This document shows, one piece after another, positions 1 through 64,000 of a DNA stretch of 64,000 nt; within the stretch, counting starts at the first letter, position 1; each line of letters starts with the position of its first letter. Where the stretch lies: contig NZ_FORP01000001.1 of assembly GCF_900114035.1 (NCBI RefSeq), forward strand, positions 434,001 through 498,000, read 5' to 3'. Source of the stretch: Amycolatopsis sacchari. Its GTDB lineage: Bacteria; Actinomycetota; Actinomycetes; Mycobacteriales; Pseudonocardiaceae. The position numbers and the translations under genes were made by a program. Under the pieces are notes generated by a model. It saw nothing but the letters and a program-made list of their open reading frames with translations, was not told where the DNA came from and searched no databases.

Positions 1-52
1 CGAGCAGGTGCGCGCCCTCGTCGAACGCGAGCGGACCGAGGTCGAGGATCAC
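1..52 (-). CDS. N-terminal fragment of a gene running off the window
   Basis: Reading from a GTG at 52 gives about 17 codons (start MILDLGPLAFDEG) before the window edge. The start overlaps the stop of the upstream PhnD-like gene in a GTGA arrangement, which is the main support for this being a translationally coupled next gene. Too little is visible to name a function. Confidence 0.4.
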   Translation of the reverse strand, partial: MILDLGPLAFDEGAHLL

Positions 53-894
53 GGCCGGTACTCCGGCTCGGTGAGCCGCCCGTCCTCGTCGTAGAAAGCG
101 CTTTCTGAGATCGCGGCTTCGAGCGGGCCGAAGCCGGTCGTGCGCCCGGGCCGCCACTCGGTGAGCCCCTCCAGGTCCAGCAGCGGGCGGACCCCGGGAT
201 CGGCGTAGGACATGGACAGCAGCAGCTCGCCGAGCCGGTCGGCGAGCCCGGCCGGGGCGCTGTCGTGCACCGCCAGCACGCAGTGGTCGTAGGGCTCGCT
301 GTGGGCGAGCACCCGGGTGCTGCCCGCCGGGAGCGTGCCTTCGCCGCTGAACAGCAGGTGGTTGGCGTCGATCATGGCGGCGGCGTCGGCCTCCCCGGTG
401 AGCAGGGCGCGGGCGGCGTCGCGCTCGCCGCCGATGTGGTCGCCGTGCAGCCCGACGCCGACGTCGAAGCGCCGCACGGTCACGTTTTCGCCGGGTGTCA
501 GCCCCGCGTGGCGCAGGAGGGAGACGGGGATGAGCGTCGCCTGGGGCGAGTCGATCGCCCCGACCGCGACGCGGTGGTCCTTGAGGTCGCGCAGGTGCTC
601 GAACGGCGAATCGGCCCGCACGACGACGACGGAGGTGAGGTCCTGGTCGGTGTCCCGCATGACGAGCGGGCGCACGTGGTGGCCCGCCAGGCGCCGCACC
701 CGCAGCCACGCCAGCGGCGAGTTCCACGCGGCGTGGATCCGGCCGCTCGCGAGGTCCTCGGCCTGGCGCTCGTAGTTGCTGTACAGCACGAAGTCGAAGG
801 GCAGGCCGTGGTCACGCAGCCAGGCGCGGAACCCGGCCCAGATCGTGACGACCTTGGGGTCGTACGCCACGGCACCCAGCAGCAACGTCGGCAT
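49..894 (-). CDS. PhnD/SsuA-type substrate-binding protein lacking a signal peptide
   Basis: A protein of about 281 residues with the layout of periplasmic phosphonate/oxoanion-binding proteins: an early beta strand (LLLGAVAYDPKVV), a helix with an Asn-Ser-Pro stretch (AAWNSPLAWLR) lining the presumed ligand site, the hinge region VVVVRADSPF, and SPQATLIPVSLL near the middle. The ATG at 894 is chosen because GAGGAG lies just upstream; the longer upstream reading is unlike protein. There is no signal peptide or lipobox, so the protein is probably cytosolic and may be an enzyme-like or sensor relative rather than a transporter subunit. No ABC permease or ATPase is adjacent in the window. The fold assignment is fairly sure; ligand and role are unknown. 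Confidence 0.7.
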   Translation of the reverse strand: MPTLLLGAVAYDPKVVTIWAGFRAWLRDHGLPFDFVLYSNYERQAEDLASGRIHAAWNSPLAWLRVRRLAGHHVRPLVMRDTDQDLTSVVVVRADSPFEHLRDLKDHRVAVGAIDSPQATLIPVSLLRHAGLTPGENVTVRRFDVGVGLHGDHIGGERDAARALLTGEADAAAMIDANHLLFSGEGTLPAGSTRVLAHSEPYDHCVLAVHDSAPAGLADRLGELLLSMSYADPGVRPLLDLEGLTEWRPGRTTGFGPLEAAISESAFYDEDGRLTEPEYRP

Positions 895-1051
895 CGCGCT
901 CCTCAGCGGGACGGGGGCAGACCCGTCCCAGCCTGGGGGCGCGTGCGCTCTCCCGCAACACGAACGACGGGCGGCAGAATGAGCCGGGTGAACCTTCCGG
1001 TGGGCGTCGCCGCTCTCCCCATGTGAGGGGCAGGGGCAGCTGACCGATCTC

Positions 1052-1312
1052 GTGACGCGGTACTCGCAGACGCCCGTCCGCATGGGACAGCAGGCCCGCG
1101 ACCGGGGGAGCCTGCCGGGCTTCCTCCGCCTGCGGCACGAACAGGGCGATCACCTGACGCTCGTGTCGCTGACCAAGAATTCCGGCGGCAACTTCGGGTT
1201 CGTCCTCGACCGCAACGGCACGCCGCTGCCGTCCAAGGGCGCGGTCGACTGCGCCGCGGGCCGCTTCATCGTGTTCTCCATCGGGCCCAACCCCGGGCCC
1301 GGCCCCGGCTGA
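1052..1312 (+). CDS. Small hypothetical protein
   Basis: Encodes 86 residues from a GTG at 1052; an ATG at 1082 is an alternative start. The middle has a plausible alternating hydrophobic pattern (HLTLVSLTKNSGG, FGFVLDRNG, FIVFSIG) suggesting a small beta-rich domain, ending in a Gly-Pro tail. No family is recognised and there is no signal peptide. It sits between the divergent PhnD-like gene and the convergent SDR gene. It could be a fragment of a longer decayed gene. Real coding status is uncertain. Confidence 0.4.
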   Translation: MTRYSQTPVRMGQQARDRGSLPGFLRLRHEQGDHLTLVSLTKNSGGNFGFVLDRNGTPLPSKGAVDCAAGRFIVFSIGPNPGPGPG

Positions 1313-1324
1313 GGTCCACTGTGG

Positions 1325-2320
1325 TCAGTGGCGGCGGAGCCACGCGAGGACGCCCGCCACCGCGCCCGTGCCCAGCACCCCGAGCAGTGCGTGGTGCTGC
1401 GAGGCCCACACCTGCGGGCTCCGCCCGTGCGCCCGGTCGTCGAACTCGCCGTGCGCGCCGTGGTCTATGTCCTCGTCCGCCGGGTGCCAGAGGTTTTCCG
1501 GCTGGTCCGCGGGGCGCGGCTGGTCCGTCTGCTGGGACTTGAAGCCCGTCCGCGCGAGGTAGCGGTCGAGCAGGCCCGGGATGACCTTGTCCCCGAGCAG
1601 CGTCCCGACCGTGCTCGCGCCGACCCAGTACTCGCGGCGCCTCGGGTGGTCGGCCGCGTACACGATCGCCTTCGCCGCGACCTCCGGCTGGTAGATCGGC
1701 GGCACCGGCTGGGCACGCTTCGGCAGCCGCGACAGCACCCACCCGAACTGCGGGGTGTTGACCGCGGGCAGCTGCACCATCGTCACGTGCACGCCCGCGT
1801 TGTCGTGCAGCAGCTCGCTGCGCAGCGCTTCGTGCATGCCCTGGATCGCGTGCTTCGCCCCGCTGTAGGCGGTTTGCAGCGGGATGCCGCGGTAGGCCAT
1901 CGCCGAACCGACCTGGACGATCGCGCCGCGGCGCCGGGGCAGCATGCGGTCGAGCGCGGCGCGGGTGCCGTGCACGTAGCCAAGGTAGGTCACCTCCGTG
2001 ACCCGCCGGTACTCCTCGGGCCGGATGTCGGTGAACCGCGCGAACACCGACGTGAACGCCACGTTGACCCACACGTCGATGGGGCCCAGCTCCGCTTCGA
2101 CCTGGTCCGCCGCCGCGTCCACCGCGGCGTGGTCCGCGGTGTCCACCGCCAGCGGCAGCGCCTGGCCACCCGCGGCGTCGATCTCCCCGGCCACCGCGCG
2201 CAACCCCTCCTCGCCGCGCGCCAGCACCGCCACGCGATCGCCGCGGGCCCCGAACGCCCGCGCCGTCGCCCGTCCGACCCCGCCGGTGGCTCCGGTCACC
2301 ACGACCACCCGACCGCTCAC
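1325..2320 (-). CDS. Short-chain dehydrogenase/reductase with C-terminal hydrophobic helix
   Basis: A 331-residue classical SDR oxidoreductase. The Rossmann nucleotide-binding motif [10 protein letters not shown] lies near the N-terminus, and the catalytic YSGAK (Tyr-x3-Lys) follows in the middle. The C-terminal extension ends in a hydrophobic stretch ([17 protein letters not shown]) that may anchor it to the membrane. GTG at 2320 is chosen because AGGAGGG precedes it; the longer ORF start lies in the intergenic region. The gene is divergent from a TetR regulator with a perfect inverted repeat between them, so it is the likely target of that regulator. The substrate is unknown. Confidence 0.85.
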
Positions 2321-2415
2321 CCCGTGCTCCCTCCTGCTCGGCGTTACGCCGGACGGGTACCCCTTCCACCCTCGGGCGAACACGACGTGCGGCGGTGATC
2401 GCGCTCGTCGACACC

Positions 2416-2435
2416 GCGTCGAAATTTCTCGACGC
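2416..2435. promoter_or_regulatory. Palindromic operator between SDR and TetR genes
   Basis: GCGTCGA-N6-TCGACGC, a perfect 7-bp inverted repeat with an AT-rich spacer, in the 127-bp divergent region, 12 bp upstream of the TetR start. Position and symmetry fit a TetR-family operator controlling both genes. Inference only. Confidence 0.55.
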
Positions 2436-2447
2436 TAGGATTGCCCG

Positions 2448-3086
2448 GTGCCTCGGACTACGGAGGGGCGGGGCCGCAGGCGGGTCGCGCCCAGCAAGGG
2501 AGACCTGCGGGAACGCGCGATCCTCGACGCGGCGGAGCGCCAGCTGGCCGGTGCGGGGCCGGACGCGATGACGGTGGAGACGATCGCCACCGCCGCCGGG
2601 ATCACGCGTGGCGCCTTCTACTTCTACTTCGGCTCCAAGAACGACGTGCTGGCCGCGCTCGTCGAGCGGACGGTCACCGCGTTGCGGGCCGAGGTCGACG
2701 CCGCCGACGCGGCGGGAGCGCCGGCTGAGGCGCTGCGGGAGGGGCTGCGGCAGACGGCCCGCATGTGGCGGGAGCACGGGGACGTCATGCGGGCGGCGGT
2801 CGAGCTGTCACCGTCGGTCCCGGCCATCGACGAGGCGTGGCGCTCGGCCGTCACCGCGCTCGCCGAGACGACGTGCCGCATCGCCGAGCGGGCCGGGGTG
2901 CCCTCAGGTCCGGGACCGGCGGACGCGCCTGCCGTCACCGCGGCGCTGGTGTGGATGACCGAGCGGGCGTTCTACCAGGCGGTGGCCGGCGGCGGCTCAC
3001 TCGACGACACGACCGCGACGCTGACCCACGTGTGGCTGGCTGCGCTCGGGCTCGGCCCTCAGCCGCCCAGCGCGGCCGGGTCGTAG
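2448..3086 (+). CDS. TetR/AcrR family transcriptional regulator
   Basis: A 212-residue repressor-type regulator. Residues about 20-65 form the TetR DNA-binding domain, with the helix-turn-helix TIATAAGITRGAFYFYF and the following KNDVLAAL. The rest is a helical ligand-binding domain resembling the EthR-like subgroup. The start is GTG. It is divergent from the SDR gene, and its last 28 bp overlap the end of the convergent DUF4015 gene. It probably represses itself and the SDR via the palindrome at 2416-2435. The inducer is unknown. Confidence 0.85.
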   Translation: MPRTTEGRGRRRVAPSKGDLRERAILDAAERQLAGAGPDAMTVETIATAAGITRGAFYFYFGSKNDVLAALVERTVTALRAEVDAADAAGAPAEALREGLRQTARMWREHGDVMRAAVELSPSVPAIDEAWRSAVTALAETTCRIAERAGVPSGPGPADAPAVTAALVWMTERAFYQAVAGGGSLDDTTATLTHVWLAALGLGPQPPSAAGS

Positions 3087-4600
3087 CGGCACGCGGCGTT
3101 CCACAGCAGGAACGAGTCCATCCCGTTCTCCTTCGCCGCGGCGATCTGCGCCTGCACCTCCGCGGGACCGTAGGTGCGGTGCATGCTGAACGCCTGCAGC
3201 CACGGGATGGTGATGGCGCCGCCCTGCCGCGCCTGCTTCGCGAAGTCCGCGAGCGAGCGTGCGGTGATGTCGTGGGGAGCGTCCTCGGGGTCGTCGATGC
3301 CGTACTCGCCCCGGCCCCAGTGCGACGGGTACACCATCGGTGCGATGTAGTCGACCTCGCGGGACATCGCCGGGATGTCCTGGGCGATCTGGGTCGGGCG
3401 GGTGATCGCGATGCCGAAGACGGAGGCGCCGAGGAACGCGCCGTGCCCGTGCACGGCGTCGCGGCTCTGTTCGAGGAAGTCGGCGATCGCCTGTTCCGGC
3501 GTGCCGGTCAGGCCGGGAAGCCGCATCCGGTCCAGCGAGCCCTCCGGGCGGCGGATGTAGTCGTAGAGGATGTCGTCGAAGCCGAGCTCGGCGGCCTCGG
3601 CGGCGAGCCGGATGTTGTAGTCCCGCACCTCGGGGTTGGCGAAGTTGGTGAAGGTGTAGTCGCCGTACCCGCTCGCCCAGGCCTCGCCGTCACTGGTCTG
3701 GACCAGCCGCTCGCGGTGGCCGGCGTCCCAGCAAGCCTTGGCCAGCAGCGGATCCCGGAAGGCGACGAGCCTGCCGACCACGCGGATCTTCATCGCGTGC
3801 AGCTGGTCCAGCACGGCGCGCGCGTCGTAGTAGCCCTTCGCCGCGCCGATCTCGCGGGCGAGCGGTACCTGCGAGTCGTAGCCGATCTCACCGTCCTCGT
3901 CCTTGATGTCGAGCTGCACGGTGTCGATCAAGCCGTCCCGCGCCATCTGCAGCACCGGTTCGCGCAGGGCGGGGGAGGCCCAGGCGAGCGCCGTCATGTG
4001 GACGCCACGCATGCCGGGGTGCTTGGCGTGCACCGGTTGTTCGGTGCGGGTGACGTTGCCCGCCCGGTCCTGGGCGGTGAGGTCGACGCTCCCCGGCGGG
4101 GTGGGCAGCGTCGCGCTGAAGCTCCCGTCGGAGCCGACTTCGACGGGCTCGCCGTTGAGCATCACGCGTTCGGCGCCCGACGCCACGCCCCGGACGGTCA
4201 CGGGCACGCGGAGATCACCGGCCTCGACGGGCTCGAGCGAGATCCGCGGCGGGGTGTCGTCGACGGTGAACGTGCGGGAGACCTCGGCGCGCGGGAAGTC
4301 GGCGAGCACGCCCAGCTGCGCGGTCAGGGTGTGGGTGCCTTCGGGCAGCCGCAGCCGCGGCGGGACGATCCGCTGGCCGTCGTACCGCACGGGCAACGGC
4401 GTCCCGTCGAGGACGAGCCGGACGCTCCGCGGATCGGCCGCGGTGACGTGGACGCGGTCGAGGACGTCGGAAGTGGTGACGGCCCCGTCCCCGACCCCCT
4501 GGACGACGGGAGCCGCCGGCATGGCGGCGACGGCGGCCTGGACGCCGCCGGTCAGCACGGCCCCGGTGAGAGCGGCGAACAACACGGGCCGAGGATCCAT
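3059..4600 (-). CDS. Secreted DUF4015 putative glycoside hydrolase
   Basis: A 513-residue exported protein. ATG at 4600 gives a signal peptide (PVLFAALTGAVLTGG, cleavage after AVAA). Residues about 50-210 look like Ig-like or bacterial-surface beta domains. The C-terminal half is the DUF4015 TIM-barrel: GVHMTALAW, VQLDIKDEDG, IRVVGRLVAF, DDILYDYIRRPEG and APMVYPSHWG. This family is annotated as putative glycoside hydrolase; the conserved acidic residues in LDIKDEDG and ILYDYIRRPEG are candidate catalytic residues. An upstream ATG at 4633 is possible but gives a poorer signal peptide. The substrate, perhaps a cell-surface polysaccharide, is unknown. Confidence 0.8.
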   Translation of the reverse strand: MDPRPVLFAALTGAVLTGGVQAAVAAMPAAPVVQGVGDGAVTTSDVLDRVHVTAADPRSVRLVLDGTPLPVRYDGQRIVPPRLRLPEGTHTLTAQLGVLADFPRAEVSRTFTVDDTPPRISLEPVEAGDLRVPVTVRGVASGAERVMLNGEPVEVGSDGSFSATLPTPPGSVDLTAQDRAGNVTRTEQPVHAKHPGMRGVHMTALAWASPALREPVLQMARDGLIDTVQLDIKDEDGEIGYDSQVPLAREIGAAKGYYDARAVLDQLHAMKIRVVGRLVAFRDPLLAKACWDAGHRERLVQTSDGEAWASGYGDYTFTNFANPEVRDYNIRLAAEAAELGFDDILYDYIRRPEGSLDRMRLPGLTGTPEQAIADFLEQSRDAVHGHGAFLGASVFGIAITRPTQIAQDIPAMSREVDYIAPMVYPSHWGRGEYGIDDPEDAPHDITARSLADFAKQARQGGAITIPWLQAFSMHRTYGPAEVQAQIAAAKENGMDSFLLWNAACRYDPAALGG

Positions 4601-4685
4601 GTGAAGCGTTTTCCCAGGTAGCGGCCCCGGCATGCCCGTGACCACCCGTTCGGGTCGTGCTGCTAGCCCGACCGAGTGCACACCG

Positions 4686-5510
4686 TCAGCTCCGGTGTGC
4701 CCGCGCGGCCGCGAAGCAGTACACGCCGAAGGCCGCGAGCCCGAGCGCCACGATCACGAGCAGCACCACGCCGTACGGCTGGGCGGCGAGCGTGCGCAGC
4801 GCCTTGTCGAGGCCACCCGCCTGCCGGGCGTCGGACCGCAGCGCGGCGTACCCGAGGAGCGCGCCGATGATCACGTACACCAGCCCCTTGGCCACGTAGC
4901 CCGCCGCGCCCAGCCACTCCACCGCGTGCCGGCTGCCCGTCGGCAGCTCGCTGGTGTCCAGGTCGCGCAGGAAGCTCCGCTTGACCCCCTTCACGGCGGC
5001 CGCGATGCCCACGCCCACCACGACGGCGGCCGCGACGGCCACCAGGACCGGACCCGCGGGCAGCGAAAGCAGTTTCGCCGTGAACTCCTGCTGCGCCTGG
5101 TCGCCCGAGCCCGAACCGCTGCCCGTGGCGAGGCGGATCGCCGTGTACGCCAGGCCGAACACTACCACGCCGCGCGCACCGGACCCGATCCGCTTCCGGA
5201 CGCGCTTGCCGTGTTCCCGCACCCAGCCGTACCCGGTGGCGGCGAGCATGCCCTGCCACAACCCGAACGCGATCAGCCCCACCGCGAGCACCCACAGCAG
5301 GACCTGCCCGAACGCGGTCCCGCCGATCTCCTGCAGCGCGCCCTTCTGGTCGGCCTCGTGCCCGCTGTCCCCGAACGCGACGCGGACCGCGAGGTAGGCG
5401 ACCACCAGGTGCACGAGCCCCCAGCACGCCATGCCCAGGCGCCCCGCCACCTGCGCGGTCCTGCTGCTCTCCACGCGCGACGCCCGCCGCGCCACCGGGC
5501 CACCCGTCAT
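4686..5510 (-). CDS. DUF1206 family membrane protein
   Basis: A 274-residue integral membrane protein with three tandem repeats of a two-helix unit, each carrying a similar pattern (ACWGLVHLVVAYLAVRVAFG; RGVVVFGLAYTAIRLATG; AGYVAKGLVYVIIGALLG). This is the layout of DUF1206, an actinobacterial family of unknown function. A strong GAGGAGG site precedes the ATG. It follows the cat operon on the same strand after about 90 bp but has no obvious functional link to it. Confidence 0.85.
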   Translation of the reverse strand: MTGGPVARRASRVESSRTAQVAGRLGMACWGLVHLVVAYLAVRVAFGDSGHEADQKGALQEIGGTAFGQVLLWVLAVGLIAFGLWQGMLAATGYGWVREHGKRVRKRIGSGARGVVVFGLAYTAIRLATGSGSGSGDQAQQEFTAKLLSLPAGPVLVAVAAAVVVGVGIAAAVKGVKRSFLRDLDTSELPTGSRHAVEWLGAAGYVAKGLVYVIIGALLGYAALRSDARQAGGLDKALRTLAAQPYGVVLLVIVALGLAAFGVYCFAAARAHRS

Positions 5511-5600
5511 CGGACCTCCTCGCGTTCCCCCAGCAGTTTCACCTGGGGGGCCGCGGCGCGCCGGGCAACTGCTCCATTCGGCCCAATCGACGCGGGGTGG

Positions 5601-5879
5601 TCAGTCCACTTTGGAGGGATGGCGGACCAGGGGTGTGACCTCGACGTCCAGGTACGGGAACAGGGGCAGCGCGGACAGCAGCTCGTGCAGCTCCTCGGTC
5701 GAGTCCACGTCGAACACCGAGAAGTTCGCGTACTCACCGGCGATCCGCCACAGCTGCGGCCATTTGCCCGCCCGCTGCAGCTGCTGGCTGTACGCCTTTT
5801 CCCTGGCCACGAGGTCCGCCTTGACCTGCGGGTCGAGGTCGTGGGGGAGCCGGACGTCCATCCGGACGTGGAACAGCAT
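5601..5879 (-). CDS. catC: Muconolactone delta-isomerase
   Basis: A 92-residue protein matching CatC in length and pattern: MLFHVRMDV at the start, AREKAYSQQLQRAGKWPQLWRI in the middle and LFPYLDVEVTPLVRHP near the end. CatC isomerises (4S)-muconolactone to 3-oxoadipate enol-lactone in the ortho-cleavage catechol branch; the active enzyme is a decamer in characterised homologues. It is the last gene of catR-catB-catA-catC, 7 bp after catA. No pcaD or later beta-ketoadipate gene is in the window. Confidence 0.93.
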   Translation of the reverse strand: MLFHVRMDVRLPHDLDPQVKADLVAREKAYSQQLQRAGKWPQLWRIAGEYANFSVFDVDSTEELHELLSALPLFPYLDVEVTPLVRHPSKVD

Positions 5880-5886
5880 GGCGCCC

Positions 5887-6747
5887 TCAGCCCCGCACCG
5901 GGTCGAGCGCGAAGTCGTAGACGACTGTCTCGCCCTTCCCGTCGCCCGACGGCTTGGGGTCGAGGATCAGCTCCGGCTTCACGGCGGACGCGACGTCGTC
6001 CTCGTTGTGCTGGTCCCCGGGGAAGTACAGCTGCGCGGTGAGCTGTTCGTGCCCGGGCGCGGAGACCTTGACGTGCAGGTGCGCCGGGCGCCACGGGTGC
6101 CAGCCCGCGGCCGCGATCAGCCTGCCGCACGCGCCGTCCGTGGGGATCATGTAGGGCGCGGGGCGCACCGTGGTGATCTCGAACGAACCGTCGGGCTCCA
6201 CGCTGAACGTGCCCCGCAGGTTCCACTCCGGGATGCCGGGCGCGAACTGCGAGTACAGCCCCTCGGCGTCGGCGTGCCACAGCTCGATCTTCGCCCCCTC
6301 CAGCGGCTGCCCGTCGGTCGAGGTGACCCGGCCGCTCCAGAGCAGGGGAGTGCCGGGCTCGTCCTCGCGCATCGGCACCGCGCCGCGTGAGCCGCGTTCC
6401 GGCGCGCCCGGCACGTAGTACGGGCCTTCGATCGTGCCCTTGTTGCCCTCGCGGTGCTCGGTCGCGACCTCCTCGACGACGTGCTCCACCCACACGTCGA
6501 GGAACAGCGGCCACTCGCCGGTCTCGCCGACGTCGATCAGCCACGCCTTGAGCGCGTTGTACTCGGCGTAGCTGACCTTGTGGCGCCGGATCGTGTCGTG
6601 CACGGCCGACAGCACCTCGCGGACGAGCAGGTCCACGCGCTCCGGGGAGGTGTTGGCGACGTTGCCGGACTTGTCGGCCTTGAAGCGCTCGGTGGCGCTG
6701 CTGCCGGAGTCCGCGGCGGTGGGCACGGGGGCGTGTGTGGCGGTCAT
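5887..6747 (-). CDS. catA: Catechol 1,2-dioxygenase
   Basis: A 286-residue intradiol dioxygenase that opens catechol between the hydroxyls to cis,cis-muconate using non-haem Fe(III). An N-terminal helical dimerisation domain (about 1-95, including VDLLVREVLSAVHDTIR) precedes the catalytic beta domain. The expected iron ligands are visible: Tyr in GPYYVPG, Tyr in APYMIP and the His-x-His of RPAHLHVKV. ATG at 6747 is preceded by AAGGAGG. It lies between catB and catC in one operon. The specific ring substituents accepted cannot be read from sequence. Confidence 0.95.
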   Translation of the reverse strand: MTATHAPVPTAADSGSSATERFKADKSGNVANTSPERVDLLVREVLSAVHDTIRRHKVSYAEYNALKAWLIDVGETGEWPLFLDVWVEHVVEEVATEHREGNKGTIEGPYYVPGAPERGSRGAVPMREDEPGTPLLWSGRVTSTDGQPLEGAKIELWHADAEGLYSQFAPGIPEWNLRGTFSVEPDGSFEITTVRPAPYMIPTDGACGRLIAAAGWHPWRPAHLHVKVSAPGHEQLTAQLYFPGDQHNEDDVASAVKPELILDPKPSGDGKGETVVYDFALDPVRG

Positions 6748-6773
6748 GGGATCCTCCTTGATTCCGGTGCCGG

Positions 6774-7877
6774 TCACTGGTCCTGGCGGTAGTGGGCGAG
6801 TTTGCCGGGGTCGAGTTCGGCGCCGAGGCCGGCGCCGGGACGGATGACCAGCTCTCCGTCGCTGATTTCGAGCGGCTCGGCGAGCAGGTCGTCGCTGAGG
6901 TCGAGGAAGTTGGACAGCTCCCCGGCCCGCCGCGAGGTGAGCCGGAAGGCCGCTCCGAACGCGACACTGCACAGTGAACCGAGCTGGCCGTCGATCTGGT
7001 TGCCCAGCACGACTTCCAGGCCGAGTCCCTCGGCGAGGTGGTGCACGCGCTGGGAATGCGTGAACCCCGTGCGGGCGACCTTGATGCTGATCGCCGTGGC
7101 GGAGCCGCCCAGCACCTCGCGCGTGACGTCCGCGGCGGTGACCGCGGACTCGTCGGCGATGAACGGAACGTCCACTTGGGACACCAGCCAGCGGCGGCCG
7201 AGCACGTCGTCGGCCGGGCACAGTTCCTCGGCGAACAGCAGCCCGAGGTCGGCCATCTCCCGCATCGCCCGCGCCGACTCCGAGGCCGTCCAGCCGCGGT
7301 TGCCGTCGACGTAGAGTTCCACGTCCTCGCCGAGGTTCTCCCGCAGCGCGCGCACCACGGCGGTGTCGAGCGCGACGGGGCGGCGGCCCACCTTGACCTT
7401 GAACGTGGTGATGCCGTGGGTGTCCCGCATCCGCTGGGCCTCGTCGACCATCGCGGCGGGTTCGTCGAAACCGAGCATGTGGCACACGCGCATCCGGTCG
7501 GTGTAGCCGCCCAGCAGTTCGGTGACCCCCACGTCGAGCGTGCGGCCGAGCGCGTCCCACACCGCCATGTCGAGCGCGGCCTTCGCGACCGGGTTGCCGA
7601 CCGTGCGGCCGAGGCGGGCGTGCAGCTCTTCGCGTTCCAGCAGGCTCAGGCCGACGACCTGGGGCGCGAAGAGCTGCTCCAGCACCGCGACGATGCTCGC
7701 CTGCGTCTCGCCGTAGGTGAACGGCCGCGGGGGCGCCTCGGCGACGCCGACGATCCCGTCGTCGGTGTGCACGCGGACCAGCACGTGCTCGGCGGTGTGC
7801 ACCTCGCCGGAGGCGAAGCGCAGCGGTTTGCGGTAGGGGATGGCGAACGGGATCGCCTCGACCTGGGTGATCTTCAC
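6774..7877 (-). CDS. catB: Muconate cycloisomerase
   Basis: A 367-residue enolase-superfamily enzyme of the muconate-lactonising subgroup, converting cis,cis-muconate to muconolactone. An N-terminal capping domain precedes the barrel. Catalytic features seen are the Lys-x-Lys of FKVKVG, metal ligands in LYVDGN, EELCPADD and ADESAV, and a Lys in ISIKVARTG. Its start overlaps the end of catR by 4 bp (ATGA), implying coupled translation; catA follows after 26 bp. Related chloromuconate cycloisomerases look similar, but catA/catC neighbours favour ordinary muconate. Confidence 0.93.
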   Translation of the reverse strand: MKITQVEAIPFAIPYRKPLRFASGEVHTAEHVLVRVHTDDGIVGVAEAPPRPFTYGETQASIVAVLEQLFAPQVVGLSLLEREELHARLGRTVGNPVAKAALDMAVWDALGRTLDVGVTELLGGYTDRMRVCHMLGFDEPAAMVDEAQRMRDTHGITTFKVKVGRRPVALDTAVVRALRENLGEDVELYVDGNRGWTASESARAMREMADLGLLFAEELCPADDVLGRRWLVSQVDVPFIADESAVTAADVTREVLGGSATAISIKVARTGFTHSQRVHHLAEGLGLEVVLGNQIDGQLGSLCSVAFGAAFRLTSRRAGELSNFLDLSDDLLAEPLEISDGELVIRPGAGLGAELDPGKLAHYRQDQ

Positions 7878-8764
7878 CGGGACACCTCGCAGCCGGGGGT
7901 TTCGAGGACGTCGAGCACGGCGCGCACGAGCGGCGAATCGTCGTCGCCGCGCCAGGCGAGCGCGAGCTCGACGGTGCCGCCGTCGGCCAGGTCGCGGAAC
8001 ACCACGCCCGCCAGCGGCAGGGCCCTGGCCGACGCCGGGACCACGGCGACGCCGAGCCCGCCCGCGACGAGCGCGAGCAGCACGGCCGTGCCCGCCGCGT
8101 CGTGCTCGCGGCGCGGGCTGAACCCCGCGGCCTGGCAGGCGCAGTTGACGGCGTCGTTGACGACGGAGTCCTTGCTGGCGTAACCGACGAAGCCCTCGCC
8201 ACGCAGGTCCGCGACGGAGACGGTGGGTGCGGTGGCCAGCGGGTGCGCGGCGGGCACCGCGAGGATGAGCGGCTCGACCTCCAGGGTGCGCAGCTCGATC
8301 CCGTCCCCGCGGGTCGGCGGGCGCAGCACGGCGAGGTCGAGCGTGCCGTCACGCAGCGCGTCGCACTGGGCCGGGGTGAGCAGGTCGGCCTCGATCTCCA
8401 GCGCGACGCCGGGCAGCTCCTGCTGCACCCTGCGCGCGATCGCCGGCAGGTGGGAGAAGGCCGCGGTGCCGGTGAAGCCGATGCGCACCAGCCCGAGCCG
8501 CCCGTCGGCGATCCGGCGCACGCCCCGCACGCTCTCCTCGACGGTGCCGAGCACGCGCCGCGCCTCCGCGAGGAAGAACCCGCCGGCCGCGGTGAGCGCG
8601 ACCTGCCGCGTCGTGCGCGTGAACAGGGAGGCGCCGAGCTCGGCCTCCAGCTGCCGGATGGCCTGGGAGAGCGCGGGCTGCGCGATGTGCAGGCGTTCGG
8701 CGGCCCGCCCGAAGTGGCAGGTCTCGGCGACGGTCACGAAGTACCGCAGGTGCCGCAACTCCAT
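7874..8764 (-). CDS. catR: LysR-family regulator of the catechol operon
   Basis: A 296-residue LysR-type regulator: an N-terminal winged HTH (residues about 1-60, ELRHLRYFVTVAETCHFGRAAERL then PALSQAIRQLE) followed by a periplasmic-binding-like effector domain. It leads the cat operon, overlapping catB by 4 bp. In most bacteria catR is divergent from its targets; here regulator and enzymes share a transcript, so activation would be autoregulatory. The effector is presumably cis,cis-muconate by family analogy. Naming it CatR rests on context. Confidence 0.85.
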   Translation of the reverse strand: MELRHLRYFVTVAETCHFGRAAERLHIAQPALSQAIRQLEAELGASLFTRTTRQVALTAAGGFFLAEARRVLGTVEESVRGVRRIADGRLGLVRIGFTGTAAFSHLPAIARRVQQELPGVALEIEADLLTPAQCDALRDGTLDLAVLRPPTRGDGIELRTLEVEPLILAVPAAHPLATAPTVSVADLRGEGFVGYASKDSVVNDAVNCACQAAGFSPRREHDAAGTAVLLALVAGGLGVAVVPASARALPLAGVVFRDLADGGTVELALAWRGDDDSPLVRAVLDVLETPGCEVSR

Positions 8765-8800
8765 CGTCCGTGCCTCATTTCCGCTCGCCGGTCGACCTCC

Positions 8801-8829
8801 AACCTAGGGAGCGGATTCCGTCAGCACAA
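8801..8829 (-). promoter_or_regulatory. Predicted catR promoter
   Basis: On the minus strand, TTGTGC (-35) is followed after exactly 17 bp by TAGGTT (-10, fits TAnnnT), about 35 bp upstream of the catR ATG. This is the best sigma-70-like promoter in the catR upstream region. The prediction is from spacing and hexamers only. Confidence 0.45.
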
Positions 8830-8830
8830 A

Positions 8831-8870
8831 GACTGATTTGCGGGGGATTGATAAGCGGGGGTGATCAGTC
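8831..8870. promoter_or_regulatory. Inverted repeat upstream of catR
   Basis: GACTGAT and ATCAGTC form a perfect 7-bp inverted repeat separated by 26 bp, directly upstream of the predicted catR -35. It also lies 40 bp after the stop of the upstream methyltransferase gene on the same strand, so it could be either a LysR binding region or part of a termination structure. The long loop makes a binding region more likely. Confidence 0.35.
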
Positions 8871-8910
8871 GGCGTAGTCGGGACCCCAGGGGACCGTCGC
8901 GGGGTGCGGT

Positions 8911-9759
8911 TTACGCGCCCGGCTTCCGCCCCACGCCGCCGATCACCCGGGACTCCGACGGCGCCGAGGCGAACACCGTCTCCTCGTCCGGGTGCCACGC
9001 CGGTGCGTAGACCAGGCCCGGCTCCAGCAGGTCCCAGTCCCCGAAGAAGCGGACGAACTCGGCCGTCGTGCGCAGCTGGCCGGGGTTCGTCGTCTGCTCG
9101 TAGTACGCCACCAGGTCGGCCAGCGCCTGGCGCTCGTCCTCGCTGCGCGGGTTCTCGTTCGTCATCTGCGACAGCACGAGCAGCGAGCCCGGCGCGAGCG
9201 CGTCGCGGTAGGCCGCCAGCACCGAGTCCGGGCCGGTCTCGTCCTTGATGAAGTGCAGCACCGCGTTCACGACGAGCGCGACCGGCCGCGTCAGGTCGAT
9301 CAGCCCGGTCTCGAGCACGCGCTCCCACACCAGGTCGGGCTGCAGGAGGTCACCCGCGATCGCCCGGTGCCGCTCCGGATCGGCGGTGTCGGCCAGCAGC
9401 AGCGTCGAATGGGCCAGCGCGACCGGCTCGTTGTCGATGTAGACCACGCGGGAGTCCCGCTGCGGGCGCGTCTCGTCGGCGACCTCGTGCACGTTGCCCG
9501 CGGTGGGCAGGCCGGAGCCGATGTCGACGAACTGCGTCACGCCCAGCTCCGCGCACCGCCGCACGGCACGCGCGAGGAACTGCCTGCTGGTGCGCATGTA
9601 CTGCCCGATGAGCGGGAGCCGGGCGCGGATCTTGTGCGCGAACTCCCTGTCGATGGCGTAGTTGGTGTCCCCGCCGAGGAAGTAGTCGTAGACCCGCGCC
9701 GCGGACGGCCGGTCGAGGCTGCTTTCGACGGCGCGCAGCGCCTCGTCGTGGCCGATCAT
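8911..9759 (-). CDS. DUF574 family SAM-dependent methyltransferase
   Basis: A 282-residue member of the actinobacterial S-adenosyl methyltransferase family DUF574 (Methyltransf_19). Diagnostic stretches are SAARVYDYFLGGDTNYAIDRE at the N-terminus, the SAM-binding FVDIGSGLPT, VVYIDNEPVALAHS and ALVVNAVLHFI. These proteins are abundant in streptomycetes and relatives; substrates are generally unknown. It stands alone between catR and an MFS gene and gives no pathway context. Confidence 0.9.
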   Translation of the reverse strand: MIGHDEALRAVESSLDRPSAARVYDYFLGGDTNYAIDREFAHKIRARLPLIGQYMRTSRQFLARAVRRCAELGVTQFVDIGSGLPTAGNVHEVADETRPQRDSRVVYIDNEPVALAHSTLLLADTADPERHRAIAGDLLQPDLVWERVLETGLIDLTRPVALVVNAVLHFIKDETGPDSVLAAYRDALAPGSLLVLSQMTNENPRSEDERQALADLVAYYEQTTNPGQLRTTAEFVRFFGDWDLLEPGLVYAPAWHPDEETVFASAPSESRVIGGVGRKPGA

Positions 9760-9799
9760 CCTGGCCTCCCCAGCTCCAGAAAATGAGACAAGCTCATCT

Positions 9800-11011
9800 T
9801 TACCCCACGGGTGTCAACCCGGTGTGGGACGCCCGCCGGGCGCGCACGCGGGACCAGGTCCAGATTCCCAGGCCGAGCACCGGCAGCGCCGCGCCGAACA
9901 GGCTCGAGCCCGTCCACCCGGCAAGATCGTAAACGGCCCCGGCGACCGCGGACGCCGCGGCACCACCGACGAAGATCGTCGTCATGAACACGGTGTTGAT
10001 CCGGGCCCTCGCGTCGGCCCGCAGACCGTAGATCTCCCGCTGGCTCAGCACCTGGTGGCCCTGCACGGCGAGGTCCAGCAGCACGCCGGCGGCCGCCAGC
10101 ACGACGAGGCTGCCCACCCCGACGTCCGCCAGCACCATCGCCGCCGCGCCGAGCGCGAGCGCCACCCCGCTGGCCACCTGGCCGTACCCGCGGTCGCCGA
10201 GCCGCCCCGCGACCGGGGCCGCGGCGGCACCGGCCGCACCGACGAGCGCGAAGATCCCCACGCCCGTCTGCGTGAGCCCGTGCCTGCCGGTCAGCTCGAA
10301 CGCCACCGTGGTCCAGAACGCGCTGAAGGCACCGAACATCAGCGCCTGGCACGCGGCACGCCGGCGCAGCGCGGGCTCCTCGCGGGCGAGCGTCAGGATG
10401 GAGCGCATCAGGTGCGGGTAGCGCACGTCGTGGCCGGGCTCGCGGCGCGGCAGCAGCCGCACGACGGCCGCCGCCACCAGCAGCATCAGCCCGGCGGAGA
10501 CGAGGTAGATCGTCCGCCAGCCCCAGGCGTCCGCGATGAGGCTCGACACCGTCCGCGCCAGCAGGATCCCCAGCAGCAGCCCAGTCATGACCGTGCCGAC
10601 GAAGCGGCCGCGCTGCTCCTCGGGCGCGAGGTGCGCGGCGTACGGGATGAGGATCTGCGCCACCACCGACGTGATGCCGATCAGCACCGACGCGGCCAGG
10701 AACACCCCGAACACCGGCGACAGGCCCGCGACGACCAGTGCGATCGTGGTGAACACGAGCGTGCGCGCGGCCAGGCCGCGGTTCTCCAGCAGGTCGCCGA
10801 GCGGCATGAGCAGCGCCATGCCCGCGGCGTACCCGAGCTGCGTCAGCGTCACCACGAGCGCGGCGGCGCCCTGGCTCACCGAAAACGCGCGGGAGATCTC
10901 GTCCAGCAACGGCTGCGGGTAGTACAGGTTCGCCACCGTCGCCCCGCACGAGAACGCGAGCACGACCATGACGAGCCGGAGACTGCGGACGGGCTGGGCG
11001 TCCTGCGACAT
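9800..11011 (-). CDS. MFS transporter (drug exporter-like)
   Basis: A 403-residue major facilitator with about 12 predicted membrane helices; the first is LRLVMVVLAFSCGATVANLYYPQ. PLLDEISRAF at the end of helix 1 and the loop PLGDLLENRG resemble the YnfM/sugar-efflux or arabinose-efflux-permease group. ATG at 11011 has GAGGAGG immediately upstream, so the 27 extra N-terminal residues of the longer ORF are excluded. It is likely an efflux pump of unknown substrate. It is separated by about 108 bp from the monooxygenase regulator and has no clear link to it. Confidence 0.88.
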   Translation of the reverse strand: MSQDAQPVRSLRLVMVVLAFSCGATVANLYYPQPLLDEISRAFSVSQGAAALVVTLTQLGYAAGMALLMPLGDLLENRGLAARTLVFTTIALVVAGLSPVFGVFLAASVLIGITSVVAQILIPYAAHLAPEEQRGRFVGTVMTGLLLGILLARTVSSLIADAWGWRTIYLVSAGLMLLVAAAVVRLLPRREPGHDVRYPHLMRSILTLAREEPALRRRAACQALMFGAFSAFWTTVAFELTGRHGLTQTGVGIFALVGAAGAAAAPVAGRLGDRGYGQVASGVALALGAAAMVLADVGVGSLVVLAAAGVLLDLAVQGHQVLSQREIYGLRADARARINTVFMTTIFVGGAAASAVAGAVYDLAGWTGSSLFGAALPVLGLGIWTWSRVRARRASHTGLTPVG

Positions 11012-11119
11012 GACCCTCCTCGGAAACGGCTTCGCTTCCTCGAAGCCCGCGGGTGTCGCAGAGCATTCCCGTGCGGACGCGGGGAGTAACACGCGTCACG
11101 TGGAAACCGGGCGAACCGG

Positions 11120-12889
11120 TCAGCGGCCGGGCGTGACGATGCCGTACTCGTGGATCTTGCGGTAGATCGTGGCGCGCGAGATGCCCAGCAGCTTCGCGGC
11201 GCGCACCTTGTTGCCGTTCGCGTCCTCCAGGCTCCGCACGATGGCGTCCCGCTCGACGGTCTCGAACCGGTTGAGCGGGCGCCGCGCGAGCGCGTGGTAC
11301 TCGGCGGGCAGGTCGGTCGGCACGATCGTGCCCGTGCGGCGGCGCTGGGTGACCTGCTTGAGCACCCGGTACAGCTGCGTGACGTTGCCGGGCCAGCTCG
11401 CGCGCATGAGCAGGTGCAGTGCCGCGGGCGAGCAGGTCAGCCCGCCGCCGAGGCGGCCGAGGAGCAGCGGGACCAGATCACGCAGGTCGTCGGCGTGCCG
11501 CCGCAACGGGGGCACGGTGACCGTGCGGGGGAACAACTCCAGCAGCGCCGGGTCGGCTTCGGCGTCCGAGGCGAGGGTGACCGCGACCCACGTGCTGCCG
11601 CGCGCCTCCCGCAGCGCCGCCACCAGTTCGCCGAGGCCGGGTGGGGTCAGCCGGTCGACGTGCCGCACGACGAGGGTGTCGACGGGATCGGTCACCAGCT
11701 CGCGGCGCAGGTCGCCGGCCCAGTCCTCGGTCCGGCGCGCCGCGTCGAGCACGTGCAGTCGCCCGGCCGGGTTGCGGCGCTGGTGCACACCACGCACCAG
11801 GGTGTACTTGCCGCTGCCCGCTTCGCCCGCGAGCACCAGCCATTCGCGGCCGTAGCCGAGATCGACGTCCTGCGCGGCGCGCAGCCACGCCGGGGACGAG
11901 CCGACCACGCCGGGCAGGAACATCGGCACCACCGGCAGCGCGACGCCCGCGCTCTCGTCCGAGTCGAGCAGCTTCACCGTGAGCACACCGCCCGCGATCT
12001 CGCCCTCGCGGTGCCCGCTCACCCGGCGGCACTGCAGCCGCACCTTCCCACCGCTGGACAACGTGACCGTCGTGGTCACGCGGTGGCGCTCGGCCAGCTC
12101 CTGGTGCGCACGGTTGAGCAGCATCGTCTGGTCGGCGGGGTCCAGCAGGCGGCGGGCGCTGTCGTTCATCATCACGACGTCGGAGTTGAACGCCAGCACG
12201 ATGCCCGTCGTGCGGCGGCACGCCTGCAGGTAGGACTGGAACAGCACCAGCTCGCGCAGGCTGCTGTGCGTCAGCAGCGCCTGCCGCACCTGTTCGGCCG
12301 TGCTGCGCGCGAGCGCGACGAGCAGCCCGCCGGCGTCCTTGCGCCAGCACGTCAGGTCCACGGCGCCGATGGTCTTGCCGGAGATGGGGTGCTGGATCGG
12401 CACGCCGGCGCACGCGAGGTTCTCCAGGTGCTCGGCGTAGTGCTCGTGCCCGAAGACGTAGGTGGGGCGGCCGTCCTCGAGCGCGGTGCCGATGCCGTTG
12501 GTGCCCACGAACCGTTCGCCGTAGCTGTAACCGGGCACCAGCTCGACCCGCTCCAGGTGCCGGTGCAGATCGCGGTCGCCGGTGCGCTGCGTCAGCACGA
12601 CACCGGCCGGGTCGGTGAGGATGAGGCTGATCGGCTGGCCCGCCAGCTGGTCGCCGAGCCGCTCCAGCACCGGGGCGGCGCCGCGCAGCAACGGCGTTTC
12701 GGGGTCGGCGTCGCCGAGGAACGGCAGGTCGATCCGGTCGGCGGGCACGCGGAACTCGCGGGAACGCCACCACGAAGCCAAAATCGGGGCCCTGACCTCG
12801 CCGGGCTCGACGGGTTCCCTGGTGAGGAACCGTTCGCGCGTGCGGGCGAGGCCTTCGTCGTCGGGCCGGATCGTGGTCGCACGGTCCAC
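11120..12889 (-). CDS. AcoR/MimR-type Fis-family activator of the monooxygenase locus
   Basis: A 589-residue regulator with three parts: an N-terminal GAF-type sensor (about 60-310, with GYSYGERFVGTNGIGTAL typical of AcoR-like proteins), a reduced AAA+ domain with Walker A GEAGSGKYT, and a C-terminal Fis helix-turn-helix (NKVRAAKLLGISRATIYRKI). The central domain lacks the GAFTGA loop that contacts sigma-54 in classic enhancer-binding proteins, so it probably works with another sigma factor. GTG at 12889 is preceded by GGAGG. It is divergent from prmABCD, as mimR is near the mycobacterial mimABCD genes. The two repeats at 12954-12968 and 13238-13252 are likely its sites. Confidence 0.88.
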   Translation of the reverse strand: MDRATTIRPDDEGLARTRERFLTREPVEPGEVRAPILASWWRSREFRVPADRIDLPFLGDADPETPLLRGAAPVLERLGDQLAGQPISLILTDPAGVVLTQRTGDRDLHRHLERVELVPGYSYGERFVGTNGIGTALEDGRPTYVFGHEHYAEHLENLACAGVPIQHPISGKTIGAVDLTCWRKDAGGLLVALARSTAEQVRQALLTHSSLRELVLFQSYLQACRRTTGIVLAFNSDVVMMNDSARRLLDPADQTMLLNRAHQELAERHRVTTTVTLSSGGKVRLQCRRVSGHREGEIAGGVLTVKLLDSDESAGVALPVVPMFLPGVVGSSPAWLRAAQDVDLGYGREWLVLAGEAGSGKYTLVRGVHQRRNPAGRLHVLDAARRTEDWAGDLRRELVTDPVDTLVVRHVDRLTPPGLGELVAALREARGSTWVAVTLASDAEADPALLELFPRTVTVPPLRRHADDLRDLVPLLLGRLGGGLTCSPAALHLLMRASWPGNVTQLYRVLKQVTQRRRTGTIVPTDLPAEYHALARRPLNRFETVERDAIVRSLEDANGNKVRAAKLLGISRATIYRKIHEYGIVTPGR

Positions 12890-12950
12890 CTTGGCCTCCC
12901 GGCACCTCGCTGTGTCGTGCTCACAGGGTAGGCCAGGGGGCCACCGTGCC

Positions 12951-12971
12951 GGTGTCTCAAATTGAGACACC
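12951..12971. promoter_or_regulatory. Activator-site inverted repeat 1 (prm locus)
   Basis: A 21-bp perfect palindrome built on GTCTCA-AAT-TGAGAC with extra matching GGT/ACC ends, in the divergent region between the AcoR-type regulator and the small ORF. The same core recurs 284 bp downstream. The form TGTCTCA-N3-TGAGACA is of the kind bound by AcoR-like activators. Confidence 0.75.
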
Positions 12972-13002
12972 CCGCGCCGCGCGGCGGCGGTGGGATGGGG
13001 GC

Positions 13003-13233
13003 ATGCGCGGTGAAACGTACAACCCGTGGACGATCGTGAACGTCGTCTTCTCGCACCTGGCGGAGCAGGGCCTGCACCCCGAGCTGGGCGATGGCGGTGA
13101 TCCGGGGGAGCCCGCCGCGGCTTTGCTGCGGGCACTCGGCATCGAACCGCGCGCGGAGGGCGACTCGCGCGTAGGCGACGCGTCGCGCCGGGAACTGGCG
13201 GAGCTCCGGGAGCGGATGCTCGGCGAGCCGTAG
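13003..13233 (+). CDS. Small conserved-looking protein at the head of the monooxygenase operon
   Basis: Encodes 76 residues from ATG at 13003 with a GGGATGGGGG purine stretch upstream. The sequence is soluble and mostly helical, with MRGETYNPWTIVNVVFSHLAEQGLHP at the start (quoted as MRGETYNPWTIVNVVF and beyond) and an acidic/basic C-terminus. No domain is recognised. It is the first ORF after the divergent activator site, and a second copy of the site separates it from prmA, so it may be transcribed on its own or as a leader cistron. A role in monooxygenase regulation or assembly is inference from position. Confidence 0.6.
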   Translation: MRGETYNPWTIVNVVFSHLAEQGLHPELGDGGDPGEPAAALLRALGIEPRAEGDSRVGDASRRELAELRERMLGEP

Positions 13234-13237
13234 CGCT

Positions 13238-13252
13238 GTCTCATATTGAGAC
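13238..13252. promoter_or_regulatory. Activator-site inverted repeat 2 (upstream of prmA)
   Basis: GTCTCA-TAT-TGAGAC, the same core as the repeat at 12954-12968 with one spacer base changed, 64 bp upstream of the prmA ATG and just after the stop of the small ORF. TGTAAT at 13274-13279 is a candidate -10. This arrangement suits direct activation of prmABCD by the divergent regulator. Confidence 0.75.
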
Positions 13253-13315
13253 CCGCGACGCGGGCCGGGGGCCTTGTAATCGTCGGCACAGGACTTGCCG
13301 CCCCAAGGAGCCGAC

Positions 13316-14965
13316 ATGAGCCGCCAGAGCGTGGCGAAAGCCCACCAGAAGATCCAGGAACTGTCCTGGGAACCGGCCTACCACGAGCCCGTCTCCCAGT
13401 ACGGCACGGACTACACGTTCCGGAAAGCCAAGAAGAAGGACCCGCTCAAGCAGGTCCTGCGGTCGTACTTCCCGATGCAGGAGGAGAAGGACCACCGCGT
13501 CTACGGCGCGGAGGACGGCGCGATCCGCGGCAACATGTTCCGGCAGGTGCAGGAACGGTGGCTGGAGTGGCAGAAGCTGTTCCTGTCCATCATCCCGCTG
13601 CCGGAGATCTCCGCCGCACGCGCCATGCCGCTGCTGTTCCGCACGGTGCCCAACCCGGAACTGCACAACGGCCAGGCGATCCAGATGATCGACGAGGTCC
13701 GGCACTCGACGATCCAGCAGAACCTCAAACGCCTGTACATGAACAACTACATCGACCCCGCCGGGTTCAACTCGTCGCTGCGCAACTTCCAGAACGACTA
13801 CTGCGGCACGATCGGCCGCCAGTTCGCGGAGGGCTTCATCACCGGTGACGCCATCACCGCCGCCAGCATCTACCTGACGATCGTCGCGGAAACCGCTTTC
13901 ACGAACACTCTCTTCGTGGCGATGCCCGCCGAGGCGGCCGCCAACGGCGACTACCTGCTGCCGACGGTGTTCCACTCCGTGCAGTCCGACGAGTCCCGCC
14001 ACATCAGCAACGGCTACGCCACCCTGCTGATGGCGCTTTCCGACGAGAGCAACCACCAGCTGCTGGAACGCGACCTGCGCTACGCCTGGTGGAACAACCA
14101 CTGCGTCGTGGACGCGGCGATCGGCACGTTCATCGAGTACGGCACGAAGGACCGCCGCAAGGACCGCGAGAGCTACGCCGAGATGTGGCGCCGGTGGATC
14201 TACGACGACTACTACCGCAGCTACCTCGTGCCGCTGGAGAAGTACGGGCTGGTGATCCCGCACGACCTCATCGAGGAGGCGTGGAACCGGATCTGGAACA
14301 AGGGCTACGTGCACGAGGTCGCCCAGTTCTTCGCCACCGGCTGGCTCGCCAACTACTGGCGGATAGACCCGATGACGGACGAGGACTTCGAGTGGTTCGA
14401 GCACAAGTACCCCGGCTGGTACGACAAGTACGGGAAGTGGTGGGAGAACTACAACCGCCTGTCGAAGCCCAACGGGCACCACCCGATCGTCGCCGAGGAC
14501 GTCGACTACGTGTACCCGCACCGCTGCTGGACCTGCATGGTGCCGTGCCTGGTCCGCGAGGACATGGTGTGCGACCAGGTGGACGGCCAGTGGCGCACCT
14601 ACTGCTCGGAGACCTGCCACTGGACCGACGCGACCGCGTTCCGGCCCACCTACCAGGGCCGCAACACCCCCAACATGGGCAAGCTGATCGGTGCCCGCGA
14701 ATGGGAGACCCTGTACCACGGCTGGAACTGGGCCGACGTGGTCAGCGACATGGGCTTCGTCCGCGACGACGGAAAGACGATGGTCGCGCAGCCGCACCTC
14801 GACCTCGACCCCAAGCGGATGTGGACGCTGGACCACCTGCGCCGCATGCCCGAGGTGCAGAGCCCGAACGTGCTGCTCAACCAGATGACCGACGACGAGC
14901 GCGCCGCGTTCGTGGCGGACTACCACCGGCAGGGCCCCGCCGGTCGCCCGGCACCGGCCGGCTGA
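13316..14965 (+). CDS. prmA: Propane-type monooxygenase hydroxylase alpha subunit
   Basis: A 549-residue large subunit of a soluble di-iron monooxygenase. The carboxylate-histidine ligands are all present: Glu97, Glu127 and His130 (DEVRH), Glu192, Glu226 and His229 (DESRH). Each is exactly 17 residues lower than the corresponding soluble methane monooxygenase ligand, so the site is intact. It hydroxylates small substrates (propane, acetone or phenol in characterised PrmA/MimA enzymes). ATG at 13316 has AAGGAG 6 bp upstream; prmB begins 1 bp after the stop. The Cys-rich C-terminal segment (RCWTCMVPC) is typical of this subgroup. The exact substrate cannot be told from sequence. Confidence 0.95.
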
Positions 14966-14966
14966 C

Positions 14967-16004
14967 ATGGCCGACAAGCACGTCGTCCGCTTCGAACCCG
15001 TCGGCATCGAGATCGAGGCGGACGAGGACCAGACGATCCTGCGCGCGGCCGCGGAACAGGGCGTCATGCTCATGCACGGCTGCAAGGAGGGGCAGTGCGC
15101 CTCCTGCAAGTCCTTCCTCCTGGAGGGCGACGACGTCGAGCACGAGCGGTACTCCACGTTCGCGTTGCCGGACTTCGAGAAGGAGGAGGGCTACACGCTG
15201 CTGTGCCGGGCACACGCGTACGAGGACCTGACCATCGAGCTGCTCAACTACGACGAGGAGATGATCCACTCCGGCCTCCCGATCCAGGAGGGCGTGGTGG
15301 AGGTCGTGTCGATCGGCCACGTGACGCACGACCTGCGGCACCTCGTCGTGCGGCTCCTGGAGCCGGAGACGCTGAAGTTCTTCCCGGGCCAGTACCTGGA
15401 CTTCGCCGTCCCCGGCACGGAGGAGACGCGCTCGTTCTCGATGGCCAACACCTCGTGCCGGGAGGACGGCCGCCTGGAGTTCGTGATCAAGGTCTACCCG
15501 GGCGGCCTGTTCTCGCAGTTCCTCGACACCCGGCTGAGGCCGGGCGACCGGCTCGCCGTGACCGGGCCGTTCGGGGTGTTCACCCTGCGGGACAACCCGG
15601 ACGCGCCGGTGGTGTTCGTCGGCGGTGGCGCCGGGATCGCCCCGATCCTGGCGCTGCTGCGCTCGATGGCCGAACGCGGGATCGGCAGGCCCGCGGTGTT
15701 CTACTACGGCGCGCGCCGCCGCCGTGACCTCTGCTTCACCGAGGAACTGCATGCGCTGGAGGAGAAACTGCCCGACTTCCGGTACGTCCCGGCACTGTCC
15801 GAACCGGACGGTGACGGCTGGGACGGGGAGACGGGCCTGATCACGGACGTCGTCCGGCGGCGGGAGACCGCGCTGCGCGGCGCCGACGCGTACGTCTGCG
15901 GGCCGCCTCCGATGGTGGAGGCGGCACTGGAACTGCTGCCCGCGCTGGGCGTGCCCGAAAAGCGGGTGTTCTACGACAAGTTCACCACGACAGGCGAAGG
16001 GTGA
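14967..16004 (+). CDS. prmB: Monooxygenase NADH-dependent reductase
   Basis: A 345-residue electron-transfer flavoprotein. The N-terminal plant-type [2Fe-2S] domain has Cys39, Cys44, Cys47 and Cys80 (C-x4-C-x2-C then C). An FAD domain follows (ETRSFSMANT, the R-x-Y/F-S-x pattern) and then an NAD(P)-binding domain (FVGGGAGIAPILALLRSM; CGPPPMVEAAL). It passes electrons from NADH to the PrmA di-iron site. It sits between prmA and prmC with 1-bp and 6-bp gaps, in the usual prmABCD order. Confidence 0.95.
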   Translation: MADKHVVRFEPVGIEIEADEDQTILRAAAEQGVMLMHGCKEGQCASCKSFLLEGDDVEHERYSTFALPDFEKEEGYTLLCRAHAYEDLTIELLNYDEEMIHSGLPIQEGVVEVVSIGHVTHDLRHLVVRLLEPETLKFFPGQYLDFAVPGTEETRSFSMANTSCREDGRLEFVIKVYPGGLFSQFLDTRLRPGDRLAVTGPFGVFTLRDNPDAPVVFVGGGAGIAPILALLRSMAERGIGRPAVFYYGARRRRDLCFTEELHALEEKLPDFRYVPALSEPDGDGWDGETGLITDVVRRRETALRGADAYVCGPPPMVEAALELLPALGVPEKRVFYDKFTTTGEG

Positions 16005-16010
16005 AAACCG

Positions 16011-17189
16011 ATGTCTACGCCGACCACCACACCCGTCCGCAGTGTGCCGAAGCCTGTTTTCACCGACGCCGAGGCCGGCGCGAGGGAGTTCCCCGACTCG
16101 AACCTGCGGCGGTTCAACTACTTCGACCCGGCCAAGCGCAAGCAGAGCCACTACGAGGACGTCACCGTCGAGGTGCAGCCCGACCCGCGGCACTACCTGG
16201 CGCAGGGCTGGCTGTACGGCTTCGCCGACGGCCAGGGCGGCTACCCGCTGGAGTGGACGAAACTGAAGGCCTGGGGCTCGGACCGGCCGGTGCCGGAGCG
16301 TGGCCCCGGATCGGGGGGCCGGGGCTACGACTGGCCCGCCCACGGCTGGCACGAGTTCCGCGACCCCAACGAGGAGTGGGAGCTCACGCTCTACCGCTAC
16401 AACGCCAACGTCGTCCGCCAGCTCAACCAGAACGTCGAGGCGGCGCGGCAGGCCAAGGCGTTCGACCAGTGGAACCGCAACTGGACGCACTTCGTGGCGC
16501 AGCACGTGGGCGCGTGGATGCACGTGGACCACGGGCTCGGGCTGTACCTGTTCGCCAACGCCAACCGCCGCGGCCCGACGAACATGCACAACACGGCGAT
16601 CGCGGTCAACAGCATGCACCGCATCCGCGCCGCGCAGGACCTCGCGCTGTACAACCTGACGCTGACCGAGGAGATCAGCCACTTCGACGGCACGGCGCAC
16701 CTGGTGACGTGGAACGACGACCCGGCGTGGCAGGGCGTGCGCGAGGTCGCCGAGCAGCTGACGGGGATCTGGGACTGGGCCGAGGCGGTGTTCGCCGCCA
16801 ACGTCGTGTTCGAGCCGCTCGTGGGGGAGCTGTTCCGCAGCAACCTCGTGCAGCAGGCCGCCCCCGCCAACGGGGACTTCGTGACGCCGACGCTGATCGG
16901 CGCCGAGGAGTACGACTTCTCCGAGCGCGACCTGCGGTACACCCGCGCGTTGTTCCGGCTGCTCGTCGACGACCGCGAGTTCGCCGAGCACAACCGGAGC
17001 CTGCTGCGCGGGTGGCTGGGCGAGTGGGTGCCGCGGTGCCTGCACGCCGCGCGGACGCTGCAGCCCCTGTGGTCGCAGCCGGACGCGAAACCCCCGCGGT
17101 TCGAAGACGGGCTGGACCGGGCGAAGAGCCGGTTCAGCGGCATCCTGGCCGACCTCGGCCTGCCCGCACCGAAGGAGCTGAACCAGTGA
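16011..17189 (+). CDS. prmC: Monooxygenase hydroxylase beta subunit
   Basis: A 392-residue all-helical subunit of the hydroxylase, related to the alpha fold but without the iron ligands. Recognisable family segments are RRFNYFDPAKRKQSHYEDVT, HGWHEFRDPNEEW and LTLYRYNANVVRQL. It pairs with PrmA as alpha2beta2. The stop overlaps the prmD GTG start (GTGA), indicating coupled translation. Confidence 0.94.
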   Translation: MSTPTTTPVRSVPKPVFTDAEAGAREFPDSNLRRFNYFDPAKRKQSHYEDVTVEVQPDPRHYLAQGWLYGFADGQGGYPLEWTKLKAWGSDRPVPERGPGSGGRGYDWPAHGWHEFRDPNEEWELTLYRYNANVVRQLNQNVEAARQAKAFDQWNRNWTHFVAQHVGAWMHVDHGLGLYLFANANRRGPTNMHNTAIAVNSMHRIRAAQDLALYNLTLTEEISHFDGTAHLVTWNDDPAWQGVREVAEQLTGIWDWAEAVFAANVVFEPLVGELFRSNLVQQAAPANGDFVTPTLIGAEEYDFSERDLRYTRALFRLLVDDREFAEHNRSLLRGWLGEWVPRCLHAARTLQPLWSQPDAKPPRFEDGLDRAKSRFSGILADLGLPAPKELNQ

Positions 17190-17560
17190 CCACCACGAGT
17201 TCCCGGACGGAAAGCCCTTTCAAGGCCGACAGCACCGCGTCCAACAGGTGCGGCTTCACGCTGATGAACAACCAGGTCGGCACCATCGTCGCGGAGGTGC
17301 TCGGCAGGCTCGACAACGTCACCATCACGCACCTGCCGTCGATGATCCGCGTCGACGGCGTGGGCCGCTTCGACGTCGTGTACGCCGACATCGACGAGGC
17401 GGCGGGCGAGGAGGAGGGCTGGTTCGACGCGGCCGAGTTCGAGGAGAGCATGTCGACCCACTACGGCCGCATGGTCCACCTCGACGACCGCACGATCATG
17501 TTCGCCAACCCCGAGGACGCCGCCGAGTACCTCGACTTCGACCTCAAGCCCCTGCGCTGA
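17186..17560 (+). CDS. prmD: Monooxygenase coupling (effector) protein
   Basis: A 124-residue MmoB/DmpM-type regulatory protein that docks on the hydroxylase and tunes oxygen activation; it carries no cofactor. Family marks include CGFTLMNNQVGTIVAEVL and TITHLPSMIRVDGVGRF. GTG at 17186 overlaps the prmC stop. It ends 12 bp before the amidohydrolase gene. Confidence 0.93.
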   Translation: MTTTSSRTESPFKADSTASNRCGFTLMNNQVGTIVAEVLGRLDNVTITHLPSMIRVDGVGRFDVVYADIDEAAGEEEGWFDAAEFEESMSTHYGRMVHLDDRTIMFANPEDAAEYLDFDLKPLR

Positions 17561-17572
17561 AAGGACTCCGCG

Positions 17573-18610
17573 ATGTACGAGAAGGACGGCGAGAAGTACT
17601 TCGTGGTCGACGGGCACACCCACTTCTGGGACGCGAGCCCGGCGAACTGGGTCGAGGGGCAGGAGGAGTACGCCAAGGGCTGGATCGAGTGCTTCCACGC
17701 CTACCAGGGCCTCGGCCCGGAGGAGACGCACTGGCCCATCGACCGGTTCCAGAAGTACTCCGAGGAACTGATGATGCACGACCTGTTCGAGGCCGGGCAC
17801 GTGGACAAGGCGATCTTCCAGCCCACCAACCTGCGGCAGTGGTACCGCACCGGGTTCAACACCACCGAGACCGACGGCGCGCTCGCCGAGAAGCACCCCG
17901 GCAAGTTCCTGGTCAACACCTACTTCGACCCGCGCGAGGGCGACGCGGGCATGAAGGCGTTCACCGAACGGGTCAGGCGCTACGGCTGCAAGGGCGTCAA
18001 GCTGTACACCGCCGAGTGGCTGGGCGATTCGCGGGGCTGGTCGCTGAAGGACCCCGAGGCCGCGAAGTACCTGGAGAAGTGCGAGGAACTGGGCGTCAAG
18101 AACATCCACGTCCACAAGGGACCGACGATCTGGCCGCTGGACAAGGACGCGTTCGACGTGTCCGATGTGGACCAGGTGGCCACGAGCTTCCAGGGGCTGA
18201 ACTTCATCGTCGAGCACGTCGGCCTGCCCCGCATCGAGGACTTCTGCTTCATGGCCACGCAGGAGCGCAACGTGTACGCGGGGCTCGCCGTCGTGATCGG
18301 TGGCCTCATGCACGCCCGGCCGAAGTTCTTCGCGAAGGTCATGGGCGAGCTGATGTTCTGGCTCGGCGAGGACAAGCTGGTCTTCGGCGCGGACTACGCC
18401 ATCTGGGAGCCGAAGTGGCAGGTCGAGGGGTTCGTGGACTGGAACATGCCGGCCGACGAGGAGCTGTCGGACTTCCCGCCGCTGACCGTCGACCAGAAGA
18501 AGAAGATCCTCGGCCTGAACGCGGCCCGGCTCTACGACATCGAGGTACCCGAAGAGCTGCGGCTGCGGGCACCACAGGTGGTCGAGCCGGTCGGCGTGCC
18601 GAACCCGTGA
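17573..18610 (+). CDS. Amidohydrolase-family protein of the monooxygenase operon
   Basis: A 345-residue TIM-barrel metal hydrolase of the amidohydrolase-2 type. The N-terminal metal motif HTH (His15, His17 in VDGHTHFWD), a Lys in CKGVKLYTAEW, the histidine-rich IHVHKGPTIW, EHVGLPR and the late Asp in GADYAIWEP are all seen. Homologues are regular members of prmABCD/mimABCD loci, but their role is unsettled; it might act on an oxidised intermediate or in enzyme maturation. Its stop overlaps the next GTG start. Confidence 0.88.
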   Translation: MYEKDGEKYFVVDGHTHFWDASPANWVEGQEEYAKGWIECFHAYQGLGPEETHWPIDRFQKYSEELMMHDLFEAGHVDKAIFQPTNLRQWYRTGFNTTETDGALAEKHPGKFLVNTYFDPREGDAGMKAFTERVRRYGCKGVKLYTAEWLGDSRGWSLKDPEAAKYLEKCEELGVKNIHVHKGPTIWPLDKDAFDVSDVDQVATSFQGLNFIVEHVGLPRIEDFCFMATQERNVYAGLAVVIGGLMHARPKFFAKVMGELMFWLGEDKLVFGADYAIWEPKWQVEGFVDWNMPADEELSDFPPLTVDQKKKILGLNAARLYDIEVPEELRLRAPQVVEPVGVPNP

Positions 18611-19280
18611 CAGCCGAGGAGGTGTGGTCCGCACTGGCGACCGTCCGCGATCCGGAACTGGACGAGCCGCTGACGGACCTCGGTTTCGTCGCGAGGTGCG
18701 AGGTCCGGGGCACGCGGGCGTACGTCGAGCTGCGGTTGCCGACGTACTTCTGCGCCCCGAACTTCGCGTTCCTCATGGTCGCGGACGCCTACGACGCGGT
18801 GTCCGCGGTCGCCGAGCCGGAAGTCGTGCTGCTGGACCACTTCGCGGCGGAGGCGATCAACCGGGGTGTCGCGGCGCGGGCGGGGTTCGTCGCCTCGTTC
18901 GAGGGGGAGGCGGTCGCCGAGCTGGACGCACTGCGCGCCGACTTCCTGCGCAAGGCCGTGTTCGCGGGCACCGACCGGGTGTGCCGCGCGCTGCGGTCGG
19001 CCGGGGTCGAGGTCACTCCGGCGCTCACCCTCGGCGACGTCCCGCCGAGCGCCGACCTCGACCGCCTGCGGGCCCGCCGCCGTGAACTGGGGCTGCCCGC
19101 GGGCGACGACGCGCCGCTGCTGGTCGACCCGGGCAGCGGCGGCGGGATCGGGCCGGGACAGGTGCGGCGGCACCTCGCGGTCGCCCGGCTCACCCGCACC
19201 AGCATGGAGGCCAACTCGGGGGTGTGCCGCGGGATGCTGCGCGTGCGCTACCCGGGGATCGCGGAAGAGGAGGGCACGGG

Positions 19281-19284
<4 letters not shown>
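18607..19284 (+). CDS. DUF59 (MIP18-like) protein of the monooxygenase operon
   Basis: A 225-residue protein whose first 90 residues match DUF59: WSALATVRDPELDEPLTDLGFV followed by a YFCAPNFAF segment with the conserved-position Cys. DUF59 proteins generally take part in iron-sulfur or metal-centre assembly. The C-terminal half has no recognised domain but has the basic SMEANSGVCRGMLRVRYPG with another Cys. The start overlaps the amidohydrolase stop, and the stop overlaps the dehydrogenase ATG, so it is tightly coupled. A role in loading PrmA iron or the PrmB cluster is a reasonable inference. Confidence 0.85.
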
Positions 19285-22008
<2,724 letters not shown>

Positions 22009-22492
22009 TGGGGCGCCTCGGCTTGGTCGCGCTGGGCCGCGGGGGCTGGCTCGGTCGTGCTGAGCCGCCCTCAGGCCGACTACCCGGCTGATCGTTTGCC
22101 AGGCCCGCGGGTCGCGCGGTCGCGGCTTCCGCGGGCGTTGCTTGCCCGGGCCCTTCATCCGGGCAACGGAGGCTTCGGGTGGGTCATTCGCCCGGGCCTC
22201 GTGGGCCGGGAGGTTGGGGTTCGAGGCAGCTCCTTCGCCAGGCCGTGGGCCGGGAGGCCGGGGTTTTGGGTGAGCTCGTTCGGCCGGACCTGGTCGGCGG
22301 CGGGAGTGGTCGGGCAGCGGGGCTTGGGGCGGCTTCGTCCGCCAGGCCGTGGGCCTCAGCCACCCGGAGCCCGTCGGCAGGGTCGGGTCGTTCCTCTCGC
22401 CCCGTCGGTGAGCTGGGCGGCTGAGGCCCCGGCGCTCTCGTTCCCCCAAGCTCCAGGGTGAGAGTTCGCCTCCGCCGTGGTACTCCTCGATC
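22009..22492. other. Intergenic region with imperfect direct repeats
   Basis: No convincing gene. The only long ORF (22057-22461) has a low-complexity Arg/Gly/Pro composition. The DNA contains repeated modules: CGCCAGGCCGTGGGCC at about 22236-22251 and again near 22340-22354, and GGGCCGGGAGG followed by GGGGTT twice around 22203-22265. This looks like a degenerating repeat tract after the GroEL gene. Confidence 0.5.
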
Positions 22493-23482
22493 ATGGATCC
22501 GGTATGGGCACTGCGGCAGATCGCGTTCCACCTCGAGCGATCCGGCGCGCCCACCTACCGGGTGCGGGCGTTCCGCCGGGCCGCGGCGGTGGTCGAGGAG
22601 CTACCGGCGGGGGAGCTGGCGGAACGCGTCGCGGCCGGGACGCTCAAGGCCCTGCCGGGGATCGGTGACGCGACGGCGCAAGTGATCACGCAGGCCGCGG
22701 CAGGGGAGGAACCGGCGTATCTCACGAAGCTGGTCTCCTCGGCTGCTCCGCCAACCGATTCCGCCCTACGCACAGCGCTGCGGGGCGACTGCCACACGCA
22801 TTCCGACTGGTCGGACGGTGGCAGCCCGCCACGCGAGATGGCGGAGGCGGCCAGGGCGCTGGGGCACGAGTGGATCGCGCTCACGGACCACTCGCCGCGC
22901 CTGACGGTGGCGCGCGGCCTGTCGCCCGAGCGGCTTGAGGCGCAGCTGGCGCTGGTGGAGGAGCTGAACGCCGAGCTGGCGCCGTTCCGGATCCTGACGG
23001 GCATCGAGGTCGACATCCTGGAGGACGGCTCCCTCGATCAGCGGGACGACCTGCTGGGCAGGCTCGACGTCGTGGTCGCGAGCGTGCATTCGCTGCTGCG
23101 CATGCCCGCGAAGGAGATGACGGCCCGCATGATCGAGGCGGTGCGCAATCCGCACACGGACGTGCTGGGCCACTGCACCGGTCGCCTGATCACAGGCCGC
23201 GGCCGCCCCCAGTCGACGTTCGACGCCCACGCGGTCTTCACCGCCTGCCGTGACGCGGGTACCGCGGTGGAGATCAACTGCCGCCCAGAACGCCAAGACC
23301 CACCCGACGACCTGCTGTCCCTGGCGGCCTCGCTGGGCTGCGACTTCGCCATCGACACGGACGCCCACGCGCCGGGCCAGCTGGACTGGCTGACGTCGGG
23401 CTGCCTGCGCGCGGAGGCGCTGGACATCGGCCCGGAACGCGTGATCAATTCCCGAACAGCGGCAGAGATTACAGGCGCCTGA
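22493..23482 (+). CDS. HhH-PHP domain phosphoesterase
   Basis: A 329-residue protein. Residues about 1-75 resemble the helix-hairpin-helix N-terminal module of PolX-type polymerases (AFRRAAAVVEELP; LKALPGIGDATAQVI). Residues about 97-329 form a PHP hydrolase domain with metal motifs DCHTHSDWSDG, ALTDHSPRL, GIEVDILEDG, VASVHSLL, HCTGR and DTDAHAPGQLD. It lacks the polymerase domain itself, so it is like a PolX with head and tail but no palm. A DNA-related 3' phosphatase or nuclease role is possible; histidinol-phosphatase-like activity is an alternative. Confidence 0.85.
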   Translation: MDPVWALRQIAFHLERSGAPTYRVRAFRRAAAVVEELPAGELAERVAAGTLKALPGIGDATAQVITQAAAGEEPAYLTKLVSSAAPPTDSALRTALRGDCHTHSDWSDGGSPPREMAEAARALGHEWIALTDHSPRLTVARGLSPERLEAQLALVEELNAELAPFRILTGIEVDILEDGSLDQRDDLLGRLDVVVASVHSLLRMPAKEMTARMIEAVRNPHTDVLGHCTGRLITGRGRPQSTFDAHAVFTACRDAGTAVEINCRPERQDPPDDLLSLAASLGCDFAIDTDAHAPGQLDWLTSGCLRAEALDIGPERVINSRTAAEITGA

Positions 23483-23508
23483 ATTCGTCTTCGTGAAATC
23501 CCGGAGCT

Positions 23509-25071
23509 GTGGCACAATACTGGCCTGTTGTGAATGAATCGATGAAAGCCGGGAGCCGGGAGTGGCTCGCGTTGCTGGTGGTGGTATCGCCGGTGACCGC
23601 GGTCGCGATCGGCGGTACCAGCCTCTTGCTTGCCTTACCGCAGCTCAGCGTCGATCTGGGGGCGTCAAGCACCGAACAGCTGTGGATCGTCGACATCTAT
23701 GCGTTCATGGTGGCGGGATTCGTCGCGATGATGGGCGCGGTTGGCGATTGGATCGGTCACAAGAGGCTTCTTCTCCTCTCGGCAACGGTGTATGCGGGCG
23801 GCTCGCTGATTGCGGCCTTCAGCACGAGTGTCGGCATGTTGATCGCGTCAAGGGCTCTCATGGGAATTGCGGGAGCCGCATTGTTGTCCGCCACTCTCAC
23901 ACTCGTCAGTGCGATTTTTCATGATCCCCATCAGAGGGCGGTGGGCATCACCGTTCGGGCGAGTGCGGTATTGCTGGGAGCAGCCGCGGGTCCCGTTGTC
24001 GGCGGAATCCTCCTGGAATGGTTCTGGTGGGGCGCTGTGCTGATGGTGGGGCCGGTCATGGTGGCTTTTCTGCTGATCATCGGCCCGTTCGTGTTGCCCG
24101 AACCGCCATCTCCGGCCCGACGAGCGCGTATCGACGTGGTCAGCGCGGGATTGGCCCTCGCAGCGGTTCTGCCGACCGTCTACGGCCTCAAACAGCTGGC
24201 CCGCGACGGATGGAGTTTAGTCGTAGGAGTTGCGATCGTCGGTGGTCTCGTGTTCGGCCTCGTGTTCTGTGTGAGGCAACTGAACCTGCGTGTGCCCTTG
24301 CTCGAGCTCCGCTGGTTCCGCGACCGGCGTTTCGGCGCCATGTCCCTGATCGTCCTAGTTGGCACCACGTTACTCACAGGTATCAGTCTTTTCATCCCGA
24401 TCTACCTGCAGTCGGTGGCTGACTTCACCCCGATGGCTGCCGGCTTGCTGCTGGTCCCCCAGTCCATCGCGACCGTCGCGTCGACATTGACGTTACCGCG
24501 CCTGGCCAAACGCCTGCGCCTCCTTTGGGTGTCGGGAGCTGGGACGGCAGTAGCGATGGTGGGCTGCTTGCTGCTGGCGCTGGGGGCACTTCAGGCATGG
24601 ATATCGGTGCTGATCGTCGGTTCGATGCTGATTTCGATGGGAGTCGTCTGGTTGACGGCACTGGGCACCGTGTTCATCATGAACGCTGCGCCGCAGGGGC
24701 TGGCGGGAACAGCCTCTGCCATCGTGTCGACCAACAACACCTTCGGTGGCGCGTTAGGGCTCGCCGTGCTCGGAAGCATCGGCTTTGGCTTGTACCGGGC
24801 TCAGTTGGTTGTCCCCGCTGGTATACCCGCTGGTGCCGTGACGACCGCGCGGGAGACGGTCAGCGGAGCAAACGCGGTTGCGCAGGGGCTGCCGGCAGGG
24901 CCTGCAGCTGAGCTGCTCGGCTCAGCACACAGCGCGTTCGCGCAGGGCATGGCCGTGGTCAGCATGATCAGTGCAGTCCTGCTGATCGCCTGCGCGGTAC
25001 TCGTCGCGGTGGTGTTTGCCAAGCGGCGGGAGCCCGCGAACGCCCGGGTGGAGGTTGTAGCCGGGGACTGA
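23509..25071 (+). CDS. MFS drug-efflux transporter rich in TTA codons
   Basis: A 520-residue, 14-helix major facilitator of the EmrB/QacA/SmvA drug:proton antiporter type (GGTSLLLALPQLSVDL in helix 1; loop GDWIGHKR; RALMGIAGAALLSATLTLV). Base composition is clearly lower in GC than the flanking genes, and five TTA leucine codons occur at 23635, 24217, 24370, 24493 and 24754. The start is uncertain: GTG 23509, GTG 23530 or ATG 23542, none with a good ribosome site. CACAAT at 23512 could be a -10, suggesting a near-leaderless message from 23530. The gene looks horizontally acquired and, if the host has a streptomycete-like rare tRNA, developmentally limited in translation. Confidence 0.9.
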   Translation: MAQYWPVVNESMKAGSREWLALLVVVSPVTAVAIGGTSLLLALPQLSVDLGASSTEQLWIVDIYAFMVAGFVAMMGAVGDWIGHKRLLLLSATVYAGGSLIAAFSTSVGMLIASRALMGIAGAALLSATLTLVSAIFHDPHQRAVGITVRASAVLLGAAAGPVVGGILLEWFWWGAVLMVGPVMVAFLLIIGPFVLPEPPSPARRARIDVVSAGLALAAVLPTVYGLKQLARDGWSLVVGVAIVGGLVFGLVFCVRQLNLRVPLLELRWFRDRRFGAMSLIVLVGTTLLTGISLFIPIYLQSVADFTPMAAGLLLVPQSIATVASTLTLPRLAKRLRLLWVSGAGTAVAMVGCLLLALGALQAWISVLIVGSMLISMGVVWLTALGTVFIMNAAPQGLAGTASAIVSTNNTFGGALGLAVLGSIGFGLYRAQLVVPAGIPAGAVTTARETVSGANAVAQGLPAGPAAELLGSAHSAFAQGMAVVSMISAVLLIACAVLVAVVFAKRREPANARVEVVAGD

Positions 25072-25143
25072 CGTTTGTCGTACAGCCGTGAGCTGCGGGA
25101 ACAGGCATGATGGGAGGCCGGAAGCTCAACGGAGAGGCTCACG

Positions 25144-25455
25144 ATGTACCGCATGACCGTCGTCTACGACCGGCCTGCCGAGCCGGACGCGTTCGTCGCC
25201 CACTACCGGGACGTGCACGCTCCGCTTGTGGCCGCGCTGCCCAACCTCCTGGCGTTCGAGTGGGGCCTCTGCGAGAGCCCGGACGGCACGACGCCCGACC
25301 ACTTCCTCATCGCCGTGCTGGACTGGGAGAGCAAGGATGACGCGCTCGCCTCGCTGGGTACCGACGCCGGGCGGGCGGCCGGTGCCGACGTGGCCAACTT
25401 CGCCAAGCCGGGCGAGTTCCACACCAGCTTCGCCGAGGTGACCAAGGTCGTCTAG
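25144..25455 (+). CDS. EthD-family small protein
   Basis: A 103-residue ferredoxin-like-fold protein of the EthD/dimeric alpha-beta barrel type (VVYDRPAEPDAFVAHYRDVHAPL at the N-terminus, quoted in part; FEWGLCES; HFLIAVLDWESKDDALASL). Homologues bind or transform small hydrophobic molecules, and EthD itself assists a P450 ether-degrading system. AGAGG precedes the ATG. It ends in a strong bidirectional terminator shared with rpmJ. No pathway partner is adjacent. Confidence 0.85.
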   Translation: MYRMTVVYDRPAEPDAFVAHYRDVHAPLVAALPNLLAFEWGLCESPDGTTPDHFLIAVLDWESKDDALASLGTDAGRAAGADVANFAKPGEFHTSFAEVTKVV

Positions 25456-25460
25456 GAACG

Positions 25461-25496
25461 ACGGGAGCCCCGTGGCGCGCACCACGGGGCTCCCGT
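25461..25496. terminator. Strong bidirectional terminator hairpin
   Basis: ACGGGAGCCCCGTGG pairs perfectly with CCACGGGGCTCCCGT across a 6-base loop, 5 bp after the EthD-like stop and 11 bp after the rpmJ stop on the other strand. The 15-bp GC stem between convergent genes fits rho-independent termination in both directions. Confidence 0.9.
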
Positions 25497-25506
25497 TCCT
25501 GAAAAG

Positions 25507-25629
25507 TCAGCCCTGCCGGGTGTTCCAGCGGGGGTCACGCTTGTTGATCACGAACGTGTGCCCGCGCCGCCGTACGACGATCGAACCCGGCTTCTGCTTG
25601 AGCGACCTGACCGAACTCCTGGCCTTCAT
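25507..25629 (-). CDS. rpmJ: 50S ribosomal protein L36, zinc-independent (type B) paralogue
   Basis: A 40-residue basic protein ([33 protein letters not shown]). It is the L36 form without the Cys-x2-Cys...Cys-x4-His zinc ribbon, longer than the typical 37-residue housekeeping L36. In streptomycetes and mycobacteria such C-minus paralogues are induced by zinc limitation through Zur. AAAGGAG lies upstream of the ATG. I found no clear Zur box, so zinc control here is an inference from family. Confidence 0.93.
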
Positions 25630-25905
25630 GCTCGCTCCTTTCTCTCGCACCCGGAATAACAACGGCACCCCTGGGGACATTCCCCGTGCGGGCTCATCGC
25701 GAACCGATCGGCGGGGCAGCGCCTCCGGTGCGCGGAACCGATCGGCGGGGCTTCGTTCGGGGCGTCGCATCGGTGCACCCGGGCTGCGCCGCGCACGGGG
25801 TTGATGCTCGTCTTGAGCCGCTTGGTGATTCGGTCAGGGGGCGGACGGGCGGCTCCGGCGGCTGCCCGATGATGCGCGCGGCCCACTGCGGTGAGAAGTG
25901 CCACG

Positions 25906-25937
25906 GCCAGTCGGTCCGGAGCGCCGGACCGACTGGC
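25906..25937. repeat. Perfect 14-bp inverted repeat (hairpin)
   Basis: GCCAGTCGGTCCGG and CCGGACCGACTGGC pair perfectly around the tetraloop AGCG. There is no T-run, and it is upstream of both divergent genes, so it is not an obvious terminator for either. It could be a protein-binding site, a transcript leader structure or a remnant of a mobile element. Confidence 0.75.
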
Positions 25938-26062
25938 ACCCGAGTTGAGCCACCCGCGCGTTCCCACCGAAGCCAAACCCCGCGAGCCACCGCCGTGTCA
26001 ACCCGCCGGAAGTCGGGTCCCTCCGGCGGATCCCATCGGTGAGGTACCCACCAACCGGCCTC

Positions 26063-26091
26063 TTGCTCGGTTGGTCCAGACCATGCATACT
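26063..26091 (+). promoter_or_regulatory. Predicted promoter of the GH30-GH18 pair overlapping a DasR-type site
   Basis: TTGCTC (-35) and CATACT (-10) are 17 bp apart, 44 bp upstream of the GH30 ATG. Between them lies TGGTCCAGACCA (26072-26083), which matches 11 of 12 bases of the streptomycete DasR/chitinase element TGGTCTAGACCA. A repressor bound there would block the promoter, fitting control by chitin-derived aminosugars. Confidence 0.65.
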
Positions 26092-26134
26092 TCGTTGTCA
26101 CCTCGAACAAAACGACGCTCAGGTGGTGACACCG

Positions 26135-27400
26135 ATGTCTCCCCGCCGCACGTCCGTCCTGCTCGCGACCGCACTCCTCGGCCTCCTCCTGATCGGTCCC
26201 GCCCCGGCCACCGCCGCCGGGACGACCGTCAACGTCTGGCTCACCACGACCGACGACGCCCGCGGCGTGAACGTCACCCGCGGGCTGCAGCAGCAGACCC
26301 CGATCGCCTTCACGGCCGGCACCGGTAGCGGCGGGCAGACCATCACCGTCAACGAGAACACGACCTACCAGACCTTCGAGGGCGGCGGCGCCTCCTTCAC
26401 CGACACCGCGGCCTGGCTGATGAACTCCAGCGGCGCCCTCTCGCAAACCACCCGCGACGACACCATGCGCAGACTCTTCGACCCGGACACGGGCATCGGC
26501 CTGAGCTTCGTGCGCAACCCTATGGGCTCCTCCGGCCTGGCCCGCTTCGGCTACACCTACGGCGACGTCCCCGCCGGACAAACCGACCCCGGCCTCGCCA
26601 ACTTCACGATCGCCCACGACCTCGCCGACGTGGTGCCCCTGACGAAGCAGGCGAAGCAGCTCAACCCCGCCCTCAAACTCATGGGCACCCCCTGGACCGC
26701 CCCCGCCTGGATGAAGGACAACGACAACCTCGCCCAGGGCTGGCTCGAAGCCCAGTACTACCGGGCCTACGCCGCCTACGGCGCCCCGACCGTCGACGAC
26801 GCCTCGATCCGCAACGACCCGTTGTTCGGCGGCATCGCCTGGCACGGCTACGGCGGCGACGTCGCCCAGCAGACCACCGTCCACAACCAGTACCCCTGGC
26901 CCCACTTCGGTGGCTGCGGCACCTGCACCGGCCTCATCCCCGTCCACAATGGAGACTCTCGGCACGGTCAGGTCGACTACACCGTCGAGTACTACGACAT
27001 GGGGCACCTGACGAAGTTCGTCCGGCCCGGCGCGGTGCGCATCGACTCCCGCAACGTCGCCTGGCGCAACCCCGACGGCTCCAAGGCCCTGATCGCCTGC
27101 AACACCACCGGCAGCACGTGGCCGGGCACCCCGACGAGCCCGACGGGACCCATCACCGGCATCGGCGGCAAGTGCCTCGACGTCAAGGACCGGTCGACCG
27201 CCGACGGTGCCCAGCTCCAGCTGTGGGACTGCGGCGGCACCCCCAACCAGCAACGGGTGGTCAGCGCCGCCCGCGACGTCGTCAATCCCGCTGCGAACAA
27301 ATGCCTCGACGCGACCGGGCAGAGCTCGGCCGACGGCACCCGGCCGCAGATCTGGACCTGCACCGGCGGCAGCAACCAGAAGTGGACCGTCCCCGTCTGA
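26135..27400 (+). CDS. Degenerate secreted GH30 protein with ricin-type lectin domain
   Basis: A 421-residue exported protein: signal peptide (SVLLATALLGLLLIGPAPATAA), a GH30-like region (YQTFEGGGASFTDTAAWL; LSFVRNPMGSS; LMGTPWTAPAWMKDN) and a C-terminal ricin-B-like module (GGKCLDVKDRSTADGAQLQLW). Compared with intact GH30 enzymes, the sequence jumps from AYAAYG to APTVDDASIRND, losing the segment with the acid/base Glu (NEP). It jumps again from HNQYPW to HFGGCGTCTG, losing the nucleophile Glu region (TEHSGG). Both losses are in frame, so the ORF is open but should be catalytically dead. It precedes the GH18 gene by 15 bp. It might persist as a carbohydrate-binding protein, or be a pseudogene in progress. 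Confidence 0.8.
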   Translation: MSPRRTSVLLATALLGLLLIGPAPATAAGTTVNVWLTTTDDARGVNVTRGLQQQTPIAFTAGTGSGGQTITVNENTTYQTFEGGGASFTDTAAWLMNSSGALSQTTRDDTMRRLFDPDTGIGLSFVRNPMGSSGLARFGYTYGDVPAGQTDPGLANFTIAHDLADVVPLTKQAKQLNPALKLMGTPWTAPAWMKDNDNLAQGWLEAQYYRAYAAYGAPTVDDASIRNDPLFGGIAWHGYGGDVAQQTTVHNQYPWPHFGGCGTCTGLIPVHNGDSRHGQVDYTVEYYDMGHLTKFVRPGAVRIDSRNVAWRNPDGSKALIACNTTGSTWPGTPTSPTGPITGIGGKCLDVKDRSTADGAQLQLWDCGGTPNQQRVVSAARDVVNPAANKCLDATGQSSADGTRPQIWTCTGGSNQKWTVPV

Positions 27401-27415
27401 ACAAAGGAAGTTCCC

Positions 27416-28762
27416 ATGAGAAAGACCGTGCTCGCCGCGGTCGGCGCACTCGCGCTGACCGTGTTGTCCCCCTTCGCCGCGCAGGCGGCGACCGGCCAGA
27501 TCACCGGCTACGGCGGCAAATGCGTCGACGTCGCCGCGGCCAGCAACGCCAACGGCACGCCGGTGCAGATCTACGACTGCAACGGCACCAACGCGCAGCA
27601 GTGGACCGCGCCCGGTGACGGCACGCTGCGCGCGCTGGGCAAGTGCCTCGACGTCACGGCCGCCGGAACCGCCGACGGCACGAAGGTCCAGCTCTACGAC
27701 TGCAACGGCACCGGCGCGCAGCAGTGGAGCTACAACACCTCGACCAGGCAGTACGTCAACACCGGCTCCGGCAAGTGCCTCGACGACACGGACTGGAGCA
27801 CCACCAACGGCACGCAGCTGCAGATCTGGACGTGCGCGGCCACCGCGAACCAGCAGTGGTCGGCGCCGAACGGCAGCACCGCCGCGCCGAGCGCGCCGAT
27901 GGCCGTCGCGCCCTACCTGTACGAGGGCTGGGGTAGCCCGCCCAACCCGATCGAGGTCATGAACTCCACCGGGGTCAAGTGGTTCACGCTCGCGTTCGTG
28001 CTCTCCAACGGCACGTGCAACCCGCAGTGGGACGGCTCGCGGCCGCTCACCGGCGGCGTGGACGGCTCGACGATCAACGCCATCCGCGGCAACGGCGGGG
28101 ACGTGGTGCCCTCGTTCGGTGGCTACAGCGGCAACAAGCTCGAGCAGTCGTGCGGCAGCGCGAGCGCGCTCGCCGGCGCGTACCAGGCCGTCATCAACGC
28201 CTTCGGGTTCAAGGCGATCGACATCGACCTGGAGGCCGACGCCTACTCGAGCGCGACCGTGCAGCAGCGGACGGTGGACGCGCTCAAGACGATCCGGGCG
28301 AACAACCCGTCGGTGAAGATCTACGTGACGATCGGCACCGGGCAGTCCGGGCCCGACACGAGCCTGATCAACCGCGCGGCGGCGAGCGGGTTCGCGGCGG
28401 ACGCGTGGACGATCATGCCGTTCGACTTCGGCGGGGCCGGGCAGAACATGGGCAACCTGACCGTGCAGGCCGCCGAGGGGCTGAAGAACGCGCTCAAGAG
28501 CGCCTACGGCTACAGCGATGACAGCGCTTACCGGCACAGCGGGATCTCGTCGATGAACGGGATCACCGACCAAAGCGAGACGGTGACGGTCAACGACTTC
28601 AACACGATCCTCAACTACGCCGGCAGCCACCACCTCGCCCGCCTCACGTTCTGGTCGGTCAACCGCGACCGGCCCTGCACGGGCGGCGCGGCGGATTCCT
28701 GCTCCGGCGTCTCCCAGTCGAACTGGGACTACACCAAGGTGTTCGCGAAGTACGCGGGGTAG
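27416..28762 (+). CDS. Secreted GH18 chitinase-like protein with ricin-type lectin domain
   Basis: A 448-residue exported protein. A signal peptide (VLAAVGALALTVLSPFAAQAA) is followed by a ricin-B lectin domain, residues about 27-150, with three QxW-type repeats (NAQQW, GAQQW, NQQW). A GH18 barrel then begins at VAPYLYEGW. The catalytic strand reads FKAIDIDLEADA, keeping the Asp-x-Asp-x-Glu core of the DxxDxDxE motif while the first Asp is Phe. MPFDFGG and the late LTFWSVNRD are also typical of the bacterial GH18 group with this form. It is probably a chitinase, co-transcribed with the GH30 gene and controlled by the upstream DasR-type site. Confidence 0.88.
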   Translation: MRKTVLAAVGALALTVLSPFAAQAATGQITGYGGKCVDVAAASNANGTPVQIYDCNGTNAQQWTAPGDGTLRALGKCLDVTAAGTADGTKVQLYDCNGTGAQQWSYNTSTRQYVNTGSGKCLDDTDWSTTNGTQLQIWTCAATANQQWSAPNGSTAAPSAPMAVAPYLYEGWGSPPNPIEVMNSTGVKWFTLAFVLSNGTCNPQWDGSRPLTGGVDGSTINAIRGNGGDVVPSFGGYSGNKLEQSCGSASALAGAYQAVINAFGFKAIDIDLEADAYSSATVQQRTVDALKTIRANNPSVKIYVTIGTGQSGPDTSLINRAAASGFAADAWTIMPFDFGGAGQNMGNLTVQAAEGLKNALKSAYGYSDDSAYRHSGISSMNGITDQSETVTVNDFNTILNYAGSHHLARLTFWSVNRDRPCTGGAADSCSGVSQSNWDYTKVFAKYAG

Positions 28763-28847
28763 GCCCCGCGATCGGCGGTAGGGCGGCTGCCTTGTGCGCG
28801 CCTAGCATGGGCACACCGGTTTTCGACGAGGAAAACGAGGTGCACCG

Positions 28848-30068
28848 ATGGCGGGCAACAAGGCAGTCGCTTACGTCGGCAAGGGCACCGTCGAAGTCCA
28901 GGACATCGACTATCCCGACTTCGTCCTGCACGACGGTCCCGGGGTGAACAAGGCGAACGTGGGGCGCGAAGTGCACCACGGCGTGATCCTGAAGAACGTG
29001 GCCACCAACATCTGCGGCAGCGACCAGCACATGGTGCGCGGCCGCACCACCGCCCCCGAGGGGCTCGTGCTCGGGCACGAGATCACCGGGGAGGTGGTGG
29101 AGACGGGCCGGGACGTGGAGTTCGTGCACGTCGGCGACCTGGTCTCGGTGCCGTTCAACATCGCGTGCGGGCGGTGCCGCAACTGCAAGGAGGGCAAGAC
29201 CGGGATCTGCCTCAACGTCAACCCGGACCGCCCGGGCTCCGCGTACGGGTACGTGGACATGGGCGGCTGGGTCGGCGGGCAGGCCGAGTACGTGATGGTG
29301 CCGTACGCGGACTGGAACGTGCTCAAGTTCCCCGACCGGGACCGGGCGATGGAGAAGATCCTCGACCTGGCCATGCTTTCGGACATCTTCCCGACCGGCT
29401 TCCACGGCTGCGTCAGCGCGGGCGTGACGGTCGGCTCGACGGTCTACATCGCCGGGGCGGGCCCGGTCGGGCTGGCGGCCGCCGCGTCCGCCCAACTACT
29501 GGGTGCCGCCGTGGTCATCGTCGGCGACCTCAACCCGGAGCGGCTGGCGCAGGCGCGCTCGTTCGGCTGCGAGACGGTCGACGTGTCCCAGGGTGACCCG
29601 AAGGAGCAGATCGCGGAGATCCTGGGCGTGCCGGAGGTGGACTGCGGGGTGGACGCGGTCGGCTTCGAGGCACGCGGGCACGGCAGGGACGCGGAAACGG
29701 AAAAACCGGCCGCCGTGCTCAATTCACTCATGGACCTCACGCGCGCGGGTGGCGCGCTCGGCATCCCCGGGCTGTACGTGACGGGTGATCCGGGCGCCGC
29801 GGACGAAGCGGCGCGGCAGGGCTCGCTGTCCCTCCGGATCGGGCTCGGCTGGGCGAAATCCCACGCCTTCACCACCGGGCAGTGCCCGGTCATGCGCTAC
29901 CACCGGCAGCTGATGATGGCGATCCTGCACGACCGGGTGCACATCGCCGACGCCGTCAACGCCACGCCGATCCCGCTCGCCGAAGCGCCACGAGGGTACG
30001 AGGAGTTCGACCAGGGCGCGGCCCGCAAGTACGTGCTGGACCCGCACGGGCTGCTCTCGGCGCACTGA
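28848..30068 (+). CDS. fdhA: Glutathione-independent formaldehyde dehydrogenase
   Basis: A 406-residue zinc medium-chain dehydrogenase of the FdhA type, known to dismutate or oxidise formaldehyde with tightly bound NAD. It has the catalytic zinc motif NICGSDQHMVRG, LGHEITG, the structural zinc segment CGRCRNCKEGKTGIC, an unusual long insertion with Gly-Tyr-rich DRPGSAYGYVDMGGW, and the coenzyme motif AGAGPVGLAAA. It is a single gene between chitinase and PBP. A role in detoxifying formaldehyde from demethylation reactions is plausible. Confidence 0.93.
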   Translation: MAGNKAVAYVGKGTVEVQDIDYPDFVLHDGPGVNKANVGREVHHGVILKNVATNICGSDQHMVRGRTTAPEGLVLGHEITGEVVETGRDVEFVHVGDLVSVPFNIACGRCRNCKEGKTGICLNVNPDRPGSAYGYVDMGGWVGGQAEYVMVPYADWNVLKFPDRDRAMEKILDLAMLSDIFPTGFHGCVSAGVTVGSTVYIAGAGPVGLAAAASAQLLGAAVVIVGDLNPERLAQARSFGCETVDVSQGDPKEQIAEILGVPEVDCGVDAVGFEARGHGRDAETEKPAAVLNSLMDLTRAGGALGIPGLYVTGDPGAADEAARQGSLSLRIGLGWAKSHAFTTGQCPVMRYHRQLMMAILHDRVHIADAVNATPIPLAEAPRGYEEFDQGAARKYVLDPHGLLSAH

Positions 30069-30078
30069 ACCACGGGCG

Positions 30079-30109
30079 TCCCGCCCGTCGTTTACAGTGA
30101 CGGGCGGGA
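30079..30109. terminator. Hairpin between fdhA and the PBP gene
   Basis: TCCCGCCCGTC pairs perfectly with GACGGGCGGGA around a 9-base loop, starting 11 bp after the fdhA stop and followed by ATTCT. It is likely a terminator for fdhA. The loop also contains TACAGT, which could serve as a -10 for the downstream gene, whose start is 17 bp further on. Confidence 0.7.
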
Positions 30110-30125
30110 TTCTCGGAGGTCGATT

Positions 30126-32306
30126 TTGGCGAGCTACGGCGAGCGGCCCGGGTGGCGGCGGGTGCGGCGGACCCTGTACGTGGTGCTGGGCCTGGGTATG
30201 TTCGTCCCGGTCGCGGCGTTCGTCGTGGCGTACTTCATGGTCGACGTGCCGGACCCGAACGCGCTGGCGGCGAGCCTGAACCAGCCGGTGACGCTGTACT
30301 ACGCCGACGGCTCGACGCTGTACACGAAGTCGACCGAGGGCGCGCACGCGGTCGTGTCGTGGGACCAGATCCCGCAGACGATGAAGAACGCGCAGATCGC
30401 CGCTGAAGACGAGACGTTCATGACGAACTCGGGCTTCGACCTCAAGGCCATCCTGCGCACGGTGTACAACCGGCTGACCGGCGGCACCGGCGGTGGTTCG
30501 ACGATCGGCCAGGAGTACGTCAAGAAGGCCACCGGCAACGACGACGCGACGCTGAAGCGGAAGTTCGTGGAAATGGTCGAGTCGTACAAGATGACCCGTA
30601 CCTACTCCAAACAGGACATCCTCACCGCATACCTCAACACCGTCTACTTCGGACGCGGGGCGTACGGGATCTCGGCCGCGGCGAGGGCGTACTACAACGA
30701 GGACGTGAGCAAGCTGACGACGGAGCAGTCGGCGCTGCTCGCGGGCCTGGTGCAGCTGCCGGGGCAGGCGGACAACACCGCCTACCAGCAACGGCGCTAC
30801 AGCTACGTGATGGGGCGGTTGCTGGCCAACCACTGGATCACGCAGGCCGAGTACTCGTCGGCGCAGTTCCCCACGCCGGTGCCGAACGCCGCCAAGAACG
30901 GCGGTTCGAACCTCGCGGACCGGCAGTACATCGTCTCCGAGGCCTTCGCCGAACTGGCCGCCGCGGGCTACTCCGAGCAGTCGCTGACGGCGTCCGGCGC
31001 CAAGATCTACCTCACCATCCAGCCGGACGCGCAGCAGAAGGCCGAGCAGGCGGTGCAGAAGATCATGGCCGCCGACGCCGAGTACCCGGACGAGGGCAGC
31101 GCGCTGGTGTCCGCGAACCCGCAGACCGGCGAGATCCTGGCCTACTACGGCGGGAACGGCTCCACCGCCTACGACCTGGCGACCACCCCGCAGCAGCCGG
31201 GTTCGTCGTTCAAGCCGTACGTGCTCGCGGCCGGTGTGCGGGCACAGCCGGACAAGATCGGCCTGGACACGGTCTACGACGGCAGCGACAACCAGACGAT
31301 CGCCGGGCAGCTGGTGCACAACTCCGACGGCGAGGGTTCGCCGCAGATCACCGTCAAGGACGCGATGACGCAGTCGGTGAACACGGTGTTCTACCGGATG
31401 GGCGCGGACGTCGGCGTTTCCGCGGTGCGGCAGGCGGCGTGGGACGCCGGGATCCCGAAGCAGATCACCACGTCGCTGGGCGCCACGTTCGATTCGCTGC
31501 AGAACGACGACCCGGCCACGGGCAAGGGCACCGGCACGACCGAGCTGGGCATCGCGATCGGGCAGTACCCGGTGCGGCCACTCGACCAGGCGCAGGGGTA
31601 CGCGACGTTCGCGGCGAACGGGATGTATGTGCCGTTGCACCTGGTCGCGCGCGTGACCGACGACAGCGGCAACCCGGTCTACGGGTTCACGACGGCACCG
31701 AAGCCGGCGTTCAGCGACGACGCGGCGACGAACTCGGCGATCGCGTCGATCGTGACCCAGTCGATGACCGACGTGGCGTCGTCGTCGGGGGACGGGCTGT
31801 CCGGCGCGCGGCCGAACGCAGCCAAGACCGGGACGGCGCAGTTCGGGAACACCGGGCACAACTCCGAGGCGTGGATGGTCGGGTTCACGCCGCAGGTGGT
31901 GACCGCCGTGTGGTTCGGCAACGTCAAACAGCCGGCGCCGATCTACGGCAACTACCACAACGGCAAGGGGCGCGAGCACGGGTACGACGTGTACGGACGG
32001 GAGGAACCGGGCTACATCTGGCAGGCCTACATGGCCGCCTACCTGTCCGGGAAACCCGTGCAGTCGTTCCCGCAGGCACCCGACCTCACCACGCCCACCA
32101 CGACCCCGCCGCCGTCGACGACGACGAGCGAGACGGTGCCGCCGTCCCCGACGAGCAGCAGCCCGAGCGAACCGCCCAGCCCGACGGAAACCCCGCCGAG
32201 CCGGCCGCGGCACCCGTTCCCGCCACCGCCACCGACCTGCCTGCCGGGGGACTGCCCGGGGGAACCCTCCACGACGTCGGTTTCGCGGCACCACCCGGTG
32301 CGCTGA
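30126..32306 (+). CDS. Bifunctional class A penicillin-binding protein
   Basis: A 726-residue peptidoglycan synthase with one N-terminal membrane helix (TLYVVLGLGMFVPVAAFVVAYF). The GT51 transglycosylase domain has AAEDETFMTNSGFD, GGGSTIGQEYVKK and KQDILTAYLNTVYFGRGAYG. The transpeptidase domain has the active-site SSFK (SxxK), QSVNTVF (SxN) and KTGTAQF. The C-terminal 70 residues are a Pro/Ser/Thr-rich tail. The start is TTG at 30126 with GGAGG upstream. It builds glycan strands and crosslinks at the outer membrane face. GGSTITQQ is GGSTIGQE here, a mild variation. Confidence 0.94.
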   Translation: MASYGERPGWRRVRRTLYVVLGLGMFVPVAAFVVAYFMVDVPDPNALAASLNQPVTLYYADGSTLYTKSTEGAHAVVSWDQIPQTMKNAQIAAEDETFMTNSGFDLKAILRTVYNRLTGGTGGGSTIGQEYVKKATGNDDATLKRKFVEMVESYKMTRTYSKQDILTAYLNTVYFGRGAYGISAAARAYYNEDVSKLTTEQSALLAGLVQLPGQADNTAYQQRRYSYVMGRLLANHWITQAEYSSAQFPTPVPNAAKNGGSNLADRQYIVSEAFAELAAAGYSEQSLTASGAKIYLTIQPDAQQKAEQAVQKIMAADAEYPDEGSALVSANPQTGEILAYYGGNGSTAYDLATTPQQPGSSFKPYVLAAGVRAQPDKIGLDTVYDGSDNQTIAGQLVHNSDGEGSPQITVKDAMTQSVNTVFYRMGADVGVSAVRQAAWDAGIPKQITTSLGATFDSLQNDDPATGKGTGTTELGIAIGQYPVRPLDQAQGYATFAANGMYVPLHLVARVTDDSGNPVYGFTTAPKPAFSDDAATNSAIASIVTQSMTDVASSSGDGLSGARPNAAKTGTAQFGNTGHNSEAWMVGFTPQVVTAVWFGNVKQPAPIYGNYHNGKGREHGYDVYGREEPGYIWQAYMAAYLSGKPVQSFPQAPDLTTPTTTPPPSTTTSETVPPSPTSSSPSEPPSPTETPPSRPRHPFPPPPPTCLPGDCPGEPSTTSVSRHHPVR

Positions 32307-32307
32307 G

Positions 32308-33087
32308 CTACTGCCCCGGCGTGCGCTGGTGGAAGGTCAGCCGCCCGTCGGACGGGCCGGATTCCGACCAGCCGCCGGCGTCGGCCGTCCAGGTGCGGCC
32401 GTCGAAGGTGACGGTGTCGATCGCGAAGCGGGTGGCGTTCGCCACGAGCCAGCTCGCCAGCTCCCAGCCCGCCGCGAGCTCGTGGGCACCGGTCAGGCGC
32501 GCCGAGCCCAGCTCCGCGTTCGCGACCGGGACCAGGTCGGCCGCGGGGGCGCCGAGCACCAGGTCGTGGCAGGTGAAGGCAGCGGGCGTCTGGCCGGTGA
32601 GCGCGCCGGCGAGCGCCCGCGCCTCGGGCTCCCACTGCGCGTAGGCCTCCGGCAGCCCCGAGCGCTGCACCAGCTGGGCCGCCTCGGTCACGCTCAGGTC
32701 CGCCCAGTGCGGCTGGGCCCGCAGGCGCTGGTAGAACGTCGTCGCGGCGTACACCGGGTCGGTGACCTGGGCGTAGGTGCCCCAGCCCTGGCTCGGCCGC
32801 TGCTGGAACAACCCCGCCGAGTCGCGGTCGCCGCCGGTGAGGTTGCGCAGCTTGGATTCCTGCAACCCGGTCGCGAGCGCGACCGTCACCGCGTGGTCCG
32901 GCATGCCCAGCCGCCCGCCGACGGCCGCGATCGTGGCGGCGTTCTGCGCCTGCTCGGGCGTGAGGCTGTAACCCGCCACCCCGCACGAGGGCGGCGGTGG
33001 CTTGCGCTGGGCGAGGACGAGCCAGGCCAGCCCGCCCCCGAGCACCGCGAGGACGAGCACGAGACATCCCCACCGGGCGAACCGCAC
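32308..33087 (-). CDS. Membrane-anchored lytic-transglycosylase-like protein
   Basis: A 259-residue protein with an N-terminal membrane helix (WGCLVLVLAVLGGGLAWLVLA). A soluble-lysozyme-like domain follows: ATGLQESKLRNLTGGDRDSAGLFQQRPSQGW, in which LQESK carries the presumed catalytic Glu and AGLFQQRPSQGWG is characteristic of actinobacterial transglycosylase-like proteins. GTG at 33087 has AAAGGA upstream. It is downstream of acetamidase on the same strand and convergent with the PBP gene (1 bp between the ends), pairing a glycan cleaver with a synthase. Confidence 0.8.
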   Translation of the reverse strand: MRFARWGCLVLVLAVLGGGLAWLVLAQRKPPPPSCGVAGYSLTPEQAQNAATIAAVGGRLGMPDHAVTVALATGLQESKLRNLTGGDRDSAGLFQQRPSQGWGTYAQVTDPVYAATTFYQRLRAQPHWADLSVTEAAQLVQRSGLPEAYAQWEPEARALAGALTGQTPAAFTCHDLVLGAPAADLVPVANAELGSARLTGAHELAAGWELASWLVANATRFAIDTVTFDGRTWTADAGGWSESGPSDGRLTFHQRTPGQ

Positions 33088-33103
33088 ATCCTTTTGTAGC
33101 AGG

Positions 33104-34030
33104 TCAGCGCACCGCGCCGGGCGGCAGCACCGCGTGCACGCCCCACGTCCGGTTCGCCACCTGCGTGACACGCAGGTCCACCACGGCGCTCGCGAGCGCC
33201 AGTGCCGCGCCGCGGGCCAGCCCGTGTGACGCCTGCAGCCAGGTGACCATCGCGGCGAGCGCGTCCGCCATCGCGTCGTCGAGGTGCTCCGCGAAACCGA
33301 ACGTGATCCGGCCCGCCGGGGTTTCGGCGTGGCACCTCGGCACCGGCGTCGAGGGGAGTACGTCGAGCACCACCTCGACGGTCATCGGGCATTCGATCGC
33401 CGTGCCGCCTGCCTCACCGTCGCCCTGCGCCGCGTGGCCGTCGCCGAGGAGCAGGTGCGCCCCGGGCACGGTGACCGGCAGGTACAACGTCGAACCGGCG
33501 ACCAGTTCCCGGCAGTCGATGTTGCCGCCGCCCTCGGTGCGCGGCGGGATCGTCGAGTGCTCGCCCGGTTCCGCGGGAGGCAGCCCGACGACACCGGGGA
33601 ACGGTGAGAGCCGCACCGTGTGGCCGAGCTGGTTCCGTGCCGTACCGGACTCGGCATCCAGTTCCCACAGCAACCACGTCGGTGGTTCGTCCGCCAGTCC
33701 GAGCCGTCGCGTCAGCCAGTTGTCCTTGCCGCCCGCGACCGTCCAGCCCCAGTCGCCGGGGCGCACGGACTTCAGGTGCACGGCGAGCACCGTCCCCGGC
33801 TCGGCGCCTCGCACGGCGATCGGTCCCGTCAGGCAGTGGCCGCGGCGGGAGGGGAACATCTTCGGCCGGTCGTCACCGGGGACGCGGTGTGGCTCCAGGT
33901 TGCCATGCGCGTCGAGGGCCGACACGACCACCGTGTCGCCGGGATCCACCGTCAGCACCGGCGGGGTGTCGCGGCTGAACACGTCGATGGTCGTCGTCGG
34001 GGTGGGGTCGAGCCGGTGCGTCGTCGTCAC
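33104..34030 (-). CDS. Acetamidase/formamidase family protein
   Basis: A 308-residue member of the acetamidase/formamidase family, which hydrolyses short amides to ammonia and the acid. Family marks are TVVVSALDAHGN, MFPSRRGHCLTGPIAVRGAEPG, GGGNIDCRELVAGSTLYLPV and LLLGDGHAAQGDGEAGGTAIE, the latter holding the conserved His/Asp/Glu metal ligands. It overlaps the upstream GntR gene by 4 bp (ATGA), so the regulator probably controls it in response to an amide or acid. Confidence 0.9.
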   Translation of the reverse strand: MTTTHRLDPTPTTTIDVFSRDTPPVLTVDPGDTVVVSALDAHGNLEPHRVPGDDRPKMFPSRRGHCLTGPIAVRGAEPGTVLAVHLKSVRPGDWGWTVAGGKDNWLTRRLGLADEPPTWLLWELDAESGTARNQLGHTVRLSPFPGVVGLPPAEPGEHSTIPPRTEGGGNIDCRELVAGSTLYLPVTVPGAHLLLGDGHAAQGDGEAGGTAIECPMTVEVVLDVLPSTPVPRCHAETPAGRITFGFAEHLDDAMADALAAMVTWLQASHGLARGAALALASAVVDLRVTQVANRTWGVHAVLPPGAVR

Positions 34031-34731
34031 GGTTCCTCGGGGTTCCAGCTCAGCAGGCGCACGCGCCGCACGGTCTCCAGGTGCGCGCGCATCGCCTCGA
34101 CCGCGGCCCGCGCGTCCTGCGCGCGGATGGCGTCGGCGATCTTCGTGTGCTGCGCGAGGGACTGCGGCGGCCGGCCGGGCTGCTGCAGGGACTCGTGCCG
34201 CGTCTCGGCGATCTGGTCGGCGATGCGCGCCATGAAATCGGCGAGCAGCTCGCTGTGCGCGGCCGCGGTGACGGCGGCGTGGAAACGGCGGTCACCCTCC
34301 TCGCCGGGTTTCCCGTCGTCGATCTCGGCACGCATCGCGGTCAGCGCGGCGTCGATCTCCGCGAGGTCGGCGTCCGTCCGGCGCTGCGCCGCCAGTTCGG
34401 CGAGCTTGGTCTCCATCGCCTCGCGGGCGTCCAGCACGTCCGGCAGGCGGCGCCGCCGCTCGACCAGGCGCGCCACGGGTTCGGGGTGCAGGCTGTCCGC
34501 GCGGAGGTACGTGCCGCCCCCGTGCCGGATCTCGACCAGCCCCTGCACCTCCAGCACGACTATCGCCTGCTTGAGGGAGGCGCGGCTGACGCGCAGCCGC
34601 TCGGCGAGGTCCCGTTCCGACGGCAGCCGGTCGCCCGCCTTGAGGCCCGCCGCGTCGGCATAGGCTCGCAGTTGCTCCACCACCTGCTCGTACAGGCGGG
34701 GCCGGCTCACCGGGCGCAGCGGATCGGACAC
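34027..34731 (-). CDS. GntR-family (FCD) transcriptional regulator
   Basis: A 234-residue FadR-type regulator. An N-terminal winged helix (LKAGDRLPSERDLAERLRVSRASLKQAIVVLEVQGLVEIRHGGGTYL, given in part) is followed by an all-helical FCD ligand domain. The domain contains DAREAMETKLAELAA and a DRRFHAAVTAAAHSELL stretch, with Asp/His candidates for metal binding. It leads an operon with acetamidase. A candidate operator lies 15 bp upstream of its start. Confidence 0.88.
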   Translation of the reverse strand: MSDPLRPVSRPRLYEQVVEQLRAYADAAGLKAGDRLPSERDLAERLRVSRASLKQAIVVLEVQGLVEIRHGGGTYLRADSLHPEPVARLVERRRRLPDVLDAREAMETKLAELAAQRRTDADLAEIDAALTAMRAEIDDGKPGEEGDRRFHAAVTAAAHSELLADFMARIADQIAETRHESLQQPGRPPQSLAQHTKIADAIRAQDARAAVEAMRAHLETVRRVRLLSWNPEEP

Positions 34732-34745
34732 AGCCGCCAGCCTAG

Positions 34746-34760
34746 TGGATCAGTGGTCCA
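34746..34760. promoter_or_regulatory. Candidate GntR operator
   Basis: TGGATCAGTGGTCCA is an imperfect palindrome (12 of 15 positions symmetrical) in the 50-bp region between the divergent GntR and LtrA genes. FadR-type regulators bind short palindromes of this size. Position is the main support. Confidence 0.4.
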
Positions 34761-34781
34761 GCCAGCCCCATACTGAGCCGC

Positions 34782-35936
34782 GTGACCGAAGGAACCGGGA
34801 CCGGGGAGCGTCACGCCTCCTGGCTGGAGCTGTTCTTCGACCTGGTCGCGGTGGCGGGCGTCGCGCAGCTGTCGCACCTGGTCCACACCACGCGTTCCTG
34901 GGGCGACGCCGGGCTGTACGTGGTGTGCTTCCTCGCGTTCTGGACCGCCTGGATGTGCTTCACCGTCTACGGCAACGTGGCCGGTGGCGCGACGCGGGTG
35001 GCGCCCGTGTTCGGCGCGATGCTGGGGCTGGCGATCATGGCGGCCGCGGTCGAAGGCGTCGGCGGCGAGCACGCCAGGACCTTCGCCATCGCCTACGTCA
35101 CGGTGCGCGTGCTGGCGGACCGGGTGTGGCAGAGCCGTGACGTGCGGCGCATCGTCGTCGACTGGCCCGCCGTCCAGGTGGGCTCGGGGGTGGTGCCGTG
35201 GATCGTGTCGCTGTGGGCCGAAGCGCCGTGGCGGTACGTGCTGTGGGCCCTGGGCCTCGCGCTCGACCTGGTGATCACCTTCCTGTTCGCGGGGAAGCGG
35301 GCGGTGGCCGGGTTCAGCCGGAGGAGCGAGCAGCACCGCGGATCGCGCCCGGTGCCCCAGGCGCAGCTGGTGCACCTCGACGCCGCGCACATCGGGGAGC
35401 GCCTCGGCCTCTTCATGATCATCGTGCTCGGCGAGGGCGTGCTCGTGGTGACCGAGGCGATGACCGCCACGGAGCACTGGGCGACCCCGCTGTACCGGAC
35501 CGTGTTCGGCGCGCTGGCGCTGCTGGCCGCGCTCTGGGCGGTGATGCTGCGGCACGGTTCCGGCGGTGTGCCGTTCCTCGGCGGGCACGCGCTGCCCGCG
35601 CGGGTGATGCTGCCGCTGCACTGCCTCACCGCGGGCGTGGTCGTGGCACTGGCGAGCGGACTCGGGGACGTCATCGGGCACGGGCCACCCCCGGCCGGCA
35701 CGCGGTGGCTGCTGTGCGGGGCCGTCGCCGCGCTGGGCCTGCTCGGGTCGGTGATGGGACTGGTCGCCGGCCGCGGCGGCTGGTGGGCGCTCGCGGTCGC
35801 GTCGATCGCCGTGGCCGGGCCGGGGCTGGTGGGCTGGCTGGGCGCGGAAGGCAGCGCGGTGGTGTGGCTGCTGGTGCTCGTGGTGGTGGCGCAGGTGGCG
35901 GTGACGCGCTTCCAGCTGAGGGTTACGCGCCAGTAG
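34782..35936 (+). CDS. Low-temperature-requirement protein A (LtrA) family membrane protein
   Basis: A 384-residue polytopic protein with about ten membrane helices. It shows the LtrA hallmark N-terminus WLELFFDLVAVAGVAQLSHL, and later HIGERLGLFMIIVLGEGVL with the conserved Glu residues. LtrA was named from a Listeria cold-growth phenotype; the biochemical function is unknown. GTG at 34782. It is followed after 10 bp by the cyclase gene, suggesting co-transcription. Confidence 0.88.
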   Translation: MTEGTGTGERHASWLELFFDLVAVAGVAQLSHLVHTTRSWGDAGLYVVCFLAFWTAWMCFTVYGNVAGGATRVAPVFGAMLGLAIMAAAVEGVGGEHARTFAIAYVTVRVLADRVWQSRDVRRIVVDWPAVQVGSGVVPWIVSLWAEAPWRYVLWALGLALDLVITFLFAGKRAVAGFSRRSEQHRGSRPVPQAQLVHLDAAHIGERLGLFMIIVLGEGVLVVTEAMTATEHWATPLYRTVFGALALLAALWAVMLRHGSGGVPFLGGHALPARVMLPLHCLTAGVVVALASGLGDVIGHGPPPAGTRWLLCGAVAALGLLGSVMGLVAGRGGWWALAVASIAVAGPGLVGWLGAEGSAVVWLLVLVVVAQVAVTRFQLRVTRQ

Positions 35937-35946
35937 GGTCAGCGGC

Positions 35947-36702
35947 GTGAGCGAGGAGCCGAGGGCGCGGCGGTGGTTGCGGGACGCCGACCGGCACGCG
36001 GTCGCCATCCGTGCCGCGCGAGCGGTGCGGCGGCTGGCGCCGGGGGCGGACGTGGTGGCGCTGCCCGGCTCGGACCGCCCGTCGGACCGCGTCGCCCGGC
36101 TGCTCGAAGAGGCGGGCGGCGGCAGGCCCAGCGCGGCACGGGAACTGGGGCTCGCGGCGGTGCGGACCTGGCAGGCGTTCTCGCGACCGGGCGCCGCCGG
36201 CGGCGAGGTGACGATCCTGTTCACCGACCTCGTCGGGTTCTCCAGCTGGGCGCTCGACGCGGGGGACGACTCCGTCCTGCGCCTGCTGCGGGAGGTCGGC
36301 GACGTCACCGGCGCCGTGGTCTCGCGGCACGGCGGGAAGGTGGTGAAGTCCCTCGGGGATGGCGTGATGGCGGTGTTCCCGGCCGCCGGGGCGGCGATCG
36401 GGGCCGCGGCTGAGGCGTGCACCGCGGTCAGCGCGATCACGCTCGACGGCTACCGGCCGCAGCTGCGGGCGGGGCTGCACACCGGGCACCCGCGCCGCGT
36501 GCGCGGCGACTACCTCGGCGTGGACGTCAACGTGGCGGCCCGCGTCGCGGCCGCGGCCACGGCGGGCGAGGTGCTCGTCTCCGGTCCCGCACTGGCCACT
36601 GTGGACGCTGCGGGGTACGTGGTCCGGCGTCGGCGCCGCTTCCGGGCCAAGGGCGCGCCCCGGGACCTGGAGGTGTACTCCGTCGTGCCGCGGCACACGT
36701 GA
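35947..36702 (+). CDS. Class III adenylate/guanylate cyclase-domain protein
   Basis: A 251-residue protein with a short N-terminal helical segment and a single cyclase catalytic domain (about 85-250). The metal-binding Asp is in FTDLVGFSSWA, the second Asp in LGDGVMAVFP, and the transition-state Asn/Arg segment is DVNVAARVAAAA. There are no membrane helices or recognised sensor domain. The RRRRRFRAKGAP near the end fits the substrate-specificity Lys position of adenylate cyclases. It probably forms a cytosolic homodimer producing cAMP; activity is inferred. Confidence 0.87.
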   Translation: MSEEPRARRWLRDADRHAVAIRAARAVRRLAPGADVVALPGSDRPSDRVARLLEEAGGGRPSAARELGLAAVRTWQAFSRPGAAGGEVTILFTDLVGFSSWALDAGDDSVLRLLREVGDVTGAVVSRHGGKVVKSLGDGVMAVFPAAGAAIGAAAEACTAVSAITLDGYRPQLRAGLHTGHPRRVRGDYLGVDVNVAARVAAAATAGEVLVSGPALATVDAAGYVVRRRRRFRAKGAPRDLEVYSVVPRHT

Positions 36703-36730
36703 GGCGGCGATGCCGGTTTAATGGGCGGCG

Positions 36731-39700
36731 GTGAACGGGGACGAACACGACGAAGGCCCGGCGTTCGGGGAGCTGCTCCGGCGGTACCGGCACGCCGCCG
36801 GGATGACCCAGGCCGAGCTGGCCGAGGCTTCCGGCGTCAGCGTCCGCGCCCTGAGCAACCTCGAACGCGGCCGCGCCCGCGCGGCGCAGCGCCGGTCGAC
36901 CGAGGTGCTGGCCGACGCCCTGGGGCTGGCGGGCGCGGACCGGGCGGGTTTTCTCGCCGCGGCGCGGGAAGGCAGGCGGCGCGGCACCGAGCGCGCGCCC
37001 GCGCCCGCCGCGGGCACCGTGCTGGGCACGCTGCCGCCCGCCGTCGCGGACCTCGTGGGCCGCACGGCCGAGCTGGACCGGCTGCGGGAAGCCGCGGACG
37101 CCGCGGCGGACACCCCCGGCGGCGTCGTGGTGTCCGTGGTGGGCCAGCCGGGCGTGGGCAAGACGGCATTGGTCCAGTCCGCCGCCCACACGCTGCGCGA
37201 GAGGTTCCCGCACGGCTTCCTGTCGCTCGACCTGCGTGGTATGGACGACCAGCCGGTGACCCCGCGTGCCGCGCTGGACACCCTGCTGCGGGCGCTCGGC
37301 GTGCCCCCGGCGCGGATCCCCGCCACCGTCGAGGGGCAGTCCGCGCTGTACCGCTCGCTGCTGGCCGGGCGCCGGCTGCTCGTCGTGCTCGACAACGCCG
37401 CCGACGAGGCGCAGGTGCGGCCCCTCCTGTCGGGCACCGCGGGCTGCCTGACCCTGATCACGTGCCGTCGCGCGCTCGCCGGGCTGGAGTCGGCGCGGTG
37501 GCTGCGGCTGAGCCCGCTCGGCCCCGCGGACGCCTCGGCGCTCGTCGCGTCGATCATCGGCCCCGACCGCGTGGCGGCGGAACCCGGCGCCGCCGCGGAG
37601 CTGGTCGAGCTGTGCGGGCACCTGCCGCTCGCGGTGCGCATCGCGGGCAACCGGCTGGCGAGCAGGCCCGACTGGTCGCTGGCGTACCTCGTGACGCAGC
37701 TGCGTGACGAGCACACGCGGCTCGCCGCGCTCGCGGCGGGCGATCTGCGGGTGCGCCCGGCGTTCGAGATCTCGCACCGGCGGCTCTCGCCCGCGGCGCG
37801 GCTCGTGTTCCGCCGCGCCGCGGTGGTGCCCGGTCCCGACTTCGGCGCCGAACTCGCGGCGGTGGCCACCGGCTTGCCCGAGGCGGAGGTCCAGGCGCAC
37901 CTCGACGAGCTCGTCGACGCCAACATCCTGCTCGCCGCGCGGGTCGCCGGACGGTACGCCTACCACGACCTCATCCGCCTCTACGCGGGCGAGCGGCTTG
38001 CCGCGGAGGAGGACCAGGCCGCCGCGGAGCAGGCACGGGCGCGGGTGTGGGACCACCTGCTCACGACGGCGGTCGAGGCGGGCAGGCTGTTCCTGCCCAA
38101 CGCGCTCGCCCAGGGCTCGCCGGAACCCGCCGGCCGGTTCACGAGCCGGGCCGGGGCGCGCGCGTGGCTCGACGCGGAGGCGGGCAACTGGCTGGCCGCC
38201 CAGCGCGCGGCCGCGCGTGCCGGGCAGCACCGGGCGGTGCTGGACCTGGCCAAGGCGCTGCACTGGTTCTCCGACGGCCGCATGCAGCAGCTGCCGTGGG
38301 ACGAGGTCGCCGCACTCGGGCTCGCCGCCGCCCGCGCGCTGGGCAGCCGCGCCGAGGAGGCGGCGATGCTCAACTCGCTGGGCTGGGCGCGCTACTACTG
38401 CCTCGGCGACAACGAGGCCGGCCGCGAAGTGCTCGAACAGGCGCTCGCGCTGTCCACCGCGATCGGGGACCGGGCGCAGCAGACGTGGGCGCTGGCCTAC
38501 CTCGGCGCGGTGCTGATGCGCCTCGGCCGCTCGGAGGAGGGGCTCGACCGCATCCGCCGTGCGGTGGCGATGTCCGGGGAGCTGGGGTTCTGGCTCGGGC
38601 AGGGCACGATCCGCAACGCGCTGGGCCAGATCCTGTGTGCCGTCGGCAGGCCGGACGAGGGGCTCGCGGTGCACCGGGCGGTGCTCGCCGACGCCGAGTT
38701 CTCCCGCGAGCAGGCCAACCCCGAGACCTACCGGATGCTGCGGTCGTTCACGCTGCTGCTGGTCGGGCGGGCGCTGGAGGCGCTGGAGGACTGGCCGCAG
38801 GCGGCGGAGACGCATCAGCGGGCCCGCGCGTTGTTCGCCACGGTCGCGCTGCCGTTGCTGGAGGCCGACTCCGCGCTGCACGAGGGCATGGCGTGGCGGC
38901 GGGCGGGACGCCAGCCCGCCGCACTGGCACCGCTGCGGTTCGCGCTGTCGGTGTTCACCGGCGTCCCGAACCGCTGGGAACGCGCGCAGGCGCTGGCCGA
39001 GCTCGCCGCCGTGCTGGAGCACCAGGGCGACACCACCGGCGCCGCCAAGCACCGGCGGGAGGCGGTGGCGCTGTGCGAGGACCTCGGCACGCCGCAGGCG
39101 CGGCAGCTCGCGGAGCGGCTGGCCGACCCGAAACCGCGGCCCGCCCGGCTGTCCGACCGGCTGCAGGCCGCCCGCAACCAGGCCTTCACCGGCCGTGCGG
39201 AGGAACTGGCGTTCCTGCGCACGGCGCGGCAGGCGGACCCGCCGCCGTTCTCCGTGCTGTGGCTGCACGGGCCTGGTGGCGTCGGCAAGACCACGCTGCT
39301 GCAGCGGTTCGTCGACGACGCGGTCGCCGACGGCGAGTCCTGCGTGCTGCTCGACGCGCGGATGTTCGAGCCCACCCCGCAGGCCTTCGCCGACGCGCTG
39401 GGTTCGGCGGAGTGGCCCGCCGGGCTGCGGCTGCTCGTGCTCGACACCGCCGAGCTGCTGGCCCCGCTCGAACGGTGGCTGCGGGAGTCGTTCCTGCTGA
39501 CCGCACCCGAGGGGAGCCTGCTCGTGGTGGCGGGCCGGGACGAGCCGGGGGCGGACTGGCGGGCCGACGGCGGCTGGTGGCGGCGGCTGCGCACGATGCC
39601 GGTGCGGGACCTGCCGCCCGCCGACGCCGCCGAGCTGCTGCGGCGGCGCGGCATCCCCGAGCACGAGATCCCGGCGGTGCTGCGGTTCACCTCCGGCCAC

Positions 39701-40822
39701 CCGCTCGCGCTGGCCCTCGTCGCCGACGTGGCCGGGCACCGCACGGGCGACGAGCGGACGTGGGACATCGAGGAGTCGTCCGACGTCGTCGCCGTGCTGC
39801 TGCGGCGGCTGATGCGCGAGGTGCCCTCGGACCGGCACCGCGAGGCGCTGGAGGTGCTCGCGCTGGCCCGCGTGACGACGGGTGACTTCCTGCGGCACTG
39901 CCTGTCCGAACCGCCCCGCGACGTCGAGGCGCTGTTCGAATGGCTGCGCGGGCTGTCGTTCGTCGAGACCACCGCCGAGGGCCTGGTACCCCATCCCACC
40001 GCGCGGCAGGCGCTGCTCGCCGGCCTGCGCGACCGGCCGCACTACGAGCAGGTGTTCCGCCGGGTGCACCGCCACGTGGCCGAGCGCCTGCTCAGCCGCG
40101 TCGGGGACGGGCAGCGCAACGCGCTGGACTACCTCTACCTGAGCCGGTACGGCGCCCTGCGCGAGTACTTCCTGTTCGAGGCCGTCCCGGACACGCGCGC
40201 CGAACCGGCGGCGCCCGCCGACCGGGACGCCGTGCTCAAGCTCATCGACCACAACGAGGGCCCGCAGGCGGCCCGGCTCGCCGAGGCGTGGTGGCGGGCG
40301 CAGCCGGACGCCTTCACCGTGTTCCGGCGCCGGGGCGGCGGGATCGACGGGCTGCTCGTGCAGCCGCGGCTGGCACCGGACACGCTGCCGGTGCCCGACG
40401 ACCCGGTGGCACGGGCGGCGCTGGCGTGGGCGGAGCGGACCGCGCCGCTGCGGCCGGGGCAGCACCTGCTGCTGGGCCGCTGGATCATGGGCCAGGAAAG
40501 CTACCAGGAGCTGCGCGGCAGCGGCATGCTGCCGACCGCGTGCGCGCTCACACTGCGCTGGACCACCACGCCCGGGACCGCACTGAGCTACACCAGCGTC
40601 GCGGAGGGCGCGTTCTGGGCGCCGGTGTTCGAGTTCATCGGGCACCGGCGGCTGCCGGAGATCACCGACGCCGACGGCCGCCGCTGCACGCCGTTCGTGT
40701 TCGACTGGCGCCAGACCCCGCCACGTGAGTGGTTCGCCACGATGGAGGACCGCCAGCTGGCGAGCCAGGTTCCTCCCGGTTCGTCCACTTCGGACGCCAA
40801 TGACCGGAACGTCACCGGCTAG
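36731..40822 (+). CDS. XRE-type regulator with two STAND/AAA NTPase modules and TPR region
   Basis: An unusually long 1363-residue regulator. Residues about 10-75 are an XRE helix-turn-helix (GMTQAELAEASGVSVRALSNLERG). Residues about 100-380 form an NB-ARC-like NTPase with Walker A GQPGVGKTA (near 140) and Walker B LLVVLDNAAD. Residues about 450-800 are TPR-like helices. A second NTPase follows, with Walker A GPGGVGKTTLLQ near 846, Walker B LRLLVLDTAELL and another helical region to about 1110. The last 200 residues are an unrecognised alpha/beta domain. The first part alone resembles AfsR/SARP-associated STAND regulators, so this appears to be a fusion of two. GTG start at 36731. Target and signal are unknown. 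Confidence 0.85.
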   Translation: MNGDEHDEGPAFGELLRRYRHAAGMTQAELAEASGVSVRALSNLERGRARAAQRRSTEVLADALGLAGADRAGFLAAAREGRRRGTERAPAPAAGTVLGTLPPAVADLVGRTAELDRLREAADAAADTPGGVVVSVVGQPGVGKTALVQSAAHTLRERFPHGFLSLDLRGMDDQPVTPRAALDTLLRALGVPPARIPATVEGQSALYRSLLAGRRLLVVLDNAADEAQVRPLLSGTAGCLTLITCRRALAGLESARWLRLSPLGPADASALVASIIGPDRVAAEPGAAAELVELCGHLPLAVRIAGNRLASRPDWSLAYLVTQLRDEHTRLAALAAGDLRVRPAFEISHRRLSPAARLVFRRAAVVPGPDFGAELAAVATGLPEAEVQAHLDELVDANILLAARVAGRYAYHDLIRLYAGERLAAEEDQAAAEQARARVWDHLLTTAVEAGRLFLPNALAQGSPEPAGRFTSRAGARAWLDAEAGNWLAAQRAAARAGQHRAVLDLAKALHWFSDGRMQQLPWDEVAALGLAAARALGSRAEEAAMLNSLGWARYYCLGDNEAGREVLEQALALSTAIGDRAQQTWALAYLGAVLMRLGRSEEGLDRIRRAVAMSGELGFWLGQGTIRNALGQILCAVGRPDEGLAVHRAVLADAEFSREQANPETYRMLRSFTLLLVGRALEALEDWPQAAETHQRARALFATVALPLLEADSALHEGMAWRRAGRQPAALAPLRFALSVFTGVPNRWERAQALAELAAVLEHQGDTTGAAKHRREAVALCEDLGTPQARQLAERLADPKPRPARLSDRLQAARNQAFTGRAEELAFLRTARQADPPPFSVLWLHGPGGVGKTTLLQRFVDDAVADGESCVLLDARMFEPTPQAFADALGSAEWPAGLRLLVLDTAELLAPLERWLRESFLLTAPEGSLLVVAGRDEPGADWRADGGWWRRLRTMPVRDLPPADAAELLRRRGIPEHEIPAVLRFTSGHPLALALVADVAGHRTGDERTWDIEESSDVVAVLLRRLMREVPSDRHREALEVLALARVTTGDFLRHCLSEPPRDVEALFEWLRGLSFVETTAEGLVPHPTARQALLAGLRDRPHYEQVFRRVHRHVAERLLSRVGDGQRNALDYLYLSRYGALREYFLFEAVPDTRAEPAAPADRDAVLKLIDHNEGPQAARLAEAWWRAQPDAFTVFRRRGGGIDGLLVQPRLAPDTLPVPDDPVARAALAWAERTAPLRPGQHLLLGRWIMGQESYQELRGSGMLPTACALTLRWTTTPGTALSYTSVAEGAFWAPVFEFIGHRRLPEITDADGRRCTPFVFDWRQTPPREWFATMEDRQLASQVPPGSSTSDANDRNVTG

Positions 40823-40831
40823 GGTCGGACC

Positions 40832-41755
40832 GTGGGTGTTTCGGTGCTGGACGTGGTGCGGGCGCGGGCGGCGGAGGGGAGTGTGCCGGGCGCGCGGCGG
40901 GACCCCTACCGGCTCGGCCTGGCGATCGAAGGGGGCGGCAGCCGCGGCACGTACTCCAGCGGGATGGCCGTCGAACTGGAGCGGCGCGGGCTGACGTCGG
41001 TGTTCGACGACGTGTACGGCTCCTCGATGGGGGCGATCACCGGCGCGTGGCTGTTGTCGGGCAAGGCCGAGCACGGTGCCTCGTTCTGGTGGCACCCCGA
41101 CGTGCTGCCCAACGTGATCCGGCCGCGGGCCGCGTTGCGCCGCAAACCGGTGGTGGACCTGGAGTTCCTGATGAACGAGGTGTACCAGCGGTGGGCCGGG
41201 CTGGACTTCGACGGCGTGCTGGCGAACCCGGTGCGGCTGCACCCCATCGGCACGGACGCCGACACCGGCGCCGCCGTCGACCTCGCGCCGCACCTGCGGG
41301 ACGCCGAGACGCTGAAGCTCGCCCTGCGGGGTTCGGCCGGGCTGCCGCTGCTCGCGGGCCCGCTGGTGCGGCTGGGCGGGCGACGGCTCCTCGACGGCGG
41401 GCTCACCGAGCCGATCCCGTTCCACTCCGCGCTCCGCGACGGTTGCACGCACGTGCTCGTCCTGCGCACCCGCCGCGCAGACGAGCGCCCGCAGCAGCCG
41501 CCGCGGGTGGAGAACCTCGCGGTCACCGCGTTCCTGCGCCGGACGGCCCCGGCCACCCTGCCCGCCTGGCGCGGGCGGCCGGAGCGCCGCCGCACCGACG
41601 ACGAGCAGCTGGCGGGATCCGAGGCGCTCACGCAGGTGCTGGTGCCGCCCGGCGCGCCGGACGTGTCGCGGCTCGCCGTGGACCCGGCGTTGTTGCGCCG
41701 CGCGTTCGACCTCGGCGCCTCGGCGATGGCGACGGCGTTCGAAGCGGGGCGGTAG
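40832..41755 (+). CDS. Patatin-like phospholipase
   Basis: A 307-residue patatin-family lipid acyl hydrolase with the Ser-Asp dyad: oxyanion loop EGGGSRG, nucleophile elbow YGSSMG (GxSxG) and LDGGLTEPIP (Asp-Gly-Gly). There is no signal peptide. It starts with GTG 9 bp after the STAND regulator, probably in the same transcript, which may couple the regulator to membrane-lipid cleavage. It could act on host or intruder lipids, but no known defence genes surround it. Confidence 0.88.
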   Translation: MGVSVLDVVRARAAEGSVPGARRDPYRLGLAIEGGGSRGTYSSGMAVELERRGLTSVFDDVYGSSMGAITGAWLLSGKAEHGASFWWHPDVLPNVIRPRAALRRKPVVDLEFLMNEVYQRWAGLDFDGVLANPVRLHPIGTDADTGAAVDLAPHLRDAETLKLALRGSAGLPLLAGPLVRLGGRRLLDGGLTEPIPFHSALRDGCTHVLVLRTRRADERPQQPPRVENLAVTAFLRRTAPATLPAWRGRPERRRTDDEQLAGSEALTQVLVPPGAPDVSRLAVDPALLRRAFDLGASAMATAFEAGR

Positions 41756-41805
41756 TTCGCCTGGTGTTCAGGCGCTCGTGTGCCGGCGCCAGTAGGTTGT
41801 GCGCC

Positions 41806-42630
41806 GTGCACACTTCGCTCTGCCGCGCCGCCGCCGTGGTTTCCGCCCTCAGCCTCGCCGTGCTCGGCGCCGCGCCCGCCGAAGCCGCGCCGCCGCCCTT
41901 GCGGGTCGCCACCTACAACATCCACGCCGGGGCGGGGGAGGACGGCGTGTTCGACCTGGAGCGCACGGCCGCCGCGCTGCGGGACCTGCACGCCGACGTG
42001 ATCGGCCTGGAGGAGGCCGACGTGCACTGGGGCGAGCGCAGCGAGTTCGCCGACGAGGCGCACGCACTCGCCGCGAAGCTGCGCATGCGGGTGTTCTTCG
42101 CGCCGATCTACGACCTCGACCCCGCCGCGCCCGGGCAGCCGCGGCGCCGGTTCGGCGTCGCGATCCTGAGCCGGTTTCCCGTGCTGGCCACGGAAAACCA
42201 CGAGATCACGCGGTTGTCGACCCAGGACCCCGACCCGGTGCCCGCGCCGGCACCCGGCTTCGCGGAAGCGGTCGTCGCCGTCCGCGGCACGTTCGTCCAC
42301 TTCTACGCCACGCACCTGGACTACCGGCCCGATCCGGCGGTGCGGGCCCGCCAGGTCGCCGACATGCTCGCCGTGCTCGGCCAGGACCGCGGCCCGAAGA
42401 TCCTCGTCGGGGACTTCAACGCCGACGCGGCCGCACCCGAACTCGGTCCACTGTGGACGAACCTGCGGGACGCCGCGGCCGGGGCGGGGGCGACCTATCC
42501 GGCGGCGGACCCGGCCAGCCGCATCGACCTGGTGACCGTCTCGCCGGACGTGCGCGTGGTCGGTGCGCGCACGGTGGCGACGCTCGCCTCCGACCACCGG
42601 CCGGTCGTCGCGGACGTCGTCGTGCGCTGA
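41806..42630 (+). CDS. Secreted endonuclease/exonuclease/phosphatase-family hydrolase
   Basis: A 274-residue exported enzyme of the EEP superfamily. A signal peptide (AAVVSALSLAVLGAAPAEAA) precedes catalytic motifs VATYNIHAG (Asn), GLEEADVHW (Glu), ATHLDYRPD (His/Asp), VGDFNAD and ASDHRPV (terminal Asp-His). The family includes DNases, sphingomyelinases and phosphatases; the sequence does not settle which. GTG at 41806. Confidence 0.88.
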   Translation: MHTSLCRAAAVVSALSLAVLGAAPAEAAPPPLRVATYNIHAGAGEDGVFDLERTAAALRDLHADVIGLEEADVHWGERSEFADEAHALAAKLRMRVFFAPIYDLDPAAPGQPRRRFGVAILSRFPVLATENHEITRLSTQDPDPVPAPAPGFAEAVVAVRGTFVHFYATHLDYRPDPAVRARQVADMLAVLGQDRGPKILVGDFNADAAAPELGPLWTNLRDAAAGAGATYPAADPASRIDLVTVSPDVRVVGARTVATLASDHRPVVADVVVR

Positions 42631-42634
42631 CGCG

Positions 42635-43234
42635 TCAGCCCCGCAACCCCAGCCGCGCCAGCTCCCACCCGGCCAGGCGCGCCAGCACCTCGGGGTCGCG
42701 GTCCCGCCAGCCCGACGTGACGTCGCCCGCCGCCGCCAGCCGCGGCAGGCCCTGCCCGGTCAGCGCTCGCAGCGCCAGCAGGTCCCGTCCCTCGTCGCCG
42801 AGCGCGCGCAGCCGCACCCCCGCGGTGGCCCGGCGCGCGAAGCGCCACCGCAGCGGCAGCCACGTGACCAGCAGGAACAGCACCGGCACGGAGATCAGCG
42901 CCGCGGCGAGCCAGAACGCGAGCTGCCCCACCGCGTCGATCTGCCACTGCCCGGCGTCGGCCAGCTTGGTCCCCGCGGCCGAGCCGCTGTGCAGCGCCCC
43001 CGCCAGCGCCCCGCCGACGAGCGGCACGTCGTCGGCGTGGTCCGCGGCGGAGTCGAAGGTGCGGGCCAGGCTCGACCCCGCGTCGACCAGCCCCGTGCCC
43101 GGTGCCTGGAGCCGGAGCACCTCGTCGTGCACGGTCAGCCCCAGCCACACCGCGAGGACGGTGAGCAGGACGGCGACGAGGTCGCTGACGGCCTGGGTGG
43201 TCCGGCGGGCGGGGAGTTCGGCGTAGAGCTTCAT
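42635..43234 (-). CDS. Two-helix membrane protein of unknown function
   Basis: A 199-residue protein with a helix near the N-terminus (LVAVLLTVLAVWLGLTV) and another in the middle (LAFWLAAALISVPVLFLLVTWL), an extracytoplasmic loop between them and a cytoplasmic basic C-terminus (RFARRATAGVRLRALGDEG). ATG at 43234 is chosen for GGAAGG at suitable spacing. It is convergent with the EEP gene (stop 4 bp away) and divergent from the ANTAR regulator. No family is recognised. Confidence 0.75.
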   Translation of the reverse strand: MKLYAELPARRTTQAVSDLVAVLLTVLAVWLGLTVHDEVLRLQAPGTGLVDAGSSLARTFDSAADHADDVPLVGGALAGALHSGSAAGTKLADAGQWQIDAVGQLAFWLAAALISVPVLFLLVTWLPLRWRFARRATAGVRLRALGDEGRDLLALRALTGQGLPRLAAAGDVTSGWRDRDPEVLARLAGWELARLGLRG

Positions 43235-43306
43235 CGGCGGCACCTTCCGGCGGGCTGCGGGGACGCGGGGAACCTACCGCCGGGCGTCCGGGCACGGTGG
43301 TGCAGT

Positions 43307-44083
43307 ATGGGAGCGGTGACCAGCGAACAGGAATGGGTCGCGGACCGGGCCCGGTTCGCGGAGGACGACGAGGACTGGGCCGGCCCGCTCGCCGAGCAGT
43401 TCGCCGAGGTCGGACGCCTGCTGCTGGCGGGGAGCACGGTCGCCGAGGTGCTGGAGCGGGTGGTGACCGCGGCGAAGGCGGTCGTGCCCGACGCGGACTT
43501 CGTGAGCGTGACGCTGCGGGCGCCGTCGGGGATCTACACGACCCCGGTGCGCACCGACGCGCTCGCCGACGAGCTGGACCAGTTGCAGTACACCCACCGC
43601 GAAGGCCCGTGCGTCGAGGCGACGCGCACCCCCGGTGCGGGCCTGGTCGGGGTCGACGACCTGACCCAAGGCTCCCCGTGGCCGCGCTGGGGTCCGGCCG
43701 CCGCGAGGGCCGGGGTGCACAGCGTGTTCTCCGTCGGGCTGTTTCCCGCCACACCACCGAGGCTGGGCGCGCTCAACTTCTACTCGCGGCGCCCGTACGG
43801 GCTGGCGGGGCTCGACCGGCAGCTGGCGATCGTCCTGGGCGGGTACGCGGCCACCGCGCTCGCCGCCACCGAAGCGGTCACACCCGCGCAGCTGGAAGCC
43901 GCGCAGCTGCGCGAGGCCTTGCAGAGCCGGGACGTCATCGGCCAGGCGAAGGGCATCCTCATGCAGCGGCAGGGGATCGGCGCGGAGGAGGCGTTCGACA
44001 TCCTGCGCCGCACTTCACAGGATCTGAACATCAAGCTCGTCCAGGTGGCGACGCTCCTGGTGAACCGGCGCGGAGAACTGTAG
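43307..44083 (+). CDS. GAF-ANTAR RNA-binding antiterminator
   Basis: A 258-residue regulator: a GAF sensor domain (about 30-190, with ADFVSVTLRAPSGIYTTPVRTD and SVFSVGLFP) followed by a C-terminal ANTAR three-helix domain (LREALQSRDVIGQAKGILMQRQ, partly quoted, then GAEEAFDILRRTSQDLNIKL). ANTAR proteins bind paired RNA hairpins to prevent termination. Such GAF-ANTAR proteins are numerous in actinomycetes, mostly of unknown target. ATG at 43307; a GTG at 43316 is possible. Confidence 0.9.
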   Translation: MGAVTSEQEWVADRARFAEDDEDWAGPLAEQFAEVGRLLLAGSTVAEVLERVVTAAKAVVPDADFVSVTLRAPSGIYTTPVRTDALADELDQLQYTHREGPCVEATRTPGAGLVGVDDLTQGSPWPRWGPAAARAGVHSVFSVGLFPATPPRLGALNFYSRRPYGLAGLDRQLAIVLGGYAATALAATEAVTPAQLEAAQLREALQSRDVIGQAKGILMQRQGIGAEEAFDILRRTSQDLNIKLVQVATLLVNRRGEL

Positions 44084-44135
44084 CGCTCTACCAGAAAATC
44101 CGCGTCCTGTCAGGTTTGTTGTCCGGTTGTCCGGC

Positions 44136-44151
44136 ACTTTCGTACGAAAGT
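44136..44151. promoter_or_regulatory. 16-bp perfect palindrome upstream of the lytic transglycosylase
   Basis: ACTTTCGTACGAAAGT is a perfect palindrome in the 205-bp gap after the ANTAR gene, about 140 bp before the transglycosylase ATG. Its AT-rich ends stand out in this GC-rich DNA. It is likely a dimer-bound operator for the downstream gene; the regulator is unknown. Confidence 0.55.
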
Positions 44152-44288
44152 TCAGCGGCGTCGCCGTAACGCGCGGACGAACGGAAATTGACGCGGTACA
44201 ACCGGTTCCCTTGGGGCGGCGGGGTTTATATCATCGGCCGGGCCGGGTGACGGACACCGGCGACGAACCTATGCGGGGGAGCGGGAAA

Positions 44289-45509
44289 ATGGGACGTGCG
44301 GAACGCCGGGACGCCAAGCGGCGGAGCGGCAGAGCGCAGGCGCCCAGGGCGAAGGCCGGTGCGCTGGCCGCGGCCTCCCTCGCGCTCGTGCCGTTCCTCG
44401 GGGGCGGCGGCGTTCCACTCGCGATCCAGTCCACTGTGGACGCTCCCGTGCTCGATGCGGACGGTCAGGTGCCGCAGCAGCCCGCGCTGAGCCCGGAGGT
44501 CCTGGCCGCGGCCGGTGACCCCGCGATGCTCGCGCAGCAGCTGCCGTCGTTCGCCGACGTGCCGCTGAGCACGCTCGACGCGCCGGTCGTGGGCGCGCTG
44601 GGCATCCCGGAGTCGGCCCTGCGCGCCTACCAGCGCGCGGAGCAGGAGCTGGCCAGGCTCGCGCCGGGCTGCCACGTGAGCTGGTCGCTGCTGGCGGCCA
44701 TCGGCCGCGTGGAGTCCAACCACGCGAGGGGCGGCCGCGTCGACGGCCGGGGCACCACCGTCAACCCGATACTGGGCCCGATCCTCAACGGGGTCGGCTT
44801 CGCGGCCGTCCCGGACACCGACGGCGGCGTGTACGACGGGGACACCCGGTGGGACAGGGCCGTCGGGCCCATGCAGTTCATCCCGGGCACGTGGCGGAAC
44901 TACGCCTCCGACGGCAACGGTGACGGGGTCGCCGACCCGGGCAACCTGTACGACGCCGCGCTCGCCGCGGGGAAGTACCTGTGCGCCGGAGGCGGTGACC
45001 TGCGTGACCCGCAGCAGCGGGCGCAGGCGGTGTTCCGGTACAACCACTCGGACTCCTACGTCCGCACGGTGCTGCTGTGGGCCGACGCGTACGCCCGCGG
45101 CGCCAGTTCCGTCCCGGACGGGCAGCTGCCCGCCGGGCCGGTCGCGGGCTCCGCCGCGCTGCCCGGTCCCGTCGTGGAGGCCCCGCCGGCACCGGTGACC
45201 CCGGAGGCCCCGCCGTCCGCGCCGGTGACCACGCCGCCGCCGTCGAGCGCCCCGCCGGCGACGACGTCCAGCGCCACGAGCACCACGTCGTCCTCGTCCT
45301 CTTCGAGGACCACCACGACCACGAGCTCGTCGAGCAGCACCACCACGACGACGACCACGACCACCACGAGCAGCAGTGGTGGTTCGACCACGCCGCCGCC
45401 GACCTGCCCGCCGCCGTCGTCCACTTCGGACAGTGCGACGCCGACCACCAGCACCACGCCGACGAGCACGACGGCACCGTCCACAACGAACACCCCGCCG
45501 CCCTGCTGA
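44289..45509 (+). CDS. Secreted MltB-type lytic transglycosylase with Ser/Thr-rich tail
   Basis: A 406-residue cell-wall enzyme. A basic N-terminus and hydrophobic segment (ALAAASLALVPFLGGGG) export it. The SLT_2 (MltB-like) catalytic region spans about 110-275 with IGRVESNHARGG (catalytic Glu), VGPMQFIPGTWRNYASDGNGDG and VFRYNHSDSYV. The C-terminal 130 residues are a Pro/Ser/Thr tail encoded by repeated ACG/ACC/AGC codons. ATG at 44289 follows GGGGGAG; an ATG at 44271 is in frame. It cleaves peptidoglycan glycan strands. The tail may span or stick to the wall. Confidence 0.88.
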   Translation: MGRAERRDAKRRSGRAQAPRAKAGALAAASLALVPFLGGGGVPLAIQSTVDAPVLDADGQVPQQPALSPEVLAAAGDPAMLAQQLPSFADVPLSTLDAPVVGALGIPESALRAYQRAEQELARLAPGCHVSWSLLAAIGRVESNHARGGRVDGRGTTVNPILGPILNGVGFAAVPDTDGGVYDGDTRWDRAVGPMQFIPGTWRNYASDGNGDGVADPGNLYDAALAAGKYLCAGGGDLRDPQQRAQAVFRYNHSDSYVRTVLLWADAYARGASSVPDGQLPAGPVAGSAALPGPVVEAPPAPVTPEAPPSAPVTTPPPSSAPPATTSSATSTTSSSSSSRTTTTTSSSSSTTTTTTTTTTSSSGGSTTPPPTCPPPSSTSDSATPTTSTTPTSTTAPSTTNTPPPC

Positions 45510-45511
45510 GG

Positions 45512-46995
45512 TCAGGGCGCGCCGAGGCCCTTCCAGAGCCGCGAGAACCGCTCGTGCAGCCGGTGCCCGCAGTCGAGTTCCCGTTGGTAGAGCACGCCGA
45601 AGGTGAACGCGCCCTCGTCGCCGGCCAGGTCGCGCAGCGCCTCGCGCGCGACCACGGAGTCGTGGTGCTCGCCGAGCACCTTGGTGAGCGCTTTCACCTC
45701 GCGCTGCCAACGCTGTAAGCGCTTTCCGGCGACCGGCACGACGACCTCGGCCGCGTACCGCGCCCGCTTCGCCTTCTTCCGCACCTCGTGCAGCCCCGCG
45801 TCGAGCTCGGGCCCCGGGGCCAGTTCGGTGAGCCGGGCGACGTGGTCGGCGAGCCTGCCGTGTGCGCGCTTCAGCGCCTGCTCCAGCTCGGCGCGCGCGG
45901 GTGCGTTCGCGCGCTCGGTCAGCGGCGGCTCGGCCAGCAGGCGGTCGAGCGACTCGAACAGCGCGGCGTAGCGCCCGCTGCGGAGTGCGGTGCGCACCCG
46001 CTCCCGCGCCTCCGCCGTCCGCTGCTCGAACCGGGACCGCAGGCGCGCGGGCGCGTTCGCGACCACCGCGGCCTCGGGCAGGTGCGTGAGCTGCCCGGAA
46101 AGGTGCTCGTACAGCACTTCGGTGTCCCGCGCGGGGGAGAGCTCCCCGGCCGCCCACTTCAGCTCGGCGGAGAGTGCACGGGTGGCGTCGCGATCGAGCA
46201 CCCGCCGGAACACGGTGAGCGCGGACCGCGTGCGGCGGATGGCCACCCGGAGCTGGTGCACGGCGTCCCCGGCGTCCCGCCGGACCCGCTGGTCGTGCTC
46301 GCGGATCGCCGCGACCTGCGCACGCAGGTAGGCGAGCACCACCTCTCCCGCCGTGGCGCGCCGGCCCGGCGCCGGGGGCTTGTCGGGCAGGCGGGGCGCG
46401 ATCACGCGCCGGAGCTTCGACGGCCAGTACGCCGGGCGGGCCCCGGCGGCGATCAACGCGTGCGCGAGGGTGCCCAGCAGCTCCGGCGGCGCACCCGGGG
46501 CCAGCTCGACCTCCAGTTCACGCCAGCCGTCGAGGTGCAGGACGTCCCCGGCCAGCTCACCCGCCACCTGGTCGTCGGCGAGGGTGGCGAGCACGGTGCC
46601 GTCGGCGTCGACGAGGTCGTGGCTGCGCCGCACGGTTTTGAGGCGTACCACCGCGGACAGCTCCCCGTCGCCGAGCTGCGGCCGCACGAGTTCGGCGAGC
46701 TGCGCGGGCACGGCGGTGCCCTCGTCCAGCGGGAGGTGCAGCTCTTCGCGGGCCCCGTCCGGTCGCGGCAGCTTGAGGTGCCAGCCCTCGTCCGTGCCGC
46801 CGGTCCGGCGCCGCAACGTGATGCGGGCGCGGGTGAGCCGCAGATCAGGGGTGTCGAAGTAGGTGGCTTCGAGGGTCGTCTCGACGGGGTCGCGCTGGCC
46901 GCGACCGGCCCGGTCCCGGCCAGCCGGGGTACCGGCTGGTCCGGGTCGAGGTCGAACTTGCGCTCCCGTTCCACCACGCTCACCGGTGCCGTCAT
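45512..46995 (-). pseudogene. CYTH-CHAD domain protein interrupted by a frameshift
   Basis: The N-terminus starts at ATG 46995 with the CYTH motif VERERKFDLDPDQPVP, but that frame becomes Pro/Ser/Thr-rich nonsense after about residue 33. The continuation DPVETTLEATYFDTPDL is in another frame from about 46895 onward and runs on to the end, first as CYTH (GWHLKLPRPDG; VVRLKTVRRSHDLVD) and then as a CHAD domain (VHQLRVAIRRTRSALTVFRRVL; HEVRKKAKRARYAAE). One base appears missing, or two added, around 46885-46900. CHAD domains bind polyphosphate, and CYTH domains handle triphosphates. The gene is a pseudogene or holds an assembly error; no good start exists in the downstream frame except an internal TTG at 46816. 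Confidence 0.82.
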
Positions 46996-47032
46996 GGTCC
47001 CGGCTTCCCGGCGCGCACGGTGCGGAAACTCC

Positions 47033-47533
47033 TTACGCCCGTGATCCCTTGACGGTGTTGATGTACTCGTTCGACCCGCCGATGTAGGAGAAGACCAGCC
47101 CCACGGCGGCGGCGAGCACGCTGAGGTACCCGACGATGGTGCCGTGGCCCGCGGTCAGCGAGATCACCTGCAGCACCGTGAACACGGTCAGCGTGATGCG
47201 GGCCCAGTTGCGGCCGGCGCGGAGCTTGAACGCGAGCCACAGGTAGATCAGGGCGATCACGATCGCGATGACGACGAACGCGGTGACGGTGATCTGGGCG
47301 GTGGTGGAGATCTGGTCCTCCGTCAGCCGCGCCGTGTTGTTCCGCCGCAGCTGGTCGGCGACCTCGTCCTTGCTGCCGAGCAGCAGCAGCGCGGACACGA
47401 GGCTGATCACCGTGGAGAGGAGGAACGCGCAGAACGCGATGTTGATCGACGACGGCGGCTGGGGCCTGGCGGGCGGAGCGGTGCTCTCCCCACCGGAGGG
47501 ATAGGCCTCGTAAGGGCCCGGTGACTCGGTCAT
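47033..47533 (-). CDS. Four-helix membrane protein of unknown function
   Basis: A 166-residue protein with a Pro-rich cytoplasmic N-terminus (about 30 residues) and four membrane helices (IAFCAFLLSTVISLVSALLLL; VTAFVVIAIVIALIYLWLAF; ITLTVFTVLQVISL; IVGYLSVLAAAVGLVFSYIGG). The pattern is common in actinobacterial small membrane proteins; no function is known. It is divergent from the DUF5709 gene. Confidence 0.78.
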   Translation of the reverse strand: MTESPGPYEAYPSGGESTAPPARPQPPSSINIAFCAFLLSTVISLVSALLLLGSKDEVADQLRRNNTARLTEDQISTTAQITVTAFVVIAIVIALIYLWLAFKLRAGRNWARITLTVFTVLQVISLTAGHGTIVGYLSVLAAAVGLVFSYIGGSNEYINTVKGSRA

Positions 47534-47629
47534 GCGGGGAAACTTAGAGTACCGCCGGCGGGACCGCAGTCCCTTTCCGCCGCCGGCCGGAATCGTTATG
47601 TTCGGCCTGAGCTACCACGAGGAGCACCG

Positions 47630-48052
47630 ATGGCCGACTGGCCCGATGACAACGATGACGACGTCTTCGAGCAACTCGACGGCGACGACACACTGGAAAG
47701 CGGACGCCCCGCCGACCCGCTCGACGAGGGCTACACCGCGGCCGAGCGGCCGTGGGCGGTGCGCGACTGGGGCACCACGCCGCGCGAGGAGGAGACCGGC
47801 GAGGGGCTGGACCGGCGGCTGGCCCGCGAACTGCCCGAGAACGCCGACTACGACGGCGACGGTCTCGGTGACGCGGGGGACACTGACGGCGAACTGCTCG
47901 ACGACGAGGTCGGCACGTCGCGGGCCGGGCGGCTGCTGGCGTCCGACGGCGGCGACACCGAGCTGTGGGCCACCGACGTGGGCGTCGACGGTGCCGGGGC
48001 CTCGGCGGAAGAGGCCGCCGTGCACCTGGTCGACGAACCCGAAACCTCCTGA
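47630..48052 (+). CDS. DUF5709 family acidic protein
   Basis: A 140-residue strongly acidic, soluble protein with LDEGYTAAERPWAVRDWGTTPREEE, quoted in part, typical of the actinobacterial DUF5709 family. Function unknown. It precedes the STAS-HATPase-SpoIIE genes but is separated from them by a strong hairpin, so it is likely a separate unit. Confidence 0.85.
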   Translation: MADWPDDNDDDVFEQLDGDDTLESGRPADPLDEGYTAAERPWAVRDWGTTPREEETGEGLDRRLARELPENADYDGDGLGDAGDTDGELLDDEVGTSRAGRLLASDGGDTELWATDVGVDGAGASAEEAAVHLVDEPETS

Positions 48053-48083
48053 CCGCGCCCCGTCCACCGTGGACGGTGCGCGG
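48053..48083. terminator. Hairpin after the DUF5709 gene
   Basis: CCGCGCCCCGTCCAC and the following CGTGGACGGTGCGCGG fold into a long stem (CCGCGC/GCGCGG and CCGTCCAC/GTGGACGG arms) beginning directly after the stop. Location and strength fit a terminator. Confidence 0.7.
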
Positions 48084-48137
48084 CCGGTCCGCAGGACGGG
48101 ATGGCCTCCGGGGGCGCCACCGGGCATGATGTGGCGC

Positions 48138-48521
48138 ATGGCCAGCGATCCGGTGTTCTCCGGCGAGTCCCAGCGGGACGACGACGGCGCGGACGGCGTG
48201 GTGACCCTCGAGCGGGAGGGTGACGCCGTCGTGCTGCGGGTCACCGGTGAGCTCGACCTCGCCACCGCCCCGAAGGTCCAGCAGAAGACCGACGCGGCGC
48301 TCCGCGAGCGGCCACCGGTGCTCGTGATCGACCTGACCGCGGTCACGTTCCTGGCCTCGGCCGGGATGGCGGTGCTGGTGGCCGCCCACCGGCAGGCCGC
48401 TCCCGGCACGGCGGTCCGCGTCGTCGCCGCCAGCCGCGTCACGTTGCGGCCGCTCCAGCTGACGAAGCTCACCGCCGAGCTGGCCGTGTTCCCGACCACG
48501 GAGCAGGCGCTGGCGGGCTGA
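48138..48521 (+). CDS. STAS-domain anti-sigma-factor antagonist
   Basis: A 127-residue protein with an extended acidic N-terminus and a STAS domain (VVLRVTGELDLATAPKV; VLVIDLTAVTFLASAGMAVLV). The Ser in FLASAGM aligns with the SpoIIAA/RsbV phospho-serine. It is the unphosphorylated-active partner that sequesters an anti-sigma kinase. Its downstream neighbours supply kinase and phosphatase. Confidence 0.9.
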   Translation: MASDPVFSGESQRDDDGADGVVTLEREGDAVVLRVTGELDLATAPKVQQKTDAALRERPPVLVIDLTAVTFLASAGMAVLVAAHRQAAPGTAVRVVAASRVTLRPLQLTKLTAELAVFPTTEQALAG

Positions 48522-48602
48522 CCGCCGGCGCCGCGGCGAAAGGGGACGAGGCCCATCGACTCCGGAAGGCACCGGGCGTCCTCCGCGGCCCCGGAGCTGC
48601 GC

Positions 48603-48995
48603 GCCGTGTTGCCGGCGCTCGCGGAGAACGCGAGCGCGCTCCGCCGCGCCGTCGACGACTGGGCGCGGGCCGTGCGGCTGCCGCCGGAGCTGGTCGAGGC
48701 GGTGAGCCTCGCGGTGTACGAGGCGATGGCCAACGCCGTCGAGCACGCCTACCACGGGCGCGAACCGGGGGCGCTGCGGGTGCACGCGGTGATCACCGGC
48801 CCGCCGGGGGACGCGGGGACCCTCGTGGTGCGGATCGAGGACGACGGCGAGTGGCTGCGGCCGGGCTCGGTGGACGGGCTGCGGGGCCGTGGCATCCCCT
48901 TGATGGAGGCGCTGGCGGGAGTGGTGGAAATCGCCGCCACCCCGGACGGTACGACCGTGACCCTTTCCTGGCCCGTCGACGGTTTCGTGGGGTAG
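48603..48995 (+). CDS. Anti-sigma-factor kinase-like HATPase protein
   Basis: About 130 residues forming a GHKL ATPase of the SpoIIAB/RsbW type, with the N-box VYEAMANAVEHAY, the G1 box RIEDDGEWLRP and the G2 region GRGIPLMEAL. It should bind and phosphorylate the STAS partner and inhibit a sigma factor. The start is unclear: GTG 48603 or TTG 48606; the only codon behind a good purine-rich stretch is an ATC at 48555, which would extend it by 16 residues. Confidence 0.85.
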   Translation, partial: AVLPALAENASALRRAVDDWARAVRLPPELVEAVSLAVYEAMANAVEHAYHGREPGALRVHAVITGPPGDAGTLVVRIEDDGEWLRPGSVDGLRGRGIPLMEALAGVVEIAATPDGTTVTLSWPVDGFVG

Positions 48996-49080
48996 GGGGA
49001 CGCGTTCCGGTACCGGTGGTGACCCTGCGTGGGGCTGGGCCACCGATTAGGGTGAGGGCGCCGGAGGAAGGAGTCGTCAG

Positions 49081-50721
49081 GTGGCCGACCACCTCGCGTC
49101 GTTCGGGCTGTCGGCCGCACTGCGGCTCGCCGCCGCGCTCCGGCGGCTCGACCCTGCCGCCGCAAGGCCCGCGGCCGCCGTCGCGACCACACTGCGGGAC
49201 GGTTTCGGCGATGCCCTGACTGGCGTGCGGGTGTTCGTGGGCGACCGGTGCGAAGGTTTCGCGGGCTCGGCGGATGGACCTGTCGCCGGCGAGTTCTCCG
49301 GTGCACTGCGCGACGGGCAGCGCTTCCGCGTCGAACTGCTGGCGCCGCGCCCGGCGCCCGGATCCGCGCGGGCGGAGTTCCCGCTGCTCGCCGAGGCCGT
49401 CCGCGGCGTGCTGGACGGGGACGACAACGCGACGCTCGGGGACGCCGCCGCGGCCCGCGTCGCCGAACTCGAGACGACGGTGCGCCGGCTGCGCAACGAG
49501 GCGGCCGTCGTGGACTCCCTGCACACGGTCGGCCGCAGGCTCACCGCCCAGCTGGAGGTGGACGCGCTGGTGCAGGACGCCACGGACGCGGCGACCACGG
49601 CCACCGGCGCCGCCTTCGGGGCGTTCTTCTACAACCTGATCGACGAGTACGGCGAGTCCTACACCCTGTACACGCTTTCCGGCGCGCCCCGCGAGGCCTT
49701 CGCGAACTTCCCGATGCCGCGCAACACCAAGGTGTTCGGCCCGACCTTCGACGGGGTCGGCACGGTCCGCAGCGACGACATCACCCGGGATCCGCGCTAC
49801 GGCCACAACGAGCCCTACCACGGGATGCCGGAGGGGCACCTGCCCGTGCGCAGCTACCTCGCCGTGCCCGTGATCGCCCCGTCGACGGGGGAGGTGCTGG
49901 GCGGGTTGTTCTTCGGGCACGACCAGCCGGGCCGGTTCGACGAGCGCGGCGAGTACCTGGCGGAGGGCATCGCGGGCTACACCGCCATCGCGCTGGAGAA
50001 CGCCCGGTTCTTCGCCAGGGAGCGCACCATGGCGAGCGAGCTGGCGCGCAGCATGCTGCCCGTGCTGCCGGAACCGGCGGGACTGCGGATCGTGTCGCGG
50101 TACCAGCCGGCCGCGACGGGCTCGAAGGTCGGCGGCGACTGGTTCGACGTGATCGAGCTCGGCGGGCACCGCACCGCGTTCGTCATCGGCGACGTCGTGG
50201 GCCGGGGCGTGACCGCCGCGGCGATCATGGGCCAGGTCCGCACGGCGATCCGGTCCTGCGCACTGCTCGACCTCACGCCGTCGGAGGTCCTGCGCACCGT
50301 GTCACAGCTGGTCGGGACGACGCCCGGCGCGTCGTTCGTGACGTGCTTCTACGCCGTGCTCGACCCGGGGGCGGGCACCCTCACCTTCGCCAACGCCGGG
50401 CACCTGCCCGCGGTGCTGCTGCACCCGGACGGGGCCGTCGAGCAGCTGGGCGAGGCGCTCGCGATGCCGCTGGGCGTCGGCGCGGACTTCCCGCAGCTGA
50501 AGTGCGCTTTCCCGCGGGACACGCGGCTGGTGCTCTACACCGACGGGCTCATCGAAAGCCACACGCGGGACCTCACCGAGGGGATCGAGGTCCTGCTGGG
50601 CAAGCTCGGCAACCTGGCCGTGAGCGCCGACGTCGAGGCGGCCTGCGACGAGGTGATCGAGAGCCTCACCGGCGGCCGCCACGACGACGACGTGGCGCTG
50701 CTGTACGTGCACTACGAATAG
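49081..50721 (+). CDS. GAF-SpoIIE (PP2C-type) serine phosphatase
   Basis: A 546-residue protein: an unrecognised N-terminal region with an ANTAR/HATPase-like unrelated start (about 1-130), a GAF sensor domain (about 150-310, including [19 protein letters not shown] and [12 protein letters not shown]) and a C-terminal SpoIIE phosphatase. The phosphatase shows [44 protein letters not shown] and the late Asp in DDDVALLYV. It should dephosphorylate the STAS antagonist, switching the sigma factor on. GTG at 49081 follows GGAGGAAGGAG. Confidence 0.9.
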
Positions 50722-50729
50722 CGGCGGGC

Positions 50730-51398
50730 TCAGGGGGTGGCGGCGACCTTCTCCAGCCGGGCCTTGGCGTCGGCCAGCGGCTGCACGGGGGTGCCGTCGG
50801 CGGGCGGCTCGGTCGTCCCGGTTTCGGCCTCGGCCTTGGTTTCGGTCTTGGTTTCGGCCGGCTCGGCCTCCGGCTGCCGCGGCTTCGGCGCGGTCTCCTC
50901 CAGCCGGTCGGTCACGCGGTCGACGGTCTCGCCGATCTTGAGCAGCTGCGCCATCAGGTCCTTGCGGGTCTCGCGCAGGCGCGTGACCTCCTCCTCGGCC
51001 CGCTGGATCATCCGGCGGGACTCGTCGGCCGCGGCCTTGGCCGCCTGCTCGCGGAAGCGGCGGGCCTGGTCGGCCTCGTGCTCGACCGCGGCGCGGATCC
51101 TCGCGGCGTCGAGCTCGGCCTGTTCCCGCAGCTCCTCCGCCTCCGATTCGGCCAGCGCGATGATGCGCTCGACCCTGGCGCCGATGGTGCCGGAGCCCGC
51201 GTGCTCGATCGGCACGCCGGGGTCGGCGCCCAGCTCGGCCAGCCGCTGCTCGGCTTCCCGCAGCGCGGCCGCCTGGCGCTCGAAGCGGACCCGCACGGCC
51301 CGGACCCACTCGTCGACGTCCTGCCGCCGGTAGCCGCGGAAGGAGCCGGGGAACTCGGGCCGGAGGTCGAACTCGTCCGAAGCGGTGGTTTCAGCCAT
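50730..51398 (-). CDS. DivIVA-like coiled-coil protein
   Basis: A 222-residue protein. The N-terminus has FPGSFRGYRRQDVDEWV, matching the DivIVA/GpsB lipid-binding start, followed by a long coiled coil rich in Glu, Arg and Ala (about 35-165) and a low-complexity tail with Lys-Thr-Glu repeats. DivIVA-like proteins organise polar growth or septation in actinomycetes, but this short form is not the main polar DivIVA. It is separated from ddl by 50 bp. Confidence 0.8.
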   Translation of the reverse strand: MAETTASDEFDLRPEFPGSFRGYRRQDVDEWVRAVRVRFERQAAALREAEQRLAELGADPGVPIEHAGSGTIGARVERIIALAESEAEELREQAELDAARIRAAVEHEADQARRFREQAAKAAADESRRMIQRAEEEVTRLRETRKDLMAQLLKIGETVDRVTDRLEETAPKPRQPEAEPAETKTETKAEAETGTTEPPADGTPVQPLADAKARLEKVAATP

Positions 51399-51447
51399 GC
51401 CCCGATCCTCAGCCGAGGACCGGCGCCCTGCAATCCGGTGCCGCCGG

Positions 51448-52572
51448 TTACCGCCCGTTCGATGGAAAACGCGCGTTCCGGTTTGCGGGACCCAGCACCG
51501 CGGTGTCCACTGCGGACTCCTCGTGGTACCACAGCGCGGCGTCGACCAGCGCGTCGATCAGCCTCGGGTAGCTCAGCCCGGTCGCGTCCCACATCGCCGG
51601 GTACTGGGAGTGGCTGGTGAACCCGGGGAAGGTGTTGACCTCGTTGACTACGAGGCCGCCGTCCTCCCCGACGAAGAAGTCCACGCGCAGCAGGCCACGG
51701 CAGTCGAGCGCGCGGAAGGCCCGCAGCGCCTGCTCGCCCATCGCGGCCTCGATCGCCGGGTCGATCGACGCCGGGACGTCGAGCACCGTGGAGGCGTCCG
51801 CGTATTTGGCCTGGTAGTCGAAGAAGACCTCGCCGGTGAGGATCTCCAGCGGCGGGCTGACCCGCAGGCCGCCACCCGGCACCTCCAGCACGCCGATGTC
51901 GACCTCGCGGCCGGGGACCGCGGCCTCGACGAGCACCTTGCCGTCGCTGAGCCGGGCGGTCGCGAGCGCGGCGGGCAGCTCGTCCCAGGACGCGACCTTG
52001 GAGACACCGAGGCTGGAACCGGCGCGGGCGGGTTTGACGAACACGGGCAGGCCGAGCCGTTCGCGGTCGGCCTCGCTCAGCTCGTCGCCGGGCCGCAGCA
52101 CCGCACCCGGCGCGACGGCGAGCCCCGCGCCGGTGAGCACCTTCTTGGTGAACTCCTTGTCCATGCCCAGCGCGCTCGCGAGCACCCCGTTGCCCAGGTA
52201 GGGCAGGCCGGCGAGGCTCAGCAGCGACTGGACGGTGCCGTCCTCGCCGTAGGGGCCGTGGAGAGCGGGGAAGACCAGGTCGGCGGCGGACATCGCGGTG
52301 AGCGCGGCGGCGATGCTCGCCGCGGGGGTGGCGGTGGTGTCCTCCGGGAACGTGGTGCGCAGCCAGTCGAGCGCGTCCTCCGAACCCCGGCCGGCGAGCG
52401 CGGGCTCGTCCTGCCCGACCGTCCAGCGGCCGCTGGGCTGGATCTTGACCGGCACCACGTCGTAACGCCCGCGGTCCAGGTTGACGAAGATGCTCGCGGC
52501 GGACTGGCACGAGATCTCGTGCTCGCCGCTGCGCCCGCCGAACAACACGGCGAGGGTGATCCGGTCAGCCAC
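51448..52572 (-). CDS. ddl: D-alanine--D-alanine ligase
   Basis: A 374-residue ATP-grasp ligase joining two D-Ala for peptidoglycan precursors. Motifs are VLFGGRSGEHEIS, FPALHGPYGEDGTVQ, FVKPARAGSSLGVSKV, VDFFVGEDGGLVVNEVNTFPG, and the omega-loop FFDYQAKY. The Tyr-Asp-Tyr/Phe-x-Ala-Lys-Tyr form is the D-Ala-D-Ala type, not the His-containing D-lactate type of VanA. Its start overlaps the alr stop by 8 bp. Confidence 0.93.
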   Translation of the reverse strand: MADRITLAVLFGGRSGEHEISCQSAASIFVNLDRGRYDVVPVKIQPSGRWTVGQDEPALAGRGSEDALDWLRTTFPEDTTATPAASIAAALTAMSAADLVFPALHGPYGEDGTVQSLLSLAGLPYLGNGVLASALGMDKEFTKKVLTGAGLAVAPGAVLRPGDELSEADRERLGLPVFVKPARAGSSLGVSKVASWDELPAALATARLSDGKVLVEAAVPGREVDIGVLEVPGGGLRVSPPLEILTGEVFFDYQAKYADASTVLDVPASIDPAIEAAMGEQALRAFRALDCRGLLRVDFFVGEDGGLVVNEVNTFPGFTSHSQYPAMWDATGLSYPRLIDALVDAALWYHEESAVDTAVLGPANRNARFPSNGR

Positions 52573-53695
52573 TGCGCAACTCCTCGGTCGATGTCGCCGG
52601 CACCGGCAGGCCGACGTGGCGGCGCGGCACCCGGGCGCCGATCCCGGTGAAGATCTCGTGCGGGATCGTGCCGGCCCACTCCGCCCACTCCGTCACGGTC
52701 GGCTCGCCCTGCCCGCCGGGCCCGAACACCAGGACCTCGTCGCCGGGACGCGGGCTGGACTCGCCGAAGTCGACGACGAACTGGTCCATCGCGATCCGCC
52801 CCGCGACGGGAAAGCGCCTTCCGCGGCACCACACCTGGGCCCGTGGCCCGGCCGAGCGGGGCACGCCGTCGGCGAACCCGAGCGGGACGAGGCCGAGCGT
52901 ACTGGGGCAGGACGTCCGGTAGTCGTGCTCGTAGGACACACCGCTGCCGGCGGGCACCCGTTTCACCAGCACGAGCCGCGCCCGCAGGGTCATGGCGGGA
53001 CGCAGCCCGTAGGTGCGGTTGACGTCGGGCTCGATGCCGTACAGGCCGATACCGGGCCGGACGAGGTCGTAGTGCGTCTCCGGAGCGCCGAGCGCGGCGA
53101 CCGAATTGGCCAGGTGCCGGACGCTGGGCCGCAACCCGGCGCCGGTGGCGACGCCGAGCGCGTCCCGGAACCGCGCGACCTGGGCGGACAGACCGGGCGC
53201 GGTCGAGTCCTCGCCGTGGATGAGGTGTGACCAGACGCCGCGGACGCGGACGCGGCCCTGCCGTTCGAGCTCGGCGGCCCGGCGGACCAGCGCGGGCCAG
53301 TCCTCGGCGACGGCGCCGTTGCGGTGCAGCCCGGTGTCCGCCTTGAGGTGCACGGTCGGGACGAGGCCGTCGGCGAGCACGGCGTGGAGGTGCTCGAGCG
53401 AGGACACCGACAGGTCCACCTGGGCGGCGATGGCCTCACGCAGGCCCGCGTCGTGGGCGTGGAGCCAGCTCAGCAGCGGCGCGTCGACGCCGGCGGCGCG
53501 CAGCTGGAGGGCTTCCCCGCAGGTGGCCACGCCCAGCCAGGTCGCTCCGGCGGCCAGCGCGGCACGGGCGGTGGCGAGCGCGCCGTGGCCGAACCCGTCG
53601 GCCTTGACGACCGCCATCACCTCGGCGTTCGTGGCGGCGGCGAAGACACGCGTGTTGTGCGCGATGGCGCCGAGGTCCACGGTGGCCTCGGTCAT
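52565..53695 (-). CDS. alr: Alanine racemase
   Basis: A 376-residue PLP enzyme interconverting L- and D-alanine. The PLP lysine sits in VVKADGFGHG near the N-terminus (the common form is KANAYGHG). The second catalytic Tyr is in GVSYEHDY, and LVRPGIGLYG and MDQFVVDFG are conserved. It makes D-Ala for the ligase encoded just downstream, so the pair is a D-Ala-D-Ala module. It may be a second copy beside a housekeeping alr elsewhere; that cannot be seen here. ATG at 53695. Confidence 0.93.
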   Translation of the reverse strand: MTEATVDLGAIAHNTRVFAAATNAEVMAVVKADGFGHGALATARAALAAGATWLGVATCGEALQLRAAGVDAPLLSWLHAHDAGLREAIAAQVDLSVSSLEHLHAVLADGLVPTVHLKADTGLHRNGAVAEDWPALVRRAAELERQGRVRVRGVWSHLIHGEDSTAPGLSAQVARFRDALGVATGAGLRPSVRHLANSVAALGAPETHYDLVRPGIGLYGIEPDVNRTYGLRPAMTLRARLVLVKRVPAGSGVSYEHDYRTSCPSTLGLVPLGFADGVPRSAGPRAQVWCRGRRFPVAGRIAMDQFVVDFGESSPRPGDEVLVFGPGGQGEPTVTEWAEWAGTIPHEIFTGIGARVPRRHVGLPVPATSTEELRSG

Positions 53696-54121
53696 GACGT
53701 CGCCTCGCACTCGGGTGAGGGTGGTCCCGGGGCAGGGGAGCGGCAAGGAAAACCCGGCGATCTTGCCTGTCCGGGACACGTGGCGAAGCGAACGGGCACC
53801 CTTGCCGCCAGGTGCCGTCCCCCGCGCGGGCGAGCGCGGGAGTTGCCCGGCCCGCCGCCGCCGTGGTTGATCACCAATGGGCGCCTGGATCGGGGGAGAG
53901 CGTGACCGCGAGTCGCTCCTCTCGTGAGCGCGGGCGGCGCGGTGGCCGCTCGCGATCTTGTTGTCGGTCCGCATCGCGCTGCGCGGCCACCTGCGGAGGT
54001 GCTCGCCGCGCCGCCGCGGGTCACGCTGACAGTCGCCCCGCCGCGCCACCCGCCGGTCCGTACGTCGAGCACCCCGCGCCGTGAAGCACGAGGTTGTGCC
54101 GGCAGCCTTACGCTGGCGTCC
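53696..54121. other. Divergent intergenic region between alr and corA
   Basis: About 425 bp of GC-rich DNA upstream of both genes. ORFs across it have low-complexity Arg/Ala compositions with no family resemblance. I see no tRNA, no recognised riboswitch such as an M-box, and no strong palindrome. It presumably holds two promoters. Confidence 0.5.
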
Positions 54122-55087
54122 ATGACCCGCACGCGCGCGTACCGCAACGGGGTCCTCGAAGCCGAGGACTTCCCGCCGGAGGAGCTCTCGACGTACCTGC
54201 GGGACACGGGCGTGACCGTCTGGCTGGACCTGTGCGCGCCCGGCGAGGCCGACCTCGCGGTGGTGAGCGAGGAGCTGGGCCTGCACCGCCTGGCCGTGGA
54301 GGACGCGGTGTCCGAGCACCAGCGGTCCAAACTGGACCGTTACGACACGCACTCGTTCCTCACCGCGTGGGGCGTGCGGCTCGAGAACGGGGTGCTGGCG
54401 GCCGACGAGGTGGACGCGTTCATCACCGAGCGCGCGCTCGTGACGGTCCGCAAGTCCGAGGACTTCGACATCGAGGCCGTCGTGGCCCGCTGGGACTCGG
54501 CGGCGGAGCTCGCGAAGAGCGGGGTCGGGTTCCTCGTGCACGGCCTGCTCGACTACGTCGTCGACGGCTACTTCGAGGCCGTGCAGTCGCTCGACGACCA
54601 GATCGAGGGGCTGGAGGACTCGGTCTTCGCCGACAAGGTCGACCACCGGGACATGCAGCGCCGGTCGCTGCACCTGCGCAAGAGCCTGGTCAAGCTGCGG
54701 CGGGTGGTGCTGCCGATGCGGGAGGTGGTGAACTCCCTGATGCGGCGGGACGTCGGGCTCGCGGACGAGACGATGACCCCGTACTTCCAGGACGTCTACG
54801 ACCACGTGCTCCGCGCGTCGGAGTGGACCGAGTCGCTGCGGGACCTCGTCACCACGATCCGCGAGACGCAGCTGGCGATCCAGGGCAACCGGCTCAACAT
54901 CATCATGAAGAAGCTGACGGGCTGGGCCGCGATCATCGCCGTGCCGACCGCGATCACCGGCTTCTACGGGCAGAACGTGCCCTACCCCGGCTACGACCAG
55001 TGGTGGGGCTTCATCGTGTCCACGGCGGCGATCGTGGTGATCGCCGGTGCGCTGTACGTGCTGTTCAAACGCCGCGACTGGCTCTGA
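54122..55087 (+). CDS. CorA-family divalent-cation transporter with a GQN signature
   Basis: A 321-residue 2-TM-GxN channel: a soluble N-terminal alpha/beta domain (VWLDLCAPGEADL; VEDAVSEHQRSKLDRYD), a long helical stalk (SLHLRKSLVKLRRVVLPMREVV), two C-terminal helices (WAAIIAVPTAITGFYG; IVSTAAIVVIAGALYVLF) and the usual basic tail KRRDWL. The signature GMN is GQN here (YGQNVPYPG), which may change ion preference or gating. Its 3' end overlaps the convergent CDP-alcohol transferase by 97 bp. Confidence 0.88.
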   Translation: MTRTRAYRNGVLEAEDFPPEELSTYLRDTGVTVWLDLCAPGEADLAVVSEELGLHRLAVEDAVSEHQRSKLDRYDTHSFLTAWGVRLENGVLAADEVDAFITERALVTVRKSEDFDIEAVVARWDSAAELAKSGVGFLVHGLLDYVVDGYFEAVQSLDDQIEGLEDSVFADKVDHRDMQRRSLHLRKSLVKLRRVVLPMREVVNSLMRRDVGLADETMTPYFQDVYDHVLRASEWTESLRDLVTTIRETQLAIQGNRLNIIMKKLTGWAAIIAVPTAITGFYGQNVPYPGYDQWWGFIVSTAAIVVIAGALYVLFKRRDWL

Positions 55088-55791
55088 GCCCGCCACAGCC
55101 AGTGCACGTCGCGCCCGAACGACCAGGTCAGCAGCGCGAGCGCGGCCGCGGCCACGGCAGTCCCGGCGAGCGTGGGCAGCACGCCGGAGCACACGGCGAC
55201 GAGCAGGATCCCCTGCAGCGCCGCGACGGTCTTGCGGGCGCGGCTCGGCGGCAGGGCCGCCCGCAGCCACGGCAGCACCCACGCGGCCGCGACGAAGCCG
55301 TAGCGCATCGCGCCGATCACCAGCACCCACGCGCCGTGCGTGAACGCGGCCTGCACGCTCAGCACGAGGATCAGGAAAGCGTCGACCTCCATGTCGAACC
55401 GCGCGCCGAGCGCGGAGACCGTGTTGGTGCGCCGGGCGACCTGGCCGTCCACGGCGTCGAGCAGCAACGCGACCGACGCCAGTGTCGTGAACACCGCCAC
55501 CGGCTGCGCGCCGCCGAGGCGGTCGGCTACCAGCGCCGTCACCCCGCCGACGAGCACCGCGCGGGCGAGGGTGACCAGATCGGCGGGCCCGAGCGCGGTG
55601 ACGCGGGCGCGGCGCTGCGCGGACGCGAGCAACGCCAGCATTGCGGCCGCGAACGCGGCACCGGTGAGCCAGCCCGCCGGGCCCAGCCCGACGGCCGCGG
55701 CGAGCCCGGCGAGCAGCAGCAGCTGCGCTCCCGCCGCCGCGGTCTGCTCGGATGCCGCGACGGCCGTGCTGTACTGAGCCCGAGTGATCAT
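54991..55791 (-). CDS. CDP-alcohol phosphatidyltransferase family protein
   Basis: A 266-residue membrane enzyme with about six helices and the family motif D-x2-D-G-x2-A-R-x8-9-G-x3-D-x3-D (LLDAVDGQVARR then GARFDMEVDAF). It transfers a phosphoalcohol head group from a CDP-linked donor. ATG at 55791 faces the dehydrogenase start 25 bp away, so it is divergent from the pterin-like cluster and probably part of it. The lipid or alcohol substrate is unknown. Confidence 0.88.
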   Translation of the reverse strand: MITRAQYSTAVAASEQTAAAGAQLLLLAGLAAAVGLGPAGWLTGAAFAAAMLALLASAQRRARVTALGPADLVTLARAVLVGGVTALVADRLGGAQPVAVFTTLASVALLLDAVDGQVARRTNTVSALGARFDMEVDAFLILVLSVQAAFTHGAWVLVIGAMRYGFVAAAWVLPWLRAALPPSRARKTVAALQGILLVAVCSGVLPTLAGTAVAAAALALLTWSFGRDVHWLWRAQSQSRRLNSTYSAPAITTIAAVDTMKPHHWS

Positions 55792-55816
55792 CGTGCCCCT
55801 TCCTGGGAGGTCTTCC

Positions 55817-56794
55817 ATGACACGAAGCGCACGGGCGTTCTGGTTCAACCCGCCGGGACGCGGGGAGATTCGGACCGCCCAGGTGGGCGAGCCGGGCCCC
55901 GGTGAGGTGCTGGTGCGCACGCGCTACACGGGCGTGAGCCGCGGGACCGAGTCGCTGGTGCTGCGGGGCGGGGTGCCGGAGAACCAGTACGAGGTGATGC
56001 GCGCGCCGTTCCAGGAGGGCGAGTTCCCCGGCCCGGTGAAGTACGGCTACCTCAACGTCGGCGTGGTCGAGGCGGGTGAGCCGGAGCTGCTGGGGCGCAC
56101 GGTGTTCTGCCTGTACCCGCACCAGACGCACTACGTCGTCCCCGCCGCCTCGGTCACCGTCGTGCCCGACACCGTGCCGCCGGAACGCGCCATCCTCGCG
56201 GGCACGGTGGAGACGGCGGTGAACGCGTTGTGGGACGCCGCCCCGCTCGTCGGCGACCGCATCGCGGTGGTGGGCGCGGGCATGGTCGGGTCGAGCGTGG
56301 CCGGGATACTGGCGCGGTTTCCCGGGGTGCGGCTGCAGCTCGTGGACCCCGATCCGGCGCGGGCGGAGATCGCGAAAGCCTTCGGCATCCCCTTTGCCCG
56401 GTCCGAGGACGCCGCGGGGGACTGCGACCTCGTGGTGCACGCCAGCGCCACCGAGGCGGGGCTCGTCCGGTCGCTGGAGCTGCTCGCGCCGGAGGGGGAG
56501 GTGATCGAGCTCAGCTGGTACGGCGACCGGCGGGTCAGCGTGCCGCTGGGGGAGTTCTTCCACTCGCGGCGGCTGGCGGTGCGGGCCAGCCAGGTCGGGG
56601 CGGTGTCCCCGGCGCGCCGGTCCCGGCGGACCTTCGGCGACCGGCTGGCGCTCGCGCTCGACCTGCTCGCCGAGCCCGCCTTCGACGTGCTGATCACCGG
56701 GGAAAGCGGTTTCGACGAGCTGCCCTCGGTGCTGCCGCGGCTCGCCGACGGTGAGCTTCCCGCGCTGTGCCACCGGATTCGCTACGGTTCGTGA
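55817..56794 (+). CDS. Zinc-less medium-chain dehydrogenase of the pterin-like cluster
   Basis: A 325-residue MDR-fold oxidoreductase. The GroES-like half ([19 protein letters not shown]) lacks the Cys/His zinc ligands, and the coenzyme half has [18 protein letters not shown]. It resembles the bacteriochlorophyllide a dehydrogenase-like branch of the MDR family. It would oxidise or reduce an alcohol/ketone on a cluster intermediate. GGGAGG precedes the ATG. The next gene starts 1 bp after its stop. Confidence 0.82.
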
Positions 56795-56795
56795 A

Positions 56796-57194
56796 ATGTT
56801 CGCCATCACCGTCCGCGACCACGTCATGGTCGCCCACAGCTTCCGCGGCGAGGTCTTCGGCCCCGCGCAGCGCCTGCACGGCGCCACGTTCGTCGTGGAC
56901 GCGACCTTCCGCCGCGCCGAACTGGACCAGGACAACATCGTCGTCGACATCGGACTCGCCACCACCGAGCTGAAGGCGGTGCTCGCCGACCTCAACTACC
57001 GCAACCTCGACGACGAACCCGATTTCCGCGGGATCAACACCTCCACCGAGTTCCTGGCGAAGGTGATCGCGGACCGGCTGGCCGAGCGGGTGCACGCCGG
57101 GGCGCTGGGGGAGGGCGCCCGGGGGCTGTCCGGGATCGCGGTGACGCTGCACGAATCCCACGTGGCCTGGGCGAGTTACGAGCGGACGCTGTGA
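56796..57194 (+). CDS. PTPS/QueD-fold protein lacking zinc and catalytic residues
   Basis: A 132-residue T-fold protein of the 6-pyruvoyltetrahydropterin synthase / 6-carboxytetrahydropterin synthase family ([33 protein letters not shown]). Of the three zinc His, His14 and His28 remain but the third is Ala30 (HGA instead of HGH). The catalytic Cys position is Ala24, and the Asp-His pair reads Asp65-Leu66. I recall that S. coelicolor SCO6650, a homologue from a similar cluster, also lacks zinc and triad and has no PTPS activity. It probably binds a pterin-like molecule but does other chemistry. Confidence 0.85.
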
Positions 57195-58219
57195 CCGCCG
57201 TGCACGTCGTGCTGCCCGGCGACGTCGACGACGCGACGGTGCCCAGCGGCGGCAACCGGTACGACCGGCGCCTCTGCGAGGGCCTGCCCGGCGTGCACGA
57301 GACAGCGCTTCCCGGTTCGTGGCCGAGGCCCGCGTCCACCGCGGGCCTCGCCGCCGCCCTCGCCGCGGTGCCCGACGGCGGGGTCGTGCTGCTGGATGGC
57401 ATCGTCGCATGTGGACTGCCGGAAGTCGTGGTACCGCAAGCACAACGGCTCCGGATCGCGGTGCTCGTGCACCTGCCGCTCGCCGAGGAGACCGGGCTGG
57501 AGCCCGGCGTCGCGGCGGATTTGGACAGGCGCGAGCGCGAGACGCTGCACGCGGTCGCGGCCGTCGTCGTGACGAGTCAGTGGACGGCGCGGCACCTCAC
57601 GGAGAAACACGGCCTGTCGCCGGAAAAGGTTCACGTCGTCGAGCCGGGCGTGGACCCGGCGCCGCTCGCGCGGGGCACCGACGGCGTCTCACACCTGCTG
57701 TGTGTCGCGTCGGTGACACCTCGCAAGGGACAGGACCTGCTGGTGGAGGCGCTGGCGAGCGTCGAAGGCAGCTGGCGGTGCGTGTTCGCCGGACCGTTCC
57801 GGCGCGACCCGGTGTACGTGGCGCGGGTGCGGGAGCTGATCGCGACACACGGGCTCGGCGAACAGTGCATCCTCGCCGGGCCCCTGACCGGGCAGGCGCT
57901 TGAGGATGCCTATGACGCGGCAGATCTCGTCGTGCTGCCTTCGCGCGCGGAAACCTACGGCATGGTCGTGACCGAAGCGCTCGCCCGGGGTGTGCCCGTG
58001 CTCGCGACCGACGTCGCGGGTATCGCGGAAACCCTGGCGGGAGCGGGAATCGTGGTACCGCCCGGTGACGCCGGGGCGCTCGCGGACGGCCTGCGAACGT
58101 GGTTCGGTGACGCCGGGAAGCGCCAGTCGCTTCGCGACGCCGCCCGCGTCCGCCGTGGCATGCTGGCGCCGTGGACCGAGACCTCGCGCCGCATGGCGGC
58201 GGTGCTGGCCCGGCTGTGA
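57191..58219 (+). CDS. GT4-type glycosyltransferase
   Basis: A 342-residue GT-B glycosyltransferase with the family-4 features [24 protein letters not shown], the donor-binding helix [22 protein letters not shown] and [11 protein letters not shown] at 57191 overlaps the previous stop (GTGA). A nucleotide-sugar donor and a cluster-made acceptor are inferred. Its stop overlaps the methyltransferase start. Confidence 0.9.
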
Positions 58220-59016
58220 CGCCGGGTTTCAGCCCGGACTGGCTGGCACTGCGGGAAAAGGCGGACGCGGCGGCGCGAGCGGCCGAACTCGTCGAACCCC
58301 TGCTGGCGGTGCTGCCGCCGGGCCCGCTGGTGATCCACGACCTCGGCTGCGGCACGGGGTCGATGGCACGCTGGCTCGCCCCGCTGCTGCCGCGCGCGCA
58401 GCGGTGGGTGCTGCACGACCGCGATCCCGTCCTGCTCGCGCACGCGGCGAAGAGCGTCCCGGTGCCGGTGGAAACGCGCGCCGGTGACCTCACCCGGCTC
58501 CGCGCGGCGGACCTGGCGGGCGCCTCCCTCGTCACCGCGTCGGCGCTGCTGGACCTGCTCACCGCCGACGAGGTGGAGGCGCTCGCGGACGCCTGCACGG
58601 GCGCGGGCTGCCCGGCGTTGCTGACGTTGTCGGTGGCCGGTGAGGTCGAGCTGAGCCCCGCCGAGCCGCTGGACCTGCGCTTCGCCGCCGCCTTCGACGA
58701 CCACCAGCGGCGGACGGTGGACGGCAGGACGCTGCTCGGGCCCGACGCGGTGCGGGTCGCGACCGAGGCGTTCGTGCGCCGCGGCGCGGTCGTGCACAGC
58801 AGGCGCAGCCCGTGGCGGCTCGGCCCCGGTGAACTTTTCCGCGAGTGGCTCCGTGGATGGGTTGAAGCGGCGTGCGAACAGCAGCCCCAGCTGCGACCGC
58901 ACGCCGCGGGATACCTGAGTCGCCGGCTCGGCAGCGAGGCCGTGGTCGGCCACGTCGACCTGCTCGCGATCGGTGGTGCGCCTTGTTCCCCAGACTCTGG
59001 CCCTGGCTCCGGCTGA
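58216..59016 (+). CDS. Class I SAM-dependent methyltransferase
   Basis: A 266-residue methyltransferase with the SAM glycine loop VIHDLGCGTGSMARWL, WVLHDRDPVLL after the second strand, and a predicted DxxLLDLL segment. GTG at 58216 overlaps the glycosyltransferase stop; an upstream GTG at 58171 is in frame but less likely. It would methylate a cluster intermediate. Confidence 0.88.
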   Translation: MTPGFSPDWLALREKADAAARAAELVEPLLAVLPPGPLVIHDLGCGTGSMARWLAPLLPRAQRWVLHDRDPVLLAHAAKSVPVPVETRAGDLTRLRAADLAGASLVTASALLDLLTADEVEALADACTGAGCPALLTLSVAGEVELSPAEPLDLRFAAAFDDHQRRTVDGRTLLGPDAVRVATEAFVRRGAVVHSRRSPWRLGPGELFREWLRGWVEAACEQQPQLRPHAAGYLSRRLGSEAVVGHVDLLAIGGAPCSPDSGPGSG

Positions 59017-60029
59017 TACTGGCCGCCGGCATCCTCGGGGTGCTGGCCTGGCGGCTGGGCACGGCCGCCTTCCTCGACGGGATCAGGGCCGTCGACGGCA
59101 CCGCCGTCCTCACCGCGCTCGGACTGGGCGTGCTGACGACGGTGTGCAGCGCGGCGCGGTGGTGCCTCGTCTCGCGTCGCCTCGGGCTGCCGTTGGGCCT
59201 GGGCACGGCCGTGTCGGACTACTACCGCGCCCTGCTGCTCAACGCGGTGCTGCCTGCCGGGGTGCTGGGCGACGTGCACCGCGCCGTGAGCCACGGCCAG
59301 GCGACCGGGCAGGTCGGGCGCGGGGTGCGGGCGGTGTTCCTGGAACGGTTCGCCGGGCAGGCGGTGCTCCTCGTCGCGGCCCTGGCGGTGCTCCCGGCGG
59401 TACCGGGCGGGCTGGTGTCGGTCCAGGCATTGGGGTTCGCGGGGGCCGCGGTCACGGTGCTGGTCGCGGCACTGGTGTGCTGGGTGAGGTTCGGGCGCGG
59501 TACCTCCCGCGTCCGCAAGGCCGTGGCCGACACGCTGACCGACGCGCGGGCGGCGTTGCGCGGACCCGGAGTGGCGTCGCTGTCGGCGGTGACGCTCGCC
59601 GGCCACGTCACGATGTACCTCGTCGCCGCGCGGGCGGCGGGGGTGACCGCACCCGTCGCCCAGCTCGTGCCGCTGGTCGTGCTGGCGCTCCTGGTGATGG
59701 CTGTTCCGGTGAACATCGGCGGGTACGGACCGCGGGAAGCGTTTTCCGCGGTCGCCTTCGGCGCGGCCGGTGTCGGCGCGGCGGCGGGGGTGACGACCGC
59801 CGTGGTCTACGGCGTGCTCACCCTCGTCGCCGCGTTGCCGGGCGTGGTCGTGTTGTTCACCCGCAGGTCAGGCGAACAGCGCCAGGTGGTCGCCGAAGGC
59901 GTCGGCGAGCGCCGCGAGCGCGTCCCGGCCCTTCTCCGCGGACGCCAGGGACGGGTAGCCGATCACCCCGGACCGCGTGTACGCCGCGACGCCGAGCGTC
60001 AGCAGGTGGCGGCGGTCGGGGGCCGGTGA
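58983..60029 (+). CDS. Lysylphosphatidylglycerol synthase-type (UPF0104) membrane protein
   Basis: A polytopic protein of about 348 residues with roughly 7-8 helices (LRLILAAGILGVLAWRL; LTALGLGVLTTVCSAARWCLV; family motif LLNAVLPAGVLGDVHRA and PVNIGGYGPREAFSAV). The family includes flippase-like membrane domains that handle lipid-linked molecules. TTG at 58983 is the only in-frame start near the true N-terminus, overlapping the methyltransferase. After FTRRSG the frame runs about 50 residues of Arg-rich sequence over the convergent creatininase gene, so the natural C-terminus may have been extended by loss of a stop. Confidence 0.82.
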   Translation: MFPRLWPWLRLILAAGILGVLAWRLGTAAFLDGIRAVDGTAVLTALGLGVLTTVCSAARWCLVSRRLGLPLGLGTAVSDYYRALLLNAVLPAGVLGDVHRAVSHGQATGQVGRGVRAVFLERFAGQAVLLVAALAVLPAVPGGLVSVQALGFAGAAVTVLVAALVCWVRFGRGTSRVRKAVADTLTDARAALRGPGVASLSAVTLAGHVTMYLVAARAAGVTAPVAQLVPLVVLALLVMAVPVNIGGYGPREAFSAVAFGAAGVGAAAGVTTAVVYGVLTLVAALPGVVVLFTRRSGEQRQVVAEGVGERRERVPALLRGRQGRVADHPGPRVRRDAERQQVAAVGGR

Positions 60030-60563
60030 GTCGGCCGTCTCGAAGCCGGGGCGGACGGCCTCGGGGAAGGCGTGCAGCAGGATCGACGTCTCCAGCTCCC
60101 CGGCGTGCATGTCGGTGTCCGCGGTGGTGCTCAGCCCGGCCGCGGCCCGCGCCGCCTCCCACTCCGGCAGCCCGGGGAACAGGCCGAGCCTGCCGCGGCT
60201 TTCCTGCACCACGTTCGCGAGCACGTAGTTGCCGCCGTGCCCGTTGACCAGCACCAGGTGCGGAACCCCGCTGTCGCGCAAGGAATCGGCGATGTCGGTG
60301 ACCACCGCGTACAGCGTTTTCGCCGAGATGCTCACGGTCCCCGGCCAGGCCGCGTGCTCGTGCGAGCAGGAGATCGTGAGGGGCGGCAACAACCGCACGG
60401 GGTGTGCCGCGGCGATTTCCGAGGCCAGCGCGCACGCGATCAGCGTGTCCGTGGCCAACGGCAGGAAGTCGCCGTGCTGTTCGAAACTCCCCACCGGCAG
60501 CACGGCCACCCCGCTCGCCCGGTCGCGGAACTCCGCGCTCGTCGTGAACGGCAACAGGTCCAT
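59868..60563 (-). CDS. Creatininase-family amidohydrolase (ArfB/MftE-like)
   Basis: A 231-residue metal-dependent amidohydrolase. Metal ligands are seen in VGSFEQHGDFLPLATDT (Glu, His, Asp), VNGHGGN (His) and HAGELETS (Glu). The family includes creatininase, mycofactocin MftE and archaeal ArfB, which removes formate from the GTP-derived FAPy nucleotide. Next to a GTP cyclohydrolase II with an altered key residue, ArfB-like deformylation is the attractive role. It is on the opposite strand, 52 bp from the ribA-like start, overlapping the flippase-like gene by 162 bp. Confidence 0.88.
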   Translation of the reverse strand: MDLLPFTTSAEFRDRASGVAVLPVGSFEQHGDFLPLATDTLIACALASEIAAAHPVRLLPPLTISCSHEHAAWPGTVSISAKTLYAVVTDIADSLRDSGVPHLVLVNGHGGNYVLANVVQESRGRLGLFPGLPEWEAARAAAGLSTTADTDMHAGELETSILLHAFPEAVRPGFETADSPAPDRRHLLTLGVAAYTRSGVIGYPSLASAEKGRDALAALADAFGDHLALFA

Positions 60564-60615
60564 CAGTCGTGTATACCGGGAAAAGCTGCCCGGACACAGG
60601 GAACAGGGGGAAGCA

Positions 60616-61254
60616 ATGCCCGACCCGATCATCGCCCGCGAGGACGTCGCGGAGTCCGAACTGGTGACGCGGCGCGGCCGGTTCTCCGCGGTCGCCTTCC
60701 GCCACGGCGGCCACGAGCACATGGCGCTCGTGCACGGCCGCGTGCGGTCCCGTGAGGACGTGCTCGTGCGTGTCCACTCGGAATGCCTCACCGGGGACAT
60801 CTTCGGCGCGCTGCGGTGCGAGTGCGGCGAGCAGCTCGGGGCCGCGCTCGACGCGATCGTCCGCGAGGGCAGCGGGATACTGGTGTACCTGCGCGGGCAG
60901 GAGGGCCGCGGGATCGGGCTGGTGGCGAAGGTCCGCACGCACGTGCTGCAGGACGAGCAGGGACTGGACACGGTGGACTCCGCGACGAGCCTCGGCCTGC
61001 CGGTGGACGTGCGGGACTACACGCCCGCCGCGGTCGTGCTCGCGTACCTGGGCGTGCGGTCGGTGCGGCTGATGTCGAACAACCCGGACAAGATCGCCTC
61101 GCTGGAGGAGCACGGGATCCGGGTGACCGAACGGGTTCCGCTGCTGATGCCGCCGAGCGAGAACAACATCGCGTACCTGAAGGCCAAACGCGACCGGCTC
61201 GGGCACGACCTGCCGCAGCTGGACCGGTTCGCGGTGGGGGAGCGGCATGGCTGA
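60616..61254 (+). CDS. GTP cyclohydrolase II paralogue with Tyr-to-His change
   Basis: A 212-residue GTP cyclohydrolase II with zinc ligands Cys57, Cys68 and Cys70 (VHSECLTGDIF; RCECG) and nucleotide-binding segments GQEGRGIGL, SNNPDKI. The residue equivalent to E. coli Tyr105 is His109 (KVRTHVLQ versus KIRAYALQ), and there is a one-residue Gly insertion at LRGQEGR. In S. coelicolor paralogues, loss of this Tyr was reported to stop the second hydrolysis so FAPy is released. No ribB, ribD or ribH is near, so this is a pathway-specific rather than a riboflavin gene. Confidence 0.9.
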   Translation: MPDPIIAREDVAESELVTRRGRFSAVAFRHGGHEHMALVHGRVRSREDVLVRVHSECLTGDIFGALRCECGEQLGAALDAIVREGSGILVYLRGQEGRGIGLVAKVRTHVLQDEQGLDTVDSATSLGLPVDVRDYTPAAVVLAYLGVRSVRLMSNNPDKIASLEEHGIRVTERVPLLMPPSENNIAYLKAKRDRLGHDLPQLDRFAVGERHG

Positions 61255-62044
61255 CGTCGCCGGGCTGCTGCCGGTGGCGCGGGAGGCGGTGGCGGTCGCG
61301 CGGCGGATCGTGCTCGCGCGGGCTCCGGTTTCGGTGCGCAGCAAGGGCGACCGGGATCCGGTGACCGATGTGGACCTCGCGGTGGAGGACGCGGTGCGCG
61401 AGTTCCTGTCCCGCGAGACGCCGCACCTGGGAGTCCTGGGGGAGGAGCACGGGCGGTCCGGCGCGGCGGACGGGGCGTGGTGGGTGCTGGACCCGGTGGA
61501 CGGCACCGCGAACTTCGCCCGAGGCATCCCGTTGTGCGGCGTCTCGCTGGGGCTCGTCGACGGACGGCGTGCGGTGCTCGCCGCGATCGACCTGCCGTAC
61601 CTGGGCGAGACGTACTCCGCTGTGGAGGGCTCCGGCGCGTACGCGGGGGAGGAGCGGATCTCCGCGTCCACAGCGGCCCAGCTGTCCGACGCGATGATCG
61701 CCGTCGGGGACTTCGCGGTCGGGGAAGGGGCGGAGGTCAAGAACCAGGCGCGCCTGCGGCTGCTGGAGCACCTCGGCCGCCGTGCCCAGCGGATCCGGAT
61801 GCTGGGCACGGCGGCGGTCGACCTGGCGTGGGTGGCTTCGGGGCGGCTGGAGGCCGCGGTGATCCTGGCGAACCTGCCGTGGGACACGCTGGCCGGCGTG
61901 CTGCTGGTCCGCGAGGCGGGCGGGTTCGTCCTGGACGGCGACGGCACCGAGCACACGGTGGAGTCGAGCGCGACGATCGCCGTCTGCCCGGCTCTGCGCG
62001 AAGACCTGATGAAGTGTATAACGCCATATACCGCACGGGTTTGA
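61247..62044 (+). CDS. Inositol-monophosphatase-family phosphatase
   Basis: A 265-residue Mg-dependent, Li-sensitive-type phosphatase with motifs GEEHG, WVLDPVDGTANFARG and the late GTAAVDLAWVASGRLEA and LPWDTLAG. Its ATG overlaps the cyclohydrolase gene by 8 bp. In this setting it may remove the 5'-phosphate from the GTP-derived ribosyl-pyrimidine; inositol, histidinol or PAP phosphatase activity are alternatives. Confidence 0.88.
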   Translation: MADVAGLLPVAREAVAVARRIVLARAPVSVRSKGDRDPVTDVDLAVEDAVREFLSRETPHLGVLGEEHGRSGAADGAWWVLDPVDGTANFARGIPLCGVSLGLVDGRRAVLAAIDLPYLGETYSAVEGSGAYAGEERISASTAAQLSDAMIAVGDFAVGEGAEVKNQARLRLLEHLGRRAQRIRMLGTAAVDLAWVASGRLEAAVILANLPWDTLAGVLLVREAGGFVLDGDGTEHTVESSATIAVCPALREDLMKCITPYTARV

Positions 62045-62050
62045 CGCGAC

Positions 62051-62880
62051 TCATCGTGGCTGGGCACCCCGGCATCCGGCTTCCAGTTCAAAACTCGCGA
62101 CGACGCAGACCGAAGCCTGCGGCCGGGACACGCGGTCGAACTTCCGGTGCGGGTTGGCCCGCAGTAGTGCGGCGGCGCCCGGCGGGTGGTCGATCCCGTC
62201 GCCTTCGGAGCTGATGGAGGTGCCGACGAACTCGGTGGCCACCACGGGCGAGGTGGGATCGTCGAAGTCGGCGTGCACGTCGGCGACGAAGTTGCCGTGG
62301 GCGTTGTGGAACAGCCAGTCCTTCTGCGGGGCACCGAGCATCGTGTGTGCCGGGCTGCGGTACTGGCGGGTGTCCAGGACGTGGAAGTCCACGAGGTCCC
62401 CGAGCACCAGCCTCCGGTGGATCCGGATGTCCGGCCCGGTGGGGCGCTGGGCGCGGCGCAACGGCAGGTGCTCGTAGTACGCCTGGAAGGCCGCCGCCCG
62501 GCGTGCACGGAACTCGCCGCGCGGTATGCCGGTGTCGGAGTGGTCGCCGGCCCAGTTGTTCTGCACCTCGTGGTCGTCGAACACCGCGATCCACGGGAGG
62601 GCCGCGTGGGCCGCCTGGAGGTTCGTGTCGGACTTGTACTGGGCGAAACGCACCCGGTAGTCGGCCAGTGTCCGCAGTTCGCGCGGGGGAGGTGCCCGCG
62701 CCCGATGCCGCCCTGCGAACCGCCTTCGTAGATGTAGTCGCCGAGGAACACCACCAGGTCCAGCTCCTCCTCGGCGAGGTGGGCGTGGGCGGTGTAGTTC
62801 TCCGAGGCGCGGATCGCGGCGATGACGTCCTCGCGCCAGCAGATGGCCCAGCGCGGGCAGTTGTTGCAGGGCCTGGCGTG
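62051..62880 (-). pseudogene. Truncated, frameshifted PhoD-type phosphatase/phospholipase D
   Basis: PhoD landmarks appear in two frames. One holds ENYTAHAHLAEEELDLVVFLGDYIYEGG upstream of about 62690, seen as LDLVVFLGDYIYEGG. The other holds LADYRVRFAQYKSDTNLQAAHAALPW, VFDDHEVQNNWAGD, RRAAAFQAYYEHLPLRR and VDFHVLDTRQYRS. The break lies at a run of five G (plus strand 62685-62689) where six would restore the frame. The N-terminus with its signal peptide is missing, and the C-terminus is lost after LLRANPHRKF. An indel in the run may be a sequencing error, but truncation at both ends supports decay. Confidence 0.8.
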
Positions 62881-62983
62881 CCGACAGCGGGCAGCCGCAG
62901 GTTGGCGACCCTGGCCTGCTCGGACGGCGCGGCGGACACGGGCGGCAGCCCGGTCGGGCCGCCCGGCCCCGGATCAGGGGGGA

Positions 62984-63652
62984 TCAGGACGCGGGGAGGC
63001 GATAGACGTCGGTGCGCCACAGCTGCGCGGTCTCGTCCAGCTGCGTCCAGTCGTCAGCGCGGCGGAATCCCCGTTCGGCCAGCGCCGCGTCGACCTCGGC
63101 GGCGGTGGCAGCCGCAGGGACAACGAGGTCGCCACCGCGCGGCTGGCCCTCGACGACCACGGCCTCGCCGTGGCGGCGATTCCAGTGCGTGGCGAACCGG
63201 TCCGGTTCGACGACGGGCCCGGCCGGCATGTCGGCGATCGCGGTCAGCCACGATACGCCGAGTTCCTTCAGGCGGACGTCGTCGGGCTTGCCGTCCAGCT
63301 CCAGCACCTGGTTCTGGGTGAACAGCGGATCGCCGTCGGCGTCGCAGCCCACGGTGAACAGCCCGAGGTCGGCGACGTAGGTGCAGCTCGTGCCGATCCA
63401 CTCGTAGGCAGGTTCCTCGTAGACGGTGAACCCGACCGCGGGGGCTTTCTCGATCAGCGCGTGCGCCAGGACGATGGCGCTGCCGCACGGGAAGCTGGCG
63501 GCGGTGTACCGCTCGGCCAGGTGCAGGGTCGTGTTGTCCGCGGCCTCGTCGTAGGCCAGGTCGTACTCGGCGAGGGTGTCGAGCACGGTGCGCACGCGGT
63601 GCGGCGGCACCGGAGGTCCAGTCGCCCATTTCGGATCCGCTGGGCGGCACAC
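62984..63652 (-). CDS. Hypothetical protein, unknown family
   Basis: Encodes 222 residues from GTG 63652, or 208 from GTG 63610; neither start has a good ribosome site. It is a soluble, acidic alpha/beta-looking protein (EYDLAYDEAADNTTLHLAERY; WIGTSCTYVADLGLFTVGCDADGD; VLELDGKPDD). No family or signal peptide is recognised. It is flanked by the decayed PhoD gene and an intergenic hairpin. Confidence 0.6.
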   Translation of the reverse strand: MCRPADPKWATGPPVPPHRVRTVLDTLAEYDLAYDEAADNTTLHLAERYTAASFPCGSAIVLAHALIEKAPAVGFTVYEEPAYEWIGTSCTYVADLGLFTVGCDADGDPLFTQNQVLELDGKPDDVRLKELGVSWLTAIADMPAGPVVEPDRFATHWNRRHGEAVVVEGQPRGGDLVVPAAATAAEVDAALAERGFRRADDWTQLDETAQLWRTDVYRLPAS

Positions 63653-63984
63653 GACCGTTCAGCGCGGCCCGCGGCACACCGGCTGCCGAATCCCTGGGCT
63701 TCCTCGCCAGCTGGACCAGTGAGCAGACCGGCAGTCAGCGGCGCCCGTAACGCCCGGCCCGGCCCCCAGCGCGCCGTAGTAGCGGTGGCTCGCCGCGAGG
63801 CCGGCGAGCAGCAAGCAGGGTCCTCATCGGACCGACGCGCGGCCTGGCGTCCTACGGACACGCCCGCACCGGCAGCGTTCTGAACGCTCCTCCGGTGCGG
63901 GCCGGAAAAGGACTGGGCGGCTTCCAGCAGCCGGTGCTACGGTCGCGGCTCCCCGAGCCACGAAGGCCGATCCGGAGGTACTGC
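63653..63984. other. Intergenic region with a long hairpin
   Basis: About 330 bp with no supportable gene. It holds the strong inverted repeat at 63864-63900 and a possible -10 hexamer TACGGT at 63938, upstream of the plus-strand start at 63985. Confidence 0.5.
63864..63900. repeat. Nested inverted repeat in a divergent intergenic region
   Basis: CCGCACCGG pairs with CCGGTGCGG and, inside, AGCGTT pairs with AACGCT around a CTG loop, giving a stem of 15 bp with small bulges. It is upstream of both flanking genes, so it may be a leader structure, a protein site, or the terminator of a lost gene. Confidence 0.7.
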
Positions 63985-64000
63985 ATGCTGCGAGGACTCC
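63985..64000 (+). CDS. First codons of a gene leaving the window
   Basis: ATG at 63985 is preceded by GGAGG at 63974-63978 with good spacing. Only MLRGL can be read. No function can be given. Confidence 0.5.

Follow-up and report, generated by a model that had tools for sequence, protein, structure and literature searches.

A conserved actinobacterial gene cluster around an SCO6650 orthologue and its putative split GTP cyclohydrolase II reaction

The nine-gene cluster described here, located in a 64,000-nucleotide stretch of Amycolatopsis sacchari DNA (the window), probably encodes a pathway in which GTP is opened through a split GTP cyclohydrolase II (GCHII) reaction. At the level of sequence, loss of the tyrosine in the cluster GCHII tracks the presence of a creatininase-family gene, a relationship that is new. 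A preliminary description of the locus had proposed a start from GTP, which our analysis supports, and early enzymes of the pterin/deazapurine type, in place of which we find a putative split GCHII and formamidase, joined in relatives by a ribosylaminopyrimidine reductase. The opening steps thus resemble riboflavin synthesis in its archaeal order rather than folate or queuosine synthesis. QueC and QueE, the partners looked for in queuosine/7-deazaguanine synthesis, were absent from the nine genes according to Pfam.

Layout and conservation of the gene set

All nine neighbouring genes of the preliminary description are present and correctly placed at 54991-62044 (Table 1), and eight of them matched Pfam families above the cut-off, the exception being the medium-chain dehydrogenase/reductase (MDR). 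Their characterization as mostly overlapping holds only inside the plus-strand runs, where the spacing is +1 bp for MDR/PTPS, -4 bp for PTPS/GT and GT/MT, -34 bp for MT/UPF0104 and -8 bp for GCHII/IMPase. The CDPA gene is divergent, with a separation of 25 bp, and the creatininase gene runs antisense, overlapping the annotated UPF0104 end by 162 bp and lying 52 bp from GCHII. With four strand blocks, a single operon was ruled out. No Rfam match at gathering scores was found at positions 50000-64000 of the window, and a sulfatase-like neighbour matched nothing in the PDB with E values up to 0.1 accepted.

Table 1. Features of the cluster, in window coordinates
Feature	Position	Strand	Match or remark
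CDP-alcohol phosphotransferase (CDPA)	54991..55791	-	PF01066, E 5.7e-11
Zinc-less medium-chain dehydrogenase/reductase (MDR), core gene	55817..56794	+	MDR fold; BchC below cut-off
PTPS-IV T-fold protein, SCO6650 orthologue, core gene	56796..57194	+	PDB 3D7J, E 1.6e-72; PF01242
Ala24 codon of PTPS-IV, where PTPS/QueD have the catalytic Cys	56865..56867	+	
Ala30 codon of PTPS-IV, where the HGH zinc motif would have its second His	56883..56885	+	
GT4-family glycosyltransferase (GT), core gene	57191..58219	+	PF00534, E 1.1e-29
SAM-dependent methyltransferase (MT)	58216..59016	+	PF13649, E 4.5e-8
UPF0104/LPG_synthase_TM membrane protein	58983..60029	+	PF03706, E 5.4e-27; TTG start assumed, true end uncertain
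Creatininase-family protein, proposed FAPyP formamidase	59868..60563	-	PF02633, E 3.2e-62
GTP cyclohydrolase II (GCHII) homologue without the catalytic Tyr	60616..61254	+	PF00925, E 1.6e-60
His109 codon of GCHII	60940..60942	+	Aligns with E. coli RibA Tyr105
Inositol-monophosphatase-family phosphatase (IMPase), accessory	61247..62044	+	PF00459, E 9.4e-52

The gene set recurs across many actinobacterial genera, and the co-occurrence of its genes exceeds chance. The preliminary description had made its proposal depend on gene order being conserved outside close relatives; conservation extends far past them, with the blocks rearranged. A T-fold orthologue was recognised in 24 of the 41 near genomes; across the class, 58 of 394 genomes had one, spread over 26 of 138 genera, and a single one of these 58 matches was weak. 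Among 78 thinned loci, which were chosen for holding MDR and PTPS, the GT was found in 76, CDPA and UPF0104 in 72 each, MT in 66, GCHII in 58 and the creatininase in 42. The IMPase occurs in only 6 and was for this reason dropped as a core gene. The GT gene lies immediately 3' of PTPS in 108 of 111 loci, and the core consists of the dehydrogenase, the T-fold protein and the GT4 enzyme, usually together with the methyltransferase. CDPA and UPF0104 are often present in Actinomycetes; neither was detected beside six deep-branching operons, in which reductase, MDR, PTPS and GT are consecutive. Four Streptomyces loci (L090, L098, L112, L122) hold a lone PTPS gene with the other eight families absent alongside, and are uninformative for the cluster. 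Of the ten distant PTPS loci, three (L216, L218, L220) encode QueD-like proteins with no MDR, GT or reductase match alongside; in L216 and L218, a GCHII match lies about 5 to 6 kb off.

The T-fold protein, an SCO6650 orthologue of subfamily PTPS-IV, retains only part of the equipment required of PTPS/QueD enzymes, namely three zinc His and a catalytic Cys. Ala24, which we equate with the catalytic Cys because PMC5445326 gives the PTPS/QueD motif as CxxxHGH or CxxxxxHGH, is Ala in 137 of 137 PTPS-IV proteins. Ala30, by which HGA replaces HGH, is Ala in 136 of 137; HGH is intact in the six deep-branching relatives. Glu120, His14 and His28 are invariant (137/137), so that PTPS-IV keeps two of the three zinc His and the invariant Glu. 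FGPAQ, given as the PTPS-IV signature in PMC5445326, is present in the window protein and in 131 of 137 distinct relatives.

The preliminary description had pointed to similar gene groups around SCO6650-SCO6655 in Streptomyces, and this is borne out by the match to PDB 3D7J ('SCO6650') and by Streptomyces loci such as L029 with the order PTPS-GT-MT-UPF0104-creatininase-GCHII, six genes that we infer to correspond to the numbers SCO6650 to SCO6655. To our knowledge, SCO6650 has a solved T-fold structure (3D7J) and no assigned function, and neither it nor SCO6655 has been assigned a pathway, a creatininase partner or a product. Spoonamore et al. are said to have found that SCO6655, a GCHII paralogue, stops at the formylated product; the Streptomyces loci, which share the orthologous T-fold protein, carry Met at the GCHII position discussed below. 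Our literature and database searches agree with the claim that this set belongs to no known pathway, except that PF00925 and PF01872 had already been noted in the genomic neighbourhood of PTPS-IV in 2017 with AGeNNT (PMC5445326). That neighbourhood shares the FGPAQ signature and both neighbours with our cluster, but PF00925 is read there as GTP cyclohydrolase I/FolE2, and section 19 of PMC5445326 gives no creatininase, GT, MT, CDPA or residue link.

As for the remaining genes, the MDR is divergent (best NCBIfam match BchC, far below the cut-off); its predicted model has an MDR fold with a mean pLDDT of 87.7, and the segment [SAG][VIA]S[RK]GTE is found in 108 of 111 loci. Profile searches of the PDB with the MDR, CDPA and GT4 proteins, and a fold search with the MDR, returned family-level matches only. 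The CDPA motif D..DG..AR..G...D...D is complete in 101 of the 102 loci with a CDPA match, in an alignment that includes the window. Because this phosphotransferase motif is intact, a lipid anchor for the product is possible.

Cyclohydrolase tyrosine and creatininase

The window protein contains a GCHII domain (PF00925, 203.9 bits against a cut-off of 23.3), in which His109 occupies the place of E. coli Tyr105, so that the Tyr of a canonical RibA is missing. We take Tyr105 of E. coli RibA to be needed for deformylation. In 103 distinct cluster GCHIIs, the residue at this position is Met (31), His (28), Leu (5) or Gln (3) with a creatininase gene within 9 kb, and Tyr (35) or Leu (1) without one within that distance. 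The genome of the single unpaired Leu type has a creatininase gene 14 kb off, 67 percent identical, and all 68 Tyr-less cluster GCHIIs are consequently accompanied by a creatininase-family gene (67 of them within 9 kb and the last at 14 kb). Likewise, none of the 35 Tyr-type clusters has a creatininase gene within 9 kb, the range covered. All 40 control GCHIIs picked from outside the clusters keep the Tyr. One exception to the pairing, L092, has a creatininase gene but no GCHII nearby. The window genome also holds a second, unlinked creatininase-family gene.

On the tree of MDR and PTPS, Tyr-less GCHII and creatininase change nine times each. The best such tree yields nine non-overlapping contrasts, eight of which go the same way, one shows no difference and none goes the opposite way. 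Restricting the core tree to well supported branches leaves four contrasts (three the same way, one no difference), too few for significance. In the GCHII tree, the Tyr-less sequences all group in a single clade, and because of this, the loss of Tyr may have been a single event.

The creatininase-family protein (PF02633, 210.5 bits) shows EQH, LPLATD, NGHGGN and HAGE motifs in its translation. Its co-occurrence with Tyr-less GCHII suggests that it is most likely the formamidase that finishes the reaction, acting on FAPyP like archaeal ArfB and rhizobial BrbF. BrbF of Sinorhizobium and Brucella, described as a creatininase-family formamidase for FAPyP, provides a bacterial precedent in which a protein of this family is proposed for the same deformylation (PMC9478397). 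BrbF serves riboflavin with no cyclohydrolase partner identified in PMC9478397, in contrast to the cluster creatininase, which adjoins a Tyr-less GCHII.

Proposed route and competing explanations

From the genes, their motifs, linkage and co-occurrence, which are read directly from the sequences, we infer each catalytic step and the product. The Tyr-less GCHII would take GTP no further than the formylated ribosylaminopyrimidine phosphate (FAPyP, also AFRPP). The creatininase-family protein would then deformylate FAPyP to 2,5-diamino-6-ribosylamino-4(3H)-pyrimidinone 5'-phosphate (DARPP). In Tyr-keeping relatives, without a creatininase gene nearby, a single GCHII would perform both steps. An ArfC/RibD-type reductase is added or fused to GCHII in many related clusters; 26 of 27 Tyr-type loci have it linked, as do 10 of 63 Tyr-less loci and 9 of 20 loci without GCHII. 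Its best curated match is TIGR01508, below the cut-off of that model, and in four loci it shares one open frame with GCHII, both domains being confirmed for L045 and L073. In such relatives, this RibD_C-type enzyme would reduce DARPP to the ribityl compound. No reductase gene was found near the window or near 53 of the 63 Tyr-less clusters, and the one required in the window would therefore be encoded elsewhere. PTPS-IV may hold the 2-amino-4-oxopyrimidine via the invariant Glu120 and, with the zinc-less MDR, rearrange the ring or side chain, perhaps to a pterin-like heterocycle. Glycosylation would fall to the GT4 enzyme and methylation to the methyltransferase, and in Actinomycetes CDPA and UPF0104 may join the product to a phospholipid and carry it across the membrane.

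The proposed order resembles the archaeal ArfA-ArfB-ArfC series of GTP cyclohydrolase III, creatininase-family formamidase and DARPP reductase, in which the cyclohydrolase stops at the formylated compound, a separate creatininase-family enzyme deformylates it and reduction precedes any deamination, the counterpart of the reductase being found in relatives. The cluster differs in that its cyclohydrolase is a GCHII homologue rather than GTP cyclohydrolase III, that the creatininase and the reductase of relatives fall below the ArfB and ArfC cut-offs, respectively (35.4 of 180 bits for the creatininase against NCBIfam ArfB), and that its product would carry additions made by GT and MT and possibly a lipid.

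A different use of the split reaction, which we consider unlikely, would dispense with reduction. Amadori rearrangement and ring closure make up the second half of the GTP cyclohydrolase I reaction, and the T-fold protein could rearrange DARPP in this manner to dihydroneopterin monophosphate, with oxidation or reduction, glycosylation and methylation then giving a pterin glycoside. The invariant Glu and two zinc His kept by PTPS-IV would suit such chemistry, as would the lack of a linked reductase in the window and most Tyr-less loci and a FolB gene near six deep-branching loci (Pfam checked for L214). Linkage of the reductase in nearly all Tyr-type loci, its fusion to GCHII and its place in the six deep-branching operons argue for reduction instead. 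It is less probable still, and in our view quite improbable, that later steps take up the formylated compound directly and the creatininase has another task, such as that of an MftE-like peptidase or a reaction on a late intermediate. Of the NCBIfam models, MftE does score best with the creatininase, and the single clade of Tyr-less GCHIIs also leaves room for this idea. However, the creatininase tracks Tyr-less GCHII rather than the other cluster genes, being absent from 20 of 21 complete loci that lack GCHII and from 27 of 27 Tyr-type loci, and PMC9478397 reports a formamidase of this family elsewhere. With 137.7 bits against a cut-off of 172, the creatininase falls short of the mycofactocin model MftE.

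A route into F420 or riboflavin would agree with the riboflavin-like front-end enzymes and with a statement in PMC5041015, given as unpublished data, that PTPS-IV acts in F420 synthesis. We regard it as very improbable. In 40 picked genomes, CofH scored above the cut-off in all 21 PTPS-IV-negative genomes and below it in 5 of 19 PTPS-IV-positive ones, and F420 synthesis as the general role of PTPS-IV was rejected on this co-occurrence. Pfam found no lumazine or riboflavin synthase among the nine genes, and GT, MT and membrane genes have no known place in either pathway.

The split-GCHII proposal pairs two orphans, SCO6655 and SCO6650, with a testable partner. Tyr-less GCHII and creatininase are a candidate for the bacterial cyclohydrolase-formamidase pair that, according to the Discussion of PMC9478397, was still missing. 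On the same proposal, genera such as Streptomyces, Amycolatopsis, Micromonospora and Actinomadura are expected to make a GTP-derived metabolite that has yet to be characterised. A bolder version, possible though rather doubtful, is that Actinomycetes produce a membrane-anchored, glycosylated and methylated lipid with a GTP-derived ribityl-pyrimidine or ribityl-pterin head group. A bacterial two-protein cyclohydrolase, in which Tyr-less GCHII serves as the missing bacterial 'GCHIII' beside the creatininase formamidase, would make this group with a T-fold protein and a dehydrogenase that both lack zinc. If true, this would be a new kind of lipid, cofactor-like and with a redox or signalling role.

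Gene content and spread of the cluster

The preliminary description had listed nine genes with their positions and families, and both were borne out in the window genome (an assembly of 7.6 Mb in 72 contigs). The genes lie in four strand blocks, flanked by a CorA-like gene that overlaps the antisense CDP-alcohol phosphotransferase (CDPA) tail-to-tail by 97 bp and, downstream, by a PhoD-type phosphatase-like gene in two frames, judged from its sequence to be probably broken.

Features in the window and reference positions elsewhere
Feature	Position	Strand
CorA-like gene (by eye)	54119-55087	plus
Block 1: CDPA	54991-55791	minus
Block 2: MDR-PTPS-GT-MT-UPF0104		plus
Block 3: creatininase		minus
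Block 4: GCHII-IMPase		plus
PhoD-type phosphatase-like gene (by eye)	62051-62754	minus
Reductase-deaminase fusion, window genome	L169 (G000:C64:17750-18364)	
PF00884 membrane protein, relative	L078:6640-8214	minus

The T-fold protein (PTPS-IV) has a PDB match in 3D7J, titled 'Uncharacterized protein SCO6650', with an E-value of 1.6e-72. Used as a query, it found matches in 24 of 41 near genomes, in 58 of 394 genomes of the class, one of them weakly, spread over 26 of 138 genera, and in 66 of 246 genomes of the phylum, where matches outside the class were mostly below 40 percent identity. We compared 141 loci, comprising the window's end, 20 + 40 stretches from other genomes and the best 80 of at least 566 related places in named genomes. 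A rigid core recurs with rearranged blocks around it: the dehydrogenase (MDR) is immediately 5' of PTPS in 104 of 111 complete loci, and the glycosyltransferase (GT) immediately 3' in 108. In 78 thinned loci, chosen for MDR and PTPS so that both are present by selection, we counted GT in 76, CDPA and UPF0104 in 72 each, methyltransferase (MT) in 66, GCHII in 58, creatininase in 42, a reductase in 33, a sulfatase-like protein in 25 and IMPase in 6. The sulfatase-family (PF00884) membrane protein, which often adjoins CDPA, could handle lipid head groups. Among individual loci, L036 has two genes inserted between GT and MT, one transporter-like and the other resembling a second methyltransferase, one genome (G048) holds two different PTPS-IV clusters (L129 and L130), and four Streptomyces species have a lone PTPS-IV in similar surroundings, with none of the other cluster genes (L090, L098, L112, L122).

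A 2017 study (PMC5445326, section 19) described PTPS-IV with FGPAQ as its signature and reported PF00925 and PF01872 among the neighbouring families, reading the PF00925 member as FolE2. SCO6655 was treated in 2010 (PMC2853524) as a riboflavin gene whose expression anticorrelated with predicted flux. In the open-licence literature, which leaves most subscription papers outside, no listing or inspected passage connected the cluster genes with any product, or creatininase with the residue in GCHII.

GCHII tyrosine position and creatininase

His109 of the window GCHII is the aligned counterpart of E. coli RibA Tyr105. Among 103 distinct cluster GCHIIs, those with a creatininase within 9 kb of PTPS have Met (31), His (28), Leu (5) or Gln (3) at this position, and those with none within 9 kb have Tyr (35) or Leu (1); in the single Leu-type genome of the latter group a creatininase lies 14 kb off (67 percent identical). 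Tyr is retained in the window genome's RibBA and in 40 of 40 control GCHIIs, hand-picked from outside the clusters.

The Tyr-less sequences form a single clade in the GCHII tree, and Tyr loss therefore counts once. On the MDR+PTPS tree, Tyr-less GCHII and creatininase each change nine times. With creatininase absence scored near the cluster only and the state of L141 entered by hand, 63 loci had Tyr-less GCHII with creatininase, 27 Tyr-type GCHII without it, 20 neither gene and one (L092) creatininase alone. The best tree gave nine non-overlapping contrasts, eight in the same direction, one with no difference and none opposite; well supported branches left four (three, one and none, respectively), too few for significance.

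SCO6655, with Met at the Tyr position, reportedly ends its reaction at the formylated product. Because of this reported behaviour and the pairing of Tyr-less GCHII with creatininase, the creatininase is likely the cluster's missing formamidase. Sinorhizobium and Brucella use a creatininase-family formamidase for the same formylated compound, and the authors, in the Discussion, consider the bacterial enzyme supplying this intermediate still to be found (PMC9478397).

Linked reductase and proposed route

A RibD_C protein was found among further linked genes of relatives' clusters. Its best curated match, below the cut-off score, is TIGR01508, the archaeal 2,5-diamino-6-ribosylamino-pyrimidinone 5'-phosphate reductase, and its solved relatives include such reductases. 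Complete loci carry it in 26 of 27 cases where the GCHII is of Tyr type, in 10 of 63 where it is Tyr-less and in 9 of 20 where GCHII is missing; of the 45 positives, 10 were scored by a weaker match. Reductase and GCHII share one open frame in L044, L045, L073 and L081, with both domains confirmed in L045 and L073. The window genome has seven RibD_C places and no cluster reductase near its cluster; the closest of the seven to the cluster reductase is a reductase-deaminase fusion with the order reversed compared with usual RibD.

In the proposed route, co-occurrence suggests that two steps would convert GTP to DARPP; a reduction would follow, since relatives, though not the window, carry a linked or fused reductase gene. 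The T-fold and MDR steps are inferred from invariant residues and the MDR model, and GT and methyltransferase would decorate the product. Phosphatidyl transfer by CDPA is plausible because its active-site motif is intact. We rejected a general role in F420 synthesis, as CofH exceeded the cut-off in 21 of 21 PTPS-IV-negative versus 14 of 19 positive genomes (hand-picked); queuosine, as neither QueC nor QueE is among the nine genes and the T-fold zinc and Cys residues are altered; and riboflavin itself, as the nine genes include no lumazine synthase or riboflavin synthase.

Deep-branching loci

We examined ten PTPS matches of the phylum scan as loci. Six (L211-L215 and L219, all of one family code) have reductase-MDR-PTPS-GT in a row, a T-fold protein that has FGPA and keeps the HGH zinc motif intact, and a methyltransferase-type and a FolB-type gene nearby (Pfam check: L214); the CDPA, UPF0104, creatininase and GCHII models had no match beside them at E 1e-4. 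L217, a short contig from another family outside the class, carries GCHII, reductase, UPF0104, GT and PTPS, and the remaining three are QueD-like. Judging from this gene content, reductase, MDR, T-fold protein and GT make up the oldest core observed, to which CDPA may have been added later.
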